DNA of 64,000 nucleotides from the NCBI RefSeq assembly GCF_000312505.2, contig NZ_HG326224.1, positions 1-64,000 on the forward strand. The letters run 5' to 3'. The notes under the pieces were generated by a model, which saw only the letters and a program-made list of their open reading frames with translations, did no database searches and was not told the DNA's origin. Origin of the DNA: Fenollaria massiliensis. GTDB lineage: Bacteria > Bacillota > Clostridia > Tissierellales > Peptoniphilaceae. Below, piece after piece: positions 1 to 64,000 of this stretch; the stretch's first letter is position 1, and every line of letters starts with the position of its first letter. Made by a program: the position numbers and the translations under genes.

Positions 1-315
1 ATATCAACACATCTTTCATATATAAAGATAGGTCTGATATGCATAGCTTTATTTCTTTCGCATATTTTTAAGGATAAGTATATAGAATATATTGGCGATG
101 GAGACGTTGATCTATATATTTTGCTTTTTATGATATTTTCATTTCAAAAGTATTTAATTTTAATAATAGTTTCTACCATAAGTGCAATAATTGTAAATCT
201 TATTAAAAATTATATCAATAAGAAAAACGATAGAGCAGTTAGACTTGTTCCATATATAAGTTTTGCGTTTTTAATTATTATGCTCTTTGATTTATTTAAG
301 GAGAAGATCCTATGA
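1..315 (+). CDS. Prepilin peptidase (A24 family), C-terminal part, cut by window start
   Basis: The frame is open from base 1, so the gene starts upstream of the window; 104 residues are visible. It is hydrophobic with several membrane segments and carries GDGD at visible residues 32-35, matching the GxGD motif that holds the second catalytic Asp of type IV prepilin peptidases. These inner-membrane aspartyl proteases remove the leader of prepilins and can N-methylate the new end. The four pseudopilin genes directly downstream, coupled by a 4-bp ATGA overlap with the next gene, supply its substrates and support the call. The first catalytic Asp lies outside the window, so completeness cannot be judged. 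Confidence 0.8.
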   Translation: MSTHLSYIKIGLICIALFLSHIFKDKYIEYIGDGDVDLYILLFMIFSFQKYLILIIVSTISAIIVNLIKNYINKKNDRAVRLVPYISFAFLIIMLFDLFKEKIL

Positions 316-908
316 AAAATATTATGTATATTGATTCATCGTATATTTTACTAAATAATAATAAAATTAAAATTGCAGAAAAAATTAACTATGATGATAC
401 TGATAAAAAAGCTAGCCTTAAGTATTTGTTTAAAAAATTTAAAGACAATAAATATTTGAACAAGGACACATCTTTATTAAAAATCAATGATTATGATGAA
501 GATTTATCTGAATATATTAGCAGCTTAAATAAAATCGATTTATTAGCATTAAATTTGAAAGATTATAAAATTTCGAAAATCATCACAGATGAGGCTCTTT
601 ACAAGTATGATGAGATAAGTGCTTCTTATGAAAGAACAAGTTTTGATATTAATTTATATAATTTAGATAAGGAGCAGCTTGAGAATTATTTATTAAATCA
701 AGCAAATAATACAGATGGCAAGGTTCTTGTACTTTTAAAGACAAAAAAATTAGAAGAAGCAGAAAATCTTGGATATCTTAGAGATTTATTTGAATTAATA
801 AGCCCAAAATATAAGAGCAAGTTTAATTCATCTTTAATTATAAATATTGCGCTAGATATCATTATTCTAGCTTTAATTTTATTGTTAATTTTGAGGTTTA
901 TTAGATGA
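312..908 (+). CDS. Unrecognised protein of the pilus operon with C-terminal membrane anchor
   Basis: I do not recognise a family. The 198-residue product is charged and soluble-looking over residues 1-170 and ends in one strongly hydrophobic segment (about 172-196) followed by Arg, so it looks like a tail-anchored or bitopic membrane protein. It starts inside the stop of the prepilin peptidase gene (ATGA overlap) and overlaps the next start, so it is translationally coupled within the pilus operon. By position it could be an assembly-platform protein of the PilM/PilN kind, but no motif supports that; the placement is inference only. Confidence 0.6.
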   Translation: MKNIMYIDSSYILLNNNKIKIAEKINYDDTDKKASLKYLFKKFKDNKYLNKDTSLLKINDYDEDLSEYISSLNKIDLLALNLKDYKISKIITDEALYKYDEISASYERTSFDINLYNLDKEQLENYLLNQANNTDGKVLVLLKTKKLEEAENLGYLRDLFELISPKYKSKFNSSLIINIALDIIILALILLLILRFIR

Positions 909-1627
909 GAAAGTACATAAATAAAGGCATAATTATAACATTACTGATAATAGCAAATTTATTTTTACCTATAAATAAAGAAAAGCCTAATTATAAGAAA
1001 AGTGAGATTAAGAAGAGATTTACTCTTGCTAGCGAAAAGAACGAATCACATCTTAAAAGAGCTAAAAAAATAAATATTGCAAAGCATGATGGCGCGCTAA
1101 ATAATATAAGCAAAAATGAAATAATTAATAAGGTCTTAATGTCTACAAGCACTAACTTTATTCCAAACTATCAAGATTATGACGAAGATCCTTTTGATTT
1201 AATGGATGAGGGTAGCATATTTACTGATGATATAGATGAAAATGATTCTGAGGCTATAGTACTAGATACAGGTAAGGAAAATTCATTAAAAGATAAGTGG
1301 TCATACACCAATGCTAGTCTTTATTATGAAGATGAAAAGAATATTATTTATTATAATAATGACGGTTCTAATATAATTTTAAGTCCTAAAGGCTCATCTG
1401 TTATAAATAAAGAATATGTTAAAATTGATTTTAATGGCTGCAGCGATGCAAAATTAAAAGTTATTAAGGATGGGCAAATAAAAGAAATAAACTTAAGCGG
1501 CGCATCAGATTTTAAATATTTTTATATTGGAGATGATCTTAAGGGTTCAAGCATTGTATCAATTGAATTTATTAGCAATGCCAAGAAAGCCTTTTATCTA
1601 TCGATAGGTGATATTAATTATGAATAA
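905..1627 (+). CDS. Unrecognised secreted or membrane-anchored protein of the pilus operon
   Basis: A 240-residue product with a short basic N-terminus and one hydrophobic stretch (about residues 8-22), read as a signal anchor or uncleaved signal peptide. The rest is polar: Lys-rich to about residue 75, then acidic (about 90-125), and a C-terminal part with alternating hydrophobic residues that may form a beta domain. It overlaps the preceding gene by 4 bp and the following pseudopilin gene by 8 bp. No family recognised. Position suggests a role outside the membrane in the pilus system, possibly as a PilO/PilP-like or minor subunit; this is inference. Confidence 0.55.
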   Translation: MRKYINKGIIITLLIIANLFLPINKEKPNYKKSEIKKRFTLASEKNESHLKRAKKINIAKHDGALNNISKNEIINKVLMSTSTNFIPNYQDYDEDPFDLMDEGSIFTDDIDENDSEAIVLDTGKENSLKDKWSYTNASLYYEDEKNIIYYNNDGSNIILSPKGSSVINKEYVKIDFNGCSDAKLKVIKDGQIKEINLSGASDFKYFYIGDDLKGSSIVSIEFISNAKKAFYLSIGDINYE

Positions 1628-2042
1628 AAAAGGGTTTACATACATCGATACAGTTATTTCTATATGCGTAGCAGCTGTAGTCATATCGATGTTTATACTT
1701 GCTTATTCACATTTTACAAACTATAGTGAACTAGCTGAGATGAAAAGTATTGTTCAAATCATCAAAAAATCAAGACTTAGTGCAATAATGCAATCGTCAG
1801 AAATTGATCTAAGTTTGGACGATGACAAAATAATTATTTTGGATACAAATGATATTAAAAAAGAATATAAGCTAAAGCACCTTAAATTTAAGACTAAAGA
1901 ACATTTTGTTTTTACAAGCGAAGGCGGAACAAAGAGTTTTATGGATAAATACTATGTAATTATATTGTCTAATAAATCTAAGAAGCAATATAAGATTGTG
2001 CTTGCTGCAGTTGGAGGACAGGTTAGATATGAAGAAATATAA
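1620..2042 (+). CDS. Pseudopilin with Asp at mature position 5
   Basis: The start is taken at 1620 (MNKKGFTYID) rather than an in-frame ATG 12 bases upstream, because it gives the short basic leader usual for type IV prepilins. Cleavage would follow Gly5, leaving Phe as residue 1, with a hydrophobic helix over about residues 10-32. The 140-residue length fits minor pilins. The normally conserved Glu5 of the mature protein is Asp (residue 10 of the precursor). It sits between the prepilin peptidase and three further pseudopilin genes, overlapping both neighbours. Specific identity (ComG-type, GspH or PilE-type) cannot be assigned by eye. Confidence 0.75.
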   Translation: MNKKGFTYIDTVISICVAAVVISMFILAYSHFTNYSELAEMKSIVQIIKKSRLSAIMQSSEIDLSLDDDKIIILDTNDIKKEYKLKHLKFKTKEHFVFTSEGGTKSFMDKYYVIILSNKSKKQYKIVLAAVGGQVRYEEI

Positions 2043-2379
2043 AAAAGCGCTTACAATGTTAGATATTGTGGTTTCCTTTGCTATACTTTCTTGCTTCATA
2101 CTTTTTCTGTCTATTTTTTTGAAAAATTTTATGGGGCTAGAAGCAGACAATAAAAAACTTAGACAAGCTGATAATTTTGCAAGTAATGCTATGGAGATAC
2201 TTAGATCAGATGAAAGTAACGATGTCTACGCTATAAGTGAGAAGATAAAAACAAATTTAGGCGAAGAAACTAAATTTAATCTTGTTAAAGAGGCATACAC
2301 AGGCGGCTTATATACATTTACTTTATACATTAATGATAAAGAAGGAAATACTTATGAAGAATGTCAGATTATCAAATAA
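2029..2379 (+). CDS. Pseudopilin with Asp at mature position 5
   Basis: The start at 2029 follows a GGAGGA ribosome site (2013-2018) and overlaps the end of the previous gene by 14 bp. The product is 116 residues: a Lys-rich leader, likely cleavage after Ala7, mature sequence beginning LTMLD, then a hydrophobic helix to about residue 34. As in the previous pseudopilin, the Glu5 position is Asp (residue 12). The size and operon position suggest a minor pseudopilin (GspI/ComG-like) that helps prime assembly; the exact class is not resolved from sequence alone. Confidence 0.72.
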   Translation: MKKYKKALTMLDIVVSFAILSCFILFLSIFLKNFMGLEADNKKLRQADNFASNAMEILRSDESNDVYAISEKIKTNLGEETKFNLVKEAYTGGLYTFTLYINDKEGNTYEECQIIK

Positions 2380-2827
2380 AAAAGCTGAGTCATTAATCGA
2401 GCTAGTGATGGCACTATTTCTTTTATCACTAGTGCTTTTTGAGTCAAGTTCACTTTTAAAAAATTTTACAAGTTTTTCTCAAAGATATGAAAAAAATCTT
2501 GAGAGCGAAGATGATATTAATCTATTCTTTTCATTTATGGAAAATGATTTTACTTTATATAGCAGGGTAAGTGTAAAGAGTGACTCAATATATTTTGAAA
2601 ATAAAGATAAAAGCAAATTAAAGTCTTGTGATTATTATTTAAGTGATTCTAGAGTAAAAAGAATTGCAGGCGGTCAATTAACAGGTATAACATATTTTTT
2701 AAATGATGTTAAAGATTTTTCATTTGAGTATAAGAAAGACGATGGAATTATCATTATGAATATAAAGCTCAATGAAAAAGAGTACAAAAAGATATTTAGC
2801 ACTAATGACGTAGAGGTGATAGAATGA
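2354..2827 (+). CDS. Pseudopilin (GspJ/ComGF-like) with canonical Glu5
   Basis: Start chosen at 2354, preceded by GAAGGA; an ORF extending upstream would only add an out-of-context peptide read from the previous gene. The 157-residue product has an 11-residue basic leader ending KKA, then ESLIEL, placing Glu16 at mature position 5, followed by a hydrophobic helix. The globular part is rich in beta-forming residues, as in GspJ-type minor pseudopilins. It overlaps the upstream gene by 26 bp and the downstream gene by 4 bp, consistent with stoichiometric co-translation of a minor-pilin set. Confidence 0.75.
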   Translation: MKNVRLSNKKAESLIELVMALFLLSLVLFESSSLLKNFTSFSQRYEKNLESEDDINLFFSFMENDFTLYSRVSVKSDSIYFENKDKSKLKSCDYYLSDSRVKRIAGGQLTGITYFLNDVKDFSFEYKKDDGIIIMNIKLNEKEYKKIFSTNDVEVIE

Positions 2828-3633
2828 AGAAGGGCAGCGCAAGTTTAGTAGTTTTGTCTATAATGTTTCTAATTACAGCTCTTTTAATTTATCTTTTTGA
2901 ATACGTCAGTATTGAAAGAATGATGTATGTCAATAGAATAAATATGAAGCAATTTGAATACAATAGCGAATCGCTAGAAAATATAATTGCTAAAGATATA
3001 GAGGCAACTTATTTAAACGGCGGCGACATCAATGAGATTGCTGCTAAAGATTATCAAGTATTTGAAGGACAAAAAGTAAGAATATATTATAATGGCATAG
3101 CAAAAAAGAACGCAATAAAAATACATTATGCTGAGCTTATGAATAACGAAAAGGAAAGAACAAAAGATACAGAATTTTCGCTTTTAAATAGAATATTTTT
3201 AAAAGACCAGATTGGAAGTAAAGAGAAAGAAGATTTTTTAAATTTAATTAAAGAAAATCAAGTTCAAGAATTTACTATAGAAGAGATAAATAATTATTTC
3301 TTAGATGCAAAGGATGGCGAAAAGACCTTTGATTTTGGCAATGCCATAGTCAAAATTAATAAAGATGCTAATATGAATGATATTAAGGCAAATATTAATG
3401 GCTCTGGAATATTAATTATAGATGGCGATATTACTATTCATGGTGAAATTGATTTTTCTGGTTTAATTATCATAGATGGTGAGTTAAAGATTGAAGGATC
3501 AAGCGATATATATGGAACTGTTATTGATATTAAAAACAAATCAAGAATAAATTATACAAAATCACTTCACACAATGTATGCAATGTGTAAAAATTACAAA
3601 GGAATAATTAAATTAAGTAAGTCGAACTATTAA
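2824..3633 (+). CDS. GspK/PilX-like minor pseudopilin, last gene of the pilus operon
   Basis: The 269-residue product begins MKKGSASLVVLSIMF, a prepilin-like leader and helix in which mature position 5 is Val rather than Glu. Loss of Glu5 is typical of GspK/PilX-type subunits that cap the tip complex. It is also the longest pseudopilin of the set, as GspK-type subunits usually are. The C-terminal third (about residues 195-240) has short repeated beta-strand turns such as GSGILIIDGDITIHGE that resemble a bactofilin-type or other beta-helix segment. A terminator hairpin overlaps its stop codon, so it closes the operon. Confidence 0.7.
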   Translation: MKKGSASLVVLSIMFLITALLIYLFEYVSIERMMYVNRINMKQFEYNSESLENIIAKDIEATYLNGGDINEIAAKDYQVFEGQKVRIYYNGIAKKNAIKIHYAELMNNEKERTKDTEFSLLNRIFLKDQIGSKEKEDFLNLIKENQVQEFTIEEINNYFLDAKDGEKTFDFGNAIVKINKDANMNDIKANINGSGILIIDGDITIHGEIDFSGLIIIDGELKIEGSSDIYGTVIDIKNKSRINYTKSLHTMYAMCKNYKGIIKLSKSNY

Positions 3634-3648
3634 TGCTTCGACTTTTTT
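3619..3648 (+). terminator. Rho-independent terminator closing the pilus operon
   Basis: An 8-bp perfect stem (AAGTCGAA at 3619-3626, TTCGACTT at 3637-3644) with a 10-base loop and a run of six T. It overlaps the stop codon of the GspK-like gene. Confidence 0.85.
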
Positions 3649-3680
3649 ATATAAAAATATTAATATTATTAAAAAAATAC

Positions 3681-3709
3681 TTGTTAAATTACAAAATTAC
3701 TGATATAAT
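3681..3709 (+). promoter_or_regulatory. Sigma-A promoter of efp
   Basis: TTGTTA (3681-3686), 17-base spacer, TATAAT (3704-3709), with TG at 3701-3702 giving an extended -10. It lies 31 bases before the efp start, with AGGAGG at 3728-3733. Confidence 0.85.
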
Positions 3710-3739
3710 AGACTTAGATTATTATATAGGAGGAAATAT

Positions 3740-4297
3740 ATGTTATCAGCAAGTGATTTTAGAAATGGCGCCACATTCGAATGGGATGGAGACGTTTATC
3801 AAGTTTTGGAATTCCAACATGTAAAGCCAGGAAAAGGAGCAGCTTTTGTTAGAGCAACTATCAGAAGCGTTCTTAGTGGTGCTACAAAGGAACTTACATT
3901 TAACCCAACTGAAAAATTTAACGACGCACAATTAGAAACAAAGGAAATGCAATATCTTTACAATGATGATGCACTTTACTATTTTATGGACAATGAAACA
4001 TATGAGCAACTTCCACTAAACAAGGACGAAGTTAGTGAAGCAATTCAATTCTTAAGAGAAAATGATACAGCAGTTATCAGATTCTACAAGGGAAAAGCAT
4101 TTTCAGTTCAAGCACCAAACTTTGTTGAACTAGAAGTTACTCAAACAGAACCTGGTGTTAAAGGTAACACTACTACTGGAGCAACTAAACCAGCTACTGT
4201 AGAAACAGGCTTTACATTAAATGTACCACTATTTGTTAATATTGGTGATAGAATTAAAATTGACACAAGAAGTGGAGAATATTTATCAAGAGTTTAA
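3740..4297 (+). CDS. efp: Translation elongation factor P
   Basis: A full-length EF-P of 185 residues with the three beta-barrel (KOW, OB, OB) order. EF-P binds stalled ribosomes between P and E sites and stimulates peptide bonds at consecutive prolines. The tip loop reads PGKG with Lys32 where the modified residue sits in many bacteria. The C-terminal domain contains the EF-P signature region ending [16 protein letters not shown]. The start follows AGGAGG at ideal distance and its own extended -10 promoter; the CD1247-type gene follows after 12 bases. Which modification, if any, Lys32 carries cannot be told here. Confidence 0.97.
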
Positions 4298-4309
4298 GGA
4301 GGTAGAAAA

Positions 4310-4654
4310 ATGTACGAACTATCAAAGAGAGTTTCTTATTTAAAGGGACTTGCAGAAGGCTTAGGCTTGAATGAAGAAAGCAAAGAAGAAAAGATTTTAA
4401 GTGAGATCATTGACATACTAGATGAGATGGCTGAAACAGTTTGCGACAACGAAGTTGCAATTGAAGACCTAGAAGACTACATCTTCGAAGTTGATGAAGA
4501 TCTTTCATACTTAGAAGATGATGTATATGGCGATGATTACGAAGATTATGATGATGAAGATGACTACGATTTCGATGATGATTATGACTTCGATTATGAT
4601 GACAATGATTATTTCGAATATCCAGATGAAGATGAGGAGGAAGACTCTAAGTAG
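4310..4654 (+). CDS. CD1247 N-terminal domain acidic protein
   Basis: A 114-residue protein beginning MYELSKRVSYLKGLAEGLGL, the pattern of the clostridial CD1247 N-terminal domain family. Residues 1-60 look helical; from about 60 on it is almost wholly Asp, Glu and Tyr, a strongly acidic and probably disordered tail. Function is unknown; it commonly sits beside efp and asp23 in clostridia, as here (12 bases after efp, 8 bases before the Asp23 gene). The tail might bind cations or basic proteins, but that is inference. Confidence 0.8.
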   Translation: MYELSKRVSYLKGLAEGLGLNEESKEEKILSEIIDILDEMAETVCDNEVAIEDLEDYIFEVDEDLSYLEDDVYGDDYEDYDDEDDYDFDDDYDFDYDDNDYFEYPDEDEEEDSK

Positions 4655-4662
4655 AGTAAGAT

Positions 4663-5019
4663 ATGGAAAATAACAATATTGGAAAGATTAATATTTCTGA
4701 TGATGTTATAGCAACTATAGCTAGCAAGGCAACTTGCGAAGTTGAACATGTTTGCTCATTATCAGCAGGTATTGGATCGAACATTACTGATTTATTAGGA
4801 GTAAAAAATTTTAATAAACCAATTAAAATTGAAAGCAGTGAAGAAGGATGCATAATTGACATATATGTTGACATCGAATACGGCTCAAAGATTGACAAGG
4901 TTGGATACGATATTCAATCAAGTGTTAAAACAGCTGTTGAAGAGATGACTGACATACATGTAATACAAGTTAACGTTTATGTAAAAGGCGTTAAAGAAGC
5001 ACCAAAGGCTAATAAATAA
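4663..5019 (+). CDS. Asp23/Gls24 family envelope stress protein
   Basis: The 118-residue product matches the Asp23/Gls24 fold: an N-terminal stretch with ISDDVIATIASKAT, then GCIIDIYVDIEYGSKI and a C-terminal VIQVNVYVKGV beta strand. Family members act at the envelope or in general stress; in clostridia one copy sits between efp and nusB, as here. It has no signal peptide or membrane segment, so any membrane attachment needs a partner. A strong terminator follows it, only 21 bases before nusB begins. Confidence 0.88.
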   Translation: MENNNIGKINISDDVIATIASKATCEVEHVCSLSAGIGSNITDLLGVKNFNKPIKIESSEEGCIIDIYVDIEYGSKIDKVGYDIQSSVKTAVEEMTDIHVIQVNVYVKGVKEAPKANK

Positions 5020-5026
5020 TTTGATT

Positions 5027-5056
5027 AAACTCCAGTAATTGCGCTGGAGTTTTTTT
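5027..5056 (+). terminator. Terminator hairpin between asp23 and nusB
   Basis: Nine-bp perfect stem (AAACTCCAG at 5027-5035, CTGGAGTTT at 5044-5052) and a T run to 5056. The nusB start at 5078 leaves no room for a separate promoter, so it probably tunes rather than abolishes downstream transcription. Confidence 0.85.
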
Positions 5057-5077
5057 AAAGACTAAGTGAGGGATAAT

Positions 5078-5485
5078 ATGTCATACGACAAGACAAGATT
5101 AAACTTAATGAATTCAATATATCAACTTGATCTTAATAAATACAGCTCGGTTAATGATTTAGATGGATTTTTTGAAACGCTTGAGATAAGTGATGAGAAT
5201 AAAATCAAATTAGCAAAGAGAGTAGAAAGCTTTATTGATAATAAAGAAAAAATCGATACAGAGTTAAAGAGTGTTCTAAAAGATGCTAAGCTTGAAAGAC
5301 TATCATACATTGACAGAAGCTTATTAAGGCTTGCCATCTTTGAAATTATTATAGAACAAGATATTGCTTATCAAATTATTATTAACGATATAGTTGAAAT
5401 AGCTAAAAATTTCTCAGACGATAACTCATATAAATTTATAAATGCAATTTTAGGCGACTACGTAAGGAATTATTATAATGAATAA
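5078..5485 (+). CDS. nusB: Transcription antitermination factor NusB
   Basis: A 135-residue all-helical protein with the NusB features: LERLSYIDRSLLRLAIFEI and the later VEIAKNFSDDNSYKFINAILG. NusB with NusE binds boxA of rRNA leaders and prevents premature termination. The ATG at 5078 is preferred over an in-frame GTG at 5066, because the latter lies within the GTGAGGG ribosome site. It overlaps xseA by 8 bp. The terminator just upstream makes its expression depend on read-through from the efp/asp23 transcript or a promoter inside that region. Confidence 0.95.
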   Translation: MSYDKTRLNLMNSIYQLDLNKYSSVNDLDGFFETLEISDENKIKLAKRVESFIDNKEKIDTELKSVLKDAKLERLSYIDRSLLRLAIFEIIIEQDIAYQIIINDIVEIAKNFSDDNSYKFINAILGDYVRNYYNE

Positions 5486-6818
5486 ATTCACTGTAACTGG
5501 CCTTAACGACTACATAAAGGACGTTTTAGCAAATGATTTTCTTTTGCAGGAGATATATGTCGAAGGGGAAGTAGCTGATTATAAGAAAAACAATTCGGGG
5601 CACTTATATTTTTTGATTAAAGATGAGAGCTCTAAGATTAAATGTGCATTTTATTGTTATAAAAATGAAGAAGAGATTACGCTTGAAAATGGCATGAAGG
5701 TCTTTATCAAGGGAAAGATTTCGACTTACGACCAAAACAGCACTTATCAGATCAATGTTGACTACGTGGAAGAGCTTGGCATAGGTAAACTTAAAAGAGA
5801 GTTTAGAAAAACGCTTGAAAAGCTTGAGAAAGAAGGTCTCTTCGATGAAGAGCATAAAAAAGAAATACCAAAGTATCCAAGAAGGCTTGGTCTCATCGCT
5901 TCATCAACTAGTGCTGGCTTTAGAGATATAGTAAAGGTGCTAAGACGAAGGACTAATATGATTGACATAATTTTATATGATTCCTTCGTTCAAGGGGATA
6001 TGGCTGTAGCTAATATCAATAGCGGACTTGATTATTTCAACCAAAAGAATGATGTGGATCTTATTCTTATTGCAAGAGGAGGCGGCAGTTACGAAGAGCT
6101 AGCAGTTTTTAACGATGAGAGCATGGCAAGAAAGATATTCGCATCAAAAATTCCTGTCATGACAGCTGTTGGCCACCAGATAGATAGTTTTATAGCAGAC
6201 CTTGTCGCAGATAAAAGATGCGCAACACCATCAGAAGCAGCTGAAATTATATCAAAGTACTACTATGAACTACCAGATTTACTAGATCAAAGCATAATAC
6301 AGATAAGTTTTTTAATGAATCACTATATTTCAAGTGAAGAAAGCAATTTAAAAAACAAAAGAGATTTGATTAATAGCTTGAATACCAAGACTCTAATTGA
6401 TAATTTTTATTCAAAAACAAATAATCTTATGATATTAATTAAAAAAGAGATGGATAAGTACATTTATTCAAAAGAGAAAAAAGTCGATATGCTCGCTTCA
6501 AGACTAATTTATTCATCAGTAAGCAAAAGGATAGACGAAGCGAATAACACTATTGACAAGAGGATTACAAGTATAAATCAAGCTATGAACAATAAGCTGA
6601 GCGCTATGACAGAGGATTTACAAAAGTTTAAGCTAAGGCTTACCATAAACGATATTTACAAGACTTTAAGAAGAGGTTACTTCTTAGTAAGCGATTTAGA
6701 TAATAAAACCATAAAAGATGCTAATGAGATAAAGATAGGCTCGGATATATTAATTAAGTCATACAATAGCAGCATTAAAGCTCATGTTTTGGAGGTAAAT
6801 AATGACATTAAATTATGA
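5478..6818 (+). CDS. xseA: Exodeoxyribonuclease VII large subunit
   Basis: Full-length (446 residues). An N-terminal OB fold covers about residues 1-100 (YVEGEVADYKKNNSGHLYF), followed by the catalytic domain with GLIASSTSAGFRD, the glycine-rich RGGGSYEELAVFNDE and TAVGHQIDSFIADLVAD, then a long coiled-coil region and a small C-terminal domain. With XseB it degrades single-stranded DNA to acid-soluble oligonucleotides in repair. It overlaps nusB upstream and xseB downstream (17 bp), so the three are translationally coupled. Confidence 0.97.
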   Translation: MNKFTVTGLNDYIKDVLANDFLLQEIYVEGEVADYKKNNSGHLYFLIKDESSKIKCAFYCYKNEEEITLENGMKVFIKGKISTYDQNSTYQINVDYVEELGIGKLKREFRKTLEKLEKEGLFDEEHKKEIPKYPRRLGLIASSTSAGFRDIVKVLRRRTNMIDIILYDSFVQGDMAVANINSGLDYFNQKNDVDLILIARGGGSYEELAVFNDESMARKIFASKIPVMTAVGHQIDSFIADLVADKRCATPSEAAEIISKYYYELPDLLDQSIIQISFLMNHYISSEESNLKNKRDLINSLNTKTLIDNFYSKTNNLMILIKKEMDKYIYSKEKKVDMLASRLIYSSVSKRIDEANNTIDKRITSINQAMNNKLSAMTEDLQKFKLRLTINDIYKTLRRGYFLVSDLDNKTIKDANEIKIGSDILIKSYNSSIKAHVLEVNNDIKL

Positions 6819-7107
6819 AAAAACATTAGATAACTTAGACGATATTCTTGAGAAATTACAAAGTCAAGAGCTAAGTTTAGATGAAAGCATAGATGAATTT
6901 GAAAAAGCGGTTAAACTTTACAAAGAATTGAATAAAAAATTAAGTGAAGCCAAGATGAAGATCAAAAAGATCGAGATTGACGACTTAAATCTATCAAAAG
7001 AGATTGATTATGACGTTGAAGACAATGACTTTGAAACTATAGACTCATTCAAAGACTTTGGCGAAGTTCATGACGACGGTTTGGACTATGACGATGATGA
7101 ATATTAA
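6802..7107 (+). CDS. xseB: Exodeoxyribonuclease VII small subunit with acidic tail
   Basis: Residues 1-60 (NYEKTLDNLDDILEKLQSQ and onward) match the helical hairpin of XseB, which coats the long helices of XseA. At 101 residues it is longer than the usual 70-80: the last 40 or so residues are nearly all acidic (for example DDGLDYDDDEY). The DNA for that tail also contains the start of ispA, which begins inside it. A GGAGGT ribosome site lies just upstream within xseA. Confidence 0.92.
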   Translation: MTLNYEKTLDNLDDILEKLQSQELSLDESIDEFEKAVKLYKELNKKLSEAKMKIKKIEIDDLNLSKEIDYDVEDNDFETIDSFKDFGEVHDDGLDYDDDEY

Positions 7108-7924
7108 TACATTCAAAGAAGGCTTTGACAAGAGGCTTCCTTTGGAGTTAAAGCCTTACCTTAATGATGACGTCATCTCAGAAGCCATCGAATACGCTTC
7201 ATACGATGCAGGCAAGAGACTTAGACCATTTATACTGTATAGCCTTGGAAGAGAATTGGAGCTTGATAAGAAGCTAGTAAACGCTTTCGCGATAGCACTT
7301 GAGTTAATACACAATTATTCTTTAGTTCACGATGATTTGCCAGCTATGGACAATGATGAGTATAGACGCGGCAAATTTACAGTTCACAAGAAATATGGCG
7401 AAGCAAACGCAATTTTGTGTGGCGATGCACTTTTGAACTTGTCTATGGAGTATCTAGCTCACAAGCTTAGAGACAATGATAATAAAAACATATTAAAAGC
7501 AATGAGCTACATGTATAGATCCTCAGGCGTTAAAGGCATGATACTTGGCCAGTCAGAAGACATTCGTATGGAAAGTGGCGAGACAGGTAAATATACTTAT
7601 GATGAGTACAAGGCGATGATACTTAATAAGACGGGAAGACTTTTTAATATAGCATTTCTAGTTCCATGTATATTAGCTGATAAAGATGAAGACACAATGA
7701 AAAATGCTTTAATCTTTTCAAGACTATTTGCAATGAGCTTTCAAATAAAAGATGATTTAGACGATTTGAAAGAAAATAAAGAGATAGATGGCAACAATAT
7801 ACTTAAGTTTCATTCACTTGAAGAGGCAAAAGAGATACTTGATGAGAATCTTAAGAAGATGAAGACGCTTCAAGCAAAGCTTAATTATGAAACAACAAAG
7901 TACTCATTAGAATTAATTAAATAA
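7097..7924 (+). CDS. ispA: Short-chain polyprenyl diphosphate synthase (farnesyl/geranylgeranyl type)
   Basis: The product (275 residues from ATG 7097; ATG 7094 is equally possible) has the trans-prenyltransferase motifs: GKRLRPFILY for IPP binding, first Asp-rich motif DDLPAMDND, and second motif QIKDDLDD. The first motif is DDxxxxD, as in bacterial FPP/GGPP synthases. It condenses IPP with allylic diphosphates for quinone-like lipids, undecaprenol and others. It starts inside the xseB reading frame, without an obvious strong ribosome site, so it depends on coupling. A terminator follows directly. The dxs gene that often follows ispA in clostridia is absent. Confidence 0.93.
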   Translation: MNINTFKEGFDKRLPLELKPYLNDDVISEAIEYASYDAGKRLRPFILYSLGRELELDKKLVNAFAIALELIHNYSLVHDDLPAMDNDEYRRGKFTVHKKYGEANAILCGDALLNLSMEYLAHKLRDNDNKNILKAMSYMYRSSGVKGMILGQSEDIRMESGETGKYTYDEYKAMILNKTGRLFNIAFLVPCILADKDEDTMKNALIFSRLFAMSFQIKDDLDDLKENKEIDGNNILKFHSLEEAKEILDENLKKMKTLQAKLNYETTKYSLELIK

Positions 7925-7932
7925 TTATATCT

Positions 7933-7969
7933 AAAGACATAATAATTTAAAATTACTATGTCTTTTTTT
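7933..7969 (+). terminator. Terminator after ispA
   Basis: Nine-bp stem AAAGACATA (7933-7941) with TATGTCTTT (7957-7965), extended by weaker inner pairing, followed by T residues to 7969. Confidence 0.8.
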
Positions 7970-7979
7970 ATGATATAAG

Positions 7980-8007
7980 TTGATTATTAATCAGTATGTG
8001 ATATAAT
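7980..8007 (+). promoter_or_regulatory. Promoter of the S41 peptidase gene
   Basis: TTGATT (7980-7985), 16-base spacer, TATAAT (8002-8007) with TG at 7999-8000 (extended -10). Confidence 0.75.
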
Positions 8008-8045
8008 GATTATAGATATAAGTTGCGTGGAAGGGGATATAAATC

Positions 8046-9359
8046 ATGAAAAAGAATGCTATCATATCATTTTGTCTTATAATGCTATTATTAATAGTAT
8101 CAATTTTTTCTTACAATTTCTATATTAACACTAAGACTAATGACATAAGGACAATAAATTTAAAAGACTTGGAATATAAAGAATTTAATTTAAGTAAAGA
8201 GGATTACATAGAAGATTTTAATTTCGCGTACAATACTTTGAAAGAGCACTATCCATTTTTCGAAGTTAATAAAATATTATATGGTATTGACTGGCTAAAT
8301 AATAAAGAAAAGTATGAAGCATATATTGCAGACTCAAAAGATGATGCAGACTTTTTTACTAGAATGACTTATGTTTTAGCTGAACTTCACAATGGACATA
8401 CTCATTTAATGCCAGAAGATTTTGCAATGCATATGTATATGACTTATTATCCTATGCCAAAGAATTCTTGGAGACATGATATTGCTAAAATGTATGAGAA
8501 AGATAATGTTAGAAGAAGATACAATATCAATAATGAAACAGTAAAGAAATATGTTGCTGAAAATATGAAGAGTGATGATGAAGTAAATAAGACTTATTCT
8601 AAAAATCTTATGACTAAGAATATAATTAAAGATAAACTTGCTTATATCAGAATTAGCTCACTTATAGGTATGGAATACATCAATCAAGATAAAGATATTG
8701 TTATTAATTATCTTAATGAAATAAAAGATTATCCATTCTTGATAATCGATATAAGGGGTAATGGTGGAGGTGATAGCAGATATTGGCAAAATTTTTTACT
8801 TCCTAAAATAATAGATAAAAAATACGAAACAAAAGATTATCTTTTTATTAAATCAGGAGAATTATATAAAAAAATCTTTGAACAAATGCATTTTAATAAA
8901 GACGTAAAAACATTTTTAGATAATTCTTCATTTAGTAGTGATGTGAAAGATATTCTTAAAGATTTTGACGGATATTCAGACGGTGGTAGCATAATAGAGC
9001 CAAGTGATGACTCTATTAACTTCAAAGGAAAGATATATCTTTTAGTAGATAATGGAGTCTACTCTTCAGCTGAGATGCTTGCCTCGTTTTGCAAAGAAAC
9101 TAAACTGGCTACCTTAGTTGGAAGTAGAACTGCTGGTGACGGTATTGGCGTTGACCCAGTTCAAGTAGACCTTCCTAATACGGCTTTTGTTATGAGATTC
9201 TCAAATGTAATGGGCGTAACAGAGTCTGGTTCTATAAATGAATTAGATCAAACAGTACCAGATATAATTGTTCAAGAGAGTGAAGAGGACAAGACAGGCT
9301 ATCTAGAAAATCAAAAGATTATAAAAGCAGTAATGAGAGATGCTGGTCTTAGTAAATAG
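8046..9359 (+). CDS. S41 family (tricorn/C-terminal processing type) peptidase, membrane-anchored
   Basis: A 437-residue product with an N-terminal membrane anchor (about residues 7-25) and an extracytoplasmic body. The S41 core is visible as LIIDIRGNGGGDSRYW, then VDNGVYSSAEML with the likely nucleophile Ser at residue 340 or 341, and GSRTAGDGIG. A conserved-looking ELHNGHTHLMPE segment lies about 100 residues from the start. No PDZ domain is obvious, so it resembles tricorn-C1-like S41 enzymes rather than CtpA. Monocistronic, with its own extended -10 promoter; substrate unknown. Confidence 0.85.
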   Translation: MKKNAIISFCLIMLLLIVSIFSYNFYINTKTNDIRTINLKDLEYKEFNLSKEDYIEDFNFAYNTLKEHYPFFEVNKILYGIDWLNNKEKYEAYIADSKDDADFFTRMTYVLAELHNGHTHLMPEDFAMHMYMTYYPMPKNSWRHDIAKMYEKDNVRRRYNINNETVKKYVAENMKSDDEVNKTYSKNLMTKNIIKDKLAYIRISSLIGMEYINQDKDIVINYLNEIKDYPFLIIDIRGNGGGDSRYWQNFLLPKIIDKKYETKDYLFIKSGELYKKIFEQMHFNKDVKTFLDNSSFSSDVKDILKDFDGYSDGGSIIEPSDDSINFKGKIYLLVDNGVYSSAEMLASFCKETKLATLVGSRTAGDGIGVDPVQVDLPNTAFVMRFSNVMGVTESGSINELDQTVPDIIVQESEEDKTGYLENQKIIKAVMRDAGLSK

Positions 9360-9418
9360 ATAAAAAGCAAGATATAATCTTTATTATAAGAAAATTTATA
9401 AAAAATTATAAAAAATAC

Positions 9419-9447
9419 TTGAAATATTGATGCTTATATGATATAAT
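9419..9447 (+). promoter_or_regulatory. Promoter of rpmE
   Basis: TTGAAA (9419-9424), 17-base spacer, TATAAT (9442-9447), TG at 9439-9440 forming an extended -10. rpmE starts 34 bases further on after AGAGAGGTG. Confidence 0.85.
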
Positions 9448-9480
9448 CTAGTGGTTAATGTGATAAGAGAGGTGAAAAAA

Positions 9481-9687
9481 ATGAAAAAGGACATACATCC
9501 AGAATTTAAAGAAGTAACTGTTACATGCGCATGTGGCAACACATTTGTTACAGGATCAACAAGAGACGAGTTAAAAGTAGAAGTTTGCTCTGAATGTCAC
9601 CCATTCTTTACAGGTAAACAAAAGTTTACTGAACGTGGTGGCCGTGTAGAGAAATTCAAGAAGAGATACAAAAAAGACGAAAATTAG
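9481..9687 (+). CDS. rpmE: 50S ribosomal protein L31, zinc-binding form
   Basis: A 68-residue L31 starting at ATG 9481; an upstream in-frame extension from 9451 would overlap the -10 region and is rejected. The four Cys (TCACGN near residues 16-18 and CSECHPF near 37-40) mark the zinc-binding C+ type rather than the Cys-free stress paralogue. [10 protein letters not shown] is the conserved core. In many bacteria the zinc form is displaced under zinc limitation; no zinc-uptake operator is visible here. A terminator overlaps its stop codon. Confidence 0.97.
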
Positions 9688-9710
9688 CAGACTTTTTTCT
9701 GCTAATTTTT
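9680..9710 (+). terminator. Terminator overlapping the rpmE stop codon
   Basis: Twelve-bp perfect stem (9680-9691 with 9698-9709), the 3' arm itself ending in a T run. The next gene starts at 9729, so no new promoter fits; read-through must feed the downstream operon. Confidence 0.9.
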
Positions 9711-9728
9711 CATTATATAGGTGAAAAA

Positions 9729-10634
9729 ATGAAAAAGAATTTTAAAACAAGTATAGGTGGACAAGCTTTAATCGAAGGTATACTTATGAAGGGACCTGAA
9801 AAAACTTCTGTTGCAGTCAGAAAACCTGATGGCAAGATAGAGGTAAGTGTTAAAGATGATAGCAAGAAAAACAATAAGCTCATCTTTAAAATACCATTCA
9901 TAAGAGGTATATCTAAGCTAGTGGACTCAATGTCTGAAGGCACTAAAGCTCTCTATTATTCTGCCTCTTTTTATGACGATGAAGAGGATAAAAAAGAAAC
10001 TAGTAAATTTAAAGATACTTTGTTTAATATTTTTACTTTTGTTTTTTCTTTTTTTATAGCTATAGCACTTTTTGTTGTAATTCCAACATTCATAGCTAAC
10101 TTCTTAAAGGATAAAATCAATAATATATTCTTACTAAACTTTGTTGAAGGCTTGATAAGGATATCTATATTTTTAGTATATATAAGTTTAATATCGAATC
10201 AAAAAGATTTAAAGAGAGTATTCATGTACCACGGCGCTGAGCATAAAACCATCTTTGCTTATGAGAATGGTCTTGACTTAACTGTAGAAAATGTTCAAAA
10301 GATGAATAAGTATCACCCAAGATGCGGAACAAGCTTCTTGTTTATGGTTATGCTTGTATCAATTATTGTTCTATCGTTCTTTGGATGGCCATCGCCACTA
10401 ATGAGGATAGTATCAAGAATTATTGCTCTACCAATTATAGCAGCAATATCTTATGAGATCAATAGATTCATAGGTAGGTACGATAATGTTGGCGTTTGCA
10501 GATTGGTTGCTAAACCAGGACTTTGGCTTCAAAAGATAGCTACAGTTAAAGAGCCTGATGACAGTATGGTCGAAGTAGCGATAGCAGCGGTTAAAGAAGT
10601 AATACCTAGTGAAGAAGGTTTAGACGCTTGGTAG
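9729..10634 (+). CDS. DUF1385 family membrane protein (YqhQ-like)
   Basis: The 301-residue product starts IGGQALIEGILMKGP, the DUF1385 signature, and contains MYHGAEHKTIFAYE and KYHPRCGTSF, His/Cys/Glu motifs conserved in the family and suggestive of metal binding. Four hydrophobic segments lie around residues 97-125, 137-157, 200-220 and 225-245. The family is widespread in Firmicutes, commonly between rpmE and prmC/prfA as here, and is of unknown function. Its C-terminus overlaps the TTG start of prmC by 7 bp. Confidence 0.9.
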   Translation: MKKNFKTSIGGQALIEGILMKGPEKTSVAVRKPDGKIEVSVKDDSKKNNKLIFKIPFIRGISKLVDSMSEGTKALYYSASFYDDEEDKKETSKFKDTLFNIFTFVFSFFIAIALFVVIPTFIANFLKDKINNIFLLNFVEGLIRISIFLVYISLISNQKDLKRVFMYHGAEHKTIFAYENGLDLTVENVQKMNKYHPRCGTSFLFMVMLVSIIVLSFFGWPSPLMRIVSRIIALPIIAAISYEINRFIGRYDNVGVCRLVAKPGLWLQKIATVKEPDDSMVEVAIAAVKEVIPSEEGLDAW

Positions 10635-11442
10635 TTAAAGATATTATAAGGAAAGCTTTAGCTGATATTGAAGCATCAGGGAAAAATATTCCTAATCCTA
10701 TGGGCGAGATATATATGCTTTTAGAGCATGTAAGTGGCAAAGATAAGCTATTTTTAACTTTGAACAAAGATTTTGACATGAACGAAGAAGATTTTTTCAA
10801 TCTACTTAATAAAAGGTTAAATGACACGCCCATGGCCTATATCATAGGCAATAAGCATTTTAGAGATATTATTATAAAAACTGATGAAAGAGCATTGATA
10901 CCAAGATTCTGCACAGAGAATTAATTGACATTGTTAATGGATTTATAAAGCCAAATGATAGTATATTAGATATGTGCACTGGAACAGGAGCCATAGCTCT
11001 TGCTATTAAGGAAGAAAATCCTCTAATTCATGTAGCTTGCTCAGATGTTTCTGAAGATGCACTAAATTTAGCAAAAGAAAATGCTAAATTAAATAATTTA
11101 TCAATAAATTTCATTTTATCGGATTTATTTGAGAATATTAATGAAACTTATGATATACTTATATCAAATCCCCCATATATTTCAAGTGAAGAATATATGG
11201 GACTAGATAAGGATTTATTTAAAGAACCAAAGCTTGCCTTAGTAGGCGGAACTTTGGGCTATGAATACTACGAGAAAATCATTAAACAGGCTAGAGAAAA
11301 GATTAAACGCATGATATTTTTTGAGATTGGATACGATCAAGGAAATATTGTAAAAGAAATATTAGAAAAGTATAAATATAAAGATATTAAAATCTATAAA
11401 GACCTTGAAGGTTTTGATAGATTTGTTTCTGCCTGCATTTAG
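10628..11442 (+). pseudogene. prmC: prmC, release-factor glutamine methyltransferase, broken by a single-base frameshift
   Basis: PrmC methylates the Gln of the GGQ motif of RF1 and RF2 using SAM, and it precedes prfA here. The gene is split. The first part (TTG start at 10628 after GAAGAAGG) encodes the N-terminal helical domain and stops at 10924 just after IPRFCTEN. The second part, one frame back, resumes LIDIVNGFIKPND and carries DMCTGTGAIALAI (SAM motif) and the catalytic ISNPPYIS. Restoring one base near 10917-10922 rejoins them at the family's IPRxxTE-x-L-V position. The same spot also has Cys where Asp or Glu is usual. This may be a true mutation or a sequence error. Confidence 0.9.
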
Positions 11443-11453
11443 GAGATGAGAAA

Positions 11454-12524
11454 ATGTTAGAAAAATTAAATTTTATTGAAGACAAGTACAAAGAACTTGG
11501 CGAAAAAGTTATGGATCCAGATCTTTTGAAGGACATGAAAGAATATCAAAAGACTATGAAGGAATACGCTGACTTAAAGCCAATTGTTGATAGATATAAA
11601 GAGTATCAAACTTATTTAAGTGAGCTTAAGGATACAGAAGAGATGCTTGGCGAAAACCTTGATGACGAGATGAGGGAGCTTGCTAAGGAAGATTTAAAGA
11701 ATTTACAAGAAAATATTGAAAAGGCTGAAGAAGACCTTAAGATAATGCTTATACCGAAGGACCCTAATGATGAAAGAAACGTTATTATGGAAATAAGAGG
11801 CGGTATTGGCGGTGAAGAGGCTGCACTATTTGCTGGTGACTTATTCAGAATGTATTCGATGTACGCTGACAAGAGAGGCTACAGAACTGAAATTATGAGT
11901 ACAAACGAAACGGGCATAGGCGGCTTTAAAGAAGTTATCTTCATGATAACTGGTAAAGGCGCTTATTCAAGACTTAAGCACGAATCAGGTGTACACAGAG
12001 TTCAAAGAGTTCCTGAAACAGAGGCATCAGGTCGTATACACACATCAGCAGCAACTGTAGCTGTTATGCCAGAAGCAGATGACGTTGAGATTGAAATCAA
12101 TGAAAACGATATAAAGACAGATGTTTATAGAGCAAGTGGACACGGTGGACAATGCGTTAATACTACTGACTCAGCAGTTAGACTAACACATATACCTACA
12201 GGACTTGTTGTTACTTGTCAGGATGAAAAATCACAATTAAAGAACAAAGAAAAAGCAATGAAGGTTCTTAAATCGAGACTATATGATAAGATGCTACAAG
12301 AACAAAACGATGAATTAGCAAAACTTAAGAAAGGACAAGTAGGTTCAGGAGACAGATCTGAAAGAATTAGAACATATAACTTCCCACAAGGAAGAGTAAC
12401 TGATCATAGAATCAACTTAACATTATATAGATTGGAAGACTTTTTGAACGGGGATTTAGATGAGATGATAGACGCTCTACTAACTCACGAACAAGCAGAA
12501 AAATTAAAAGAATTGGAGGCATAA
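11454..12524 (+). CDS. prfA: Peptide chain release factor 1
   Basis: Full-length RF1 (356 residues). It recognises UAA and UAG; most genes here end in TAA or TAG. The GGQ motif that triggers peptidyl-tRNA hydrolysis is at residues 231-233, within [39 protein letters not shown] matches the RF1 central region. It follows the broken prmC by 11 bases with GGAGATGAG upstream, and it is the substrate of PrmC. uraA starts one base after its stop. Confidence 0.97.
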
Positions 12525-12525
12525 G

Positions 12526-13746
12526 ATGAAAGCATCTCTTAGTATTAAGAAATCGATTTTGGCTTTACAACACTTGATTGCTATGTTTGGAGCTACAGTT
12601 TTAGTTCCTATACTTACAGGACTTGATCCATCTGTTGCACTTTTCAGTGCTGGCTGCGGTACACTTATATTTCACTATTGCACAAAGAAAAAAGTACCAG
12701 TATTTTTAGGATCATCATTTGCATTTATACCAGTTATAGTGCAAGTAGCATCAAAGTATGGCGATCTTAGATACGCTCAAGGCGGTATGTTGGTTGCTGG
12801 TTTGGTATATGTATTATTTTCATTCTTTATCAGGGGTATAGGTATAGAAAAAATACAAAAGATACTACCACCACAAGTAATTGGACCTATGATTATAGTT
12901 ATAGGCTTCAATCTATTACCAACAGCATTTAATATGGCAAAGACATCTTATATAGTAGCTGGACTTACTCTAGCTCTTGCTATAGCTTGGCCATATCTAG
13001 TAAAAGGTTTCTTAAAGCAAATATCAATACTCGTTGCAGTTATATTTGGCTATGTACTATCAGTTGCTTTTAAACTAGTTGACTTCACAGCGATAAATAA
13101 CGCTCAATATTTTGCAGTGCCAAACTTTACTTTGCCACTATTTGATATTGAAGCAATTATAATTATAGTTCCTATAATATTCGCAGTATTTATGGAACAC
13201 TTAGGAGACATAACTACTAACGGAGCAGTAGTTGGACAAAATTTCATAGAAGATCCAGGCCTTAACAGAACTTTACTTGGCGATGGCCTTGCAACAGTAT
13301 TCGCTTCACTTATAGGCGGACCAGCTAATACAACTTATGGCGAAAACACAGGAGTTTTAGCGATTACAAAGAATTATGACCCATCAATATTAAGACTTGC
13401 AGCAGTATTTGCAATCATCTTAGGTTTTGTTGGTAAGCTTGGCGGCTTCTTAAGAACTATACCACAAGCAGTTATGGGTGGTATATCAATTATGCTATTC
13501 TCAATGATAGGTTTCATTGGAATTAGAAATATTAGAGATAATCATGTTAAATTTAATATTAAAAATATAATAGTTATGGGATCGATTCTTTTTATAGGAT
13601 TCTCAGGCGGTTTATTTAAAGAACTATTTGGTTTTTCTATAGAGCTTCCAATAACAGCTAATATCAGCCTTAACGGTCTTAGCTTAGCAGCTATAGTTGG
13701 TATTTTATTAAACGCAATTTTAAACGGAGTAAAGAGGGATGCTTGA
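12526..13746 (+). CDS. uraA: Uracil/xanthine permease (NCS2 family)
   Basis: A 406-residue membrane protein with about 14 hydrophobic segments of the nucleobase-cation symporter-2 fold. Family features include LQHLIAMFGATVLVPILTGL at the N-terminus, the central FMEHLGDITTNGAVVG with the substrate-binding Glu, and the GGPANTTYGENTGVLAITK loop. These favour uracil over xanthine, though specificity is inferred. It is tightly packed between prfA (1 base) and the sirtuin gene (8-bp overlap). No pyrimidine attenuator is seen upstream. Confidence 0.92.
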   Translation: MKASLSIKKSILALQHLIAMFGATVLVPILTGLDPSVALFSAGCGTLIFHYCTKKKVPVFLGSSFAFIPVIVQVASKYGDLRYAQGGMLVAGLVYVLFSFFIRGIGIEKIQKILPPQVIGPMIIVIGFNLLPTAFNMAKTSYIVAGLTLALAIAWPYLVKGFLKQISILVAVIFGYVLSVAFKLVDFTAINNAQYFAVPNFTLPLFDIEAIIIIVPIIFAVFMEHLGDITTNGAVVGQNFIEDPGLNRTLLGDGLATVFASLIGGPANTTYGENTGVLAITKNYDPSILRLAAVFAIILGFVGKLGGFLRTIPQAVMGGISIMLFSMIGFIGIRNIRDNHVKFNIKNIIVMGSILFIGFSGGLFKELFGFSIELPITANISLNGLSLAAIVGILLNAILNGVKRDA

Positions 13747-14479
13747 TATTGATCTTCTAGTAGAAGAGGTAAAAAGATCAAAGCACATGGTATTCTTTGG
13801 AGGTGCAGGTGTATCGACAGAGAGCGGTATACCTGACTTTAGAGGATCTGGTGGTCTTTATACAGAAAGACTTTACGAAGGATATGAACCAGAAGTAGTT
13901 TTAAGCAATAAATTTTATCATGCACATCCAGATATATTTTTTGACTTCGTTAGGGATAAAGTTATTTATGAAAATGTTAAGCCGAACGAAGGTCACAAGG
14001 CGCTTGCTAGACTTGAAGAGATGGGTATACTTAAGGCAATCATCACTCAAAACATAGATAATCTTCATCAAGATGCTGGCAGTAAGAGAGTTATTGAGCT
14101 TCATGGCAATATCAACAGATCTTATTGCACACATTGCCATAAAGAGTTTGATGCAATGTATATCAAGCATTCAAAAGGTGCTTGCACTTGTGATGAGTGC
14201 GGTGCATTGATTAAGCCTGATGTAGTTTTATATGGAGAGGCTCTAGATAATAATGTTATGGCTGAGGCTATAAGCGAAATATCTAAGGCAGATTTACTTT
14301 TAGTCGCTGGAACATCACTTAAGGTATATCCAGCAGCTGGTTTGATTAGATATTTTAATTCAGATAATCTAGTAATTATAAATAAAGATAAAACATCTTA
14401 TGATAGATATGCAAAGCTTGTGTTTAATGAAGGCTTTGGAAAGATATTAAAAGAAGTGGTGGATAGAATTGATATATGA
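13739..14479 (+). CDS. Sir2 family NAD-dependent protein deacylase (sirtuin)
   Basis: The 246-residue product has the sirtuin set: FGGAGVSTESGIPDFRG for NAD binding, TQNIDNLHQDAGS, catalytic His in VIELHGN, and a zinc knuckle of two Cys pairs (CTHC and CTCDEC). GTSLKVYPAAGLI completes the Rossmann part. It removes acyl groups from lysines using NAD+, giving nicotinamide and O-acyl-ADP-ribose. Whether it prefers acetyl, succinyl or lipoyl is not determined here. It overlaps uraA by 8 bp and the flavoprotein gene by 11 bp. Confidence 0.93.
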   Translation: MLDIDLLVEEVKRSKHMVFFGGAGVSTESGIPDFRGSGGLYTERLYEGYEPEVVLSNKFYHAHPDIFFDFVRDKVIYENVKPNEGHKALARLEEMGILKAIITQNIDNLHQDAGSKRVIELHGNINRSYCTHCHKEFDAMYIKHSKGACTCDECGALIKPDVVLYGEALDNNVMAEAISEISKADLLLVAGTSLKVYPAAGLIRYFNSDNLVIINKDKTSYDRYAKLVFNEGFGKILKEVVDRIDI

Positions 14480-15686
14480 TGCTATAGTCATAGGAGCAGG
14501 TGCAGCGGCACTATTTTTTGGCGCTCTTAATAAGGATAAATTAAATATACTTATGCTTGAGAGAAACGATAGAGTCGGCAAAAAGCTTCTAACAACTGGC
14601 AATGGTAGATGCAATTATACTAATACTAAGCTTAATGAAAATCCATACAACGATAAAGATTTTACTTTATATATGATAGAAAAGTATGGTTATGAAGCTA
14701 TAAAAAATAAATTCCAAGTCATGGGTATATATCCTTATATGGAAGAAGATAGAGTTTATCCCATGTCATTGCAAGCATCGAGTGTTCTTGATGTTCTTAG
14801 ATATGAAAACGAAAGAAACAATGTCAATATAAAAACTGATGTATTTGTAAAAAGTTTTCATAAAGATGGTGATATATTTATAATTAAGGATCAAAACGCA
14901 AATATTTATAAGTCAAAGAGCCTTGTAATTGCATGCGGAGGCGCGGCTATGCCAAAATTTGGCTCGGACGCAAATTTATTTAAGCAAATAAAAGAGCTAG
15001 GTATATCAGTAATTGATACAAAGCCAGCTTTAGTTCCATATGAGTGTGATTATAAATATTTAAAACACCTAGACGGGCTTAGAGTAAAAGCAAAATTAAG
15101 CTTAAAAAAAGCAGGTAAAATTATAAAAGATGATGTGGACGATGTTTTATTCACAAAATATGGCCTATCTGGTCCAACAGTTTTTCAATTATCTAGATAT
15201 ATTAGTGGGAAAGAAAGTGCTTACAAATTTAGCGTAGACTTTTTTTATACTTTTAATGAAGATGAATTATTTTCAATTTTAAGCGATAGAAGAAAAGATA
15301 TGGGATATAAAAGTCTAGATGATTTTTTCATTGGCTTAATTCACAAAAGACTTATAATTCCTGTACTTGATAGACTTGGATTTGTAAAAGAAACTAACGC
15401 AAAAAACTTAAGCGATATAGATTTACATAAAATAATAAATATTTTAAAAGATTTTGAATTAGATATTATAAAGAATAAGGGCTATGGAATTGGTCAGATA
15501 AGCCTTGGCGGAGTAGCTACTAAAGAGATAAATGCTAAGACTATGGAATCAAAGAAAATTAATGGCTTGTACTTTATTGGAGAAGTTATTGATATTGATG
15601 GCCCATGCGGTGGCTATAATCTAAGCTTTGCTTGGCTATCAGCTATGGCAGCTTATGACGATATAAAATTGAGGTGTAAGGCTTGA
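14469..15686 (+). CDS. HI0933-like NAD(P)/FAD-dependent oxidoreductase (YhiN/BaiN family)
   Basis: A 405-residue flavoprotein with an N-terminal FAD dinucleotide fold (DAIVIGAGAAALFFG), the family signature RVGKKLLTTGNGRCNYTNT, and the C-terminal GLYFIGEVIDIDGPCGGYN. These mark the HI0933/YhiN family, of which BaiN was assigned to bile acid reduction in one clostridium; substrate here is unknown. Translation starts at TTG 14469, inside the end of the sirtuin gene, and its stop overlaps the TTG start of the next gene, so the three are coupled. Confidence 0.88.
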   Translation: MIYDAIVIGAGAAALFFGALNKDKLNILMLERNDRVGKKLLTTGNGRCNYTNTKLNENPYNDKDFTLYMIEKYGYEAIKNKFQVMGIYPYMEEDRVYPMSLQASSVLDVLRYENERNNVNIKTDVFVKSFHKDGDIFIIKDQNANIYKSKSLVIACGGAAMPKFGSDANLFKQIKELGISVIDTKPALVPYECDYKYLKHLDGLRVKAKLSLKKAGKIIKDDVDDVLFTKYGLSGPTVFQLSRYISGKESAYKFSVDFFYTFNEDELFSILSDRRKDMGYKSLDDFFIGLIHKRLIIPVLDRLGFVKETNAKNLSDIDLHKIINILKDFELDIIKNKGYGIGQISLGGVATKEINAKTMESKKINGLYFIGEVIDIDGPCGGYNLSFAWLSAMAAYDDIKLRCKA

Positions 15687-16981
15687 TAAATTATCAAAAG
15701 AAGTTTTATGAATATAAAGAAAAAGGTAAAAAGATAAACGTTTCCTTACTAGGAGCAGGCTTCATGGGCAAGGCACTAGTGAGTCAATATATACAAAGCA
15801 AAGTTTTAAATCCTTTACTAATATCATCAAGACACATAGAAGATGCGATTGATGCTTATCTTGCAGCGGGTATTGCTAGAGAAGATATAATTAAAATTAC
15901 AAATGCTGATGAAATAAAAGATTTAAATAAATATTATATATGTGAAGACAAAGAGCTTTTATACAAATCAGAGCACATTGATTATGTAATTGATGCGACA
16001 GGAGAGCCAATAGTCGGCACAGAAATAAGTTACAATGCTTTAATGAATGGTAAAAATGTAATTACATTTAACTTAGAGAGCGATGTTTGTGTTGGAACCA
16101 TACTTTCAAAGATTGCTGAAGAAAAAGGACTTATATATACAGGCATAGATGGCGATGAGCCAGGAACGGTTCTTGAGCTTTATAATGAAGCTAAAATTAT
16201 GGGCTTTGATGTTCTAGCCATTGGCAAGGGAAAGAATAATGAAGTCGATTTAGAAGCTAATCCAGACACGGTTAGTGAATCTGCTAAACAGAAGGGCATT
16301 AAAAAAGAGATGCTTGCAAGCTTTGTAGATGGCACTAAGACCATGGTTGAGATGGCGACTATGAGTAATGCAACTGGATTTAGAGTAGATGTCGATGGCG
16401 GACACGGAATTAAATCTGATATCAAAACCCTAGACAAAAAACTTTGTCTTAAATCAGAAGGCGGCGTGCTTAATTCGTACGGAATTGTAGATTATGTCAA
16501 TGGTATTGCTCCAGGCGTCTTCGTCATAGTAAAGAGCGATTTAAAAAAGATTGATCACCTAATGAGATTTTTAAAGATGGGTGACGGACCAAACTATGTT
16601 TTGTATAGACCATATCACTTAACTAGCATAGAGACTATAAACACAGTATTAAAAGCGCACTTCGACAAGCTTGAAGCAATAAAGCCTATCTCTGATTTAC
16701 CTTATTCAGATGTAGTAGCAATTGCTAAGAAAGATATGAAGAAGGGCGATAAACTTGATTATATCGGAGGATACACTTTTTATGGAAGCTGTATAGACTT
16801 TGAAAAATCAAGAGAAAAGAATTTAGTGCCTATATCTGTAATTAACGAAGGTGCAATCCTTAATAGAGATATAAAAAAAGGCGAAAGTATTGATTATGAT
16901 AGCGTAGAACTTGATGAGACAACGCTTGTATATAAACTTAGAAAAGAAATAGAAGCAAAATACGAAGCTTCAAGGAGGTAA
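15683..16981 (+). CDS. DRL-like oxidoreductase with C-terminal SAF domain
   Basis: The 432-residue product has an N-terminal Rossmann fold (VSLLGAGFMGKALVSQ, residues 19-34), a central catalytic region with YTGIDGDEPGTVLELYNEA and VDGGHGIKSDI, and a C-terminal SAF domain (about 335-425). This is the arrangement of the 'predicted homoserine dehydrogenase with SAF domain' family, which includes DRL, the DXR-like enzyme making MEP in Brucella. Only part of the family has that activity; function here is open. TTG start at 15683, six bases after GAGGTG, overlapping the flavoprotein stop; ileS follows two bases after its stop. Confidence 0.78.
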   Translation: MINYQKKFYEYKEKGKKINVSLLGAGFMGKALVSQYIQSKVLNPLLISSRHIEDAIDAYLAAGIAREDIIKITNADEIKDLNKYYICEDKELLYKSEHIDYVIDATGEPIVGTEISYNALMNGKNVITFNLESDVCVGTILSKIAEEKGLIYTGIDGDEPGTVLELYNEAKIMGFDVLAIGKGKNNEVDLEANPDTVSESAKQKGIKKEMLASFVDGTKTMVEMATMSNATGFRVDVDGGHGIKSDIKTLDKKLCLKSEGGVLNSYGIVDYVNGIAPGVFVIVKSDLKKIDHLMRFLKMGDGPNYVLYRPYHLTSIETINTVLKAHFDKLEAIKPISDLPYSDVVAIAKKDMKKGDKLDYIGGYTFYGSCIDFEKSREKNLVPISVINEGAILNRDIKKGESIDYDSVELDETTLVYKLRKEIEAKYEASRR

Positions 16982-16983
16982 TT

Positions 16984-19900
16984 ATGGACTTAAAAGCTTT
17001 ATCAAATGATCGCGTAGCCGATAGAGAACACAAAATATCTGAATATTGGAACAGTATTGATTTGCTTAAACTAACTAACGAAAAAAGAGATAAAGACAAT
17101 AGATATGTTTTCTTTGAAGGACCACCAACAGCTAATGGTAAACCTGGTATTCACCATGTCAGTGGTAGAACTTTAAAGGACTCTGTCTGCAGATATAAGG
17201 TTATGCAAGGCTATTATGTAAACAGAAAAGCTGGTTGGGACACACACGGACTACCAGTAGAAATAGAAGCAGAAAAACAATTAGGACTTCATAACAAACA
17301 AGATATAGAAAAGTATGGCGTAAAAGAATTTAATGAAAAATGTAAAGAGTCAGTATTTAAGTACGAGTCATTATGGAGAAAGATGACTGAAAAGATGGCT
17401 TATCTTATAGACCTTGACAATCCATATATAACTCTTGACAATGATTACATTGAATCAACTTGGCACATTCTTGATAAGATGTTTAAAGATGGACTTATAT
17501 ACGAAGGCCATAAGATTATGCCTTACTGCCCAAGATGCGGTACTGGACTTGCTTCACATGAAGTTGCTCAAGGCTATGAAATGATAAAAACTGAATCAGC
17601 CTATGTTAAGTTCAAAAAGAAAGGCACTGATAATGAATATTATCTTGCATGGACAACAACACCATGGACACTACCTTCAAATGTAAGTTTAACAGTTAAT
17701 AAAGATTTTGATTATATTAAGATAAAACATAAAGAAACAGGCGAGATACTTTATCTAGCTAAGTCACTTCTTAAACAAGCACTTGAAAAAGACGCTGAAA
17801 ATTATGAAATTATTGCCGAAATGAAAGGCTCAGACCTAGTTGGTGAAGAATACGAACAATTACTACCATATTTACCATGTGATAAAAAAGCTTTCTATAT
17901 AACAGAAGCTGACTATGTTACTATGGAAGACGGTACTGGTATAGTTCACACAGCACCTGCTTTTGGTGAAGATGACTACAATACATCAAGAAGATATGAT
18001 TTACCAGTTCTTAACCCAGTTGATGAAGAAGGTAAATACACTGATACACCTTGGAAGGGCATGTGGGTTATGGATGCTGATCCATTGATTATTGAAGAGC
18101 TTAAAAAAGAAAATAAATTATATAGAAAACAAAAAATTGAACACAATTATCCACATTGCTGGAGATGTCACACACCACTACTATATTATGCAAAACCATC
18201 TTGGTATATAGAAGTAACTAAGTTTAAAGATAAAATTGTTGAAAATAATAAAACAGTTAATTGGTATCCAGACTATGTTGGTGAAAAAAGATTTGGTAAC
18301 TGGCTTGATAATCTAAAAGATTGGGCTTTATCTAGATCAAGATATTGGGGAACACCACTACCAATTTGGAAGTGCGAAGAATGCGGCCACATGGAAAGCG
18401 TTGGCTCAAGAAAAGAGCTTAAAGAAAGAGCAATTGAAGATATCGATGAAAATATCGAGCTTCACAGACCATATGTTGACGATGTTCATCTAGAGTGCCC
18501 ACATTGCCATGGCAAGATGACTAGAGAAAAAGATGTTATTGACGTTTGGTTCGACTCAGGCGCAATGCCATTTAGCCAATGGCACTATCCATTCGAACAC
18601 ACTGAAGACTTTGATCACAAGTTCCCAGCAGATTTCATCTGTGAAGGTATAGACCAAACAAGAGGCTGGTTCTACAGTTTACTTGCTATATCAACATATA
18701 TGACAGGAAAGTCACCATATAAGAACGTACTTGTTAATAACTTAGTACTTGATAAGTATGGCAAAAAGATGAGTAAGAGTAGGGGCAATACTATTGACCC
18801 ATTCGAATTATTCGAAGAATATGGCGCAGATGCTGTAAGATGGTATCTATTATATGTTTCACCAGCTTGGACAACTAAGAAGGTCGACGTTGATGGACTT
18901 AAGGATATTAGCTCGAAATTCTTCAACACATTAAGAAATGTATATAATTTCTTCTATATGTATTTACAAACTGATGGCATTGATCCAAAAACTTTAGATG
19001 TGCCATATGAAAAGAGAAGCGATATTGATAAATGGATACTTGCTAAGTATAATAAGCTTCTTGAAAGAATTGAAGAAGAGATGGATAAGTTCGAGCTAAC
19101 AAATGTTGTTAGAATGATACAAGACTTTGTAGTTGAAGATATATCTAACTGGTATATAAGACGTTCAAGAAGAAGATTCTGGGCTACAGAGCTTGATGAT
19201 GATAAAAAAGCAGTACTACAAACAACTTATGAAATACTTCTTGGGGTTTCTAAGATCATAGCACCATTTGCTCCATATACAGCTGAAGAATTTTATCAAA
19301 GACTAGGCGATTTGGAATCAGTTCATATAGACTATTATCCAAAGGCAAATAAAGATTTAATCGATGAAAAACTTATATTCAAGATGGATCTTGTTCGTAC
19401 ACTTGTTAAACTTGGCAGATCATCAAGAGAAAATGCTAAGATTAAGGTAAGGATACCTCTTAACGAAATAGTTATAGACGGTAAGTACAAAGAAGACCTT
19501 AAGGATTTAACTGATTTAATCAAAGAAGAGCTTAATGTTAAGAACGTTTATTACGAACATGATTTGAAGAAGTATATGAACTTTAGCTTAAAGCCAAACT
19601 TCAAAGTTGCTGGTTCAATACTTGGTGCAAAGATAAAAGATTTTACAAAATATCTATTAAATGTTAATAGCATGGACTTTGTAGACAAACTTGATCACGC
19701 TGATCAACATGTTGAGCTAAACGGAGAAGATACTGAAATTAAAAAAGATTATGTTGATGTAAGAATCGAATCAAAAGAAGGCTTTAACGTTGAAATGGAA
19801 AATGGTGTATTCATCATACTTGATACTAAATTAACTAAAGATCTTCTTGATGAAGGTTATTTAAGAGAATTTATATCAAAGGTACAACAATTAAGAAAGC

Positions 19901-20094
19901 AAAATGATTTTGATGTTCTTGATAAGATAAAAATTTCTGTTGAAGCAAATGATGATTTAAAAGAAATTTTTGATAAATTCAAAGACTTTATATTGAAAGA
20001 AACTGTTGCTGATAGTATTGAGTACAAGAAACTTGGTATTGAAGATACAGACTTAAACGACAAAACTATAAAGATATTTGTTGAAAGAATATAA
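16984..20094 (+). CDS. ileS: Isoleucyl-tRNA synthetase, long (IleS2-like) form
   Basis: A full 1036-residue class I synthetase. It has PPTANGKPGIHHVSGRTLKD (HIGH region), the editing domain with WTTTPWTLPSNVSLTVN, KKMSKSRGNT (KMSKS loop near residue 597), and a tRNA-binding C-terminal region. Length and the GIHH form of the HIGH box favour the eukaryote-like IleS2 type, which tends to be less sensitive to mupirocin. It lies two bases after the SAF protein with AAGGAGG, so it has no T-box leader of its own here. Two terminator hairpins follow. Confidence 0.96.
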   Translation: MDLKALSNDRVADREHKISEYWNSIDLLKLTNEKRDKDNRYVFFEGPPTANGKPGIHHVSGRTLKDSVCRYKVMQGYYVNRKAGWDTHGLPVEIEAEKQLGLHNKQDIEKYGVKEFNEKCKESVFKYESLWRKMTEKMAYLIDLDNPYITLDNDYIESTWHILDKMFKDGLIYEGHKIMPYCPRCGTGLASHEVAQGYEMIKTESAYVKFKKKGTDNEYYLAWTTTPWTLPSNVSLTVNKDFDYIKIKHKETGEILYLAKSLLKQALEKDAENYEIIAEMKGSDLVGEEYEQLLPYLPCDKKAFYITEADYVTMEDGTGIVHTAPAFGEDDYNTSRRYDLPVLNPVDEEGKYTDTPWKGMWVMDADPLIIEELKKENKLYRKQKIEHNYPHCWRCHTPLLYYAKPSWYIEVTKFKDKIVENNKTVNWYPDYVGEKRFGNWLDNLKDWALSRSRYWGTPLPIWKCEECGHMESVGSRKELKERAIEDIDENIELHRPYVDDVHLECPHCHGKMTREKDVIDVWFDSGAMPFSQWHYPFEHTEDFDHKFPADFICEGIDQTRGWFYSLLAISTYMTGKSPYKNVLVNNLVLDKYGKKMSKSRGNTIDPFELFEEYGADAVRWYLLYVSPAWTTKKVDVDGLKDISSKFFNTLRNVYNFFYMYLQTDGIDPKTLDVPYEKRSDIDKWILAKYNKLLERIEEEMDKFELTNVVRMIQDFVVEDISNWYIRRSRRRFWATELDDDKKAVLQTTYEILLGVSKIIAPFAPYTAEEFYQRLGDLESVHIDYYPKANKDLIDEKLIFKMDLVRTLVKLGRSSRENAKIKVRIPLNEIVIDGKYKEDLKDLTDLIKEELNVKNVYYEHDLKKYMNFSLKPNFKVAGSILGAKIKDFTKYLLNVNSMDFVDKLDHADQHVELNGEDTEIKKDYVDVRIESKEGFNVEMENGVFIILDTKLTKDLLDEGYLREFISKVQQLRKQNDFDVLDKIKISVEANDDLKEIFDKFKDFILKETVADSIEYKKLGIEDTDLNDKTIKIFVERI

Positions 20095-20099
20095 ATATT

Positions 20100-20130
20100 A
20101 AGACTAGGGCAGATGCTCTAGTCTTATTTT
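20100..20130 (+). terminator. First of two tandem terminator hairpins after ileS
   Basis: Eleven-bp stem with one G-U pair (20100-20110 with 20115-20125), loop AGAT, then ATTTT. Confidence 0.75.
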
Positions 20131-20141
20131 ATGCATGAAAA

Positions 20142-20170
20142 AGCCAGGGCAAATGCTCTGGCTAATTTTT
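20142..20170 (+). terminator. Second tandem terminator hairpin after ileS
   Basis: Nine-bp stem with one G-U pair (AGCCAGGGC at 20142-20150, GCTCTGGCT at 20155-20163), loop AAAT, then AATTTTT. It shares the GGGCARATGCTCT apex with the first hairpin. Confidence 0.75.
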
Positions 20171-20240
20171 ATATGCGGGCATTATTATAAAGATATTATA
20201 ATAATTTTTCAATAAAACGAAATATTTATGCAAAAATTAT

Positions 20241-20269
20241 TGACAATTTAAAGCTTCAGTTGTATAATA
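20241..20269 (+). promoter_or_regulatory. Consensus sigma-A promoter of the methyltransferase/ABC operon
   Basis: Perfect TTGACA (20241-20246), 17-base spacer and perfect TATAAT (20264-20269). Such a strong promoter, immediately followed by a palindrome at the start site, implies repression. Confidence 0.88.
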
Positions 20270-20275
20270 ACATCA

Positions 20276-20293
20276 GTTAGCATATGCTAACTA
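20276..20293. promoter_or_regulatory. Perfect 18-bp palindrome at the transcription start, probable operator
   Basis: AGTTAGCATATGCTAACT is fully self-complementary and begins seven bases after the -10 box, where a bound repressor would block RNA polymerase. The TTAG/CTAA outer halves recall DtxR-type metal-regulator sites, but the match is loose. The regulator is not encoded in this window. Confidence 0.65.
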
Positions 20294-20309
20294 TATCTAT
20301 TTTCAAAAG

Positions 20310-20413
20310 TTGTCAAGAAGAATTTATAGAAAAACAATCGGAAATCTCATAAATCCCATCTATAATCTTTTATTATTGTTTATTGTCAACAAACAAATTC
20401 TTCCGCTTACAAC
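20310..20413 (+). repeat. Long imperfect inverted repeat in the operon leader
   Basis: GTTGTCAAGAAGAATTT (20310-20326) pairs with 20395-20413 (AAATTCTTC, a five-base bulge, then ACAAC); inside, AAACAAT (20333-20339) pairs with ATTGTTT (20375-20381). The transcript could form a branched structure. It matches no riboswitch I recognise and might be a small mobile-element remnant. Confidence 0.5.
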
Positions 20414-20530
20414 AATACTAGCCTTAAAATTTTTTGACAAAATTATATAGATATTCTTCATTAATAAAATAAAGATTTTATATTATAATTATACATACAA
20501 TAATTATTGCTATTAAGAAAGGAGAAAAAA

Positions 20531-21289
20531 ATGGAAAAAAATAAAATTGTTTTTGGACATGATTTTTTAAAGATGCTTGGAAGAACAAGACTCAGACCAG
20601 GCGGCGGTCTTATGACTGATTGGTTACTTGATCAGGTACAGATTGATAAAGATATGCAAGTTTTGGAAGTTGCTTGCAATAGAGGAGATAATCTTATAAG
20701 AGTTTATACTAAATATAAATGCAAAATAATAGGCATAGACAATGACCAAGTTGTCATAGATCAAGCTTTGGAGAATATAAAGCTTTTAGGTCTAGACAAA
20801 GAAATTGAAGTTATGAATATGGATGCCTTAAAGTTGGATTTCGAGGATGAAACATTTGATTTAATAATTAATGAAGCAATGCTTACTATGCTTCCAAATG
20901 AAGAAAAAGCAAAGGCTCTTAAAAATTATCACAGAGCTTTAAAAAAAGGCGGTTATTTATTAACTCATGATGTGGCAGTGGAAAATGAAAGTGAAGATAT
21001 AAGAAGACAACTTTCAAGATTTACAAACATGAATGTATATCCTCTAACCGTAGAAAATTGGAACAAACTGTTTATAGAAAATTCTTTTAGACCTTTTTCA
21101 CAAAGGACTGGCAAGATGATTCTCTTAGACAGGGATACAATCATAAAAGATGAGGGACCAGTAGGGGCTGCAAATTTTTATAAAAAAGCTTATGCAGAAG
21201 AAAATAGGGAAAGATTTGTAAAAATGTTAGAGAACTCTAAAAATGCAAAAAATTCTTATATAGTTTTAGCAAGTAAAAAGGAGGATTAG
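20531..21289 (+). CDS. Class I SAM-dependent methyltransferase of an ABC-import operon
   Basis: The 252-residue product has a Rossmann methyltransferase core: motif I VLEVACNRGD at residues 44-53, IIGIDNDQ as motif II, FDLIINEAMLTMLP as motif IV and LKKGGYLLTHDV further on. Motif I is unusual, ACNRGD in place of the common GCGTG. The start is ATG 20531 after AAAGGAG; an in-frame TTG at 20507 is rejected because it precedes that site. The gene abuts the lipoprotein gene with no gap. It may modify a metal chelate or small molecule handled by the importer; the substrate is unknown. Confidence 0.8.
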   Translation: MEKNKIVFGHDFLKMLGRTRLRPGGGLMTDWLLDQVQIDKDMQVLEVACNRGDNLIRVYTKYKCKIIGIDNDQVVIDQALENIKLLGLDKEIEVMNMDALKLDFEDETFDLIINEAMLTMLPNEEKAKALKNYHRALKKGGYLLTHDVAVENESEDIRRQLSRFTNMNVYPLTVENWNKLFIENSFRPFSQRTGKMILLDRDTIIKDEGPVGAANFYKKAYAEENRERFVKMLENSKNAKNSYIVLASKKED

Positions 21290-22468
21290 ATGAAAGCTAT
21301 TAAAAAAATATCATTAATTTTATGCTTGACAGTGCTTGCCTTAACAGGTATGACTGCTTGTGGCAATAAAAAAACTGGACAAAATTTAGAAAGTAAGGAA
21401 GTAGCTCAAACCGAGAAAAAGGAAGAAAAGACAGAAAAGACAGAAGAAACTAATGATGAAAATAAAAAAACAAGGACAATCACAGACCACGCAGGTAACA
21501 CGATAGAGGTTCCTGAGAAAATTGAAAGAATAGTAATAGACCAGATTCCTATTTTATCTACTTATATGGCTTATCACCATGGAAAGGCTCCGTATATTGT
21601 TGGTTATGCGGGTTCTCTTAAGCAAGTAATCTCAAATACAGTTTTAAAAGATATAGCTCCAGAGCTTCTTGATAGCCAAAATACAGTTCAAAGTCAATCT
21701 GATATAAATATTGAAGAAATAATGAAGCTTAAACCAGATGTTATTTTTTACAATGCTTCGAATAAAGAACACTATGAAACTCTTAAAAAGACAGGGATTC
21801 CGTGTGTAGGATTTGCTACAGTTGGTACAAATGGGCCAGCTGACCCAATAGATAGGTACGCACAATGGTTAAAGCTCTTAGAAGATGTATTTGGCGAAAA
21901 CGGAAAGACAGATGATTTTATAAAAGCAGGTCAAGATATTGTAAAAGATGTTGAAGATAGAATTTCAAAAATAGATGATAGTAAAAAACCAACTGGGGTA
22001 ATTTTATGGAAGTATGTTCAAGGTGTACCAATGGTTGCTGGCAAAGGCGTTTTTGGGGATTTCTGGCTAAATAGAATTGGTGTTAAAAATTTAGCTAATG
22101 AAACAAAAGGGTTCGCCAAAGTTTCTATTGAACAATTTTATCAATGGAATCCAGATATACTTTATCTTGATGGACCTGGCCTTCTTGATATTACAACAAA
22201 AGATGTATTTGAAAATTCAGTAGAAGGTATCAATTTTTCAAACATGAAAGCTGTTAAGGATAAAAAAGTATATAATACTAAGCTTGGTATGTGGAATTGG
22301 TTCACACCAAATCCAGACGGACCACTTGTACTAGCTTGGCTTGCAAAATCAACTTACCCAGAAGAATTTAAAGACTATGATCTAAAAGCAATGATTAAAG
22401 ATTACTATAAAACATGGTATGATTATGAATTAACAAATGAACAAATTGAGGATATGTTTGATATATGA
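21290..22468 (+). CDS. Ferric-siderophore/cobalamin-type ABC transporter substrate-binding lipoprotein
   Basis: A 392-residue lipoprotein: signal peptide ending LTGMTAC with the lipidated Cys at 24, a Lys/Glu/Thr-rich linker (about 30-62), then the helical-backbone binding fold of the FecB/BtuF family (RTITDHAGNTIEVPEKIERI). Residues such as EEIMKLKPDVIFYN and YQWNPDILYLDG are typical of the two lobes. It captures a chelated metal or corrinoid outside the cell for the permease downstream, whose start overlaps its stop by 4 bp. Ligand not inferable. Confidence 0.88.
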   Translation: MKAIKKISLILCLTVLALTGMTACGNKKTGQNLESKEVAQTEKKEEKTEKTEETNDENKKTRTITDHAGNTIEVPEKIERIVIDQIPILSTYMAYHHGKAPYIVGYAGSLKQVISNTVLKDIAPELLDSQNTVQSQSDINIEEIMKLKPDVIFYNASNKEHYETLKKTGIPCVGFATVGTNGPADPIDRYAQWLKLLEDVFGENGKTDDFIKAGQDIVKDVEDRISKIDDSKKPTGVILWKYVQGVPMVAGKGVFGDFWLNRIGVKNLANETKGFAKVSIEQFYQWNPDILYLDGPGLLDITTKDVFENSVEGINFSNMKAVKDKKVYNTKLGMWNWFTPNPDGPLVLAWLAKSTYPEEFKDYDLKAMIKDYYKTWYDYELTNEQIEDMFDI

Positions 22469-23493
22469 TTAAAGAAATCTTTATCAAAGATAAAAAGATA
22501 ACAGCAAGCTCATATGTGATACTAATTAGTCTACCTATATTGATCTGCGTTTTGGCACTTGCTATTGGGAGAATGCCTCTAAGCATCAGACAGATTGTAG
22601 ATTTTTTCAATGCTTATTTAAGCGGGAGGGATTATGACCCTATGCTTGAATCAGTAATAATAAATGTGAGATTACCAAGAATTATTACTGGTCTAATAGT
22701 GGGAGCTGGTCTTTCCACAGCTGGTCTTGCCTTTCAAGGGGTTTTTTCAAACCCCTTGGCAACTCCTGATATATTGGGCGTAAGTTCAGCTGCAAGTCTT
22801 GGAGCTGTAATTGGTATACTTTTATCGCTTTCAACCTTATCTATTCAAGTCTTTGCTTTAGCTTTTGGATTAATTGGAGTAGTTTTAACCCTTTATATTG
22901 GCAAGAGTAGAACTAGATCATCAACGATAATGCTTATACTAGCAGGTCTTGTAGTTTCATCATTATCAAATGCTCTAGCGTCTCTTCTAAAATATACAGC
23001 AGACCCGACAGATAAGTTGCCAGCCATCAGTTATTGGCTTATGGGTTCTTTTGCAAGATCATCTTATAAAAACTTGATGTTATCTGCGCCCCTAATAATT
23101 TTGGGAGTCATCATAATAAGACTATTGATATTTAGGCTAAATATCATGAGCCTATCAGAAGATGAAGCAAAAAGTCTAGGAGTTAATGTAAAAAAAACCA
23201 GGCTTATTTTTATATTTGCATCAACACTTATTACAGCTTCATCTATATCAATGTGTGGTCAGGTCGGATGGATTGGCTTGATAATTCCTCACATGGCAAG
23301 GATGATGGTAGGAGCCAACAACACTCACACCCTACCTTTTAGTATATCCTTAGGAGCAAGTCTTATGGTACTAATAGAAGCTTTATCAAGAACGGTTTCT
23401 GTAATAGAGTTGCCGATATCGGTTCTTACAGCAATAATTGGAGCTCCCATTTTTATAAGTTTAATTAGAAAAACCGGGGGTGGTTTCAATTAA
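22465..23493 (+). CDS. FecCD-family ABC transporter permease
   Basis: The 342-residue product shows about ten membrane segments and the FecCD signatures RLPRIITGLIVGAGLSTAGL and FQGVFSNPLATPDILGVS near the N-terminus, and GWIGLIIPHMARMMVG with the coupling region facing the ATPase. It forms the homodimeric channel of a type II importer for siderophores, haem or cobalamin. It overlaps the binding protein gene by 4 bp and the ATPase gene by 14 bp, giving a complete importer. Confidence 0.92.
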   Translation: MIKEIFIKDKKITASSYVILISLPILICVLALAIGRMPLSIRQIVDFFNAYLSGRDYDPMLESVIINVRLPRIITGLIVGAGLSTAGLAFQGVFSNPLATPDILGVSSAASLGAVIGILLSLSTLSIQVFALAFGLIGVVLTLYIGKSRTRSSTIMLILAGLVVSSLSNALASLLKYTADPTDKLPAISYWLMGSFARSSYKNLMLSAPLIILGVIIIRLLIFRLNIMSLSEDEAKSLGVNVKKTRLIFIFASTLITASSISMCGQVGWIGLIIPHMARMMVGANNTHTLPFSISLGASLMVLIEALSRTVSVIELPISVLTAIIGAPIFISLIRKTGGGFN

Positions 23494-24283
23494 GTTAGAA
23501 GTAAAAGATGTAGGATTTTATTATGACGAAAATAATGTATTATTTAAGAATTTGTCATTTTGTCTTAATCAAGGTGAAGTTTTTTCCATTTTAGGCCCTA
23601 ATGGAGTTGGCAAGACTAGCCTTATAAGATGTATATGTGATTTTGAAAAATGGAAACTAGGAAATAGTTTTATGGATGGAAAAGATATTTCAAGTTTTAA
23701 TAGAAGAGATTTATGGTCTAAGATATCATATGTTCCTCAAAAAAGATCATTTTCTTTTGAATATTCTGGAATTGATATGGTAGTGTTAGGGCTTTCTAGT
23801 AAACTTGGGCCATTTGCAAAACCTGGTGCAAGAGAATATGAAAAGGCAGAAAATCTTATGAAAAGCTTAGCTATAGAAAATCTTAAAGATAAGTCATGTT
23901 CAGTGATGAGTGGAGGAGAACTTCAGATGGTTCTCATAGCCAGAGCCTTAATTTCAGATCCAAGCTTAATCATATTAGATGAGCCAGAAAGTGGCCTTGA
24001 TTTTAAAAATCAGCTAAAAATAATTTCATTAATCAAAAAACTATCCAAAATAGACAATATCAGTGTTATTATAAATACTCATTACCCGGCACATGCTCTT
24101 GAAATAGCGGATAAATGCTTGATGTTAATGGAAAATGCTAGACATAAAATAGGCAAAACGTCTGATATTATATGTAAGGAAAATATGAAAGACGCCTTTG
24201 GGGTAGAGGTTATACTCGAAAAAATAAAAAAACATGATAAAGAATATGAGGCTGTAATACCAATTAGAATTGTAGGAGATTAA
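23480..24283 (+). CDS. ABC transporter ATP-binding protein (FepC/BtuD type)
   Basis: A 267-residue ATPase: Walker A GPNGVGKTS, Q-loop YVPQKRSF, signature MSGGELQMVLIARAL, Walker B LIILDEPESGLD and H-loop INTHYP. It powers the preceding FecCD permease. Translation most likely starts at GTG 23480, inside the permease gene; no downstream ATG before the beta strand fits. The C-terminal 45 residues are an extra domain with no recognised motif. The cupin gene follows one base after its stop. Confidence 0.92.
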   Translation: MVSIKLEVKDVGFYYDENNVLFKNLSFCLNQGEVFSILGPNGVGKTSLIRCICDFEKWKLGNSFMDGKDISSFNRRDLWSKISYVPQKRSFSFEYSGIDMVVLGLSSKLGPFAKPGAREYEKAENLMKSLAIENLKDKSCSVMSGGELQMVLIARALISDPSLIILDEPESGLDFKNQLKIISLIKKLSKIDNISVIINTHYPAHALEIADKCLMLMENARHKIGKTSDIICKENMKDAFGVEVILEKIKKHDKEYEAVIPIRIVGD

Positions 24284-24284
24284 A

Positions 24285-24932
24285 ATGAAAAATATTATCA
24301 AGGGAAAAATATTGACACCAGAAGAGGTCATACCCATAAAAGAAAATCAAACTATAAGCAAGAAACTCTTAGATTTATGCGATCGTCATATCTTACTTAT
24401 GGGTCTTGACCAAAACACGGACATTTCCCCAGAATTCTATGCTGAAGAAAGAATATATTTTATTTTAAAAGGCGAGATTAACTTTAATAATGAAAAACTT
24501 ATAAATAATGAATTAATAATTTTTGAAAAAAACAAACTTTTTGACATAAAGACAAATAAAAAAAGTATATTTTTAGAAATCGCCATTAACTTAGAGGAGG
24601 ATGAAATGAAAAATATTGAAAAAGGAAAGAAAATCAAATTAATTAACTGTTTAGATTATGTAGAGGGAGCAATCGTAAATATTGACCTTGTATCTAAAGA
24701 CGAGTTTAAGGTATTTTTAATGGCTTTTGATGCAGGAGAAGGTCTAAAACCTCACAAGGCTCCTGGAGATGCTCTTGTCATGGCACTTGAGGGCAAGGCA
24801 AAGCTTCTTGTTGGAGACAAAGAAATCGAGATTGAATCTGGAGAACAAATAGTATTTCCAGCAAATGTAATCCACAATGTAACTGCAATTACAAGATTTA
24901 AAATGTTATTAGTCTTATCTATAGATAAATAA
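24285..24932 (+). CDS. Double-cupin protein ending the ABC-import operon
   Basis: The 215-residue product consists of two cupin-like beta-barrel halves (about 20-105 and 110-215). The second shows FDAGEGLKPHKAPGDALVM, ALEGKAKLLVGDKE and VFPANVIHNV, the cupin pattern, but with HxA where metal-binding cupins have HxH and Asp at the Glu position, so metal binding is doubtful. The first half has even fewer ligands. It might sense or bind the imported compound. It starts one base after the ATPase gene. Confidence 0.75.
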   Translation: MKNIIKGKILTPEEVIPIKENQTISKKLLDLCDRHILLMGLDQNTDISPEFYAEERIYFILKGEINFNNEKLINNELIIFEKNKLFDIKTNKKSIFLEIAINLEEDEMKNIEKGKKIKLINCLDYVEGAIVNIDLVSKDEFKVFLMAFDAGEGLKPHKAPGDALVMALEGKAKLLVGDKEIEIESGEQIVFPANVIHNVTAITRFKMLLVLSIDK

Positions 24933-24950
24933 AATAACGAATGAGTTTTT

Positions 24951-24995
24951 ATATGTACCCTCTTTACTGGACAAATTACTAAGGAGGGTACATAT
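24951..24995. repeat. 12-bp inverted repeat between convergent genes; terminator or IS-end remnant
   Basis: ATATGTACCCTC (24951-24962) is perfectly repeated inverted as GAGGGTACATAT (24984-24995) around a 21-base loop. CTGGACAA occurs at 24967-24974 and again at 25005-25012. It could terminate both converging genes, though no clear T run follows, and the sequence style recalls IS3-type element ends. No transposase fragment was seen. Confidence 0.5.
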
Positions 24996-25023
24996 CATTG
25001 TGCTCTGGACAATTTTATCTTAA

Positions 25024-26481
25024 TTATAATTTTTTCTTCAAAGTATTCATTATGTCTCTTGCAACAGTTTTACCTATTTGATAAGTAAAAGCGCTGAAAA
25101 CTCTTTTTATGACTTTATCAGCCATGCCTTCATTTCTTTTCTTTTGATTTTGTTTTGTTCTATATTCTTTTTGAGCTTCTTTTTCAGCTTTTTCTGCTTC
25201 CATCTCTTTATTAATTTGAATATATCTTTCACTAAGTATTTCGTAAGCAGATTCTCTGTCTATCGGTTCTTTATATTTTTTATTAAAATCAGAATTATTT
25301 ACAATATCATTAAACACAGCACTATCAATCATACCAATCTTTGACATAGGTGGTCTTATAAGAGTTATCTCAGCCATACTTGGTTCGCCATCCTCATTAA
25401 GTGTTGATACTAAAGCTTCACCAGTTTTTAAATTTAATATAGCTTTTTCACTGTCAAAATTTGGATTCTTTCTAAAACTATCTGCAGCGTATTTAACATT
25501 TTTAATTTCGTTTGGAGTGTAGGCTCTTAAAGCATGTTCAATCCTATTTGATAATTGACTTAAAACTTCTTCTGGTATATCCTTAGGATTTTGTGTAACG
25601 AAGAAGATGCCAACACCCTTTGATCTTATAAGCTTGATTATAGTAACGATATTTTCAAGCATCTTTTTATTTAAGTCCTTAAAAATTAAATGAGCTTCAT
25701 CTAAAAATAGTACTAATCTAGGTTTATCAAGGTCGCCAACCTCATCAAGACTAGTAAATATTTGACTAAGTAGATATATTACAACCGATTGATACATCTT
25801 TGAGTTAAGGTAAAGCTCAGTACAATTTAGTATATTAGCTGTACCTTTTTCACCATTTTTAAGAAGTAAATCATCAACATCAAAGGATGGTTCACCAAAG
25901 AAATCTATCGCACCTTCATTTTCGAACCTAATTAGATTTCTTTGTATAGCGTTTATACTTTGCTTAGCCACATTGCCATATTTATTTGAAATATCACTAG
26001 AGAAGTCTGCCATATATTTAAGCATAATCTTCAAATCTTTAAAATCAATAAGCTTAAGACCATTCTCATCGGCAATTTTATACATAACATCTATGACGCC
26101 GCTTTGTACTTCGTTAAGACCAAGCATTTTTGATAAAAGTACTGGACCTATATCAGTAACAGATGCTCTAAGCGGAACACCTTTTTTATATATATCAAAA
26201 ATTTCAACAGGGAAGCTATCAACTAGATAATCATCTAAGCCAAGTTTTTCGATTCTTTCGTCAATTTTGTCGTTTCTCTCGCCATTTTCAGCAAGACTCA
26301 TAATATCGCCCTTAACATCAGTAATAAATGTATTTATGCCGTCATTATTAAGCATTTCACTAATTACCTTTAGAGTTATAGTCTTGCCAGTACCAGTGGC
26401 TCCAGCTATAATTCCGTGTCTATTTAACATCTTTGAATGTAAATAAACTTTTTCATTTTCTCCACCTAGTAAATACTTCAT
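25024..26481 (-). CDS. HerA-like (DUF853 family) ATPase
   Basis: The 485-residue product has Walker A GATGTGKTITLK near its N-terminus, ITDVKGDI after it, Walker B RLVLFLDEAHLIF and FFVTQNPKDIPEEVLSQL, the order of the HerA/DUF853 helicase-like family. The C-terminus is a charged helical segment and a basic end. Members resemble DNA-pumping FtsK/HerA motors but are poorly characterised. Start at 26481 follows GAGAGGTG; a longer upstream frame lacks a ribosome site. It stands alone, divergent from the PpiC gene, with no NurA nuclease next to it. Confidence 0.85.
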   Translation of the reverse strand: MKYLLGGENEKVYLHSKMLNRHGIIAGATGTGKTITLKVISEMLNNDGINTFITDVKGDIMSLAENGERNDKIDERIEKLGLDDYLVDSFPVEIFDIYKKGVPLRASVTDIGPVLLSKMLGLNEVQSGVIDVMYKIADENGLKLIDFKDLKIMLKYMADFSSDISNKYGNVAKQSINAIQRNLIRFENEGAIDFFGEPSFDVDDLLLKNGEKGTANILNCTELYLNSKMYQSVVIYLLSQIFTSLDEVGDLDKPRLVLFLDEAHLIFKDLNKKMLENIVTIIKLIRSKGVGIFFVTQNPKDIPEEVLSQLSNRIEHALRAYTPNEIKNVKYAADSFRKNPNFDSEKAILNLKTGEALVSTLNEDGEPSMAEITLIRPPMSKIGMIDSAVFNDIVNNSDFNKKYKEPIDRESAYEILSERYIQINKEMEAEKAEKEAQKEYRTKQNQKKRNEGMADKVIKRVFSAFTYQIGKTVARDIMNTLKKKL

Positions 26482-26500
26482 AAAATCACCTCTCATAACT

Positions 26501-26509
26501 ATTATAACA
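26501..26509 (-). promoter_or_regulatory. Extended -10 of the HerA-like gene promoter
   Basis: On the minus strand TGT-TATAAT, 20 bases before the start codon; the -35 is weak. Confidence 0.6.
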
Positions 26510-26532
26510 CATTTACAAGAATAAAAATAGTC

Positions 26533-26561
26533 TTGCAAAATAACAATTTATATGATAATAT
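26533..26561 (+). promoter_or_regulatory. Promoter of the PpiC foldase gene
   Basis: TTGCAA (26533-26538), 17-base spacer, TAATAT (26556-26561), with TG at 26553-26554 (extended -10). Confidence 0.7.
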
Positions 26562-26596
26562 AAATATGTGGAAGATTATAATTTAAGGAGGATATT

Positions 26597-27349
26597 TTGG
26601 AAATAAATAAAGAGATTGTCGCTAAAGTTTGCGGCAAAGAAATTAAAAAAGAAGATGTTGTTAACTTTGCAAATATGCTTGGACCACAACTAACTATGCA
26701 GTTCCAATCAAAGGATGGAGTTAAAAAACTAGTTGAAGAGATGGTTAATCAAGCTATGTTATATAATCAAGCTATTAATGAAAAGCTAGATGAGAGCGAA
26801 GAGTATAAGAGAGAAATTACCAAAGCTAAAGAAAATATCTTAACTAATATGGCATTTAAAAAAGCTCTTGAATGCGATGAAGCAACAGATGAAGAGCTTA
26901 AGAACTATTATGAAGAGTTTAAAAATGAATTTTCTGAGCCTGAATCAAGATCAGCAAGCCACATCTTAGTTGATGATGAAGCTAAGGCTAAAGATATCAA
27001 GGCTAAGATTGACAAGGGTGAAGACTTTGCAAGTCTTGCTAAAGAACACTCTGCTTGTCCATCAAAGGCTAATGGCGGCGATTTAGGAACATTCCATAGA
27101 GGACAAATGGTTAAGGAATTTGACGATAAAGTTTTCTCAATGAATATTGGAGAAATTTCTGAACCAGTTAAAACTCAATTTGGATATCATATAATCAAGC
27201 TTAATAAGATTAATGAAGCAAAAAATAAATCATTTGACGAGGTTAAAGATGAAGTGCGTGCTCATGTTATGCAAATTAAACAAATGAACGCATTTAAAAA
27301 AGTTATAGACAGTTTAAAGGATAAATACAAACCAGAAATATTTGTTTAA
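26597..27349 (+). CDS. PpiC-type (parvulin) peptidyl-prolyl isomerase, apparently cytoplasmic
   Basis: A 250-residue protein with a SurA/PrsA-like helical N-terminus (residues 1-110) and a parvulin domain (about 113-220): SRSASHILVDDEAKAKDI, GGDLGTFHRGQMVKEFDD, FGYHIIKL. It lacks a signal peptide and lipobox, unlike PrsA, so it should act inside the cell as a foldase. Translation begins at TTG 26597 after AAGGAGG. It has its own promoter, divergent from the HerA-like gene, and leads into the RelA/SpoT gene 19 bases on. Confidence 0.88.
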   Translation: MEINKEIVAKVCGKEIKKEDVVNFANMLGPQLTMQFQSKDGVKKLVEEMVNQAMLYNQAINEKLDESEEYKREITKAKENILTNMAFKKALECDEATDEELKNYYEEFKNEFSEPESRSASHILVDDEAKAKDIKAKIDKGEDFASLAKEHSACPSKANGGDLGTFHRGQMVKEFDDKVFSMNIGEISEPVKTQFGYHIIKLNKINEAKNKSFDEVKDEVRAHVMQIKQMNAFKKVIDSLKDKYKPEIFV

Positions 27350-27368
27350 TGAAAGGATATGAGAGCTG

Positions 27369-28706
27369 ATGAGGCTTGAATTATTTGATTTTATAGATGA
27401 CACTATAGATTTACTAGAAAAGAATAACGATAAACTAGAAGAAATATTAGAGATTTTAGAAAACTTTTTTGCTAATACCTTCTGTGCTAAGGACCACTTT
27501 CTTACTGCAAGAGGAAGAGTAAAAGAAGCTACATCACTTAGAGAGAAGATACTTAGAAATAATCTCTACACTATGTATAAGACGCCTGAGAATCTTATGG
27601 AAAATATCTCAGATATCATCGGTGTTAGAATTGAGTGTAGATTTATTGATGATGAAAAAAAGATTTACAGAGATTTATTAAATTTATTCAATTATAAAGA
27701 GGACAGAGGATACTACTCTAGTCATATCAATAAAAAGATATTTCTAAAGTTATCCGAAGAGCAGCCACAACTTCAAAAGAATGGTTTTGAGATCTACAAG
27801 ATTGACGGCAAGTATGTTGATGATGACGGCAAGAAAATTCATTTTGAGCTTCAAATTAAATCACTTGTTAATGTGTTCTGGGGAGATATAGACCACAAAG
27901 TCTTGTATAAGAATTATAACTATGTTCTTACAGAAGATTTCTTTATTGACATCATGGCGACTATCAAAGATAACTTAACTATGGTTGATAGACAGCTTAT
28001 GAGTGTTTACAATCACTTGAATAGGACTGACTCTACTGTACAGGTAAATAAGAAGAAACAGCTTGTAAAGCTTGTATCTAAGTCTATTCACGATATATTT
28101 AAATCTAAAGTAAAGAGCGATTTAGGATATATAATTGATTACAAAGACTCTTGCGACATGATAAGCGAATACTTGTTTATGAAAGCAAGAAAAAAATCAG
28201 CCAAAGATATATCTCAGGAATTTGTTGATTTAGTGGGAAGACTATCTGATATACAAGAAAATCTTGGACCACTAACTAATTATATTGAGTTTGAGAGAAA
28301 ACCTATATTTAATGATACATTTACACAAAGTTTAGGTAACGAGATACTTAGTCTTATTAATACAGATTTTAAGTGGAACCTATTCTTTAGAATAATATTT
28401 ATTATCGAAAAGGGAACAAATGTTGAAGATTTTGAAGGCTTTATTATATTCTTAAGATATAAATTCTATGAATCAGTTGCTTTAAGCGTTAGAAATAAGG
28501 ATATGTCTAAGGAAGAGAAGGAGTTTTTGATTAATTACTACCTTGATCAAATTTCTTATGATTTTAAGAAAAATCCTCAGCTTTCCTTTATAACTGATGA
28601 AAATATAAATGAAATTAATAAAAATATAAGTTTGGAATTGGTAAATATATCTAATTTTGAAGACTTTTCCGAACAAATTTTAGAAAGAGGAGATAAAGAT
28701 GAGTAA
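27369..28706 (+). CDS. Long RelA/SpoT synthetase-domain protein
   Basis: Residues about 40-220 carry a (p)ppGpp synthetase fold: GRVKEATSLREKILR (GRxKxxxS), DIIGVRIECRF, GYYSSH, and after a roughly 40-residue insert HFELQIKSLVNVFWGDIDHK. Canonical ExQIRT is ELQIKS and the later EH is DH, so substrate use may differ. There is no HD hydrolase domain or TGS/ACT tail; instead about 220 residues of unknown helical sequence follow, making it far longer than RelQ/RelP (about 210-260). It overlaps the DUF1292 gene by 8 bp. Activity and control are unknown. Confidence 0.8.
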   Translation: MRLELFDFIDDTIDLLEKNNDKLEEILEILENFFANTFCAKDHFLTARGRVKEATSLREKILRNNLYTMYKTPENLMENISDIIGVRIECRFIDDEKKIYRDLLNLFNYKEDRGYYSSHINKKIFLKLSEEQPQLQKNGFEIYKIDGKYVDDDGKKIHFELQIKSLVNVFWGDIDHKVLYKNYNYVLTEDFFIDIMATIKDNLTMVDRQLMSVYNHLNRTDSTVQVNKKKQLVKLVSKSIHDIFKSKVKSDLGYIIDYKDSCDMISEYLFMKARKKSAKDISQEFVDLVGRLSDIQENLGPLTNYIEFERKPIFNDTFTQSLGNEILSLINTDFKWNLFFRIIFIIEKGTNVEDFEGFIIFLRYKFYESVALSVRNKDMSKEEKEFLINYYLDQISYDFKKNPQLSFITDENINEINKNISLELVNISNFEDFSEQILERGDKDE

Positions 28707-29055
28707 AGATAAAGATTTTATCGATGAACATGATTGCTGCTGCCACGATGAAGGCTGCGGCTGTGGACATGACCACGACCATGACCATGATGATTGTGAC
28801 TGTGAAGACACAATGATCATCACTTTAGATGACGGAACAGAGCTTGAATGCGCTGTACTTGATCTATTTAATTACAAAGGAGATGACTATATATTCTTAT
28901 TTCCACTAGATGTGGAAGAGGAAGAAGAGTATGTTTATCCATATAAGTACATTGAAAATGAAAATGGTGTAGATGTTGAACTAGAAGTGGTTGACGACGC
29001 TATCGTAGATGAACTTATGGAAGAATTTTACAAGAAAAATGAGGTAGATGAGTAA
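28699..29055 (+). CDS. DUF1292 protein with Cys/His-rich N-terminal tail
   Basis: The 118-residue product has a DUF1292 (YrzB-like) domain from about residue 38 (MIITLDDGTELECAVLD onward) and an N-terminal tail with seven Cys and six His among residues 11-35, including GCGCGHDHDHDHDDCDC. DUF1292 itself is of unknown function. The tail looks like a metal-binding segment for zinc, nickel or similar ions. It overlaps the RelA/SpoT gene and the radical SAM gene by 8 bp each. Confidence 0.85.
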   Translation: MSKDKDFIDEHDCCCHDEGCGCGHDHDHDHDDCDCEDTMIITLDDGTELECAVLDLFNYKGDDYIFLFPLDVEEEEEYVYPYKYIENENGVDVELEVVDDAIVDELMEEFYKKNEVDE

Positions 29056-30007
29056 TATTATTAGCTTTGAGGATGAGAAAAAACTCTATAGAGTCTACTC
29101 AGAATACTTAAGGAATAAATTTCACACTAAAGTTTATAAATTACCTATCAGTCTAAATATAACTTGTCCGAATAGAGATGGTTCAAAGGCTTATGGCGGC
29201 TGCATCTTTTGTACAGCAGAAGGCGGCAGCTTTGAGAATTTATCTAATAAACTATCTGTCAAAGAGCAGATTGAGCAAAATAAGATAAATATCACAAAAA
29301 ATCATAAGGCAACGAAGTTCATAGCGTATTTCCAAAACTTTTCTAATACTTATATGCCACTAGATAAATTCAAGGAAAATATAATTAACGCTATAGAAGA
29401 AGATGTTGTGGGTATAAATATATCAACGAGACCAGATCTTATTTTTGATGATTACATGAAATTTTTAAAAGATGTTAAGGACGAGTATAATCTTGAGCTA
29501 ACAGTTGAGCTAGGCTTACAAAGCTCAAACGATGAGACGCTTAAGATATTAAATAGATGTCACACAACTAAGGACTATATAGACGCGTGTGAAACATTAT
29601 CTAAGTATGGCATAAGAAAAGCAGCTCACTTGATACTTGATTTACCGTGGGATAGTCTTGATGATGTTTACAATGATGCTAAACTCATTAACATGACAAA
29701 GACTGATGAGGTAAAGCTACATAGTTTATATATCATGGAAGGAACTAAGATAGCCAAGATGTATAAAGCTGGCGAGTTTAAACTATTAAACAGAGAAGAT
29801 TATGTAGACAGAGTAGAAATTTTCTTAACTCATATTAAAGATGATATAATTATACAAAGATTGGTCGGCAGATCTGATGAAGAGGGAACTATTCATTGCA
29901 ACTGGGGCGAATCTTGGTGGAGAATAAAAGATTCCATATTGGAACAGATGAAAAGAAAATCAAATTACCAAGGTAAATATTTTAAGGAGGATGATTTTTA
30001 TGGTTAA
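29048..30007 (+). CDS. Radical SAM protein of the TIGR01212/YhcC family
   Basis: A 319-residue protein with the cluster-binding region CPNRDGSKAYGGCIFC, where the wide first gap plus CxxC is typical of the YhcC family, then FQNFSNTY, NISTRPDLI and ELGLQSSND as further barrel strands. The family resembles Elp3-like radical SAM domains without the acetyltransferase, and its reaction is not established. It is coupled to the DUF1292 gene upstream and overlaps the small P-loop gene by 8 bp. Confidence 0.88.
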   Translation: MSNIISFEDEKKLYRVYSEYLRNKFHTKVYKLPISLNITCPNRDGSKAYGGCIFCTAEGGSFENLSNKLSVKEQIEQNKINITKNHKATKFIAYFQNFSNTYMPLDKFKENIINAIEEDVVGINISTRPDLIFDDYMKFLKDVKDEYNLELTVELGLQSSNDETLKILNRCHTTKDYIDACETLSKYGIRKAAHLILDLPWDSLDDVYNDAKLINMTKTDEVKLHSLYIMEGTKIAKMYKAGEFKLLNREDYVDRVEIFLTHIKDDIIIQRLVGRSDEEGTIHCNWGESWWRIKDSILEQMKRKSNYQGKYFKEDDFYG

Positions 30008-30419
30008 ATTAATCTTAGGAGCAAAAGGCGCAGGAAAAACTAAGTGGTTAATCAATGGTGCTAACGATGACATTAAGTCAGGTAACGGCAACATTACGTT
30101 CTTAGATGTTGAGGACGAACACATATTTTCTTTAGATACTAATGTTAGACTTATTAACTTAAGCGACTATAGTATAAATACTATTGAAAAGTTCTACGGC
30201 TTCTTGCTTGGCATGCTATCAATGGACTTCGACCTAGAAAAGATCTATATAGACAGTGTTTATAAGATTATTGATATTAAGAAAGAAGATTTAAAATGCT
30301 TAGTAAAGAATTTGGAAGAAATTTCTGAAAAGCATGATGTAGACATACTTATCAACGTTAACTACTTAGCTGAAGATGTAGATAGTGACTTAAGGAGCTA
30401 CGTAGAAGAAGTTAAATAA
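30000..30419 (+). CDS. Small P-loop protein of unknown function
   Basis: A 139-residue protein with Walker A GAKGAGKTKW at residues 6-15 and a hydrophobic beta strand before Asp (LEKIYIDSVYKI) that could be Walker B. The rest resembles a minimal P-loop core without recognisable extra domains. ATG 30000 follows AAGGAGG and overlaps the radical SAM gene's end. I do not recognise a named family; nucleotide binding is likely from the motif, function unknown. Confidence 0.75.
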   Translation: MVKLILGAKGAGKTKWLINGANDDIKSGNGNITFLDVEDEHIFSLDTNVRLINLSDYSINTIEKFYGFLLGMLSMDFDLEKIYIDSVYKIIDIKKEDLKCLVKNLEEISEKHDVDILINVNYLAEDVDSDLRSYVEEVK

Positions 30420-30436
30420 TTAGAAAGTGGTATTTA

Positions 30437-30988
30437 ATGCTTTATGTAAAGAGGAAGAATCTTTTTGAGGTGTTTTTTGAGAAGAGACATTCTTTGATTA
30501 TACAGTTCAATAACGGTGACTTGACAAAGAAAGAATTTCTTAAAGAAAATTTTAATTTTATTACTAGCTTAAACATCAAACCTTTTATTAAGATTGATTC
30601 ATTTGAAAAGGGCATGTTTAACTACCAATACTACAATTCACTTGCTAAGTATTATTTAATGCTTGCAAATGAGATAAAAAATACAAATAAACACAGAAAG
30701 TATTTTGTTGAATACAAAAATACTGGATTAAGTTTGTACCATCAAAAAGATTTAACAACTATAAGCATACTAAGGCTGGTTGACTTTGAGAATGTTGACG
30801 CATACTACGTTAAAACGAATTCAAAGTTCTTAAATGGTAAGCTTTATGAGATAGTCTTAAGTGATTACAAAGAAGCGATATTTCATTCGAAAGCTTTGTG
30901 GCTTATAGATATTTTGAGAGAGAAGAACGTATTTAGTGAAAAGAAGAAAGAGTCGGTAATAGATTCGTATATAAATAAACTCTACTAG
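30437..30988 (+). CDS. Conserved-looking hypothetical protein, last gene of operon
   Basis: A 183-residue soluble protein starting MLYVKRKNLFEVFFEKR, mixed alpha/beta, rich in Lys and Tyr, without signal peptide, membrane segments or known motifs. The start at 30437 follows GAAAGTGG. It closes the operon that begins with the PpiC foldase, and a terminator overlaps its stop codon. I do not recognise its family and assign no function. Confidence 0.65.
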   Translation: MLYVKRKNLFEVFFEKRHSLIIQFNNGDLTKKEFLKENFNFITSLNIKPFIKIDSFEKGMFNYQYYNSLAKYYLMLANEIKNTNKHRKYFVEYKNTGLSLYHQKDLTTISILRLVDFENVDAYYVKTNSKFLNGKLYEIVLSDYKEAIFHSKALWLIDILREKNVFSEKKKESVIDSYINKLY

Positions 30989-31010
30989 TTTTAGTAGAGT
31001 TTGTTTTTTT
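30977..31010 (+). terminator. Terminator overlapping the end of the hypothetical gene
   Basis: Eleven-bp perfect stem (AAACTCTACTA at 30977-30987, TAGTAGAGTTT at 30992-31002) with a GTTT loop and a T run to 31010, next to the convergent fetB stop. Confidence 0.9.
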
Positions 31011-31011
31011 A

Positions 31012-31782
31012 TTAAAATAATATTTGCTCTCTCTTATTAAAAAAAGCTTTATAAGCAAGCGATGTAAATATACTTGTAGTTATACCAACAGTTCCGACTA
31101 TGGCTATCATTATCGTTATTTGATAAAGTATAGCGGACATCGGATCTGTGCCTGATAGTATCTGACCTGTCATCATACCGGGCAATAGTACTATGCCCAT
31201 GCCAAGCATTGAGTTAAGCGTTGGTAGTATGGCAGAACTAAAGGCTTCTCTAGAAATTTTTGAAACGGCATCTTTTGGTTTAGCACCAAGCATCAGCGCT
31301 GCTTCGATTTTATCTCTTTGATCATGAAGTGCATTTTTATATGAATTGATAGCAAGGCTCATACCTGTCATGGTATTACCTATAAGCATTCCGCATATTG
31401 TGATAAAGTATCTCGGATCGTACCAAGGCTTAACGGCAAGTACAATTATTATGTAATAAAAAATTGAGACAAGGCTCGAGCCGATAAAACAAATTGCAAC
31501 AATCTGTTTAAGCTTATTTTTATTTACCTTGCTTCTCTTATATACATTAAATATTGCAAATGCTTCCATTATTACTAGTATCAATAGAGTTATCCATGGA
31601 CTATCACTCTTTAGTATGTACTGAAGAAGATAGCCTGTTATTAGTAGCTGTACTGTCATTCTTAGCGAAGCAATTATGATTAAGACTTGATTTGACAAAC
31701 CTTTTAACTTTGATATTATTAATAAAACTAATATAAAGGCAAAGGATAAAATTAATTGTGTTGTTGAAATATCTCTTAACAT
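31012..31782 (-). CDS. fetB: FetB/YbbM-type ABC transporter permease (putative iron exporter)
   Basis: The 256-residue product has about seven membrane segments and the UPF0014 features: SLRMTVQLLITGYLLQYI, GMLIGNTMTGMSLAINSYK, EAALMLGAKPKDA and LLPGMMTGQILSGTDP. In E. coli FetAB exports iron and eases oxidative stress. The ATG lies one base after the end of the reconstructed fetA frame, so the pair is coupled. It is intact, in contrast to fetA. Confidence 0.9.
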   Translation of the reverse strand: MLRDISTTQLILSFAFILVLLIISKLKGLSNQVLIIIASLRMTVQLLITGYLLQYILKSDSPWITLLILVIMEAFAIFNVYKRSKVNKNKLKQIVAICFIGSSLVSIFYYIIIVLAVKPWYDPRYFITICGMLIGNTMTGMSLAINSYKNALHDQRDKIEAALMLGAKPKDAVSKISREAFSSAILPTLNSMLGMGIVLLPGMMTGQILSGTDPMSAILYQITIMIAIVGTVGITTSIFTSLAYKAFFNKREQILF

Positions 31783-31783
31783 A

Positions 31784-32415
31784 CTAAGACTCCTTGATAG
31801 ATGCTGTATTATTATTTATTTCTATAACTTGCTCAGCAAGGGAAAATAGTTTTTCTGAGTGCGATACCATAACTATCTTTTTATTTTTTCTTTTAGATAT
31901 TGAATCACTTTATTTATAAGATTAAATTCAGTTTCATCATCAAGAGACGATGTTGGCTCATCAAATAGATAGACTTCAGCATCTATCGCTAAAACTCTAG
32001 CAATTGAAAGCCTTGTTTTTTCTCCGCCAGAAAAATCTTTTGGCTCGTCATCAAGTTTTTTATCTAGTAAAACTATATTAAGCAGTTCTTTTAGATTTTC
32101 GTCATCAAGAGGAGATAATCCGCTGAATTTTCTCGCTATATTTAAATTAACTCTTACATTTCCTTCAAAGATGGCAGGGAATTGCGATTGCATAATAATT
32201 TTTCTTCTTAGCTCATGCGCTTTATATGAACCAATATTATCACCTTTATATAAAATCTCGCCGCTATCAGGACTAATTATATCATCAAGCATTTTAAGAA
32301 GAGTTGATTTACCGCTGCCGCTCGGTCCTATAATCATAGTAAGCCCACTATCATTAATAATTAAGTTATCTATATTAAGAATATTTTTAAATTGTACATT
32401 TTTTAGCTCAAACAT
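31784..32415 (-). pseudogene. fetA: fetA-like ABC ATPase, frameshifted near its C-terminus
   Basis: Starting at ATG 32415 after GGAGGA, the gene encodes Walker A GPSGSGKST, the signature FSGGEKTRLSIARVL and Walker B VYLFDEPTSSLD, then runs to a stop at 31873-31875. The missing end, including the H-loop in IVMVSHSEKLFSLAEQVIEI, lies in the next frame and ends at 31784, one base before fetB. One extra A in the A tracts (plus strand T runs at 31878-31882 or 31884-31889) would join them. As read, the ATPase lacks its switch His and would be inactive. Sequence error, true mutation or slippage are all possible. Confidence 0.88.
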
Positions 32416-32416
32416 C

Positions 32417-34311
32417 TTATTCCTCCATATAAATAAGCTCTTCGTATAAGGAGTCAAGCTTTTCATCAATCTCAGTGAGCTTAAAATTCAAATCGTTAAC
32501 TCTGTCTATGTCATCGTAAATATCAGGGTTTGCTAGCTCATTATGAATATCGTTTTTATGTTTTTCAAGTTCAGAAATTTCTTTTTCAATAGCATCCTTA
32601 GCTTGTTTTCTTTTTTTAATCTTTCTTTTTCTTCTCTCTCACGCTTTTTATTAAGTTTTGCTTGAGTCTTTGTGATTTCTTCAGGTTCTTCTAGAAAGGC
32701 TTCTTCTTCACGCATACGCTTTTTCTTTTCTAGATAATAATCATAATTACCTAAAAATTCGTGAATACCATCAGCTTTAAGCTCAAGTAGTTTATTTACA
32801 ACTTTATTTAGAAAATATCTATCGTGGCTAATTACAAGCAAAGTTCCTTCGTATGAGTTAAGAGCCTCTTCCAAAACTTCTTTTGACTCAATATCCAAGT
32901 GATTAGTAGGTTCGTCTAAAACAAGGAAGTTTACATCAGAAAGCATTATTTTACATAGAGAAACTCTAGCTTTTTCTCCTCCAGATAGCTCATCTATCAT
33001 TTTATATATATCGTCATCAATAAATAAAAATTTAGCAAGAGCCTTTCTTAGTTCAAAATAAGTAAGTCGAGGGAAGCTATCCCATATCTCTTCGGCAATG
33101 GATTTATTCACATCGAGCTTTTCTAGCTCTTGATCAAAGTAGCCGACATTGACATTAGTTCCAAAGCGTATTTCGCCAGAGTCATGACTTTCTTCACCAA
33201 GAATTATTTTAAATAGAGTTGACTTTCCAATGCCATTAGCACCTATGATGCCTACGTGTTCACGCTTATATATATTAAAGTTTATATCGTTTAAAAGTTT
33301 AAAATCGCCAAAGCTTTTATTGATATTTTCAACAGACAAAACATCGTTACCAGACTCTACCTTCATTCTAAACTTGAAATTAATCTCACTATCATCATTA
33401 ACATCGCTTAATAGCTCAATCTTAGCAAGCATCTTTTCACGAGATTTTGCCTTTATAATGCTCTTTTCAGTAGCGTAGGACCTATATCTTCTGATAATTT
33501 CTTTTTGTCTCTCAATCTCTTTTTGCTGATTGATGTAAGCTTTCTCTTGAATCGCTTCATTTATCTTTCTTTGCTTGATATATAGTTCATAGCCCATATT
33601 ATATTCGTGAGTACTGTGATCCTTTATAAGTATTACCTTATTGCAAGTAGCGTTTAAAAAATATCTATCGTGGCTGACCATAACAACGGTTTTTGAGAAT
33701 GAATTGATGTAGTCTTGAAGGAATTCCATTGAGTCAATATCAAGATGGTTAGTCGGCTCGTCCAAAAAAAGTATGTCAGACTCTTGTATAAGAGCCTTAG
33801 CAAGCATTAGCTTAGACTTTTGTCCACCGCTTAGAGAGTTAAATGCCTGATCAAATTGATCTTCGCCAAAGCCAAGACCAGTTAAAACCTTTTTTATCTC
33901 AGCATCGTATGTATATCCGCCTTTCTTTTCAAAGTCTTCAAGTAAAAAGGCGTATCTATCCATATTCTCTTGACTAGGGTCCTTGGCAATGATATCTTCA
34001 AAATTTCTAAGCTCCTCTTCAAGATCAGTCAAGTGCTTCATGGACTTTTTCATCTCATCGTAAACACTTAGAGAGCTCCTGATAGTTGTATTTTGTTCAA
34101 GATAGGCGATTTTTGTATCTTTGGAAATAAATATATCGCCTTCATCATAATTAAGCATACCAGATAATATGTTAAGCAGTGTTGACTTGCCAGTACCATT
34201 CATACCAACTATAGCAACTTTTTCGCCTTCATTTATATTAATAGAAACGTTTTCAAAAATTAATTTGTCTATAAAAAATTTTTTTATATTATTACACGCT
34301 AGTATAGTCAT
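32417..34311 (-). pseudogene. ABC-F family ATPase, frameshifted before its C-terminal coiled coil
   Basis: A tandem-ATPase ABC-F translation or antibiotic-resistance-type factor: Walker A motifs GMNGTGKST and GANGIGKST, signatures LSGGQKSKLMLAKAL and LSGGEKARVSLCKIM, and the interdomain linker. From 34311 the frame reaches a stop at 32533, ending in an unlikely basic tail. The natural coiled-coil end (KQAKDAIEKEISELEK through SLYEELIYMEE) is in the next frame and stops at 32417, one base before fetA. The break lies at an A7 tract (plus strand T run 32611-32617) reading A-AAA-AAA in frame, where a -1 slip would restore it. Confidence 0.85.
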
Positions 34312-34352
34312 AAAAACACCTCGTTTATATTATAACATAAAAGAAAAAAATA

Positions 34353-34381
34353 TTGCTAAGAAAATCTCTATATGTTATACT
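34353..34381 (+). promoter_or_regulatory. Promoter of rex
   Basis: TTGCTA (34353-34358), 17-base spacer, TATACT (34376-34381), TG at 34373-34374. It is divergent from the ABC-F gene. No clear Rex box was seen around it. Confidence 0.7.
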
Positions 34382-34413
34382 ATATTTGTTCTGATAATGA
34401 AAGGTGTGGACAT

Positions 34414-35157
34414 ATGGCTCGTGATATTACAATTAATGCAATTAAAAGATTACCTATCTACTATGTGATTTTTGAAGATCTATACGCAAGGGGCGTACAT
34501 AGGGCCTCTTCGAGTGAGCTATCAGCGTACACTAAATTTACCGCCTCTCAGATAAGAGCTGACTTAAACACTTTCGGCGCTGAGGGCAGACAAGGTTATG
34601 GTTATCACGTTGAGACCATATACATGGACTTAAAAGGCGTTCTAGGTCTTGATTATAAGAAAAACTTAATTTTAACTGGTGTTGGCAATATTGGTCAAGC
34701 GATAATACAGTCTCGTGAGTTTGAATCAAGCGGCTTTAAATTTATTGGCCTATTTGATAGCAATCCTAATATGATTGGCCTTAGCTTTAATGGTATCAAG
34801 GTTAGAAATATTTCTGAGCTTGAAGATTTTGCTAAAAACAATACTATCGATATAGGTGTAATTGCTGTTACAAGTAATAGTGCGAGGGACGTTGCTAGAA
34901 CTTATGAAAAAATTGGTATAAAAGCGATTTGGAACTTTGCTCCAACTGTGCTTGATTTAGATACGGACATCATAGTTGAGAATGTACCTTTATCAGAGAG
35001 TTTATTCACGCTAAACTATTTACTTAAATGCAAAAATGACGGTACTTTTACAAGTGATGACTATGTCAATAGAGCAAAAAATATTGTTTATGATAAAAAA
35101 TTAGGACTATACAGGGAGTCAAAAAAGAGGGGCAGACCCAGAAAGGAGGATAATTAA
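34414..35157 (+). CDS. rex: Redox-sensing repressor Rex with AT-hook-like tail
   Basis: The 247-residue product has a winged helix (RASSSELSAYTKFTASQIRAD, FGAEGRQGYGYHVE) and an NADH-binding Rossmann domain (ILTGVGNIGQAI). Rex senses NADH/NAD+ and represses fermentation and redox genes. ATG 34414 after AAAGGTG is chosen; an upstream extension overlaps the -10. Typical Rex proteins end near residue 210; this one has about 35 more, ending KKRGRPRKEDN, with RGRP at 239-242 like a eukaryotic-type AT-hook. The stop overlaps the next start by one base. Confidence 0.93.
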   Translation: MARDITINAIKRLPIYYVIFEDLYARGVHRASSSELSAYTKFTASQIRADLNTFGAEGRQGYGYHVETIYMDLKGVLGLDYKKNLILTGVGNIGQAIIQSREFESSGFKFIGLFDSNPNMIGLSFNGIKVRNISELEDFAKNNTIDIGVIAVTSNSARDVARTYEKIGIKAIWNFAPTVLDLDTDIIVENVPLSESLFTLNYLLKCKNDGTFTSDDYVNRAKNIVYDKKLGLYRESKKRGRPRKEDN

Positions 35158-36062
35158 TGAAACTTGAATTAATTGATATTAAAAAATCCTTCGCTGGAAA
35201 AGAAGTTTTACATGGAATTAACTTAGAGACAAGTTCCGGTAGTTCAACTGCTTTTTTAGGAAGGAACGGTGCTGGTAAGACGACTACCATAAGGATACTT
35301 ATGGATGTATTTAAAGCTGATAGCGGAGAGATACTGATTGATGGCTCGCCAATTGACAGAAAAGAGATTAAACTTGGATATTTACCTGAAGAGAGGGGCA
35401 TGTACGCAAAAACTGCCATACTTGATCAGCTTATTTACTTTGGCAGAATAAAAGGACTTTCTAAAAAAGAAAGCCATGACAATGCTATAGAGCTGCTTGA
35501 AAAAGTTAAGCTAAGTGAATATAAGGCAAAAAATCTTGATACCTTATCAAAGGGTAATCAACAAAAAATACAAATCATACAAACATTTATAAACAAGCCA
35601 GACATCATTATTCTTGATGAGCCATTTTCTGGTCTTGACCCAGTTAACTCACAAATACTTATTGATTTAATCAAAGAGGCCGTTAATGAAGGTACTTTAC
35701 TAATATTCTCATCTCATCAAATGAGTCATGTAGAAAATTTCTGTGACAATATTGCTCTTATTAAAGATGGCAGCAATGTTTTGACTGGTAATCTTAAGGA
35801 AATCAAGAAAAATATGGGTGAGGGAAGATTAAGACTAAGTTTTTACAATGATGCTGTAAATTATTTACAAGATATTTTTGATATGGTCGGACAAGATAAT
35901 GTCAAGATTACTGACAATGACATAATTGTAAGAACTTCTGATAAAGCTAGTGAACTAGCTAATTACGCTATAAATAAAGATAATTTTAGAGCTATAGCTA
36001 AATACGAGCCAAGTCTTGAAGAGATATTTATAGAAGCGGTAGGTGATAACGATGTTAAATAA
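35157..36062 (+). CDS. ABC exporter ATPase, NatA-like
   Basis: A 301-residue ATPase with Walker A GRNGAGKTT, Q-loop LGYLPEERGMY, signature LSKGNQQKIQIIQTF (a KGN variant common in NatA-type proteins), Walker B IIILDEPFSGLDP and H-loop FSSHQ. It pairs with the ABC-2 permease that starts inside its end. NatAB systems export Na+ in Bacillus; here that is an inference from similarity. It begins at the rex stop codon, so it is in the rex operon. Confidence 0.85.
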   Translation: MKLELIDIKKSFAGKEVLHGINLETSSGSSTAFLGRNGAGKTTTIRILMDVFKADSGEILIDGSPIDRKEIKLGYLPEERGMYAKTAILDQLIYFGRIKGLSKKESHDNAIELLEKVKLSEYKAKNLDTLSKGNQQKIQIIQTFINKPDIIILDEPFSGLDPVNSQILIDLIKEAVNEGTLLIFSSHQMSHVENFCDNIALIKDGSNVLTGNLKEIKKNMGEGRLRLSFYNDAVNYLQDIFDMVGQDNVKITDNDIIVRTSDKASELANYAINKDNFRAIAKYEPSLEEIFIEAVGDNDVK

Positions 36063-37287
36063 GATAAAACTAATAAGTTCATTTGAGTTTAAACAGCTTA
36101 TAAAAAATAAATCATATAAAATAACTACTGCTATATTCTTTGCTTTAGCCTTGCTTGCAGCTTTTGCACCAAGACTTATTCAAGGTAATTTATTCAAATC
36201 CATCACTGAAGAATTAAATAAGACTCAAAAGCTAGGTATAATTATAGATGATGATAATATTGACGAAAGTGAATTAAAATCATTTTTAAGTAATTATGAA
36301 GTTCATTTATATACTGATGAAGAAAAGCTAAAAGATGATGTATTAAGTAAAGAACTTGATAGAGGGGCAATTATCGATGCTGACTCAATTCAAAAATTTG
36401 TATTAAACTCTAAACTTACTGATATGGGCGATAGCTTAGATGGGGCTTTAAATGAATACAGATATAAAAAACTTATTGAATCAGAAGGAATTGATTATAC
36501 AAAGCTTAAATCAATAGAGGCAAATCAATACCAAATAAATGAAGTAGTGCTAGGAAAGGACTCAAAGCAAAACTATTTTATAATTTATATCTTGTTATTC
36601 TTATTATATATGATTATATTAACTTATGGTCAAATAACAGCAACATCTGTAGCTAAAGAAAAGAATGACAGAACTATGGAGCTTTTAATCACGTCAACTA
36701 AACCAAAGTACTTGATACTAAGCAAGGTTTTAGCAACAGTATTTAGCGCTGTACTACAAGTTTCAGCTATATTTATAGGTTTTGCTGTAGGATACTTATT
36801 TAATAAAGAATACTGGTCTGATATATTTAGCATTACAAGTGCACCTATACAATTGGTTGTAACATTCATCTTGTTTATGATAGCGGGCTTCTTCTTATAC
36901 TTGTTTATATTTGCAACACTTGGAGCACTAGTTAATAAGATAGAAGAAGTTAGTCAATCAATATCATCGGCGACTATTTTGATAGTACTTGCTTATTTTG
37001 GAGCTATATTTGCATTAACTACTGGATCAGAATCAAGCTTTGTTACATTCTTATCATACTTCCCACTAACATCACCATTTGTCATGTTTATTAGGGCAGG
37101 TATGCTAAATATATCAATCGCTGAGGTAGCTCTATCATTTGCAATACTAGTAATATCAGCATATTTAATTTATAAATTAGCTTGTGACATATATAGATTA
37201 GGTACACTTCAATACGGAAACAGAATGACACTAAAGCAAGCGTTTAAAGCATTAAGAGAGGATAAGAAGAATAAAAATAATGAATAA
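36052..37287 (+). CDS. ABC-2 type permease, NatB-like
   Basis: The 411-residue product has one N-terminal membrane segment (about 22-38), a large extracytoplasmic domain (about 45-180) and five to six C-terminal membrane segments, as in NatB/YhaP-type ABC-2 permeases; VAKEKNDRTMELLITSTKP is the characteristic loop. ATG 36052 overlaps the ATPase gene by 11 bp. Its stop overlaps the DNA glycosylase start by 8 bp. The exported substrate is unknown; Na+ is plausible. Confidence 0.82.
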   Translation: MLNKIKLISSFEFKQLIKNKSYKITTAIFFALALLAAFAPRLIQGNLFKSITEELNKTQKLGIIIDDDNIDESELKSFLSNYEVHLYTDEEKLKDDVLSKELDRGAIIDADSIQKFVLNSKLTDMGDSLDGALNEYRYKKLIESEGIDYTKLKSIEANQYQINEVVLGKDSKQNYFIIYILLFLLYMIILTYGQITATSVAKEKNDRTMELLITSTKPKYLILSKVLATVFSAVLQVSAIFIGFAVGYLFNKEYWSDIFSITSAPIQLVVTFILFMIAGFFLYLFIFATLGALVNKIEEVSQSISSATILIVLAYFGAIFALTTGSESSFVTFLSYFPLTSPFVMFIRAGMLNISIAEVALSFAILVISAYLIYKLACDIYRLGTLQYGNRMTLKQAFKALREDKKNKNNE

Positions 37288-38170
37288 GATAATATTAAAG
37301 GGACAGACTAGCTTTGTCCCTTCTCATATATTTGAGTGCGGCCAAGCATTCAGATGGAAAAAGCTAGATGACGAGGCATATAGGTTTATATTTAGGGGCA
37401 TGGTTTTGGAAGCGCATGCTATAGATGATAGTATCGAGATAGTTGGCGATTTTTCAGACAAAAACGAAATTTTAAATTATTTTGACTTAAATACTAATTA
37501 TGATGCGATAAAAACAAAACTATCTCTTAACGACGAAGTAATAAGCAAGGCAATTGACTTTGGCGGAGGTATGAGGATACTTAAGCAAGATCCATTTGAA
37601 ACATACATATCCTTTATAATAAGTGCTAATAATCAAATTAAGAATATAAAAAACACAATAAAAAAACTTTCACAGATGTATGGTGAGAAACTGAATAATC
37701 CTTTTGATGATGAGGAGTACTATGCCTTTCCGACTCCACTTGCACTTTCTAACGCTAAACCTGAAGACATAAAAGAGTACGCAAGAGCTGGCTTTAGATC
37801 AGAAAGAATTGTAATTGCTTCAAAGATGGTTCAAGAGGGTATAATTAATTTCGATGAGCTGAAAGAAAAAAGTATTGATGATATTAGAAAGACCTTATTA
37901 GAAGTGCCTGGCATAGGCGAAAAAGTATTTCAATGCATTTTGCTCTTTGGTTTAGGCAGAACTGATTCATTCCCAGTAGATGTTTGGGTAAAAAGGGTCA
38001 TGGAAGAGCTTTACTATGGTGGAGAAGAGAGAAATAAGAAACTTATACAAGAAGATGGCTTAAGAAGATTTGGCGATTTATCTGGCTATGCTCAGCAATA
38101 TCTCTTCTATTACATGAGAGAAAATTTCAAAAAGATGAAAAAAGAAGAGAAAAACGTAGATAATAAATAA
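37280..38170 (+). CDS. OGG-type 8-oxoguanine DNA glycosylase/AP lyase
   Basis: A 296-residue HhH-GPD enzyme resembling eukaryotic OGG1, with an N-terminal beta domain (ECGQAFRWKK), ISFIISANNQIKNI, the helix-hairpin-helix LLEVPGIGEKVFQCI with catalytic Lys at 215, and the Asp at 234 in FPVDVWVKRV. It excises 8-oxoguanine opposite C and nicks the backbone. Single Cys residues show no iron-sulfur cluster. It overlaps the NatB-like gene by 8 bp; oxidative-damage repair fits beside rex. Confidence 0.92.
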   Translation: MNKIILKGQTSFVPSHIFECGQAFRWKKLDDEAYRFIFRGMVLEAHAIDDSIEIVGDFSDKNEILNYFDLNTNYDAIKTKLSLNDEVISKAIDFGGGMRILKQDPFETYISFIISANNQIKNIKNTIKKLSQMYGEKLNNPFDDEEYYAFPTPLALSNAKPEDIKEYARAGFRSERIVIASKMVQEGIINFDELKEKSIDDIRKTLLEVPGIGEKVFQCILLFGLGRTDSFPVDVWVKRVMEELYYGGEERNKKLIQEDGLRRFGDLSGYAQQYLFYYMRENFKKMKKEEKNVDNK

Positions 38171-38237
38171 AAGTATTAAATAAAAGCATTTAAATTAAAT
38201 TATATTATCTTGTATATTTACTATATATTGACTACAA

Positions 38238-38272
38238 TATAATTGTTAGCACTCAATAGTGACGAGTGCTAA
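38238..38272 (+). promoter_or_regulatory. groES promoter -10 with CIRCE operator
   Basis: TATAAT at 38238-38243 is followed at once by the perfect CIRCE element: TTAGCACTC (38246-38254), 9-base spacer, GAGTGCTAA (38264-38272). HrcA binds CIRCE and represses chaperonin genes until heat or misfolding. The -35 (around 38215) is weak. Confidence 0.95.
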
Positions 38273-38311
38273 CAAGAAAATGATAGATATATATTTAAGG
38301 AGGAATAGATT

Positions 38312-40233
<1,922 letters not shown>

Positions 40234-40263
40234 AATAAATAAATAAATTATAAAATAACTCAT

Positions 40264-40298
40264 AAAATAACTCATGGCATTGACTGTGAGTTATTTTT
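40264..40298 (+). terminator. Terminator after groEL
   Basis: Eleven-bp perfect stem AAAATAACTCA (40264-40274) with TGAGTTATTTT (40287-40297). A second copy of the 5' arm (AAAATAACTCAT) lies just before it, from about 40252. Confidence 0.85.
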
Positions 40299-40353
40299 AT
40301 GTGCAAACTTTCAAAACATTAAAAAGTTAAAATAAATAATTTTTCATTTTGCT

Positions 40354-40389
40354 TTAGCACTGTTATTTGAATGCACCTAACAGCACTAA
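40354..40389. repeat. Imperfect 12-bp inverted repeat upstream of the brnQ promoter
   Basis: TTAGCACTGTTA (40354-40365) and TAACAGCACTAA (40378-40389) pair except at two central bases. It lies about 40 bases before the -35 region and could bind a regulator; unproven. Confidence 0.35.
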
Positions 40390-40428
40390 CAATAATACTT
40401 TACAACGTTACAAAATGCTAAAAATATA

Positions 40429-40457
40429 TTTACTTTACTTAAGAGATATAGTATAAT
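40429..40457 (+). promoter_or_regulatory. Promoter of brnQ
   Basis: TTTACT (40429-40434), 17-base spacer, TATAAT (40452-40457). The leader is too short for a T-box or attenuator. Confidence 0.65.
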
Positions 40458-40481
40458 ATCTATGGTAATGGAGGGATAAAC

Positions 40482-41795
40482 GTGAAAAGAAAACAAATCA
40501 TTGACACTATGGTAGTAGGTTTTGCATTATTCGCAATGTTTTTAGGTGCTGGAAATTTAATTTTTCCACCAACATTAGGAGCCATATCCGGAGATAAATG
40601 GTACTTAGCGATGATAGGATTTATGATGACAGGTATAGGCTTGCCAATACTTGGTGTAGTTGCAGCGGCTAAAGCAGGAGGAAGACTTGAAGACGTTGCG
40701 GGTAAGGTAAATAAAACATTCTCGATTCTATTTGGTTCATTAATAATGATATGTATAGGACCATTACTTGCTATACCAAGAACATGTGCCACTACATACG
40801 AAATAGCGATTCAACCATTATTTGGAAACATTAGTCCAATACTTGTTTCAATAATTTTCTTTGGTATCACGCTATTCTTTACATTAAATCAATCAAAAGT
40901 AGTTGATAAGATCGGTTCAATTCTTACGCCAATACTACTAGTTATATTATTTACTATAATAGTATCATCTATAGTTAAGCCTATAGGCACACCAAGAAAT
41001 ACAGGCGTCGCACTTAATTTTGTTAACGGCTTTAAAGAAGGTTATCAAACAATGGATGCCATCGGCTCTATAATCATGGCGACTATAGTAATCAGCAGTG
41101 TTAAGAAAAGAGGTTATACAAGCCAAAAAGACATGTTTAAGATGACGGTCATATCTGGTATTATAGCTGCATGCTGCCTAGCTTTTGTTTATGGCGGACT
41201 AGTTTATATCGGAGGAACTGGCAGCGAATATCTTAATATAGATGTAGAAAATCCAAATAGAGTTGCTAATTTAATATTTATGGTTGATAAGATCATGGGT
41301 CAATATGGAACTGTGGCTCTAGCCTTAACAGTTGCTTTAGCCTGCTTAACTACATCCATAGGCTTAACTGCAACAGCTGGAGAATTTTTCTCAGATTTAA
41401 CTCATGGCAAATTAACATATAAGTCCATAGTTATATTTACATGTCTTTTCAGTGCAATAGTCGCAACAAATGGCGTAGACTCAATTATAACATTCTCGGG
41501 TCCAATACTTTCAGTTTTATATCCAGTTGCTATAGTAATAATCTTATTAAATATATTTGACCATAAGATTAAATATAAGGCAATATATAAAGGAGCTACA
41601 CTTGGAGCTTTCATGGCAAGTTTATTAGATACAATTGCAAATATTGGTAAGTTTGAGCAAATCAGAAGCTTTCTTGACAGAATTCCTCTTGGATCAGAAG
41701 GTTTTGCTTGGGTAATACCAGCAGTAGTATTTGGTTTTGCCTTTATAGTGCTTGAGATGGCTCTTAACAATAGTTATCAAGATGGTGTTCTTTAG
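40482..41795 (+). CDS. brnQ: Branched-chain amino acid transport protein BrnQ (LIVCS family)
   Basis: A 437-residue carrier with about 12 membrane segments. The N-terminus reads FALFAMFLGAGNLIFPPTLG, the LIVCS signature, followed by GIGLPILGVVAAAKAGG and ATAGEFFSDL. It imports Leu, Ile and Val with Na+ or H+. GTG 40482 follows GGAGGGAT. It overlaps the next gene's GTG start by one base. Confidence 0.95.
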   Translation: MKRKQIIDTMVVGFALFAMFLGAGNLIFPPTLGAISGDKWYLAMIGFMMTGIGLPILGVVAAAKAGGRLEDVAGKVNKTFSILFGSLIMICIGPLLAIPRTCATTYEIAIQPLFGNISPILVSIIFFGITLFFTLNQSKVVDKIGSILTPILLVILFTIIVSSIVKPIGTPRNTGVALNFVNGFKEGYQTMDAIGSIIMATIVISSVKKRGYTSQKDMFKMTVISGIIAACCLAFVYGGLVYIGGTGSEYLNIDVENPNRVANLIFMVDKIMGQYGTVALALTVALACLTTSIGLTATAGEFFSDLTHGKLTYKSIVIFTCLFSAIVATNGVDSIITFSGPILSVLYPVAIVIILLNIFDHKIKYKAIYKGATLGAFMASLLDTIANIGKFEQIRSFLDRIPLGSEGFAWVIPAVVFGFAFIVLEMALNNSYQDGVL

Positions 41796-42409
41796 TGAAA
41801 AAGTTTAAAAAATTTTTAGATCCAATATATTCCTTAGAAAATTGGCTTAATAAACAAGGCGAGGAAAATTATAAATTAACTAGCCTAAGAGGTTCGTTTT
41901 TTGAATTTGATAAAACAGAAGCAAAATATGAATATAAAGTTTATTATTTTAAAGGACCTGAAAAAGATGTTAGATCATTTTTAACTTATGCCAGAAAAAA
42001 TGATATAGAAATTTTTCAGTACCCAATAAGTGCTTCTCAAATATCATTATTTTCTTTCATGGCTGCTACATTTGACAGTAATTCACAAGATATTAATTAT
42101 AAGGCAAGCTTATTTGCAACACATATCTATGTACTTATGAAACCAAAGGTGGCTGAGAGCATTGAAGAAATTTTAGGCGAGGATGATAATCTTTATTATT
42201 ATAAAAGACAGATGGAAAATAAACTAATACTTGCAATAATACTAATGATACCATTGTTACTATCTTATTTTAGACTGCTTGGAGGAAGTTTTGAACAAAA
42301 TAAATTTTTTGTTCAAGTTATGATAGCGGTTGAAGCATTGATTTTATTGTTTATATTATTTTTAAACTTCAAGAGGAATATATATATTAAAAGTAAAAAA
42401 GCTAAATAA
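41795..42409 (+). CDS. DUF2812-like membrane protein
   Basis: The 204-residue product starts with a segment LENWLNKQGEENYKLTSL and FFEFDKTEAKYEYKVYYF that resembles DUF2812 proteins, then a middle soluble part, and two membrane segments near 145-160 and 170-190. The family has no firm function; some members sit beside PadR regulators, but none is seen here. GTG 41795 overlaps the brnQ stop by one base, with a weak ribosome site, so it depends on coupling to brnQ. Confidence 0.6.
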   Translation: MKKFKKFLDPIYSLENWLNKQGEENYKLTSLRGSFFEFDKTEAKYEYKVYYFKGPEKDVRSFLTYARKNDIEIFQYPISASQISLFSFMAATFDSNSQDINYKASLFATHIYVLMKPKVAESIEEILGEDDNLYYYKRQMENKLILAIILMIPLLLSYFRLLGGSFEQNKFFVQVMIAVEALILLFILFLNFKRNIYIKSKKAK

Positions 42410-42420
42410 AATAATAAAAA

Positions 42421-42454
42421 AATTAGGCTCATAAACATGGGCCTATTTGCTTTT
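42421..42454 (+). terminator. Probable terminator after the DUF2812-like gene
   Basis: AGGCTCA (42425-42431) pairs with TGGGCCT (42438-42444) with one wobble, then a broken T-rich tail ATTTGCTTTT. Weaker than the other terminators. Confidence 0.5.
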
Positions 42455-42459
42455 AAATA

Positions 42460-42488
42460 TTGAAAATTTAATTGTTTTGTGATATTAT
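42460..42488 (+). promoter_or_regulatory. Promoter of the nfnAB operon
   Basis: TTGAAA (42460-42465), 17-base spacer, TATTAT (42483-42488), TG at 42480-42481 (extended -10). Confidence 0.75.
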
Positions 42489-42496
42489 ATACTTAT

Positions 42497-42512
42497 ATTT
42501 AAGTACTTAAAT
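42497..42512. promoter_or_regulatory. 16-bp perfect palindrome at the nfnAB start site, possible operator
   Basis: ATTTAAGTACTTAAAT is self-complementary and spans about +3 to +18 of the predicted transcript, a repressor-like position. In an AT-rich genome chance is possible. Confidence 0.45.
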
Positions 42513-42534
42513 TTATTTTTAGGAGGGATTTAAA

Positions 42535-43395
42535 GTGTACGAAATTATTGAAAAAAAAGATATTGCTTTAAATACATTTCTTATGTACATAAAAGCTCCA
42601 GATATTGCTAGAAAAGCAGAACCTGGACAATTTTTAATTATTATTATTGACGAAAAGTCAGAAAGGCTGCCTCTTACTATTTGTGATAGTAATCCAGAAG
42701 AAGGCACAGTTATGATAGCTGTACAAATGATTGGTTCAACTACAAAAAAGCTTGGAGCGCTTAATGTAGGTGACTCACTAAAGGATGTTTCTGGTCCACT
42801 TGGTAGACCTAGTGATTTTATAAATATTCCACTAGAAGATCTTAAAAAAGAATCAATCATATTTTTAGCAGGCGGTTTAGGAACTGCAGCTGTTTATCCA
42901 CAAGTTAAGTGGATGCATGACCATGGTGTTGATGTTGATGTTATAATCGCTGCAAGAAATAAGGATTTGATCATACTTGAAGATGAGATGAAAAAAGTTG
43001 CTAAGAACGTTTATGTAGCAACAGATGACGGAACTTATGGCTTTAGCGGACTTATTACAGACTGCCTTGAAGATTTAATTACAAATAAAGGCAAAAAATA
43101 TACTTATGCGATTGTTGTTGGTCCTATGATAATGATGAAGTTTGCTTGTTTAAAGACTAAGGAGCATAATATTAAAACTATTGTATCAATGAATACAATT
43201 ATGGTTGACGGAAGCGGTATGTGCGGTGCATGTAGATTGACTGTTGATGGCAAGACTGTATTCGCTTGCGTTGATGGACCTGAATTTGATGGTCATTTGA
43301 TTGACTGGAACGAAGCTTTAAGAAGATCTAGACAATATTCTAAGATAGAAAAGGAAGGTAAACACTTCTGTAATTTGATAGGGGGATTGAGATAA
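42535..43395 (+). CDS. nfnA: NfnA: FAD/NAD-binding subunit of NADH-dependent ferredoxin:NADP+ oxidoreductase
   Basis: A 286-residue 'sulfide/dihydroorotate dehydrogenase-like' flavoprotein, with FAD-binding barrel (RLPLTICDSNPEEGTV), NAD lobe (FLAGGLGTAAVYPQ) and the C-terminal Cys cluster GSGMCGACRLTVDG plus FACVDG for a [2Fe-2S] centre. With NfnB it carries out electron bifurcation between NADPH, NADH and ferredoxin in anaerobes. GTG 42535 follows AGGAGGG. It meets the nfnB start at its stop codon. Confidence 0.9.
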   Translation: MYEIIEKKDIALNTFLMYIKAPDIARKAEPGQFLIIIIDEKSERLPLTICDSNPEEGTVMIAVQMIGSTTKKLGALNVGDSLKDVSGPLGRPSDFINIPLEDLKKESIIFLAGGLGTAAVYPQVKWMHDHGVDVDVIIAARNKDLIILEDEMKKVAKNVYVATDDGTYGFSGLITDCLEDLITNKGKKYTYAIVVGPMIMMKFACLKTKEHNIKTIVSMNTIMVDGSGMCGACRLTVDGKTVFACVDGPEFDGHLIDWNEALRRSRQYSKIEKEGKHFCNLIGGLR

Positions 43396-44768
43396 TGGAT
43401 AGATTTAAAAGAACTGAAATTAAATATCAAGATCCTAATGAAAGAATCAATAATTTTAACGAGGTATGCTATGGCTACACTGAAGAAGAATGCATTATAG
43501 AAGCAAAAAGATGTCTTCAATGCAAGAATCCTCAATGTGTTAAGATGTGCCCGGTAAATATTGATATACCAGCCTTTATACATAAACTTGCTGATAATAA
43601 TCCAAAGGAAGCCGCAGAAGAATTATTTAAGTACACTACATTGCCAGCAGTATGTGGAAGAGTTTGTCCTCAAGAGAGTCAATGCGAAATGACATGTATT
43701 CTTGGAAGAAAGGGTGAACCTATTGCTATAGGTAAACTAGAGAGATATGCTGGAGATTATGCTTTGAAAAATGGCATTAGACTTACAAAGAATGCTAAAA
43801 ATAATGGCAAAAAGGTAGCTGTAGTAGGTAGCGGCCCTTCTGGAATCACTTGTTCAGCCGATTTAGCTAAACTTGGCTATGATGTGACTATGCTAGAATC
43901 TCTTCATGAAGCAGGAGGAGTATTAACTTATGGAATCCCTGAGTTTAGATTACCTAAAGATGCAGTTGTTAAGAGAGAGATAGAAAATATTAAGTCCTTA
44001 GGCGTTAAGATTAAACTAAATACTATAGTTGGAAGAACAGTAACAGTTGATGAATTATTAGATGAATACGACGCTGTATTTATCGGCACAGGAGCTGGAC
44101 TTCCAGTATTTATGAACATTCCAGGTGAAAACTATAACGGAGTTTTCTCTGCGAACGAGTATTTAACCAGAACAAATCTAATGAAGGCGTATTTAGAAGA
44201 TACAGCTACACCTATAAGAGTAGGTGTTAACACAGTTGTAGTTGGTGCAGGTAACGTTGCGATGGACGCTGCTAGAACAGCTAGACGTTTTGGCTCAAAT
44301 GTAACTGTTGTCTACAGAAGAGAAGATAAAGACATGCCTGCTCGTAGAGAAGAGATTGAAAATGCTAAAGAAGAGGGCATCAATTTCATGTTCTTAACTA
44401 ATCCAGTAGAAATTTTGGCTGATGAAAACGGTGATGTTAATAAAGTAAGATGCATTAAGATGGAGCTAGGAGAACCTGATGCCTCTGGTAGACAAAGACC
44501 AGTTAAGATTGAAGGATCAGAATTTGAAATAGAAGCAGACGTTGTAATTATGGCGCTAGGCACAAGACCTAATCCGCTTATTAAAGAAACAAGTACTGGA
44601 ATTAAATTTAACGAAAAAGGTGGCATCATAGTTAATGGAGAAGAAAAAACTTCTCGTGACTATGTATATGCTGGCGGAGACGTAGTAACAGGTAGTGCTA
44701 CAGTTATTGAAGCCATGGGTGCTGGTAAAAAAGCTGCTAAAGCTATTGACGAGGCACTTTCAAAATAA
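43395..44768 (+). CDS. nfnB: NfnB: glutamate-synthase-small-subunit-like NADPH flavoprotein
   Basis: The 457-residue product has N-terminal Cys sets (RCLQCKNPQCVKMCPVNIDI, VCPQESQCEMTC) for two [4Fe-4S] clusters, an FAD fold (AVVGSGPSGITCSADLAKLG) and an NADP fold (VVVGAGNVAMDAARTARRFG). It resembles GltD/GltA, but no glutamate synthase large subunit is present and nfnA is directly adjacent, which identifies the Nfn pair. NfnB holds the bifurcating FAD. The ATG follows GGGGGATTGAG. Confidence 0.92.
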   Translation: MDRFKRTEIKYQDPNERINNFNEVCYGYTEEECIIEAKRCLQCKNPQCVKMCPVNIDIPAFIHKLADNNPKEAAEELFKYTTLPAVCGRVCPQESQCEMTCILGRKGEPIAIGKLERYAGDYALKNGIRLTKNAKNNGKKVAVVGSGPSGITCSADLAKLGYDVTMLESLHEAGGVLTYGIPEFRLPKDAVVKREIENIKSLGVKIKLNTIVGRTVTVDELLDEYDAVFIGTGAGLPVFMNIPGENYNGVFSANEYLTRTNLMKAYLEDTATPIRVGVNTVVVGAGNVAMDAARTARRFGSNVTVVYRREDKDMPARREEIENAKEEGINFMFLTNPVEILADENGDVNKVRCIKMELGEPDASGRQRPVKIEGSEFEIEADVVIMALGTRPNPLIKETSTGIKFNEKGGIIVNGEEKTSRDYVYAGGDVVTGSATVIEAMGAGKKAAKAIDEALSK

Positions 44769-44791
44769 TTATTTAAGGTAGTGGTGAGAAA

Positions 44792-45490
44792 ATGTTTGTA
44801 GATGTAAAACACATGTATAAGAGATATAAGATGGGTGATAGCGTTATTGTTGCTAATAATGACATCAATTTTTCATTCAATAAAGGTGAATTAGTTGTTA
44901 TAGTTGGTCCATCAGGAGCTGGTAAATCAACTCTATTAAATATTATCGGAGGTATGGATACAGCTGATGAAGGGGAAATTATAATTGATGGCAAAGACAT
45001 ACAAAAATACAACGAAAAAGAACTTACCACTTACAGAAGATATGATATAGGCTTTGTATTTCAATTTTATAACTTAGTTCAAAATTTAACTTGCCTTGAA
45101 AATGTTGAACTAGCTAGTCAAATAGTTAAGGACGCAATTGATCCAATGCAAGTATTGAGAGACGTTGGTCTAGAGGATAGAGCAAATAACTTCCCATCGC
45201 AAATATCAGGTGGTGAGCAACAAAGGGTTGCCATAGCAAGAGCTATTGCTAAAAATCCGAAACTATTGTTATGCGATGAGCCTACTGGAGCGCTAGATTA
45301 TCATACAGGTAAAAAGATATTAAAATTATTACAAAGAAGAAGCTTGGAAGATGGCAATACTGTAGTTATAATAACTCACAATAAAGCCATCACTCCAATA
45401 GCTAACAGAGTTATAGAGATAAATGACTCAAAAGTAAGAAATATGTATGTGAATGAGAATATTCAATCTATAGATGAGATAGAATGGTAG
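44792..45490 (+). CDS. MacB/LolD-type ABC transporter ATPase
   Basis: A 232-residue ATPase: Walker [11 protein letters not shown]-loop FVFQFYNLV, signature [15 protein letters not shown], Walker [14 protein letters not shown]-loop ITHN. This is the type VII (mechanotransmission) ABC class, whose partner is the large FtsX-like permease 7 bases downstream. It lies 23 bases after nfnB with no terminator between, GGTAGTGGTG serving as ribosome site. Confidence 0.92.
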
Positions 45491-45497
45491 TGATTTT

Positions 45498-48400
45498 ATG
45501 AAGAAAAAAGCATTATGGAAAGATATATTTAGAGAGATAAAAAATTCTACTGGTAGATTCATTTCTATAGTCCTTTTAATCACTCTAGGCGTTTTTGTTT
45601 ATACTGGATTAAAATCTGTTGGACCTCTTATGAGAAAAACAGCAGATACTTTTATAGACGAGTCGAATCTTGCGGATATTTATTTAAATTCACAATTTTC
45701 TCTAGAAGATAAGGATAAGGATATAATAAAGTCTGAAGCTGATATTAAAGACATTGAATATGTTTATAGCGAGGACGTACTTGAAAAAGGCAGCGAAGCT
45801 ATAATAAATCTTGAATCACTTCCTGAAAAAATTTCTATGCCTAAACTTATTGAGGGCAGAATGCCAGAAAATAATGAAGAGATAGTTGTTGATGCCTATC
45901 CTATAAAAAACGCTTTTAATATAGGCGATGTAATTGAATTTGATAGCAAAAAGTCAAAATTTGATTTTGAAAGCAAAAAAATTCTAAAAAATTATAAATT
46001 TAAAGTAGTTGGTAAAGTTGTTTCTGCTGAGAATATGTCAACTGTCATGAAAGGTACAAGCAAAAATGGCTTAGGCGACTACGATTCGTTTGCCTATGTA
46101 CTTAAGAGCGCTTTCAATGATACTGATGAGAGCAAAGCAAGAATCATTTTAAATGGTTTAGATGGTTTAAAGACAACAGATAGAAAATATAAAGACATTG
46201 TTAGTAAAAACAGAAGAAGCTTAATAAGCGCTTTTAATGAAAGATCTATAGAAAAATTTGAAAGCATTAAGGCTGACATCAGAGAAAAAATTGATGACGC
46301 TGATGAGAAGATAGCAGATGCTGATAAAAAACTTGCTGATGCTAAGAAAGAGCTTGACGATGCTAAAGTAAAACTTGCTGACGCAAAAAAATCATACAAC
46401 GATGGCAAAAAGAAATATAATGACTCCATTAGTGAAGCCGAAAAAACATTATCTGACAATAAAAAGACTTTAGATGAGAGCAAAGAAACACTTGATAAAA
46501 ATAAAGCTGATTTAGACGACGCAAAGATAAAATTAGATGAATTAAAATCTAAATTAGATGAACTAAAAGAAACTTATGAAAGCTCTATGGCTGAGTATAC
46601 AGCTAAAAAAGAAGAGATGGACAAGGCATTAGAAGCTATGTCTGAATTACCTCAATCTAGCATCCCTGCTGATAAGGCCGAAGAGTTCAAGAAGGGCAAA
46701 GAAGAGCTTGAAAAAGCAAAAGCTCAATTAGACGAATTAAAAGAAACAGTAGATAACCTTGAAATAACTTATATACAAAACAAAGCAAAATATGATGAAG
46801 GCATAATTAAGTTAAATGAAGGTTATGATAAATATAACGATGGACTCGAAAAATATAATACTGGTCTTAAAGAGTTCGAAGATAAAAAATTATCAGGATT
46901 AAAAGAATTAAATGATGCTAAGAAGAAAATTTCTGATGGTCAAAAAGAATATGACGATGGCGTAGAAAAATATGATTCAGAAAAAATTAAAGCTGATAAA
47001 AAGATAAAAGATGCTAAGAACGATTTAGATGAAGCTAAAAGAGTTCTTAAAAACATGAAGAGACCAACCTTCAATATTATAGACAGAGAAAATATTGAAG
47101 GCCTTCAATTGTTCTACGATTCAGGATATAGAATGGATATACTTGCCTTAGTATTCCCAGCGTTTTTCTTTCTTATCGCATCAATCGTTGCTTTAACAGC
47201 GCTTATGCGTATGGCAGAAGAAAGAAGAACTCAAATTGGTACTTTTAAGGCACTTGGTTACAATAATTTTGATATTTATAAAAAATATCTATTCTATGGT
47301 TTTGTAGCGACTACCATAGGCGTAATCATAGGTATTGCTCTAGGACAAAATATATTAACTAAGATGGTATTTAGAACGTATTCCGCATCGTTTACGCTAA
47401 AAAAACCAATTCCATATTTTAATATCAAATTCCCATTGATAAGCGTTTTTATATCATATTTCTCAATAGTGGTTCCTGTGAGCATAGTTTTATCTAAATA
47501 TTTAAAACAAAACTCAAGTGAACTTATGAGACCAAAGGCACCTAAAGCTGGATCAAAGATATTCTTAGAAAAAATTCCATTCTTCTGGAAGAGATTAAGC
47601 TTTTTATATAAGGTTACATTTAGAAACACATTTAGATACAAGTCAAGAATGTTCATGACACTTCTTGGCGTTGCTGGATGCATGAGTTTGTTGTTCTTTG
47701 GCTTTGCCATACAAGGAGCTGTTGCTCAAGTAATTGATAGACAATATGGACGCGTATTTAATTATGACCTAATCGTTAACTATGATAAAGATTTTTCTAA
47801 GCATCAGCTAAAAGAATATACAAATTTTATTGATGGCAATGAAGATATCAAAGATAGAATGACACTTAGAACAGAAAATTTGGTTGCTGATACAGTTGAT
47901 ATGCCAGATCAAAATGTAGTTGTCATGGTTATCGAAGATGAAAAGAAATTTGAAAATTATGTTCATTTATTAAATAAAAATAAAAAGATTGATCTACCTA
48001 AAGAAGGTATAGTAATAAACAGAAAATTATTAGACTCAGTTCACAAAGAACCTGGCGATGATATAGAGCTAAGAGATGCTTATAATAAATATTACTCAAT
48101 GAAGGTTATAGATACAAATGAAAACTATTTAGGTCACTATGCCTACATGAGCAAAGATTATTATGAAAAAATATTTAATAAAAAATATGAAGATAACTCA
48201 GATATAATAAAATTAAGCTCAGATAGTAAAGAGGCGAAAGATACTTTTATTAAAGAATTAAATAGAATTGACAGCGTTATGTATGTCTTTGATGTATCCA
48301 AGACCATAAGCGTTGCAAACGATTGGTTATCTAATCTAAATTATGTAATTATCTTGATTATATTAACATCGGCTACACTTGCTTTTGTAGTTTTATATAA

Positions 48401-48737
48401 TCTAAATAATGTTAACATATCTGAAAGAATTAGAGAGGTAGCTACACTTAGAGTTTTAGGCTTCTACCCAAGAGAGCTAACAAGTTATATTTATAGAGAG
48501 ACGATACTTTTATCAACATTAGGTATTTTGCTTGGATATGCAGGTGGTGTTGGTTTAACACATCTTATACTTAAATACATTACACCAAGTAATATACAGT
48601 TAGTATCGAATATCCAATGGTATAACTATATAGTTTCAGCCGTTTTAACTTATTTATTTATATTCATGGTTATGATTATAGTTCATAAAAAGTTAAAAGG
48701 CACAGACATGGTTGGAGCACTAAAAGCATACGAATAA
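45498..48737 (+). CDS. FtsX/MacB-type ABC permease with long coiled-coil insert
   Basis: A 1079-residue permease. One N-terminal membrane segment (about 20-40) precedes an extracytoplasmic domain. From about 255 to 530 a long coiled coil with repeated DADKKLADAK/DGVEKYDSEK-like heptads follows, then two FtsX domains with membrane segments around 545-690 and 725-740, a second extracytoplasmic domain, and three final segments (about 955-1070). This layout is common in Firmicutes 'putative ABC transport system permease' proteins and probably drives work across the envelope rather than transport across the bilayer. Substrate unknown. GTG or TTG starts are not needed; ATG 45498 follows GGTAGTG. 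Confidence 0.85.
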   Translation: MKKKALWKDIFREIKNSTGRFISIVLLITLGVFVYTGLKSVGPLMRKTADTFIDESNLADIYLNSQFSLEDKDKDIIKSEADIKDIEYVYSEDVLEKGSEAIINLESLPEKISMPKLIEGRMPENNEEIVVDAYPIKNAFNIGDVIEFDSKKSKFDFESKKILKNYKFKVVGKVVSAENMSTVMKGTSKNGLGDYDSFAYVLKSAFNDTDESKARIILNGLDGLKTTDRKYKDIVSKNRRSLISAFNERSIEKFESIKADIREKIDDADEKIADADKKLADAKKELDDAKVKLADAKKSYNDGKKKYNDSISEAEKTLSDNKKTLDESKETLDKNKADLDDAKIKLDELKSKLDELKETYESSMAEYTAKKEEMDKALEAMSELPQSSIPADKAEEFKKGKEELEKAKAQLDELKETVDNLEITYIQNKAKYDEGIIKLNEGYDKYNDGLEKYNTGLKEFEDKKLSGLKELNDAKKKISDGQKEYDDGVEKYDSEKIKADKKIKDAKNDLDEAKRVLKNMKRPTFNIIDRENIEGLQLFYDSGYRMDILALVFPAFFFLIASIVALTALMRMAEERRTQIGTFKALGYNNFDIYKKYLFYGFVATTIGVIIGIALGQNILTKMVFRTYSASFTLKKPIPYFNIKFPLISVFISYFSIVVPVSIVLSKYLKQNSSELMRPKAPKAGSKIFLEKIPFFWKRLSFLYKVTFRNTFRYKSRMFMTLLGVAGCMSLLFFGFAIQGAVAQVIDRQYGRVFNYDLIVNYDKDFSKHQLKEYTNFIDGNEDIKDRMTLRTENLVADTVDMPDQNVVVMVIEDEKKFENYVHLLNKNKKIDLPKEGIVINRKLLDSVHKEPGDDIELRDAYNKYYSMKVIDTNENYLGHYAYMSKDYYEKIFNKKYEDNSDIIKLSSDSKEAKDTFIKELNRIDSVMYVFDVSKTISVANDWLSNLNYVIILIILTSATLAFVVLYNLNNVNISERIREVATLRVLGFYPRELTSYIYRETILLSTLGILLGYAGGVGLTHLILKYITPSNIQLVSNIQWYNYIVSAVLTYLFIFMVMIIVHKKLKGTDMVGALKAYE

Positions 48738-48746
48738 GGAGAAATT

Positions 48747-48995
48747 ATGATAGAAAAACTAAAACCTTTAGCCTTAGTTGGTCAAATTGGCATAGACATA
48801 GTATCGAGTATAGTTATTTCCTATCTAGTTGGCTATGGATTGGACAAATTATTTAAGACAAATGGAGTTTTTTCTATAATTTTTATCATCATAGGAGTAT
48901 TGGCAGGTTTTTATAATTTTTACAGAAGTGTTAAATATTATTTTAAGAAGAAAGACAATAAAAAGTCTGAGATAGATAAAAATGAAAAAAGATAA
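48747..48995 (+). CDS. atpZ: AtpZ/AtpI-family small membrane protein
   Basis: An 82-residue protein with two membrane segments (about 12-30 and 38-60), GYGLDKLFKTNGVFSIIF between them, and a basic end, the AtpZ form. AtpZ/AtpI assist c-ring assembly or Mg2+ supply for F-type ATP synthase. It is first in the atp cluster, 9 bases after the ABC permease with no terminator, and overlaps atpI by 14 bp. Confidence 0.85.
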   Translation: MIEKLKPLALVGQIGIDIVSSIVISYLVGYGLDKLFKTNGVFSIIFIIIGVLAGFYNFYRSVKYYFKKKDNKKSEIDKNEKR

Positions 48996-49353
48996 AGATT
49001 TTACGTATAAGTATATAAGAGTAGCTATAATTTTAGCTATACTTTCTAGCCTTATTATTGTAATTTTTTTCGGATTCAAGAAGGATTTATTATTAGGCTT
49101 GTACTTAGGAACACTTGTAAGTGTCTTGTTTTTCAGGCTTATGTATAGAAATGCTATAAAGGCTGTAGAAAAAGATGCCAACGCTAGTAAAAGATTTACT
49201 TCAAATAATTATTATCTAAGACTATTATTATATGGTATAATACTATATGCGGCATATAAAAATCCGAATTTTAATTTTTATACTACTGCAATCGGTTTTA
49301 CCATGATCAAATTTTCAATAATCATAGTTGAAGTATTTGGCATAGGTAAATAA
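48982..49353 (+). CDS. atpI: ATP synthase subunit I
   Basis: A 123-residue protein with four membrane segments and the AtpI pattern FKKDLLLGLYLGTLVSVLFFRL. It is thought to chaperone c-ring assembly, as in Na+-type ATP synthases of Ilyobacter and Acetobacterium. It starts inside atpZ and precedes atpB. Confidence 0.82.
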   Translation: MKKDKDFTYKYIRVAIILAILSSLIIVIFFGFKKDLLLGLYLGTLVSVLFFRLMYRNAIKAVEKDANASKRFTSNNYYLRLLLYGIILYAAYKNPNFNFYTTAIGFTMIKFSIIIVEVFGIGK

Positions 49354-49398
49354 ATTCACAAATCAATCGATTTGAATATAAAAGAAGGGGGTAATAAG

Positions 49399-50094
49399 AT
49401 GGAATTGTCGATAAGCTTTCAGATAGGTAAGAATGTGTATTCACTAACACCTAGTGTTATCAACTCAGTTATAGCTGTTTTTGCTTTAGTCATATTTATC
49501 TTTATTTGCTATAGTAAGATAAAAAAGACAGATTACAAAGCAAGACCAAGTGGCTTAGTTAATGTTTTAGAAATTTTAGTCACTTCAATTGATTCACTAA
49601 TCGAACAGACTATGGGCAAGAACAGAGAAGGCTTTGCACCATACATTCTTAGCTTGATGATGTTTTTATTGACAGCGAATCTGATGGGATTATTTGGCTT
49701 TAAACCACCAACATCAGATCTTAATGTTACACTCACATTAGCGCTAATCACTTTTGTCTTGATTCATTACAATAAGATAAAAGTTAACGGCTTAAAAGAT
49801 TCCATAAAAGGTTATTTTGAACCAATCTTTATACTATTCCCAATAAACATCATAGGCGATATTGCTCTTCCAATATCACTTTCATTCCGTTTATTTGGTA
49901 ATATAGTAAGTGGTTCATTAATCATGGCACTTGTATATGCTGCGCTAGGCTTTGTAAGTAATTTACTTACACCAATAGTTGCACCATGGTTTCACATCTA
50001 CTTCGATGTATTCTCAGGTGTACTGCAAACATTCATATTCGCAATGATAACAATGATCTACATTGCAATGGGTATGGGACAAGAAGAAAATTAA
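49399..50094 (+). CDS. atpB: F-type ATP synthase subunit a
   Basis: The 231-residue subunit a (start at ATG 49399 after AAGAAGGGGG; an upstream TTG-type extension is rejected) has five to six membrane segments. The ISLSFRLFGNIVSGSLIMALVY region carries the essential Arg of the stator half channels, and FHIYFDVFSGVLQTFIFAMI is the conserved C-terminal pair. It forms the ion path against the c ring. Confidence 0.95.
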   Translation: MELSISFQIGKNVYSLTPSVINSVIAVFALVIFIFICYSKIKKTDYKARPSGLVNVLEILVTSIDSLIEQTMGKNREGFAPYILSLMMFLLTANLMGLFGFKPPTSDLNVTLTLALITFVLIHYNKIKVNGLKDSIKGYFEPIFILFPINIIGDIALPISLSFRLFGNIVSGSLIMALVYAALGFVSNLLTPIVAPWFHIYFDVFSGVLQTFIFAMITMIYIAMGMGQEEN

Positions 50095-50115
50095 ATTTGA
50101 AAGGAGAAATTTTAA

Positions 50116-50373
<258 letters not shown>

Positions 50374-50378
50374 TTTAT

Positions 50379-50894
50379 ATGGAAGGCTTAAATGTAAGCG
50401 TTGACTTTAATTTAGTCAATATGCTTGTTCAGCTTACAGCCACTCTCGTATTGTATTTTATTTTACGTAAATTTTTATATTTTCCTATAAAAGATTTATT
50501 AAATAAAAGACAAGACTATATAATGAAGAATGTTGAAGATAGCGAGAAAAATAATTTGAAATCTCAAGTAGCACTAAGAGACTACGAGCTTAAATTAAAA
50601 GAAGCTAAAAAAGAAGCAAACGAAATCGTTGATCAAGCGAAGAAGAGAGCTGACGATATCGTTAATAAGTCTGTTAGCGATGCTAAAGAAGAGTCAAGAA
50701 AAATTATGGAAAAAGCTGACAAAGAACTTGCTAATAAAAAGTCAATGGCAATGGACGAAATGAAAGGCGATATGGTTAATATTGCCATTTTAGCTGCTGA
50801 AAAACTAATTGGTGAAAATATTAGCACAAAGAAAGACAAAGAAATCATAGAAAAATCTATTGAAGAAGTAGGTAAAGAACAATGGAAGAACTAG
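50379..50894 (+). CDS. atpF: F-type ATP synthase subunit b
   Basis: The 171-residue stator stalk has one N-terminal membrane segment (about 12-30), then a long charged helix (LKEAKKEANEIVDQAKKRAD) for the right-handed coiled coil that meets delta on top of F1. ATG 50379 lies 5 bases after the atpE stop and overlaps atpH at its end by 13 bp. Confidence 0.95.
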   Translation: MEGLNVSVDFNLVNMLVQLTATLVLYFILRKFLYFPIKDLLNKRQDYIMKNVEDSEKNNLKSQVALRDYELKLKEAKKEANEIVDQAKKRADDIVNKSVSDAKEESRKIMEKADKELANKKSMAMDEMKGDMVNIAILAAEKLIGENISTKKDKEIIEKSIEEVGKEQWKN

Positions 50895-51433
50895 CTACTA
50901 CTTTATATGCAAAGTCTATGTTTGATGCATCTAAAGAAGATGATTGTCTTAAATTAGTTTATGAAGAGCTAAATTTAGTAAAAGAAACTATCGATTCAAA
51001 TCCTAGGCTTATGGAAGTATTTAAACATCCATTGTTATCAAACAATGATAAGAAAAATGCAATTAAAGATATCTATGAAAAAAACTTAAGAAAATTAACA
51101 ATGAACTTTTTATATGTTTTAATTGATGCTAAAAGATTTGACATGATATCATCTATTATTGATGAATTTAATAATTTATATGATATTGATAATAATATTT
51201 TGAATGGAACAATAATTACTAAAAATAGCCTAAGCGATGATGAAATTAGTAAATATGAAGAAAAATTGACTGTGTCTTTAAAATCTCATGTAAAGCTAAA
51301 AAATGTTTTAGATGATACTATTATAGGCGGCGCAATTGTTAAGATCGGTGATAAACTTATCGACTCAACACTAAAAGGTCAATTAAACGAATTAAGAAAA
51401 GAATTAATAAATAATAGTGAGGTGAGTATCTAA
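50882..51433 (+). CDS. atpH: F-type ATP synthase subunit delta
   Basis: A 183-residue OSCP/delta subunit. The helical N-terminal domain (ATTLYAKSMFDASKEDD) binds alpha, and the C-terminal part includes VKIGDKLIDSTLKGQLNELR, the conserved end that contacts b. It is coupled to atpF by overlap and directly abuts atpA. Confidence 0.94.
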   Translation: MEELATTLYAKSMFDASKEDDCLKLVYEELNLVKETIDSNPRLMEVFKHPLLSNNDKKNAIKDIYEKNLRKLTMNFLYVLIDAKRFDMISSIIDEFNNLYDIDNNILNGTIITKNSLSDDEISKYEEKLTVSLKSHVKLKNVLDDTIIGGAIVKIGDKLIDSTLKGQLNELRKELINNSEVSI

Positions 51434-52939
51434 ATGGGGTTAAAACCAGAAGAAATTAGCTCAGTTATAAAAGATTTAATAAAAAATTATGACAAAAAAT
51501 TAGATACGGTTGAAGTTGGATCTATTATTGAAGTTGGAGACGGTATAGCTAGAGTTTATGGACTTGACAATGCTATGGCTGGTGAACTACTTGAACTACC
51601 TGGCGGCGTTTACGCTATGGCACTAAACCTTGAACAAGATAATATAGGTTGTGTACTTTTAGGTAGTGATAAGAACTTAAAAGAAGGAGACCCAGTTAAA
51701 AGAACTGGTAGAATCGTTGAAGTTCCAGTAGGTGAAGCACTTATTGGTAGAGTAGTTAACTCACTAGGACAAGCTATCGATGGCAAAGGTAAAATTGAAA
51801 GCAATAAGTACAGACCTATCGAAGCTAATGCGCCAGGCATTATTGACAGAAAGTCTGTTTCTGAACCGTTACAAACTGGTATCAAGACTATTGACTCCAT
51901 CATCCCTATAGGTAGGGGCCAAAGAGAGTTAATTATAGGTGATAGACAAACAGGTAAGACAGCCATCGCCATAGATACAATAATAAATCAAAAGGATCAA
52001 GACGTAATATGTATATATGTTGCCATTGGTCAAAAGAATTCAACTGTAGCTCAACTAGTTAATGTACTAGAAGAGCATGGTGCGATGGACTACACTATAG
52101 TAGTAAGTTCATCAGCAAGTGAGCTTGCACCATTACAATACATTGCTCCATACGCTGGAACAGCTATGGCTGAAGAATTTATGTACGCAGGTAAAGATGT
52201 ACTTATAATCTATGATGACTTATCAAAACATGCGGTTGCTTATCGTTCAATGTCTTTACTACTTAGAAGACCACCAGGACGTGAAGCTTACCCAGGAGAC
52301 GTTTTCTATCTACATTCAAGACTACTTGAAAGATCAGCAAAACTTTCTGATAAATTAGGCGGAGGATCAATAACAGCTCTTCCTATCATAGAAACACAAG
52401 CTGGAGATATTTCAGCTTATATACCAACTAACGTAATATCAATTACTGATGGACAAATTTTCCTTGAAGGACAATTATTCTTCTCAGGACAAAGACCAGC
52501 TGTTAACGCAGGTCTATCAGTATCACGTGTTGGTGGAGCTGCACAAATTAAGGCTATGAAGAAGGTTTCAAGCGGTATTAAACTAGAACTTGCTCAATAT
52601 AGAGAATTATTAGCATTTGCTCAATTTGGTTCTGAGCTTGATAAAGATACTGCTGACAAGCTAAATCATGGTCAAAGAATTATGGAAATACTTAAGCAAG
52701 CACAATATAAACCTTTAAAAGTCGAAGAAGAGGTTATGATTTTATTTGCTGTTACTAATAGATATCTTGATGATATTCCTGTAGACAGAGTTAAGGCTTT
52801 TGAAAACGATTTTCTAGAGTACATGGAAAACACTTCTAGTGGTACAGCTAAGAAAATTTTAGAGAAAAAAGAATTAACTGATGAAATAAAAGAAGAGCTA
52901 AAACTAAAGATAGAAGAGTTTAAAAAGACTTTTAATTAG
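51434..52939 (+). CDS. atpA: F-type ATP synthase subunit alpha
   Basis: The 501-residue regulatory nucleotide subunit, with P-loop GDRQTGKT around residues 170-177, [20 protein letters not shown] in the beta barrel, and [21 protein letters not shown] near the Arg finger. Three alternate with beta in F1. GTGAGTATCTAA precedes the ATG, with the delta stop at the start codon. Confidence 0.98.
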
Positions 52940-52948
52940 AGGTTTATT

Positions 52949-55616
<2,668 letters not shown>

Positions 55617-55617
<1 letters not shown>

Positions 55618-55647
55618 AAGAAGGTAGCGATTTGCTACCCTCTTTTT
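55617..55647 (+). terminator. Terminator between atpC and pepF
   Basis: Twelve-bp stem with one wobble (55617-55628 with 55634-55645) ending in T5. pepF starts 18 bases later, so pepF must rely on read-through or a promoter inside atpC. Confidence 0.85.
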
Positions 55648-55664
55648 GAAAGAGGAGGAACAAT

Positions 55665-57425
55665 ATGAAGTGGGATTTATCCGCATACTATAAATCATTT
55701 ACTGATCCTAAGTACAAAGAAGATTATGACAATATTTTAAAAGAAATAAAGAATTTAAGCTTATTTATAAATGAAAATTTTGATGATAAGAAGAAAGTTT
55801 TAATTAAATATGTAGATAAGGCAAATATCATTGATAATTATGCTGCAAGACTATTTGGATACGTATCCTTAAATTTAAGCGAAAACGTTAATAACAAAGA
55901 AGCACTTGCAGAAAAATCTAAGCTTATCGCTGTTCGTAGAGAGTTTATCGAACTTGGAGTAAGTTTTGATAAATTTTTAAAGAGTATTGATGACATAAAT
56001 AAGATTATAGATGAAGTGGACGCTCTAAAAGAATATAGATTCATTTTAAATGAGGGCTGTGATAATGCAAAGCACTCGCTTAGTGACGATGTAGAGATAG
56101 CTGTTGCTCGTATAAAAGAAACAGGTTCATACGAATGGAACAGACTTCATTCAAATTTAACAAGCAAAGTTACTAGTAAGGTAGAATTTTCTGATGGAGA
56201 AGTAAAAGAAATAAATTTACCAGCTATTAGAAACTTGCAATATGAAGACGATAAAGAACTTAGAAGAAAAAGTTTTAAAGCTGAAGAAGAATGCTACGAT
56301 AAAATTAGAGATTCAATTGCAATGTCACTTAGCTCAATTAAGGGCGAAGTTATTAATGAATGTGAATTAAGAGGCTATGAAAGCCCATTAGCAAAAACAT
56401 TAATCGATTCAAGATTTGATAAAGAAATTCTTGACGCTATGTGGTCATCAGTTAGAAAATATTTACCTGATTTTGTTAAATATTTCAAAAGAAAAGCAAA
56501 ATTACTTGGATATGATAAGCTTCCATACTATGAAACATTTGCTCCAGTTGGCAAGGGAAGTATCACTTATACATTTGATGAAGCAAAAGACTTTGTTATC
56601 AAGCAATATTATTCATTCTCAGATAAATTAGGCGATTTTGCTAAACACGCTTTTGAAAATAATTGGCTAGATACAGAGCCAAGAGAAGGCAAGGTTGGCG
56701 GAGCATTCTGCTCAAGCTGCTCAGCCATAAAAGAATCAAGAGTTTTAGCTAACTTTGGTGGTACATTTGATTCAATGATAACCTTTGCTCATGAGCTTGG
56801 TCATGCTTATCACGGAAGAGTTATTTTCCAAGAAGAACCTATTAATCAAGACTACACTATGCCTATAGCTGAGACTGCATCGATATTTGCAGAGACAATA
56901 ACATATAACGCTGCACTAAAAGATGCTAAGAATGACGATGAAAAGATATTTATACTTGAAAACATTATTTCTGGTGCTGCTCAAACAGTTATTGATATAT
57001 ATTCAAGATTTTTATTTGAAGATGAAGTGTTTAGAAGAAGAAAAGATGGCGCGCTTGATGCAGATGACTTCGATGAAATTATGATGAATGCACAAAAAGA
57101 AGCATTTAAAGATGGACTAGATCCAGAAAAGCTTAATAAAGGCATGTGGATATGCAAGTCCCACTACTACAGTAGCGGTCTTGGATACTATAACTTCCCA
57201 TATTGCTTCGGACTATTATTTGCGAGAGGCTTGTATAGTATATATAAGAAAGAAGGAGACGCCTTCATTGAAAAATATGATACACTTCTTAGAAACACAG
57301 GCAAGATGAGCATTAAAGATTGCTGCAAATCAGTTGGCATAGACGTTACTAAAGAAGAATTCTTTGACGCTTCACTAGAAACTATAAAGAAAGAAATTGA
57401 TGAGTTCTTAAAATTAACTGAATAA
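55665..57425 (+). CDS. pepF: Oligoendopeptidase F (M3 family)
   Basis: The 586-residue cytosolic metallopeptidase has FAHELGHAYHGR with zinc ligands His376 and His380 and catalytic Glu377, and the third ligand in PIAETASIFAET. KVGGAFCSSC and SSGLGYYNFPYCFGLLFARG are substrate-site segments typical of PepF/M3B. It degrades medium peptides. AGAGGAGGA precedes the ATG, just after the atpC terminator. Confidence 0.95.
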   Translation: MKWDLSAYYKSFTDPKYKEDYDNILKEIKNLSLFINENFDDKKKVLIKYVDKANIIDNYAARLFGYVSLNLSENVNNKEALAEKSKLIAVRREFIELGVSFDKFLKSIDDINKIIDEVDALKEYRFILNEGCDNAKHSLSDDVEIAVARIKETGSYEWNRLHSNLTSKVTSKVEFSDGEVKEINLPAIRNLQYEDDKELRRKSFKAEEECYDKIRDSIAMSLSSIKGEVINECELRGYESPLAKTLIDSRFDKEILDAMWSSVRKYLPDFVKYFKRKAKLLGYDKLPYYETFAPVGKGSITYTFDEAKDFVIKQYYSFSDKLGDFAKHAFENNWLDTEPREGKVGGAFCSSCSAIKESRVLANFGGTFDSMITFAHELGHAYHGRVIFQEEPINQDYTMPIAETASIFAETITYNAALKDAKNDDEKIFILENIISGAAQTVIDIYSRFLFEDEVFRRRKDGALDADDFDEIMMNAQKEAFKDGLDPEKLNKGMWICKSHYYSSGLGYYNFPYCFGLLFARGLYSIYKKEGDAFIEKYDTLLRNTGKMSIKDCCKSVGIDVTKEEFFDASLETIKKEIDEFLKLTE

Positions 57426-57446
57426 AATTATTAAATAAATATTATT

Positions 57447-57481
57447 AAACCTCTTTACAAAATTAAGTAGAGAGGTTTTTT
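57447..57481 (+). terminator. Terminator after pepF
   Basis: Twelve-bp stem with one wobble (57447-57458 with 57467-57478) and T6. Confidence 0.85.
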
Positions 57482-57517
57482 ACATAAAATTTACGCAATA
57501 TATATTTTTATTTAACA

Positions 57518-57532
57518 TATAATAATTATAAT
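57518..57532 (+). promoter_or_regulatory. Possible -10 boxes of the alkaline phosphatase gene
   Basis: Two TATAAT hexamers (57518-57523 and 57527-57532) lie 25-40 bases before the start. Neither has a good -35, so an activator such as PhoP could be needed; no Pho box was identified. Confidence 0.4.
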
Positions 57533-57556
57533 AAGCACAAGAAAGGGGAGAATTCC

Positions 57557-59044
57557 ATGAAAAAAAATTTTAAATTTCTTGTATTATTTTTAGCACTTCT
57601 TATGTTTGTATCAAGTTTTTCATTCTTGGGCGGAACAAGCTTTGCTGAAAGTAAAAAAGCCAAAAAGGCTAAGTATGTATTTTTATTTATTGGTGATGGT
57701 ATGGGGGCTGCTCAAGTAAATGCTGCTCAAATTTATGCTGGCGATAAAAAGAAAGTAGAGATAAAACCATTAGAGTTTTATAAGTTTCCAACAGTTGGTC
57801 TTGTTAACACAGAAGATTCTACAAGCTTCTGTCCCGACTCAGCTTCAACTGCAACAGCTATCAGCTCAGGAACTAAGACTCATTCAGGCGTTATAGGTAA
57901 GACAAGTGATCTTCAAAAAAATGTTACAACTGTTGCTGAAAAGATGAAAGAACAAGGTAAAAAGATTGGCATCATATCAACAGTTACCTTAAATCACGCA
58001 ACACCAGCAGCATTTTATGCTAATGTAACTTCTAGAAAACAATACTACGAAATTGGCAAACAAATGGCTACAAGCGGATTTGACTACTTTGCAGGTGGAT
58101 CATTAGCTCATAGAACTGGTGATGATAAGAAGAAAAAAGAAAAAGATCTTTATGATATTTTAAAAGCAAACGGCTATACAGTAACAGAAACTAAGAAAGA
58201 TTTTGAAAAAATTAATAAAAATACTGGTAAAGTATTTGCTGTAACAGAAAGAATTCAAGATGAGGGAGCTATGCCATATACACTTGATCAAAAGAAAGGT
58301 GATATGACTTTAAGAGATACTGTTAGAAAAGCAATAGAAGTACTAGATAATGACAAGGGCTTCTTCATTATGGCTGAAGCTGGCAAAGTTGACTGGGCAT
58401 GTCATGCAAATGATGCTTTATCATCTATACACGAAGTACTTGCGCTTGACGACGCTGTTCAAGAAGCTATAGATTTTTATAAAAAACATCCAGACGAAAC
58501 ACTAATCCTAGTTACTGCTGACCACGAAACAGGTGGATTAAGCCTTGGCTATCAAGGAACAGGATATGACACACACTTTGAAATATTTGATAAACAAAAA
58601 TTAAGTTATGTTGAATTTGATAAAAAATTTGAAGAATTAAAGAAAAACAATAAAAATCTTAAGTTTGAAGATGCTCTAAAATTAGTTAAGAAATCATTTG
58701 GTCTAATAGTTAAAGATGAAGACACTAAGAAGGAAGATGAATTATTCGTATTAAATGATTATGAACTTGGCAAATTAAAAGCAGCTTTTACTGAATCAAT
58801 TAAAGAAAAAGATAAGAGAACTAAATCTATAGAAACAAACTTACTATATGGTGGATATGATCCATTTAGTGCAACATTAACACATATAATTGATAACAAA
58901 GCTGGTATAGGCTGGTCAACATTTGCTCATACTGCAGTTCCAGTACCTATATATGCACTAGGGGTTACAGCTGAACTATACGAAGGAACATATCACGACA
59001 GCGAAATCTATAGTAAACTTATGGAATCTTTAGGAGCAAAATAA
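57557..59044 (+). CDS. Secreted alkaline phosphatase (PhoA family)
   Basis: A 495-residue precursor with a clear signal peptide (Lys-rich start, hydrophobic core, likely cut after SFA near residue 30). The PhoA metal and nucleophile motifs are FLFIGDGMGAAQ, CPDSASTATAISSGTK with the nucleophilic Ser, AEAGKVDWACHANDA, VTADHETGG and FAHTAVPVP. It releases phosphate outside the membrane. Monocistronic between two terminators, AAAGGGGAG as ribosome site. Confidence 0.95.
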   Translation: MKKNFKFLVLFLALLMFVSSFSFLGGTSFAESKKAKKAKYVFLFIGDGMGAAQVNAAQIYAGDKKKVEIKPLEFYKFPTVGLVNTEDSTSFCPDSASTATAISSGTKTHSGVIGKTSDLQKNVTTVAEKMKEQGKKIGIISTVTLNHATPAAFYANVTSRKQYYEIGKQMATSGFDYFAGGSLAHRTGDDKKKKEKDLYDILKANGYTVTETKKDFEKINKNTGKVFAVTERIQDEGAMPYTLDQKKGDMTLRDTVRKAIEVLDNDKGFFIMAEAGKVDWACHANDALSSIHEVLALDDAVQEAIDFYKKHPDETLILVTADHETGGLSLGYQGTGYDTHFEIFDKQKLSYVEFDKKFEELKKNNKNLKFEDALKLVKKSFGLIVKDEDTKKEDELFVLNDYELGKLKAAFTESIKEKDKRTKSIETNLLYGGYDPFSATLTHIIDNKAGIGWSTFAHTAVPVPIYALGVTAELYEGTYHDSEIYSKLMESLGAK

Positions 59045-59077
59045 TAAATTTAAATAAAATAAATTAGCTTACAGATG

Positions 59078-59107
59078 AAAATAGGGAGCCGAAGCTCCCT
59101 ATTTTTT
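59078..59107. terminator. Bidirectional terminator between phosphatase and tyrS
   Basis: Twelve-bp perfect stem (59078-59089 with 59094-59105), CGAA loop, T run on the plus side; it also sits directly after the convergent tyrS stop. Confidence 0.85.
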
Positions 59108-59118
59108 ATATTTATTAT

Positions 59119-60339
59119 TTAATAAATAACCTTATGAAATACTTTTTTACCTTTTTTAATTAGTAGTTCGCCATCTTTAAAGTCATCTAGCGTAATTACT
59201 TTTGAAGCATCACTTTCTTTTTCACCATTAAGAAGTATACCGCCTTGTGAAATAAGCTGTCTTGCTTCTGAGTTTGACTTTGTTAAGTTAAGCTCTTTTA
59301 ATAAGTTTAGCAGACCAATACCATCTTCAAAAAGTTTTTTATCCATAGTAGTGCTTGGAATATTTTCTGAATCTGCTGATCCACTGAATAATGCACGGCT
59401 TGCCTCAAGTGCTTTGTCCGCATCTTCTTTACTGTGAACGTCTTTAGTAATTTCGTATGCAAGTATTTCTTTTGCTTTATTAATTTCGTTATCTTTTAGT
59501 TTTGCTAATTCATTTATCTCTTCCATAGGAAGCATAGTTAGAAGCTTTAAGAATTTAATAACGTCTCTGTCATCAACATTTCTGAAGTACTGGAATAATT
59601 CGTAAGGAGTAGTTTTTTCTCTATCAAGCCAAACAGCGCCAGAAACAGTTTTACCCATCTTAACACCATCAGCATTAGTTAATAGCTTTAAAGTCATTAC
59701 ATAAGCTTGTTTACCTTCAAGTTTGTTTATTAGCTCAGTTCCTTCAAGCATGTTAGCCCATTGGTCTGATCCACCAACTTGTAGGATACATCCATATTTT
59801 CTATATAGCTCAACGAAGTCATAAGCTTGCATTAACATGTAGCCCATCTCAAAGAAAGTTAAACCAGAAGAAATTCTGTTCTTATAACAATCATAAGCTA
59901 GCATCTTAGAAACATTGAAGTTAACGCCTATAGTTCTCATAAAATCAAGGTACTTTACATCGCGAAGCCACTCTTTATTGTCAACGTGCAATGCTTTACC
60001 ATCTTTAAAATCAATGAATCTTGATAATTGTTCAACGAAGATTCTAGCGTTTTCATTGATTGTTTCTTCTGTAAGAAGTTTTCTCATATCTTGCTTACCA
60101 GATGGGTCACCAATCATAGTTGTAGCGCCACCAGTAAGACAGATAGCTCTGTGACCAGCTGCTTGTAAGTGTTTCATAACCATAAGAGTAATGTAGTGAC
60201 CTACAGTTAGTGAGTTTGCAGTTGCATCATAGCCAGTATAGAATGTTATCTTCTCTTTATCTAATAATTCTCTTAATTCATTTTCGTAATTACAGTTATC
60301 GATGTAACCTCTTTCTTTTAATACGTCAAAAACGTTCAT
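59119..60339 (-). CDS. tyrS: Tyrosyl-tRNA synthetase
   Basis: A 406-residue class I synthetase: HIGH region TGYDATANSLTVGHYI, tyrosine pocket YMLMQAYDF and QVGGSDQWANM, and KMSKS-like loop KMGKTVSGAVWLD, which resembles the KFGKT-type TyrS of E. coli and B. subtilis TyrS. The C-terminal S4 domain ends the protein (RQLISQGGILLNG). A good promoter lies upstream (60365-60394), but no T-box leader fits in the short space. Confidence 0.96.
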   Translation of the reverse strand: MNVFDVLKERGYIDNCNYENELRELLDKEKITFYTGYDATANSLTVGHYITLMVMKHLQAAGHRAICLTGGATTMIGDPSGKQDMRKLLTEETINENARIFVEQLSRFIDFKDGKALHVDNKEWLRDVKYLDFMRTIGVNFNVSKMLAYDCYKNRISSGLTFFEMGYMLMQAYDFVELYRKYGCILQVGGSDQWANMLEGTELINKLEGKQAYVMTLKLLTNADGVKMGKTVSGAVWLDREKTTPYELFQYFRNVDDRDVIKFLKLLTMLPMEEINELAKLKDNEINKAKEILAYEITKDVHSKEDADKALEASRALFSGSADSENIPSTTMDKKLFEDGIGLLNLLKELNLTKSNSEARQLISQGGILLNGEKESDASKVITLDDFKDGELLIKKGKKVFHKVIY

Positions 60340-60364
60340 ATAATCACTCCTTTAAATTGCCTTG

Positions 60365-60394
60365 ATTATAACATATTTATAAATAATTTGTCAA
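60365..60394 (-). promoter_or_regulatory. Promoter of tyrS
   Basis: Minus strand TTGACA (60394-60389), 18-base spacer, TATAAT (60370-60365) preceded by TGT, a near-consensus extended promoter. Confidence 0.85.
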
Positions 60395-60417
60395 TCTAAA
60401 AGCATGAAAAAGACATG

Positions 60418-60442
60418 AAAAAAGATGGGCAATAATCCCATC
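60418..60442 (-). terminator. Terminator after the superoxide reductase gene
   Basis: On the minus strand GATGGG (60442-60437) pairs with CCCATC (60429-60424), then a run of T corresponding to plus-strand A residues 60418-60423. Confidence 0.75.
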
Positions 60443-60456
60443 CTTTAAAAGTCAAA

Positions 60457-60810
60457 TTAAACTTCTTCTGTGTTTTCCCATAAACCATGGATATTGCAAT
60501 AGCTTAGTGCAAGTAGAGTGCCTTTAACGTTTGCTTTTAATTTAACGCTCATAGAAGGTTCTGTAAATAGATCTGATTCTCCGTGAGCTGATGCAACATA
60601 GCTAGCTACTTCAACTGGAATTTGTTTTCCTTCTGGAACGAAGAATAACTTCATCCATGCTATGTGGTGTTCAAGTGTATTTGGATGAGCAATCTCATCT
60701 CCAACGCTTACGCAAACCTTTATATCGTCTGCTTCCTTTGCAACGTGTATAACTGGAACGTGTTTTTCGCTCTTCCAGTCAGCGCTTTTAATTAATTCTG
60801 ATAATTTCAT
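60457..60810 (-). CDS. Superoxide reductase (class II, neelaredoxin-like)
   Basis: A 117-residue iron protein: EKHVPVI with Glu15/Lys16/His17, HPNTLEHHI with His42 and His48, and CNIHGLWE with Cys105 and His108 give the His4Cys1 iron site. The N-terminal desulforedoxin domain is absent, so it is the one-iron class. It reduces superoxide to peroxide without making oxygen, useful to an anaerobe. ATG 60810 follows AAGGGGG; a longer upstream frame lacks a ribosome site. Confidence 0.94.
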   Translation of the reverse strand: MKLSELIKSADWKSEKHVPVIHVAKEADDIKVCVSVGDEIAHPNTLEHHIAWMKLFFVPEGKQIPVEVASYVASAHGESDLFTEPSMSVKLKANVKGTLLALSYCNIHGLWENTEEV

Positions 60811-60854
60811 TTTATCAACCCCCTTGTGAAACATATATACCCAAAGATTATTTT

Positions 60855-60883
60855 TAATACACACTTATTTAAAATTATTCAAA
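60855..60883 (-). promoter_or_regulatory. Promoter of the superoxide reductase gene
   Basis: Minus strand TTGAAT (60883-60878), 17-base spacer, TATTAA (60860-60855). It is divergent from the RNA methyltransferase promoter. Confidence 0.6.
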
Positions 60884-60893
60884 ATATATTCAT

Positions 60894-60921
60894 TGTTTAA
60901 TAAGCTAATATGTGTTATAAT
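60894..60921 (+). promoter_or_regulatory. Promoter of the THUMP RNA methyltransferase gene
   Basis: TTGTTT (60894-60899), 16-base spacer, TATAAT (60916-60921), TG at 60913-60914 (extended -10). Confidence 0.7.
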
Positions 60922-60939
60922 TATGTAGGAAGTGATATT

Positions 60940-62064
60940 ATGTACGAATTAATTGCAACAAGTTCATTTGGCCTTGAGGCCATAGTAAAGAGAGAACTTA
61001 ATGATTTAGGTTTAGAAGTAACTAAGACTGATAACGGTCATATCTATTTTAATGGTGATGCGATTGATATAGCAAGAGCAAACATTAATCTTAGATGTGC
61101 TGACAGGGTACTTATAAACTTAAAGAGCTTCAAGGCTGAGAGCTTTGAAGAGCTTTTTGATGGCATATATGAACTTCCATGGAACGATATTTTAGATGAC
61201 GATTCTAATTTTATTGTTGAGGGTAGATCTCATAAATCAAAACTATTCTCAATATCTGACTGTCAAAGAATTACTGAGAAGGCTATTATTAAAAAACTTC
61301 AAATGAAGCATGATATAAGTAGATTCTCAAAATCATCACATAGACACAGACTTGAAATATCTCTTTTAAATGATATTGCAAGCATAACTCTTGATACATC
61401 GGGGGATAGTCTCCACAAGAGAGGATATAGAGATAAACAAGTAGTCGCTCCGCTAAAGGAGACTATGGCGGCAGCACTTGTAAAATTATCTTTTTATAAA
61501 AAGGATAGACCTTTCTTTGATCCATTTTGCGGTTCAGGAACCATACCTATAGAAGCACTTCTTATTGCAAGAAACATAGCTCCTGGACTTGATAGAGACT
61601 TTGATAGCATGAACTTTAAATTTTTAAACAGTGATTTATATAAAAAAGCTAGGATGGAAGCGATGGAAAAAATTGATTACAAATCAAAGGTTTACATTGA
61701 TGCGAGTGATATCTCACACAAATCCATTGCCATAGCTAAACATAATCTTGAAAATCTTGGGCTAAGTGACGACATACGATTTTTTGTAAAAGATTTTAGA
61801 GATGTAGATATTAAAAATAATTATGGTGTAATGATTACTAATCCGCCTTATGGCAAGCGTCTTGAAGAAGATAATCTAAGGTCTCTTTATACTGATTTTG
61901 GTAAAAAGATTAAAAATTTAGATACATGGTCCATATATGTTTTAACATCTTATGAACAGATAGCGAGGGATTTTGCGAGAAAGGCTGACAAGAACAGAAA
62001 GCTTTACAACGGAAGTTTGAAAACTTATTATTACCAATTTTATGGCAAGAAGCCAGACAAATAG
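60940..62064 (+). CDS. THUMP-domain class I SAM-dependent RNA methyltransferase (RlmL N-terminal/YpsC type)
   Basis: The 374-residue product has an N-terminal ferredoxin-like plus THUMP region (about 1-155), then a Rossmann domain with FFDPFCGSGTIPIEALLIAR and the catalytic TNPPYGKRLEE motif for guanine N2 methylation. It corresponds to YpsC/RlmL-like m2G methyltransferases of 23S rRNA. ATG 60940 follows TAGGAAGTG; an upstream frame overlaps the -10. It leads into the PAS-phosphatase gene 11 bases on. Confidence 0.88.
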   Translation: MYELIATSSFGLEAIVKRELNDLGLEVTKTDNGHIYFNGDAIDIARANINLRCADRVLINLKSFKAESFEELFDGIYELPWNDILDDDSNFIVEGRSHKSKLFSISDCQRITEKAIIKKLQMKHDISRFSKSSHRHRLEISLLNDIASITLDTSGDSLHKRGYRDKQVVAPLKETMAAALVKLSFYKKDRPFFDPFCGSGTIPIEALLIARNIAPGLDRDFDSMNFKFLNSDLYKKARMEAMEKIDYKSKVYIDASDISHKSIAIAKHNLENLGLSDDIRFFVKDFRDVDIKNNYGVMITNPPYGKRLEEDNLRSLYTDFGKKIKNLDTWSIYVLTSYEQIARDFARKADKNRKLYNGSLKTYYYQFYGKKPDK

Positions 62065-62075
62065 GAGTTGATACT

Positions 62076-63185
62076 GTGAAACTAGAAAGAAAAGATGAAA
62101 TTTTAGATAAAATACTTTCAGTTGAAGTCCTTGATGCCATGGCTGATTGGGTTAAGGTAGTTAATATTAATGGCAAGATTCTTTATGCAAATCAAGCTCT
62201 CAAAGATGCTGTAGGCTATGATCCAACTGGTAGCAATACAGACGATTTAGATGATTTTTTAAAGCTTGATACCAGTGAAACTGCTAGCGCTATTGAAAAG
62301 AATGAAATAATACAAAAGGAGCTAAATATTGGTGAAAATTATTATCAGGTGAAATGCTCGCCAATATATGACGACAAGATGAACCCCATTGCCATAGTTG
62401 AAGTATTTAGAGATGTAACTAGAGAAAGGGTTCTTGAGCTTCAACTTATTCAAAGCAATGAAAATGTTTTTCACGACATGGAAATTACTAAAAGAATTCA
62501 AAAGAGTATACTTCCTGTTAAAGCAAAGTATAAAAATATCGCTATAGATTACTTATATGAAGCTACTGAAACACTCTCTGGCGATATGTTTGATATATTT
62601 GAGGTAGAGAAGGACACTTATGTAATTTATATTGCGGATGTTGCTGGTCATGGTATTGCTGCTTCAATGCTTACTATGTTTATAAGACAAACTGTAAGAA
62701 ATTTAAATAAAGATAATTATGAGCCAGAACTAGCTTTAAAATATATTAGTGATAAATTTTTGGAATTAAATTTGCAAAGCGATAGATACATCACACTATT
62801 TTATGGAGTTTATTACGCAAAGACTGAAGAATTTGTTTATGCAAACGCTGGCCATAATTCAATGCCTATAATATTTAATGATAATAAGATATCTGTCTTA
62901 GAAGCAAAGGGTAGGCCTATTTTAAGCGTTGATTTAGGAAACAACTATGAAGTTAAAAAAACTGCTCTAAGAGCAGGTGATAAATTATTCTTATATACAG
63001 ACGGTATAGTCGAGAGCAAAAACGTTCACGGAGAAGAATTTGGCTTAGATAGACTTATAAAAACAATACTAAGTAAACCAAATAAACTTCTTAAGGCGAT
63101 AGACATAGCCGTGCTTCAATACTCATTTGGTGATCAAAGAGATGACTTCGCTATGCTTCTAGTAGATATAGATAAAATGAAATAA
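62076..63185 (+). CDS. PAS domain-SpoIIE family protein phosphatase
   Basis: The 369-residue product has a PAS domain (about 20-125; VVNINGKILYANQALKDAVGYD), a linker helix, and a PP2C-like SpoIIE phosphatase domain (about 135-369). Metal-binding Asp motifs are ETLSGDMFDIFEV, YIADVAGHGIAASMLTMFI, FLYTDGIVESKN and FGDQRDDFAMLLV. It likely dephosphorylates an anti-sigma antagonist or similar protein under a PAS-sensed signal; no partner genes are adjacent. No membrane segments. GTG 62076 follows AGGAGTTG. Confidence 0.9.
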   Translation: MKLERKDEILDKILSVEVLDAMADWVKVVNINGKILYANQALKDAVGYDPTGSNTDDLDDFLKLDTSETASAIEKNEIIQKELNIGENYYQVKCSPIYDDKMNPIAIVEVFRDVTRERVLELQLIQSNENVFHDMEITKRIQKSILPVKAKYKNIAIDYLYEATETLSGDMFDIFEVEKDTYVIYIADVAGHGIAASMLTMFIRQTVRNLNKDNYEPELALKYISDKFLELNLQSDRYITLFYGVYYAKTEEFVYANAGHNSMPIIFNDNKISVLEAKGRPILSVDLGNNYEVKKTALRAGDKLFLYTDGIVESKNVHGEEFGLDRLIKTILSKPNKLLKAIDIAVLQYSFGDQRDDFAMLLVDIDKMK

Positions 63186-63191
63186 AAAAAC

Positions 63192-63221
63192 AAAAGCTCT
63201 TCTTAAGCAAGAAGAGCTTTT
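63192..63221. terminator. Bidirectional terminator between convergent genes
   Basis: Thirteen-bp perfect stem (63192-63204 with 63209-63221), AAGC loop, A-rich on the left and T-rich on the right. It overlaps the hydrolase stop codon. Confidence 0.85.
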
Positions 63222-64000
63222 AATATGTCTTGATATACTTTTTCTTTATTTATTTCGTGAAGCAGGTCGTGTTTTAAATCATCGTATTCGATCAGTTCCA
63301 AATTTTCTATACCAATACTTCTAAATAGGCCATATATTTGTTTAATACCTTGTTCGAAATTTGATAGTTGATCTTTTTTTCCAGAGAATAAATATATAGG
63401 TAAGTTCTTTGGAATATAGTCAAGATTATCTCTACTACAAGCTTTATCAACACCGTGAATAAGCATTTGGAAAAAACCGTTACTATACTTAAGCATACAA
63501 TATTCATCATTTAAGAACTTTTCTGCTTCTACAGGATCAGATGTTAAAATATTTTCTCCAACATTTTTACTTAAAAAGTCAAATGATTTTTGATTAAGTG
63601 AATCATTTTTGGCATCATAGCCTTCCTTAGCTATAACAACTTTTAAAAATACCTTAAACAATTGATTTAAAAATACCGGTGTTTTAACGCTAGATAGAAG
63701 TATCATCTTGTCAATTTGATCGCCATATTTATAAGCATAAGTCCTTGCAAGTATTGAGCCCATAGAGTGACCAAGAAGAGCAATCTTCTTATCTGGATTT
63801 TCTTTTTTAATGATTGAACTAAGTACGTCAATATCGTCGACCATCTTCATCCAAGCATTATTTTCAGGCGCTAGACCTAAGTGTTCTTTGTCAGCGGCTG
63901 TCATTCCATGACCTCTTAGATCAAGAGCGTATGACGAAATGCCATTAGCTTGTAAAAATCTAGCAAACTCATCATATCTCATAGCATGGTCGTGCATACC
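63203..64000 (-). CDS. Alpha/beta hydrolase (monoacylglycerol lipase-like), N-terminus outside the window
   Basis: The frame is open to the window edge, where the visible sequence begins GMHDHAMRYDEFA, part of the HGMxEHxxRY oxyanion region of MGLL-like lysophospholipases. The nucleophile elbow is LLGHSMGSILAR, the acid Asp is probably in LFSGKKDQLS, and the His in LIEYDDLKHDLLHE. It probably hydrolyses monoacylglycerol or lysophospholipid esters in the cytosol. At least 265 residues are visible; the true start lies beyond 64000. Confidence 0.85.
   Translation of the reverse strand, partial: GMHDHAMRYDEFARFLQANGISSYALDLRGHGMTAADKEHLGLAPENNAWMKMVDDIDVLSSIIKKENPDKKIALLGHSMGSILARTYAYKYGDQIDKMILLSSVKTPVFLNQLFKVFLKVVIAKEGYDAKNDSLNQKSFDFLSKNVGENILTSDPVEAEKFLNDEYCMLKYSNGFFQMLIHGVDKACSRDNLDYIPKNLPIYLFSGKKDQLSNFEQGIKQIYGLFRSIGIENLELIEYDDLKHDLLHEINKEKVYQDILKALLA

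Follow-up and report, generated by a model that had tools for sequence, protein, structure and literature searches.

The locus analysed in this study raises the question of whether the C-terminal end that follows the core of a Rex repressor, closing in an AT-hook-like segment, is a genuine part of the protein, and whether it would provide the repressor with a second contact with DNA. The window examined is a 64,000-nucleotide stretch of Fenollaria massiliensis (contig NZ_HG326224.1, positions 1 to 64,000). The initial annotation had placed at 34414-35157 a Rex repressor with a C-terminal AT-hook-like tail, and this was confirmed by the translation, the profile match and the KKRGRPRKEDN end. 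The features of the locus are as follows:

34414-35157, + strand: rex gene, 247 amino acids (ORF translation)
34414-34644, + strand: winged-helix half at the N-terminus (residues 1-77), carrying nine unusual substitutions by the conservation test; Pfam PF06971 matches residues 8-52 with 48.5 bits
34654-34944, + strand: Rossmann (NAD-binding) domain, Pfam CoA_binding match at residues 81-177, GxGxxG intact, Tyr100 replaced by Ser (Pfam, alignments)
34987-34989, + strand: codon 192, Pro; mostly His in other Rex, Asp in Thermotoga maritima (alignments)
34993-35040, + strand: predicted last core helix (AlphaFold2 model), residues 194-209, the counterpart of the helix that is domain-swapped in solved Rex structures
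35020-35154, + strand: genus-specific C-terminal segment of 45 residues (203-247) after SLFTLNY, about 39 of them beyond the Rex profile (profile, alignments, model)
35122-35145, + strand: AT-hook-like KKRGRPRK, residues 237-244 (Pfam AT_hook match, three-species comparison)
35140-35149, + strand: ribosome-binding sequence AGAAAGGAGG of the ABC ATPase gene, recognized by eye, doubling as tail codons 243-246
35157-36062, + strand: ABC transporter ATPase gene, whose ATG overlaps the rex stop by one base (TAATG)
36043-37287, + strand: ABC-2 type permease gene, overlapping both flanking genes

With reference to its identity, the protein aligned over residues 3-208 to NCBIfam NF003990 with 245.6 bits against a cut-off of 233, which identifies it as Rex, and nothing else in the 1.71-Mb genome matches the Rex N-terminal family. 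The winged helix, the Rossmann fold, the GxGxxG motif and a last helix predicted to be capable of swapping were all present, and the closest solved structures, both by sequence and by fold, were those of Thermoanaerobacter Rex/RSP. The core had earlier been said to end near residue 210, in agreement with the profile match stopping at 208; the extra segment was likewise borne out, but its length, put at about 35 residues, was too short by the profile. The translation ends in RESKKRGRPRKEDN, with RGRP at residues 239-242 as previously reported. A whole-protein search found matches in 124 of the 130 family genomes, and the named Rex of highest identity (53%), among the best 80 of at least 578 relatives, belongs to a metagenome-assembled Tissierellia bacterium (L039).

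The gene neighbourhood places this gene among its relatives. In five relatives an ABC-F gene lies divergent from rex, and ogg, groES and groEL follow, while in the genus the ABC ATPase and permease genes, with overlapping ends, lie between rex and ogg. Since the neighbours are shared (ABC-F upstream, ogg-groES-groEL downstream), the rex of the genus is the orthologue in its usual place; in G002, one of the genus species, ABC-F is not adjacent to rex but about 5 kb upstream of it. In a comparison covering 27 family loci (flanks of 1.5 kb) and 80 distant ones, an ABC gene directly behind rex was observed in the genus only. In the Tissierellia bacterium mentioned above, rex and ogg are separated by a similar or related ATPase-permease pair, encoded on the opposite strand 1.5 kb from rex, suggesting that the transporter may have been in the neighbourhood before its direct linkage to rex. 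In a sister species (G001, L368 11948-12848), the ABC ATPase behind rex seems split, with residues 1-229 and 241-301 as separate matches, possibly through a frameshift. A perfect CIRCE element, the HrcA operator, stands before groES at 38246-38272 of the window. The transporter pair, the ribosome-binding sequence inside the tail codons and the remodelled core described below were all absent from the initial annotation.

The tail was found, with few changes, in all three genomes of the genus. Of the 249 order genomes, the 246 outside the genus yielded no credible match when searched with the tail alone; one further match (E 0.0085) was discounted, as it crosses two stop codons. Among 391 sampled class genomes the same search found it in the two genus members drawn and nowhere else, and against the PDB it returned no relative (best match E 1.7). 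For comparison, we used 121 Rex rows from 120 family genomes outside the genus (one genome has two Rex, and one partial match was left out) and the 80 distant named Rex. Past the SLFTLNY point, C-termini measured 5-23 residues in the family (with one row incomplete at the edge of its stretch) and 5-31 residues in the distant set, and neither GRP nor RGR was found there in any of these 201 rows. The alignment with related genera that had been proposed for the tail therefore gave a divided outcome, the tail being kept throughout the genus but lacking a credible match in the rest of the order and any counterpart in the family rows. The earlier remark that AT-hook Rex proteins were not known to be described agrees with our finding no paper that brings Rex and AT-hook together in the open-licence literature.

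Pairwise comparison of the three species, the only ones from which the tail is known, indicated that differences in the tail (209-247) affect 39-54% of synonymous sites and 3-7% of nonsynonymous ones, against 40-50% and 1-2% in the core. The tail pN/pS for the three pairs was about 0.08, 0.14 and 0.07, compared with 0.02-0.04 in the core, and nonsynonymous change in the tail ran at 2-6 times the core rate. Because synonymous divergence far exceeds nonsynonymous divergence, the tail is a translated and selected part of the protein, though a faster-evolving one than the core. Over codons 236-245, each pair displayed no nonsynonymous and two synonymous differences; codons 237, 240 and 242, that is three of the six codons 237-242, vary across the species, silently only. 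The part of the tail outside the hook is likewise conserved among the three species.

The KKRGRPRK segment, an RGRP core with basic flanks, was observed in all three species of the genus, one per chain. On the whole protein, Pfam AT_hook (PF02178) recorded 13.7 bits at residues 237-244, under the curated cut-off of 17.4; on the isolated tails of the three species it recorded 17.0, 16.6 and 14.8 bits, the best being 0.4 bits short of that cut-off. The codon pattern covering RGRP occurs at 25 places in the genome, and only two in-frame occurrences fall within open frames of at least 100 residues, namely rex and an ORF that we read as transposase-like, which harbors KKRGRPSK. This scarcity, together with the retention of the tail despite synonymous divergence, argues that RGRP in rex is more than chance. 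AT-hooks usually take the form of a flexibly tethered basic RGRP segment, and single ones are weak binders. The AlphaFold2 monomer (mean pLDDT 84.3) was mostly confident in the core, displayed a short predicted helix at 214-222 between the last core helix and the disordered stretch, and fell below 50 at residues 223-242, which are predicted to be disordered, as expected for a tethered hook. The distance from the core to RGRP is about 30 residues, which by our estimate would be enough in principle to reach flanking DNA. Judged from these sequence features, the tail most likely adds minor-groove contacts.

The core of the genus Rex was also found to be remodelled. In our conservation test, positions at least 95% conserved among Rex less than 70% identical to each sequence in turn were considered, and 199 other Rex (119 family and 80 distant, two partial rows being left out) served as controls. 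The genus Rex deviates at 10 of 48 conserved positions and the controls at 0.9 on average (s.d. 1.7); only the Rex of genome G050, with 15 unusual substitutions, deviates more. Nine of the ten changes fall in residues 1-77 (S6T, V9A, R18V, L20F, Q49A, F57E, Q59R, L69I and I76V), position 49 being Val instead of Ala in one genus species, and the tenth is D179V. The glycine loop GxGxxG, Asp115 and the conserved residues 12, 32, 33, 46, 48, 58, 61 and 64 are intact. Position 49 aligns with Lys49 of Thermotoga maritima Rex, a possible base contact according to PMC8836258, and, with an offset of two, with Arg51 of Streptococcus agalactiae Rex, which bonds guanine 7 according to PMC8376106. Arg at 59 may still contact DNA, since T. 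maritima has Lys there. In a tree of 119 family rows and 20 of the 80 distant rows, the stem of the genus was long (1.03), but its root-to-tip length (1.10-1.12) was ordinary against the family mean of 1.12, and long-branch effects were set aside as the source of the core changes. Elsewhere, Rex may be decaying or lost in G050 and in three other genomes (G048, G049 and G125).

The NADH-switch positions are altered as well. Arg16', Tyr98' and Asp188 of Thermus aquaticus Rex are proposed participants in the open/closed switch (PMC6125430), and they align to positions 18, 100 and 192, where most relatives have Arg18, Tyr100 and His192. All three species of the genus have Val18, Ser100 and Pro192. 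Tyr100 is kept in 109 of the 121 family rows, with Ser in nine others, and in 79 of the 80 distant Rex; position 192 is His in 56 family rows, Arg in 43 and other residues in the rest, and His in 79 of the 80 distant Rex. Since 18, 100 and 192 are all substituted, the sequence suggests that a changed NADH response in the genus Rex is likely. Counting against this, the switch Arg of T. maritima is replaced by Met and yet the NADH form is adopted, with Tyr100' bonding Asp (PMC6125430), and nine family rows have Ser100. Eight of these nine Ser100 rows have Tyr192 and one (L306) has Ser192, and in them the aromatic residue may have moved across the nicotinamide pocket to the opposite side.

The operator searches began from TTGTKAA-N4-TTMACAA, the pattern that Rex repressors bind ahead of metabolic genes. 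With up to two mismatches allowed, its forward sites numbered 103, 83 and 77 in the three genomes of the genus, a slight excess over the 72, 54 and 68 of the reversed control. No perfect site was noticed among the matches listed for two of these genomes (G000 and G001), nor at the loci obtained from the third (G002), and at 17 inspected loci with one or two mismatches, 16 sites lay inside ORFs and one, in G002, was intergenic. For TTGTTAA-N4-TTAACAA with up to one mismatch, the genus genomes had 3, 4 and 2 sites and their reversed controls 3, 2 and 0, while over the 130 family genomes the totals were 180 for the pattern and 371 for the control. As this textbook operator is no commoner than the control across the family, its absence is uninformative on the tail. 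In all three species, the promoter of the acyl-CoA dehydrogenase gene holds, immediately downstream from a TATACT box, an 18-bp palindrome with a CGATA-N4-TATCG core (in G000 on contig C3 at about 101602-101619); within the 464 kb examined, 27% of the genome, no other intergenic site was perfect. As a changed operator it was rejected, since contig C3 showed no excess of such sites (1 against 2.6 expected with up to one mismatch, 24 against 30.2 with up to two). No recurring motif was seen by eye among 7-N4-7 palindromes before genes, and the Fe-alcohol dehydrogenase gene was without a separate promoter region. An operator set for the genus Rex was not found by these pattern and palindrome searches.

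Taking these observations together, we hold at about even confidence that the gene encodes an orthologous and functional Rex with remodelled operator reading, a probably altered redox response, and an AT-hook on a disordered tether acting as a second DNA contact. Residues of base reading, of the wing and of the NADH switch would have changed in the ancestor of the genus, and an extension of about 39 residues would have been gained, probably when the ABC-transporter pair came directly behind rex; we infer that the arrival of the transporter was the cause of the tail. According to PMC8836258, the last helix of T. maritima Rex reaches into the partner subunit, where it packs against the first and fourth helices and the bending loop. 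The corresponding predicted helices of the genus Rex (7-25 and 66-76 in the AlphaFold2 model) hold V9A, R18V, L20F, L69I and I76V. With a dimer geometry taken from published Rex structures, each last helix would be expected to lie against the DNA-binding domain of the partner, so that the flexible tails would start near the DNA. Each RGRP core would then enter the minor groove at AT-rich sequences, whether next to the operator or at a distance from it, and the affinity of the hook would compensate for, or change, the reading by the winged helix. Weighing against this reading are the narrowly missed Pfam AT_hook cut-off, the presence of a single hook in each chain, the double use of codons 243-246, the faster nonsynonymous change of the tail relative to the core, and the ordinary root-to-tip length of the genus.

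The same substitutions also allow a more radical and, in our judgement, rather unlikely reading of the sequence, in which the NADH switch would be dismantled, the major-groove reading head relaxed and binding supplied by the AT-hook, leaving a strongly selected sole Rex as an AT-DNA-tethered regulator that answers to another signal or to none. A possible but somewhat doubtful explanation of the tail is that it arose as a side effect of operon building, when the rex frame ran into the ABC leader, with its 3' end kept for the ribosome-binding sequence and translational coupling through TAATG instead of for the peptide. It is favored by the single base shared between the rex stop and the ABC start, by the placement of AAAGGAGG within codons 243-246, and by the direct position of the ABC gene behind rex being confined to the genus among the family and distant loci compared. 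It is also favored by an inspection by eye of the 27 family loci and the Tissierellia locus, where no ORF immediately preceding the ABC gene showed a tail-like C-terminus, three loci (L151, L160 and L169) giving no upstream ORF of at least 60 residues. As peptide and ribosome-binding sequence share codons 243-246, constraint there has two possible causes; however, the ribosome-binding sequence spans these codons only, whereas nonsynonymous change is held low over the whole tail and the variable codons among 237-242 are all silent.

In another alternative, the tail would be functional without being a minor-groove hook, for instance as a stabiliser of the dimer or of the last helix through the predicted helix at 214-222, as an RNA or partner binder, or as a turnover signal. 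The conservation of the non-hook part and the helix prediction are in its favor, but the exact hook form of RGRP and its purely silent variation point to a hook, and we regard this alternative as improbable. Decay of the genus Rex, with the core substitutions as loss of function towards gene loss and the tail as drift, appears very improbable. Rex is without a match in G048, G049 and G125, which belong to the same family and are listed as 99% complete, and the Rex of G050 is strongly altered; nevertheless, the core ratio in the genus indicates strong purifying selection, and the glycine loop, Asp115 and the eight conserved residues are retained.

Comparison with known systems places this protein in context. 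Its closest solved relative (188.4 bits), the RSP/Rex of Thermoanaerobacter ethanolicus (PDB 3wg9, 3wgg and 3wgi), has two domains in common with it, but the match stops at query residue 205 and no such tail is present; moreover, its Arg, Gln, Phe, Gln, Tyr and His at 18, 49, 57, 59, 100 and 192 are all changed in the genus Rex. Among bacterial proteins with AT-hook-like basic segments, Myxococcus CarD, which carries several hooks, and the Hin-type recombinases have domains unlike those of Rex. T. maritima Rex has the same fold and is likewise without Arg at 18 (Met18, PMC6125430), but it retains Tyr100, Asp191 and Lys49 in a chain of 208 residues. Rex is the standard NAD(H) sensor in many Gram-positives, a function usually assigned by annotation transfer; an orthologue that is conserved but has a substituted switch and a hook-like tail is a warning that regulons and redox logic cannot be assumed in this genus. 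In Mycobacterium tuberculosis WhiB7, a transcription factor like Rex, a C-terminal RGRP AT-hook grips the minor groove of an A-tract (PMC10245118), although WhiB7 is an unrelated iron-sulfur protein that works with a sigma factor, so that the likeness is one of analogy only. The genus thus offers a natural experiment in how a bacterial repressor would gain a second DNA contact, as WhiB7 did independently.
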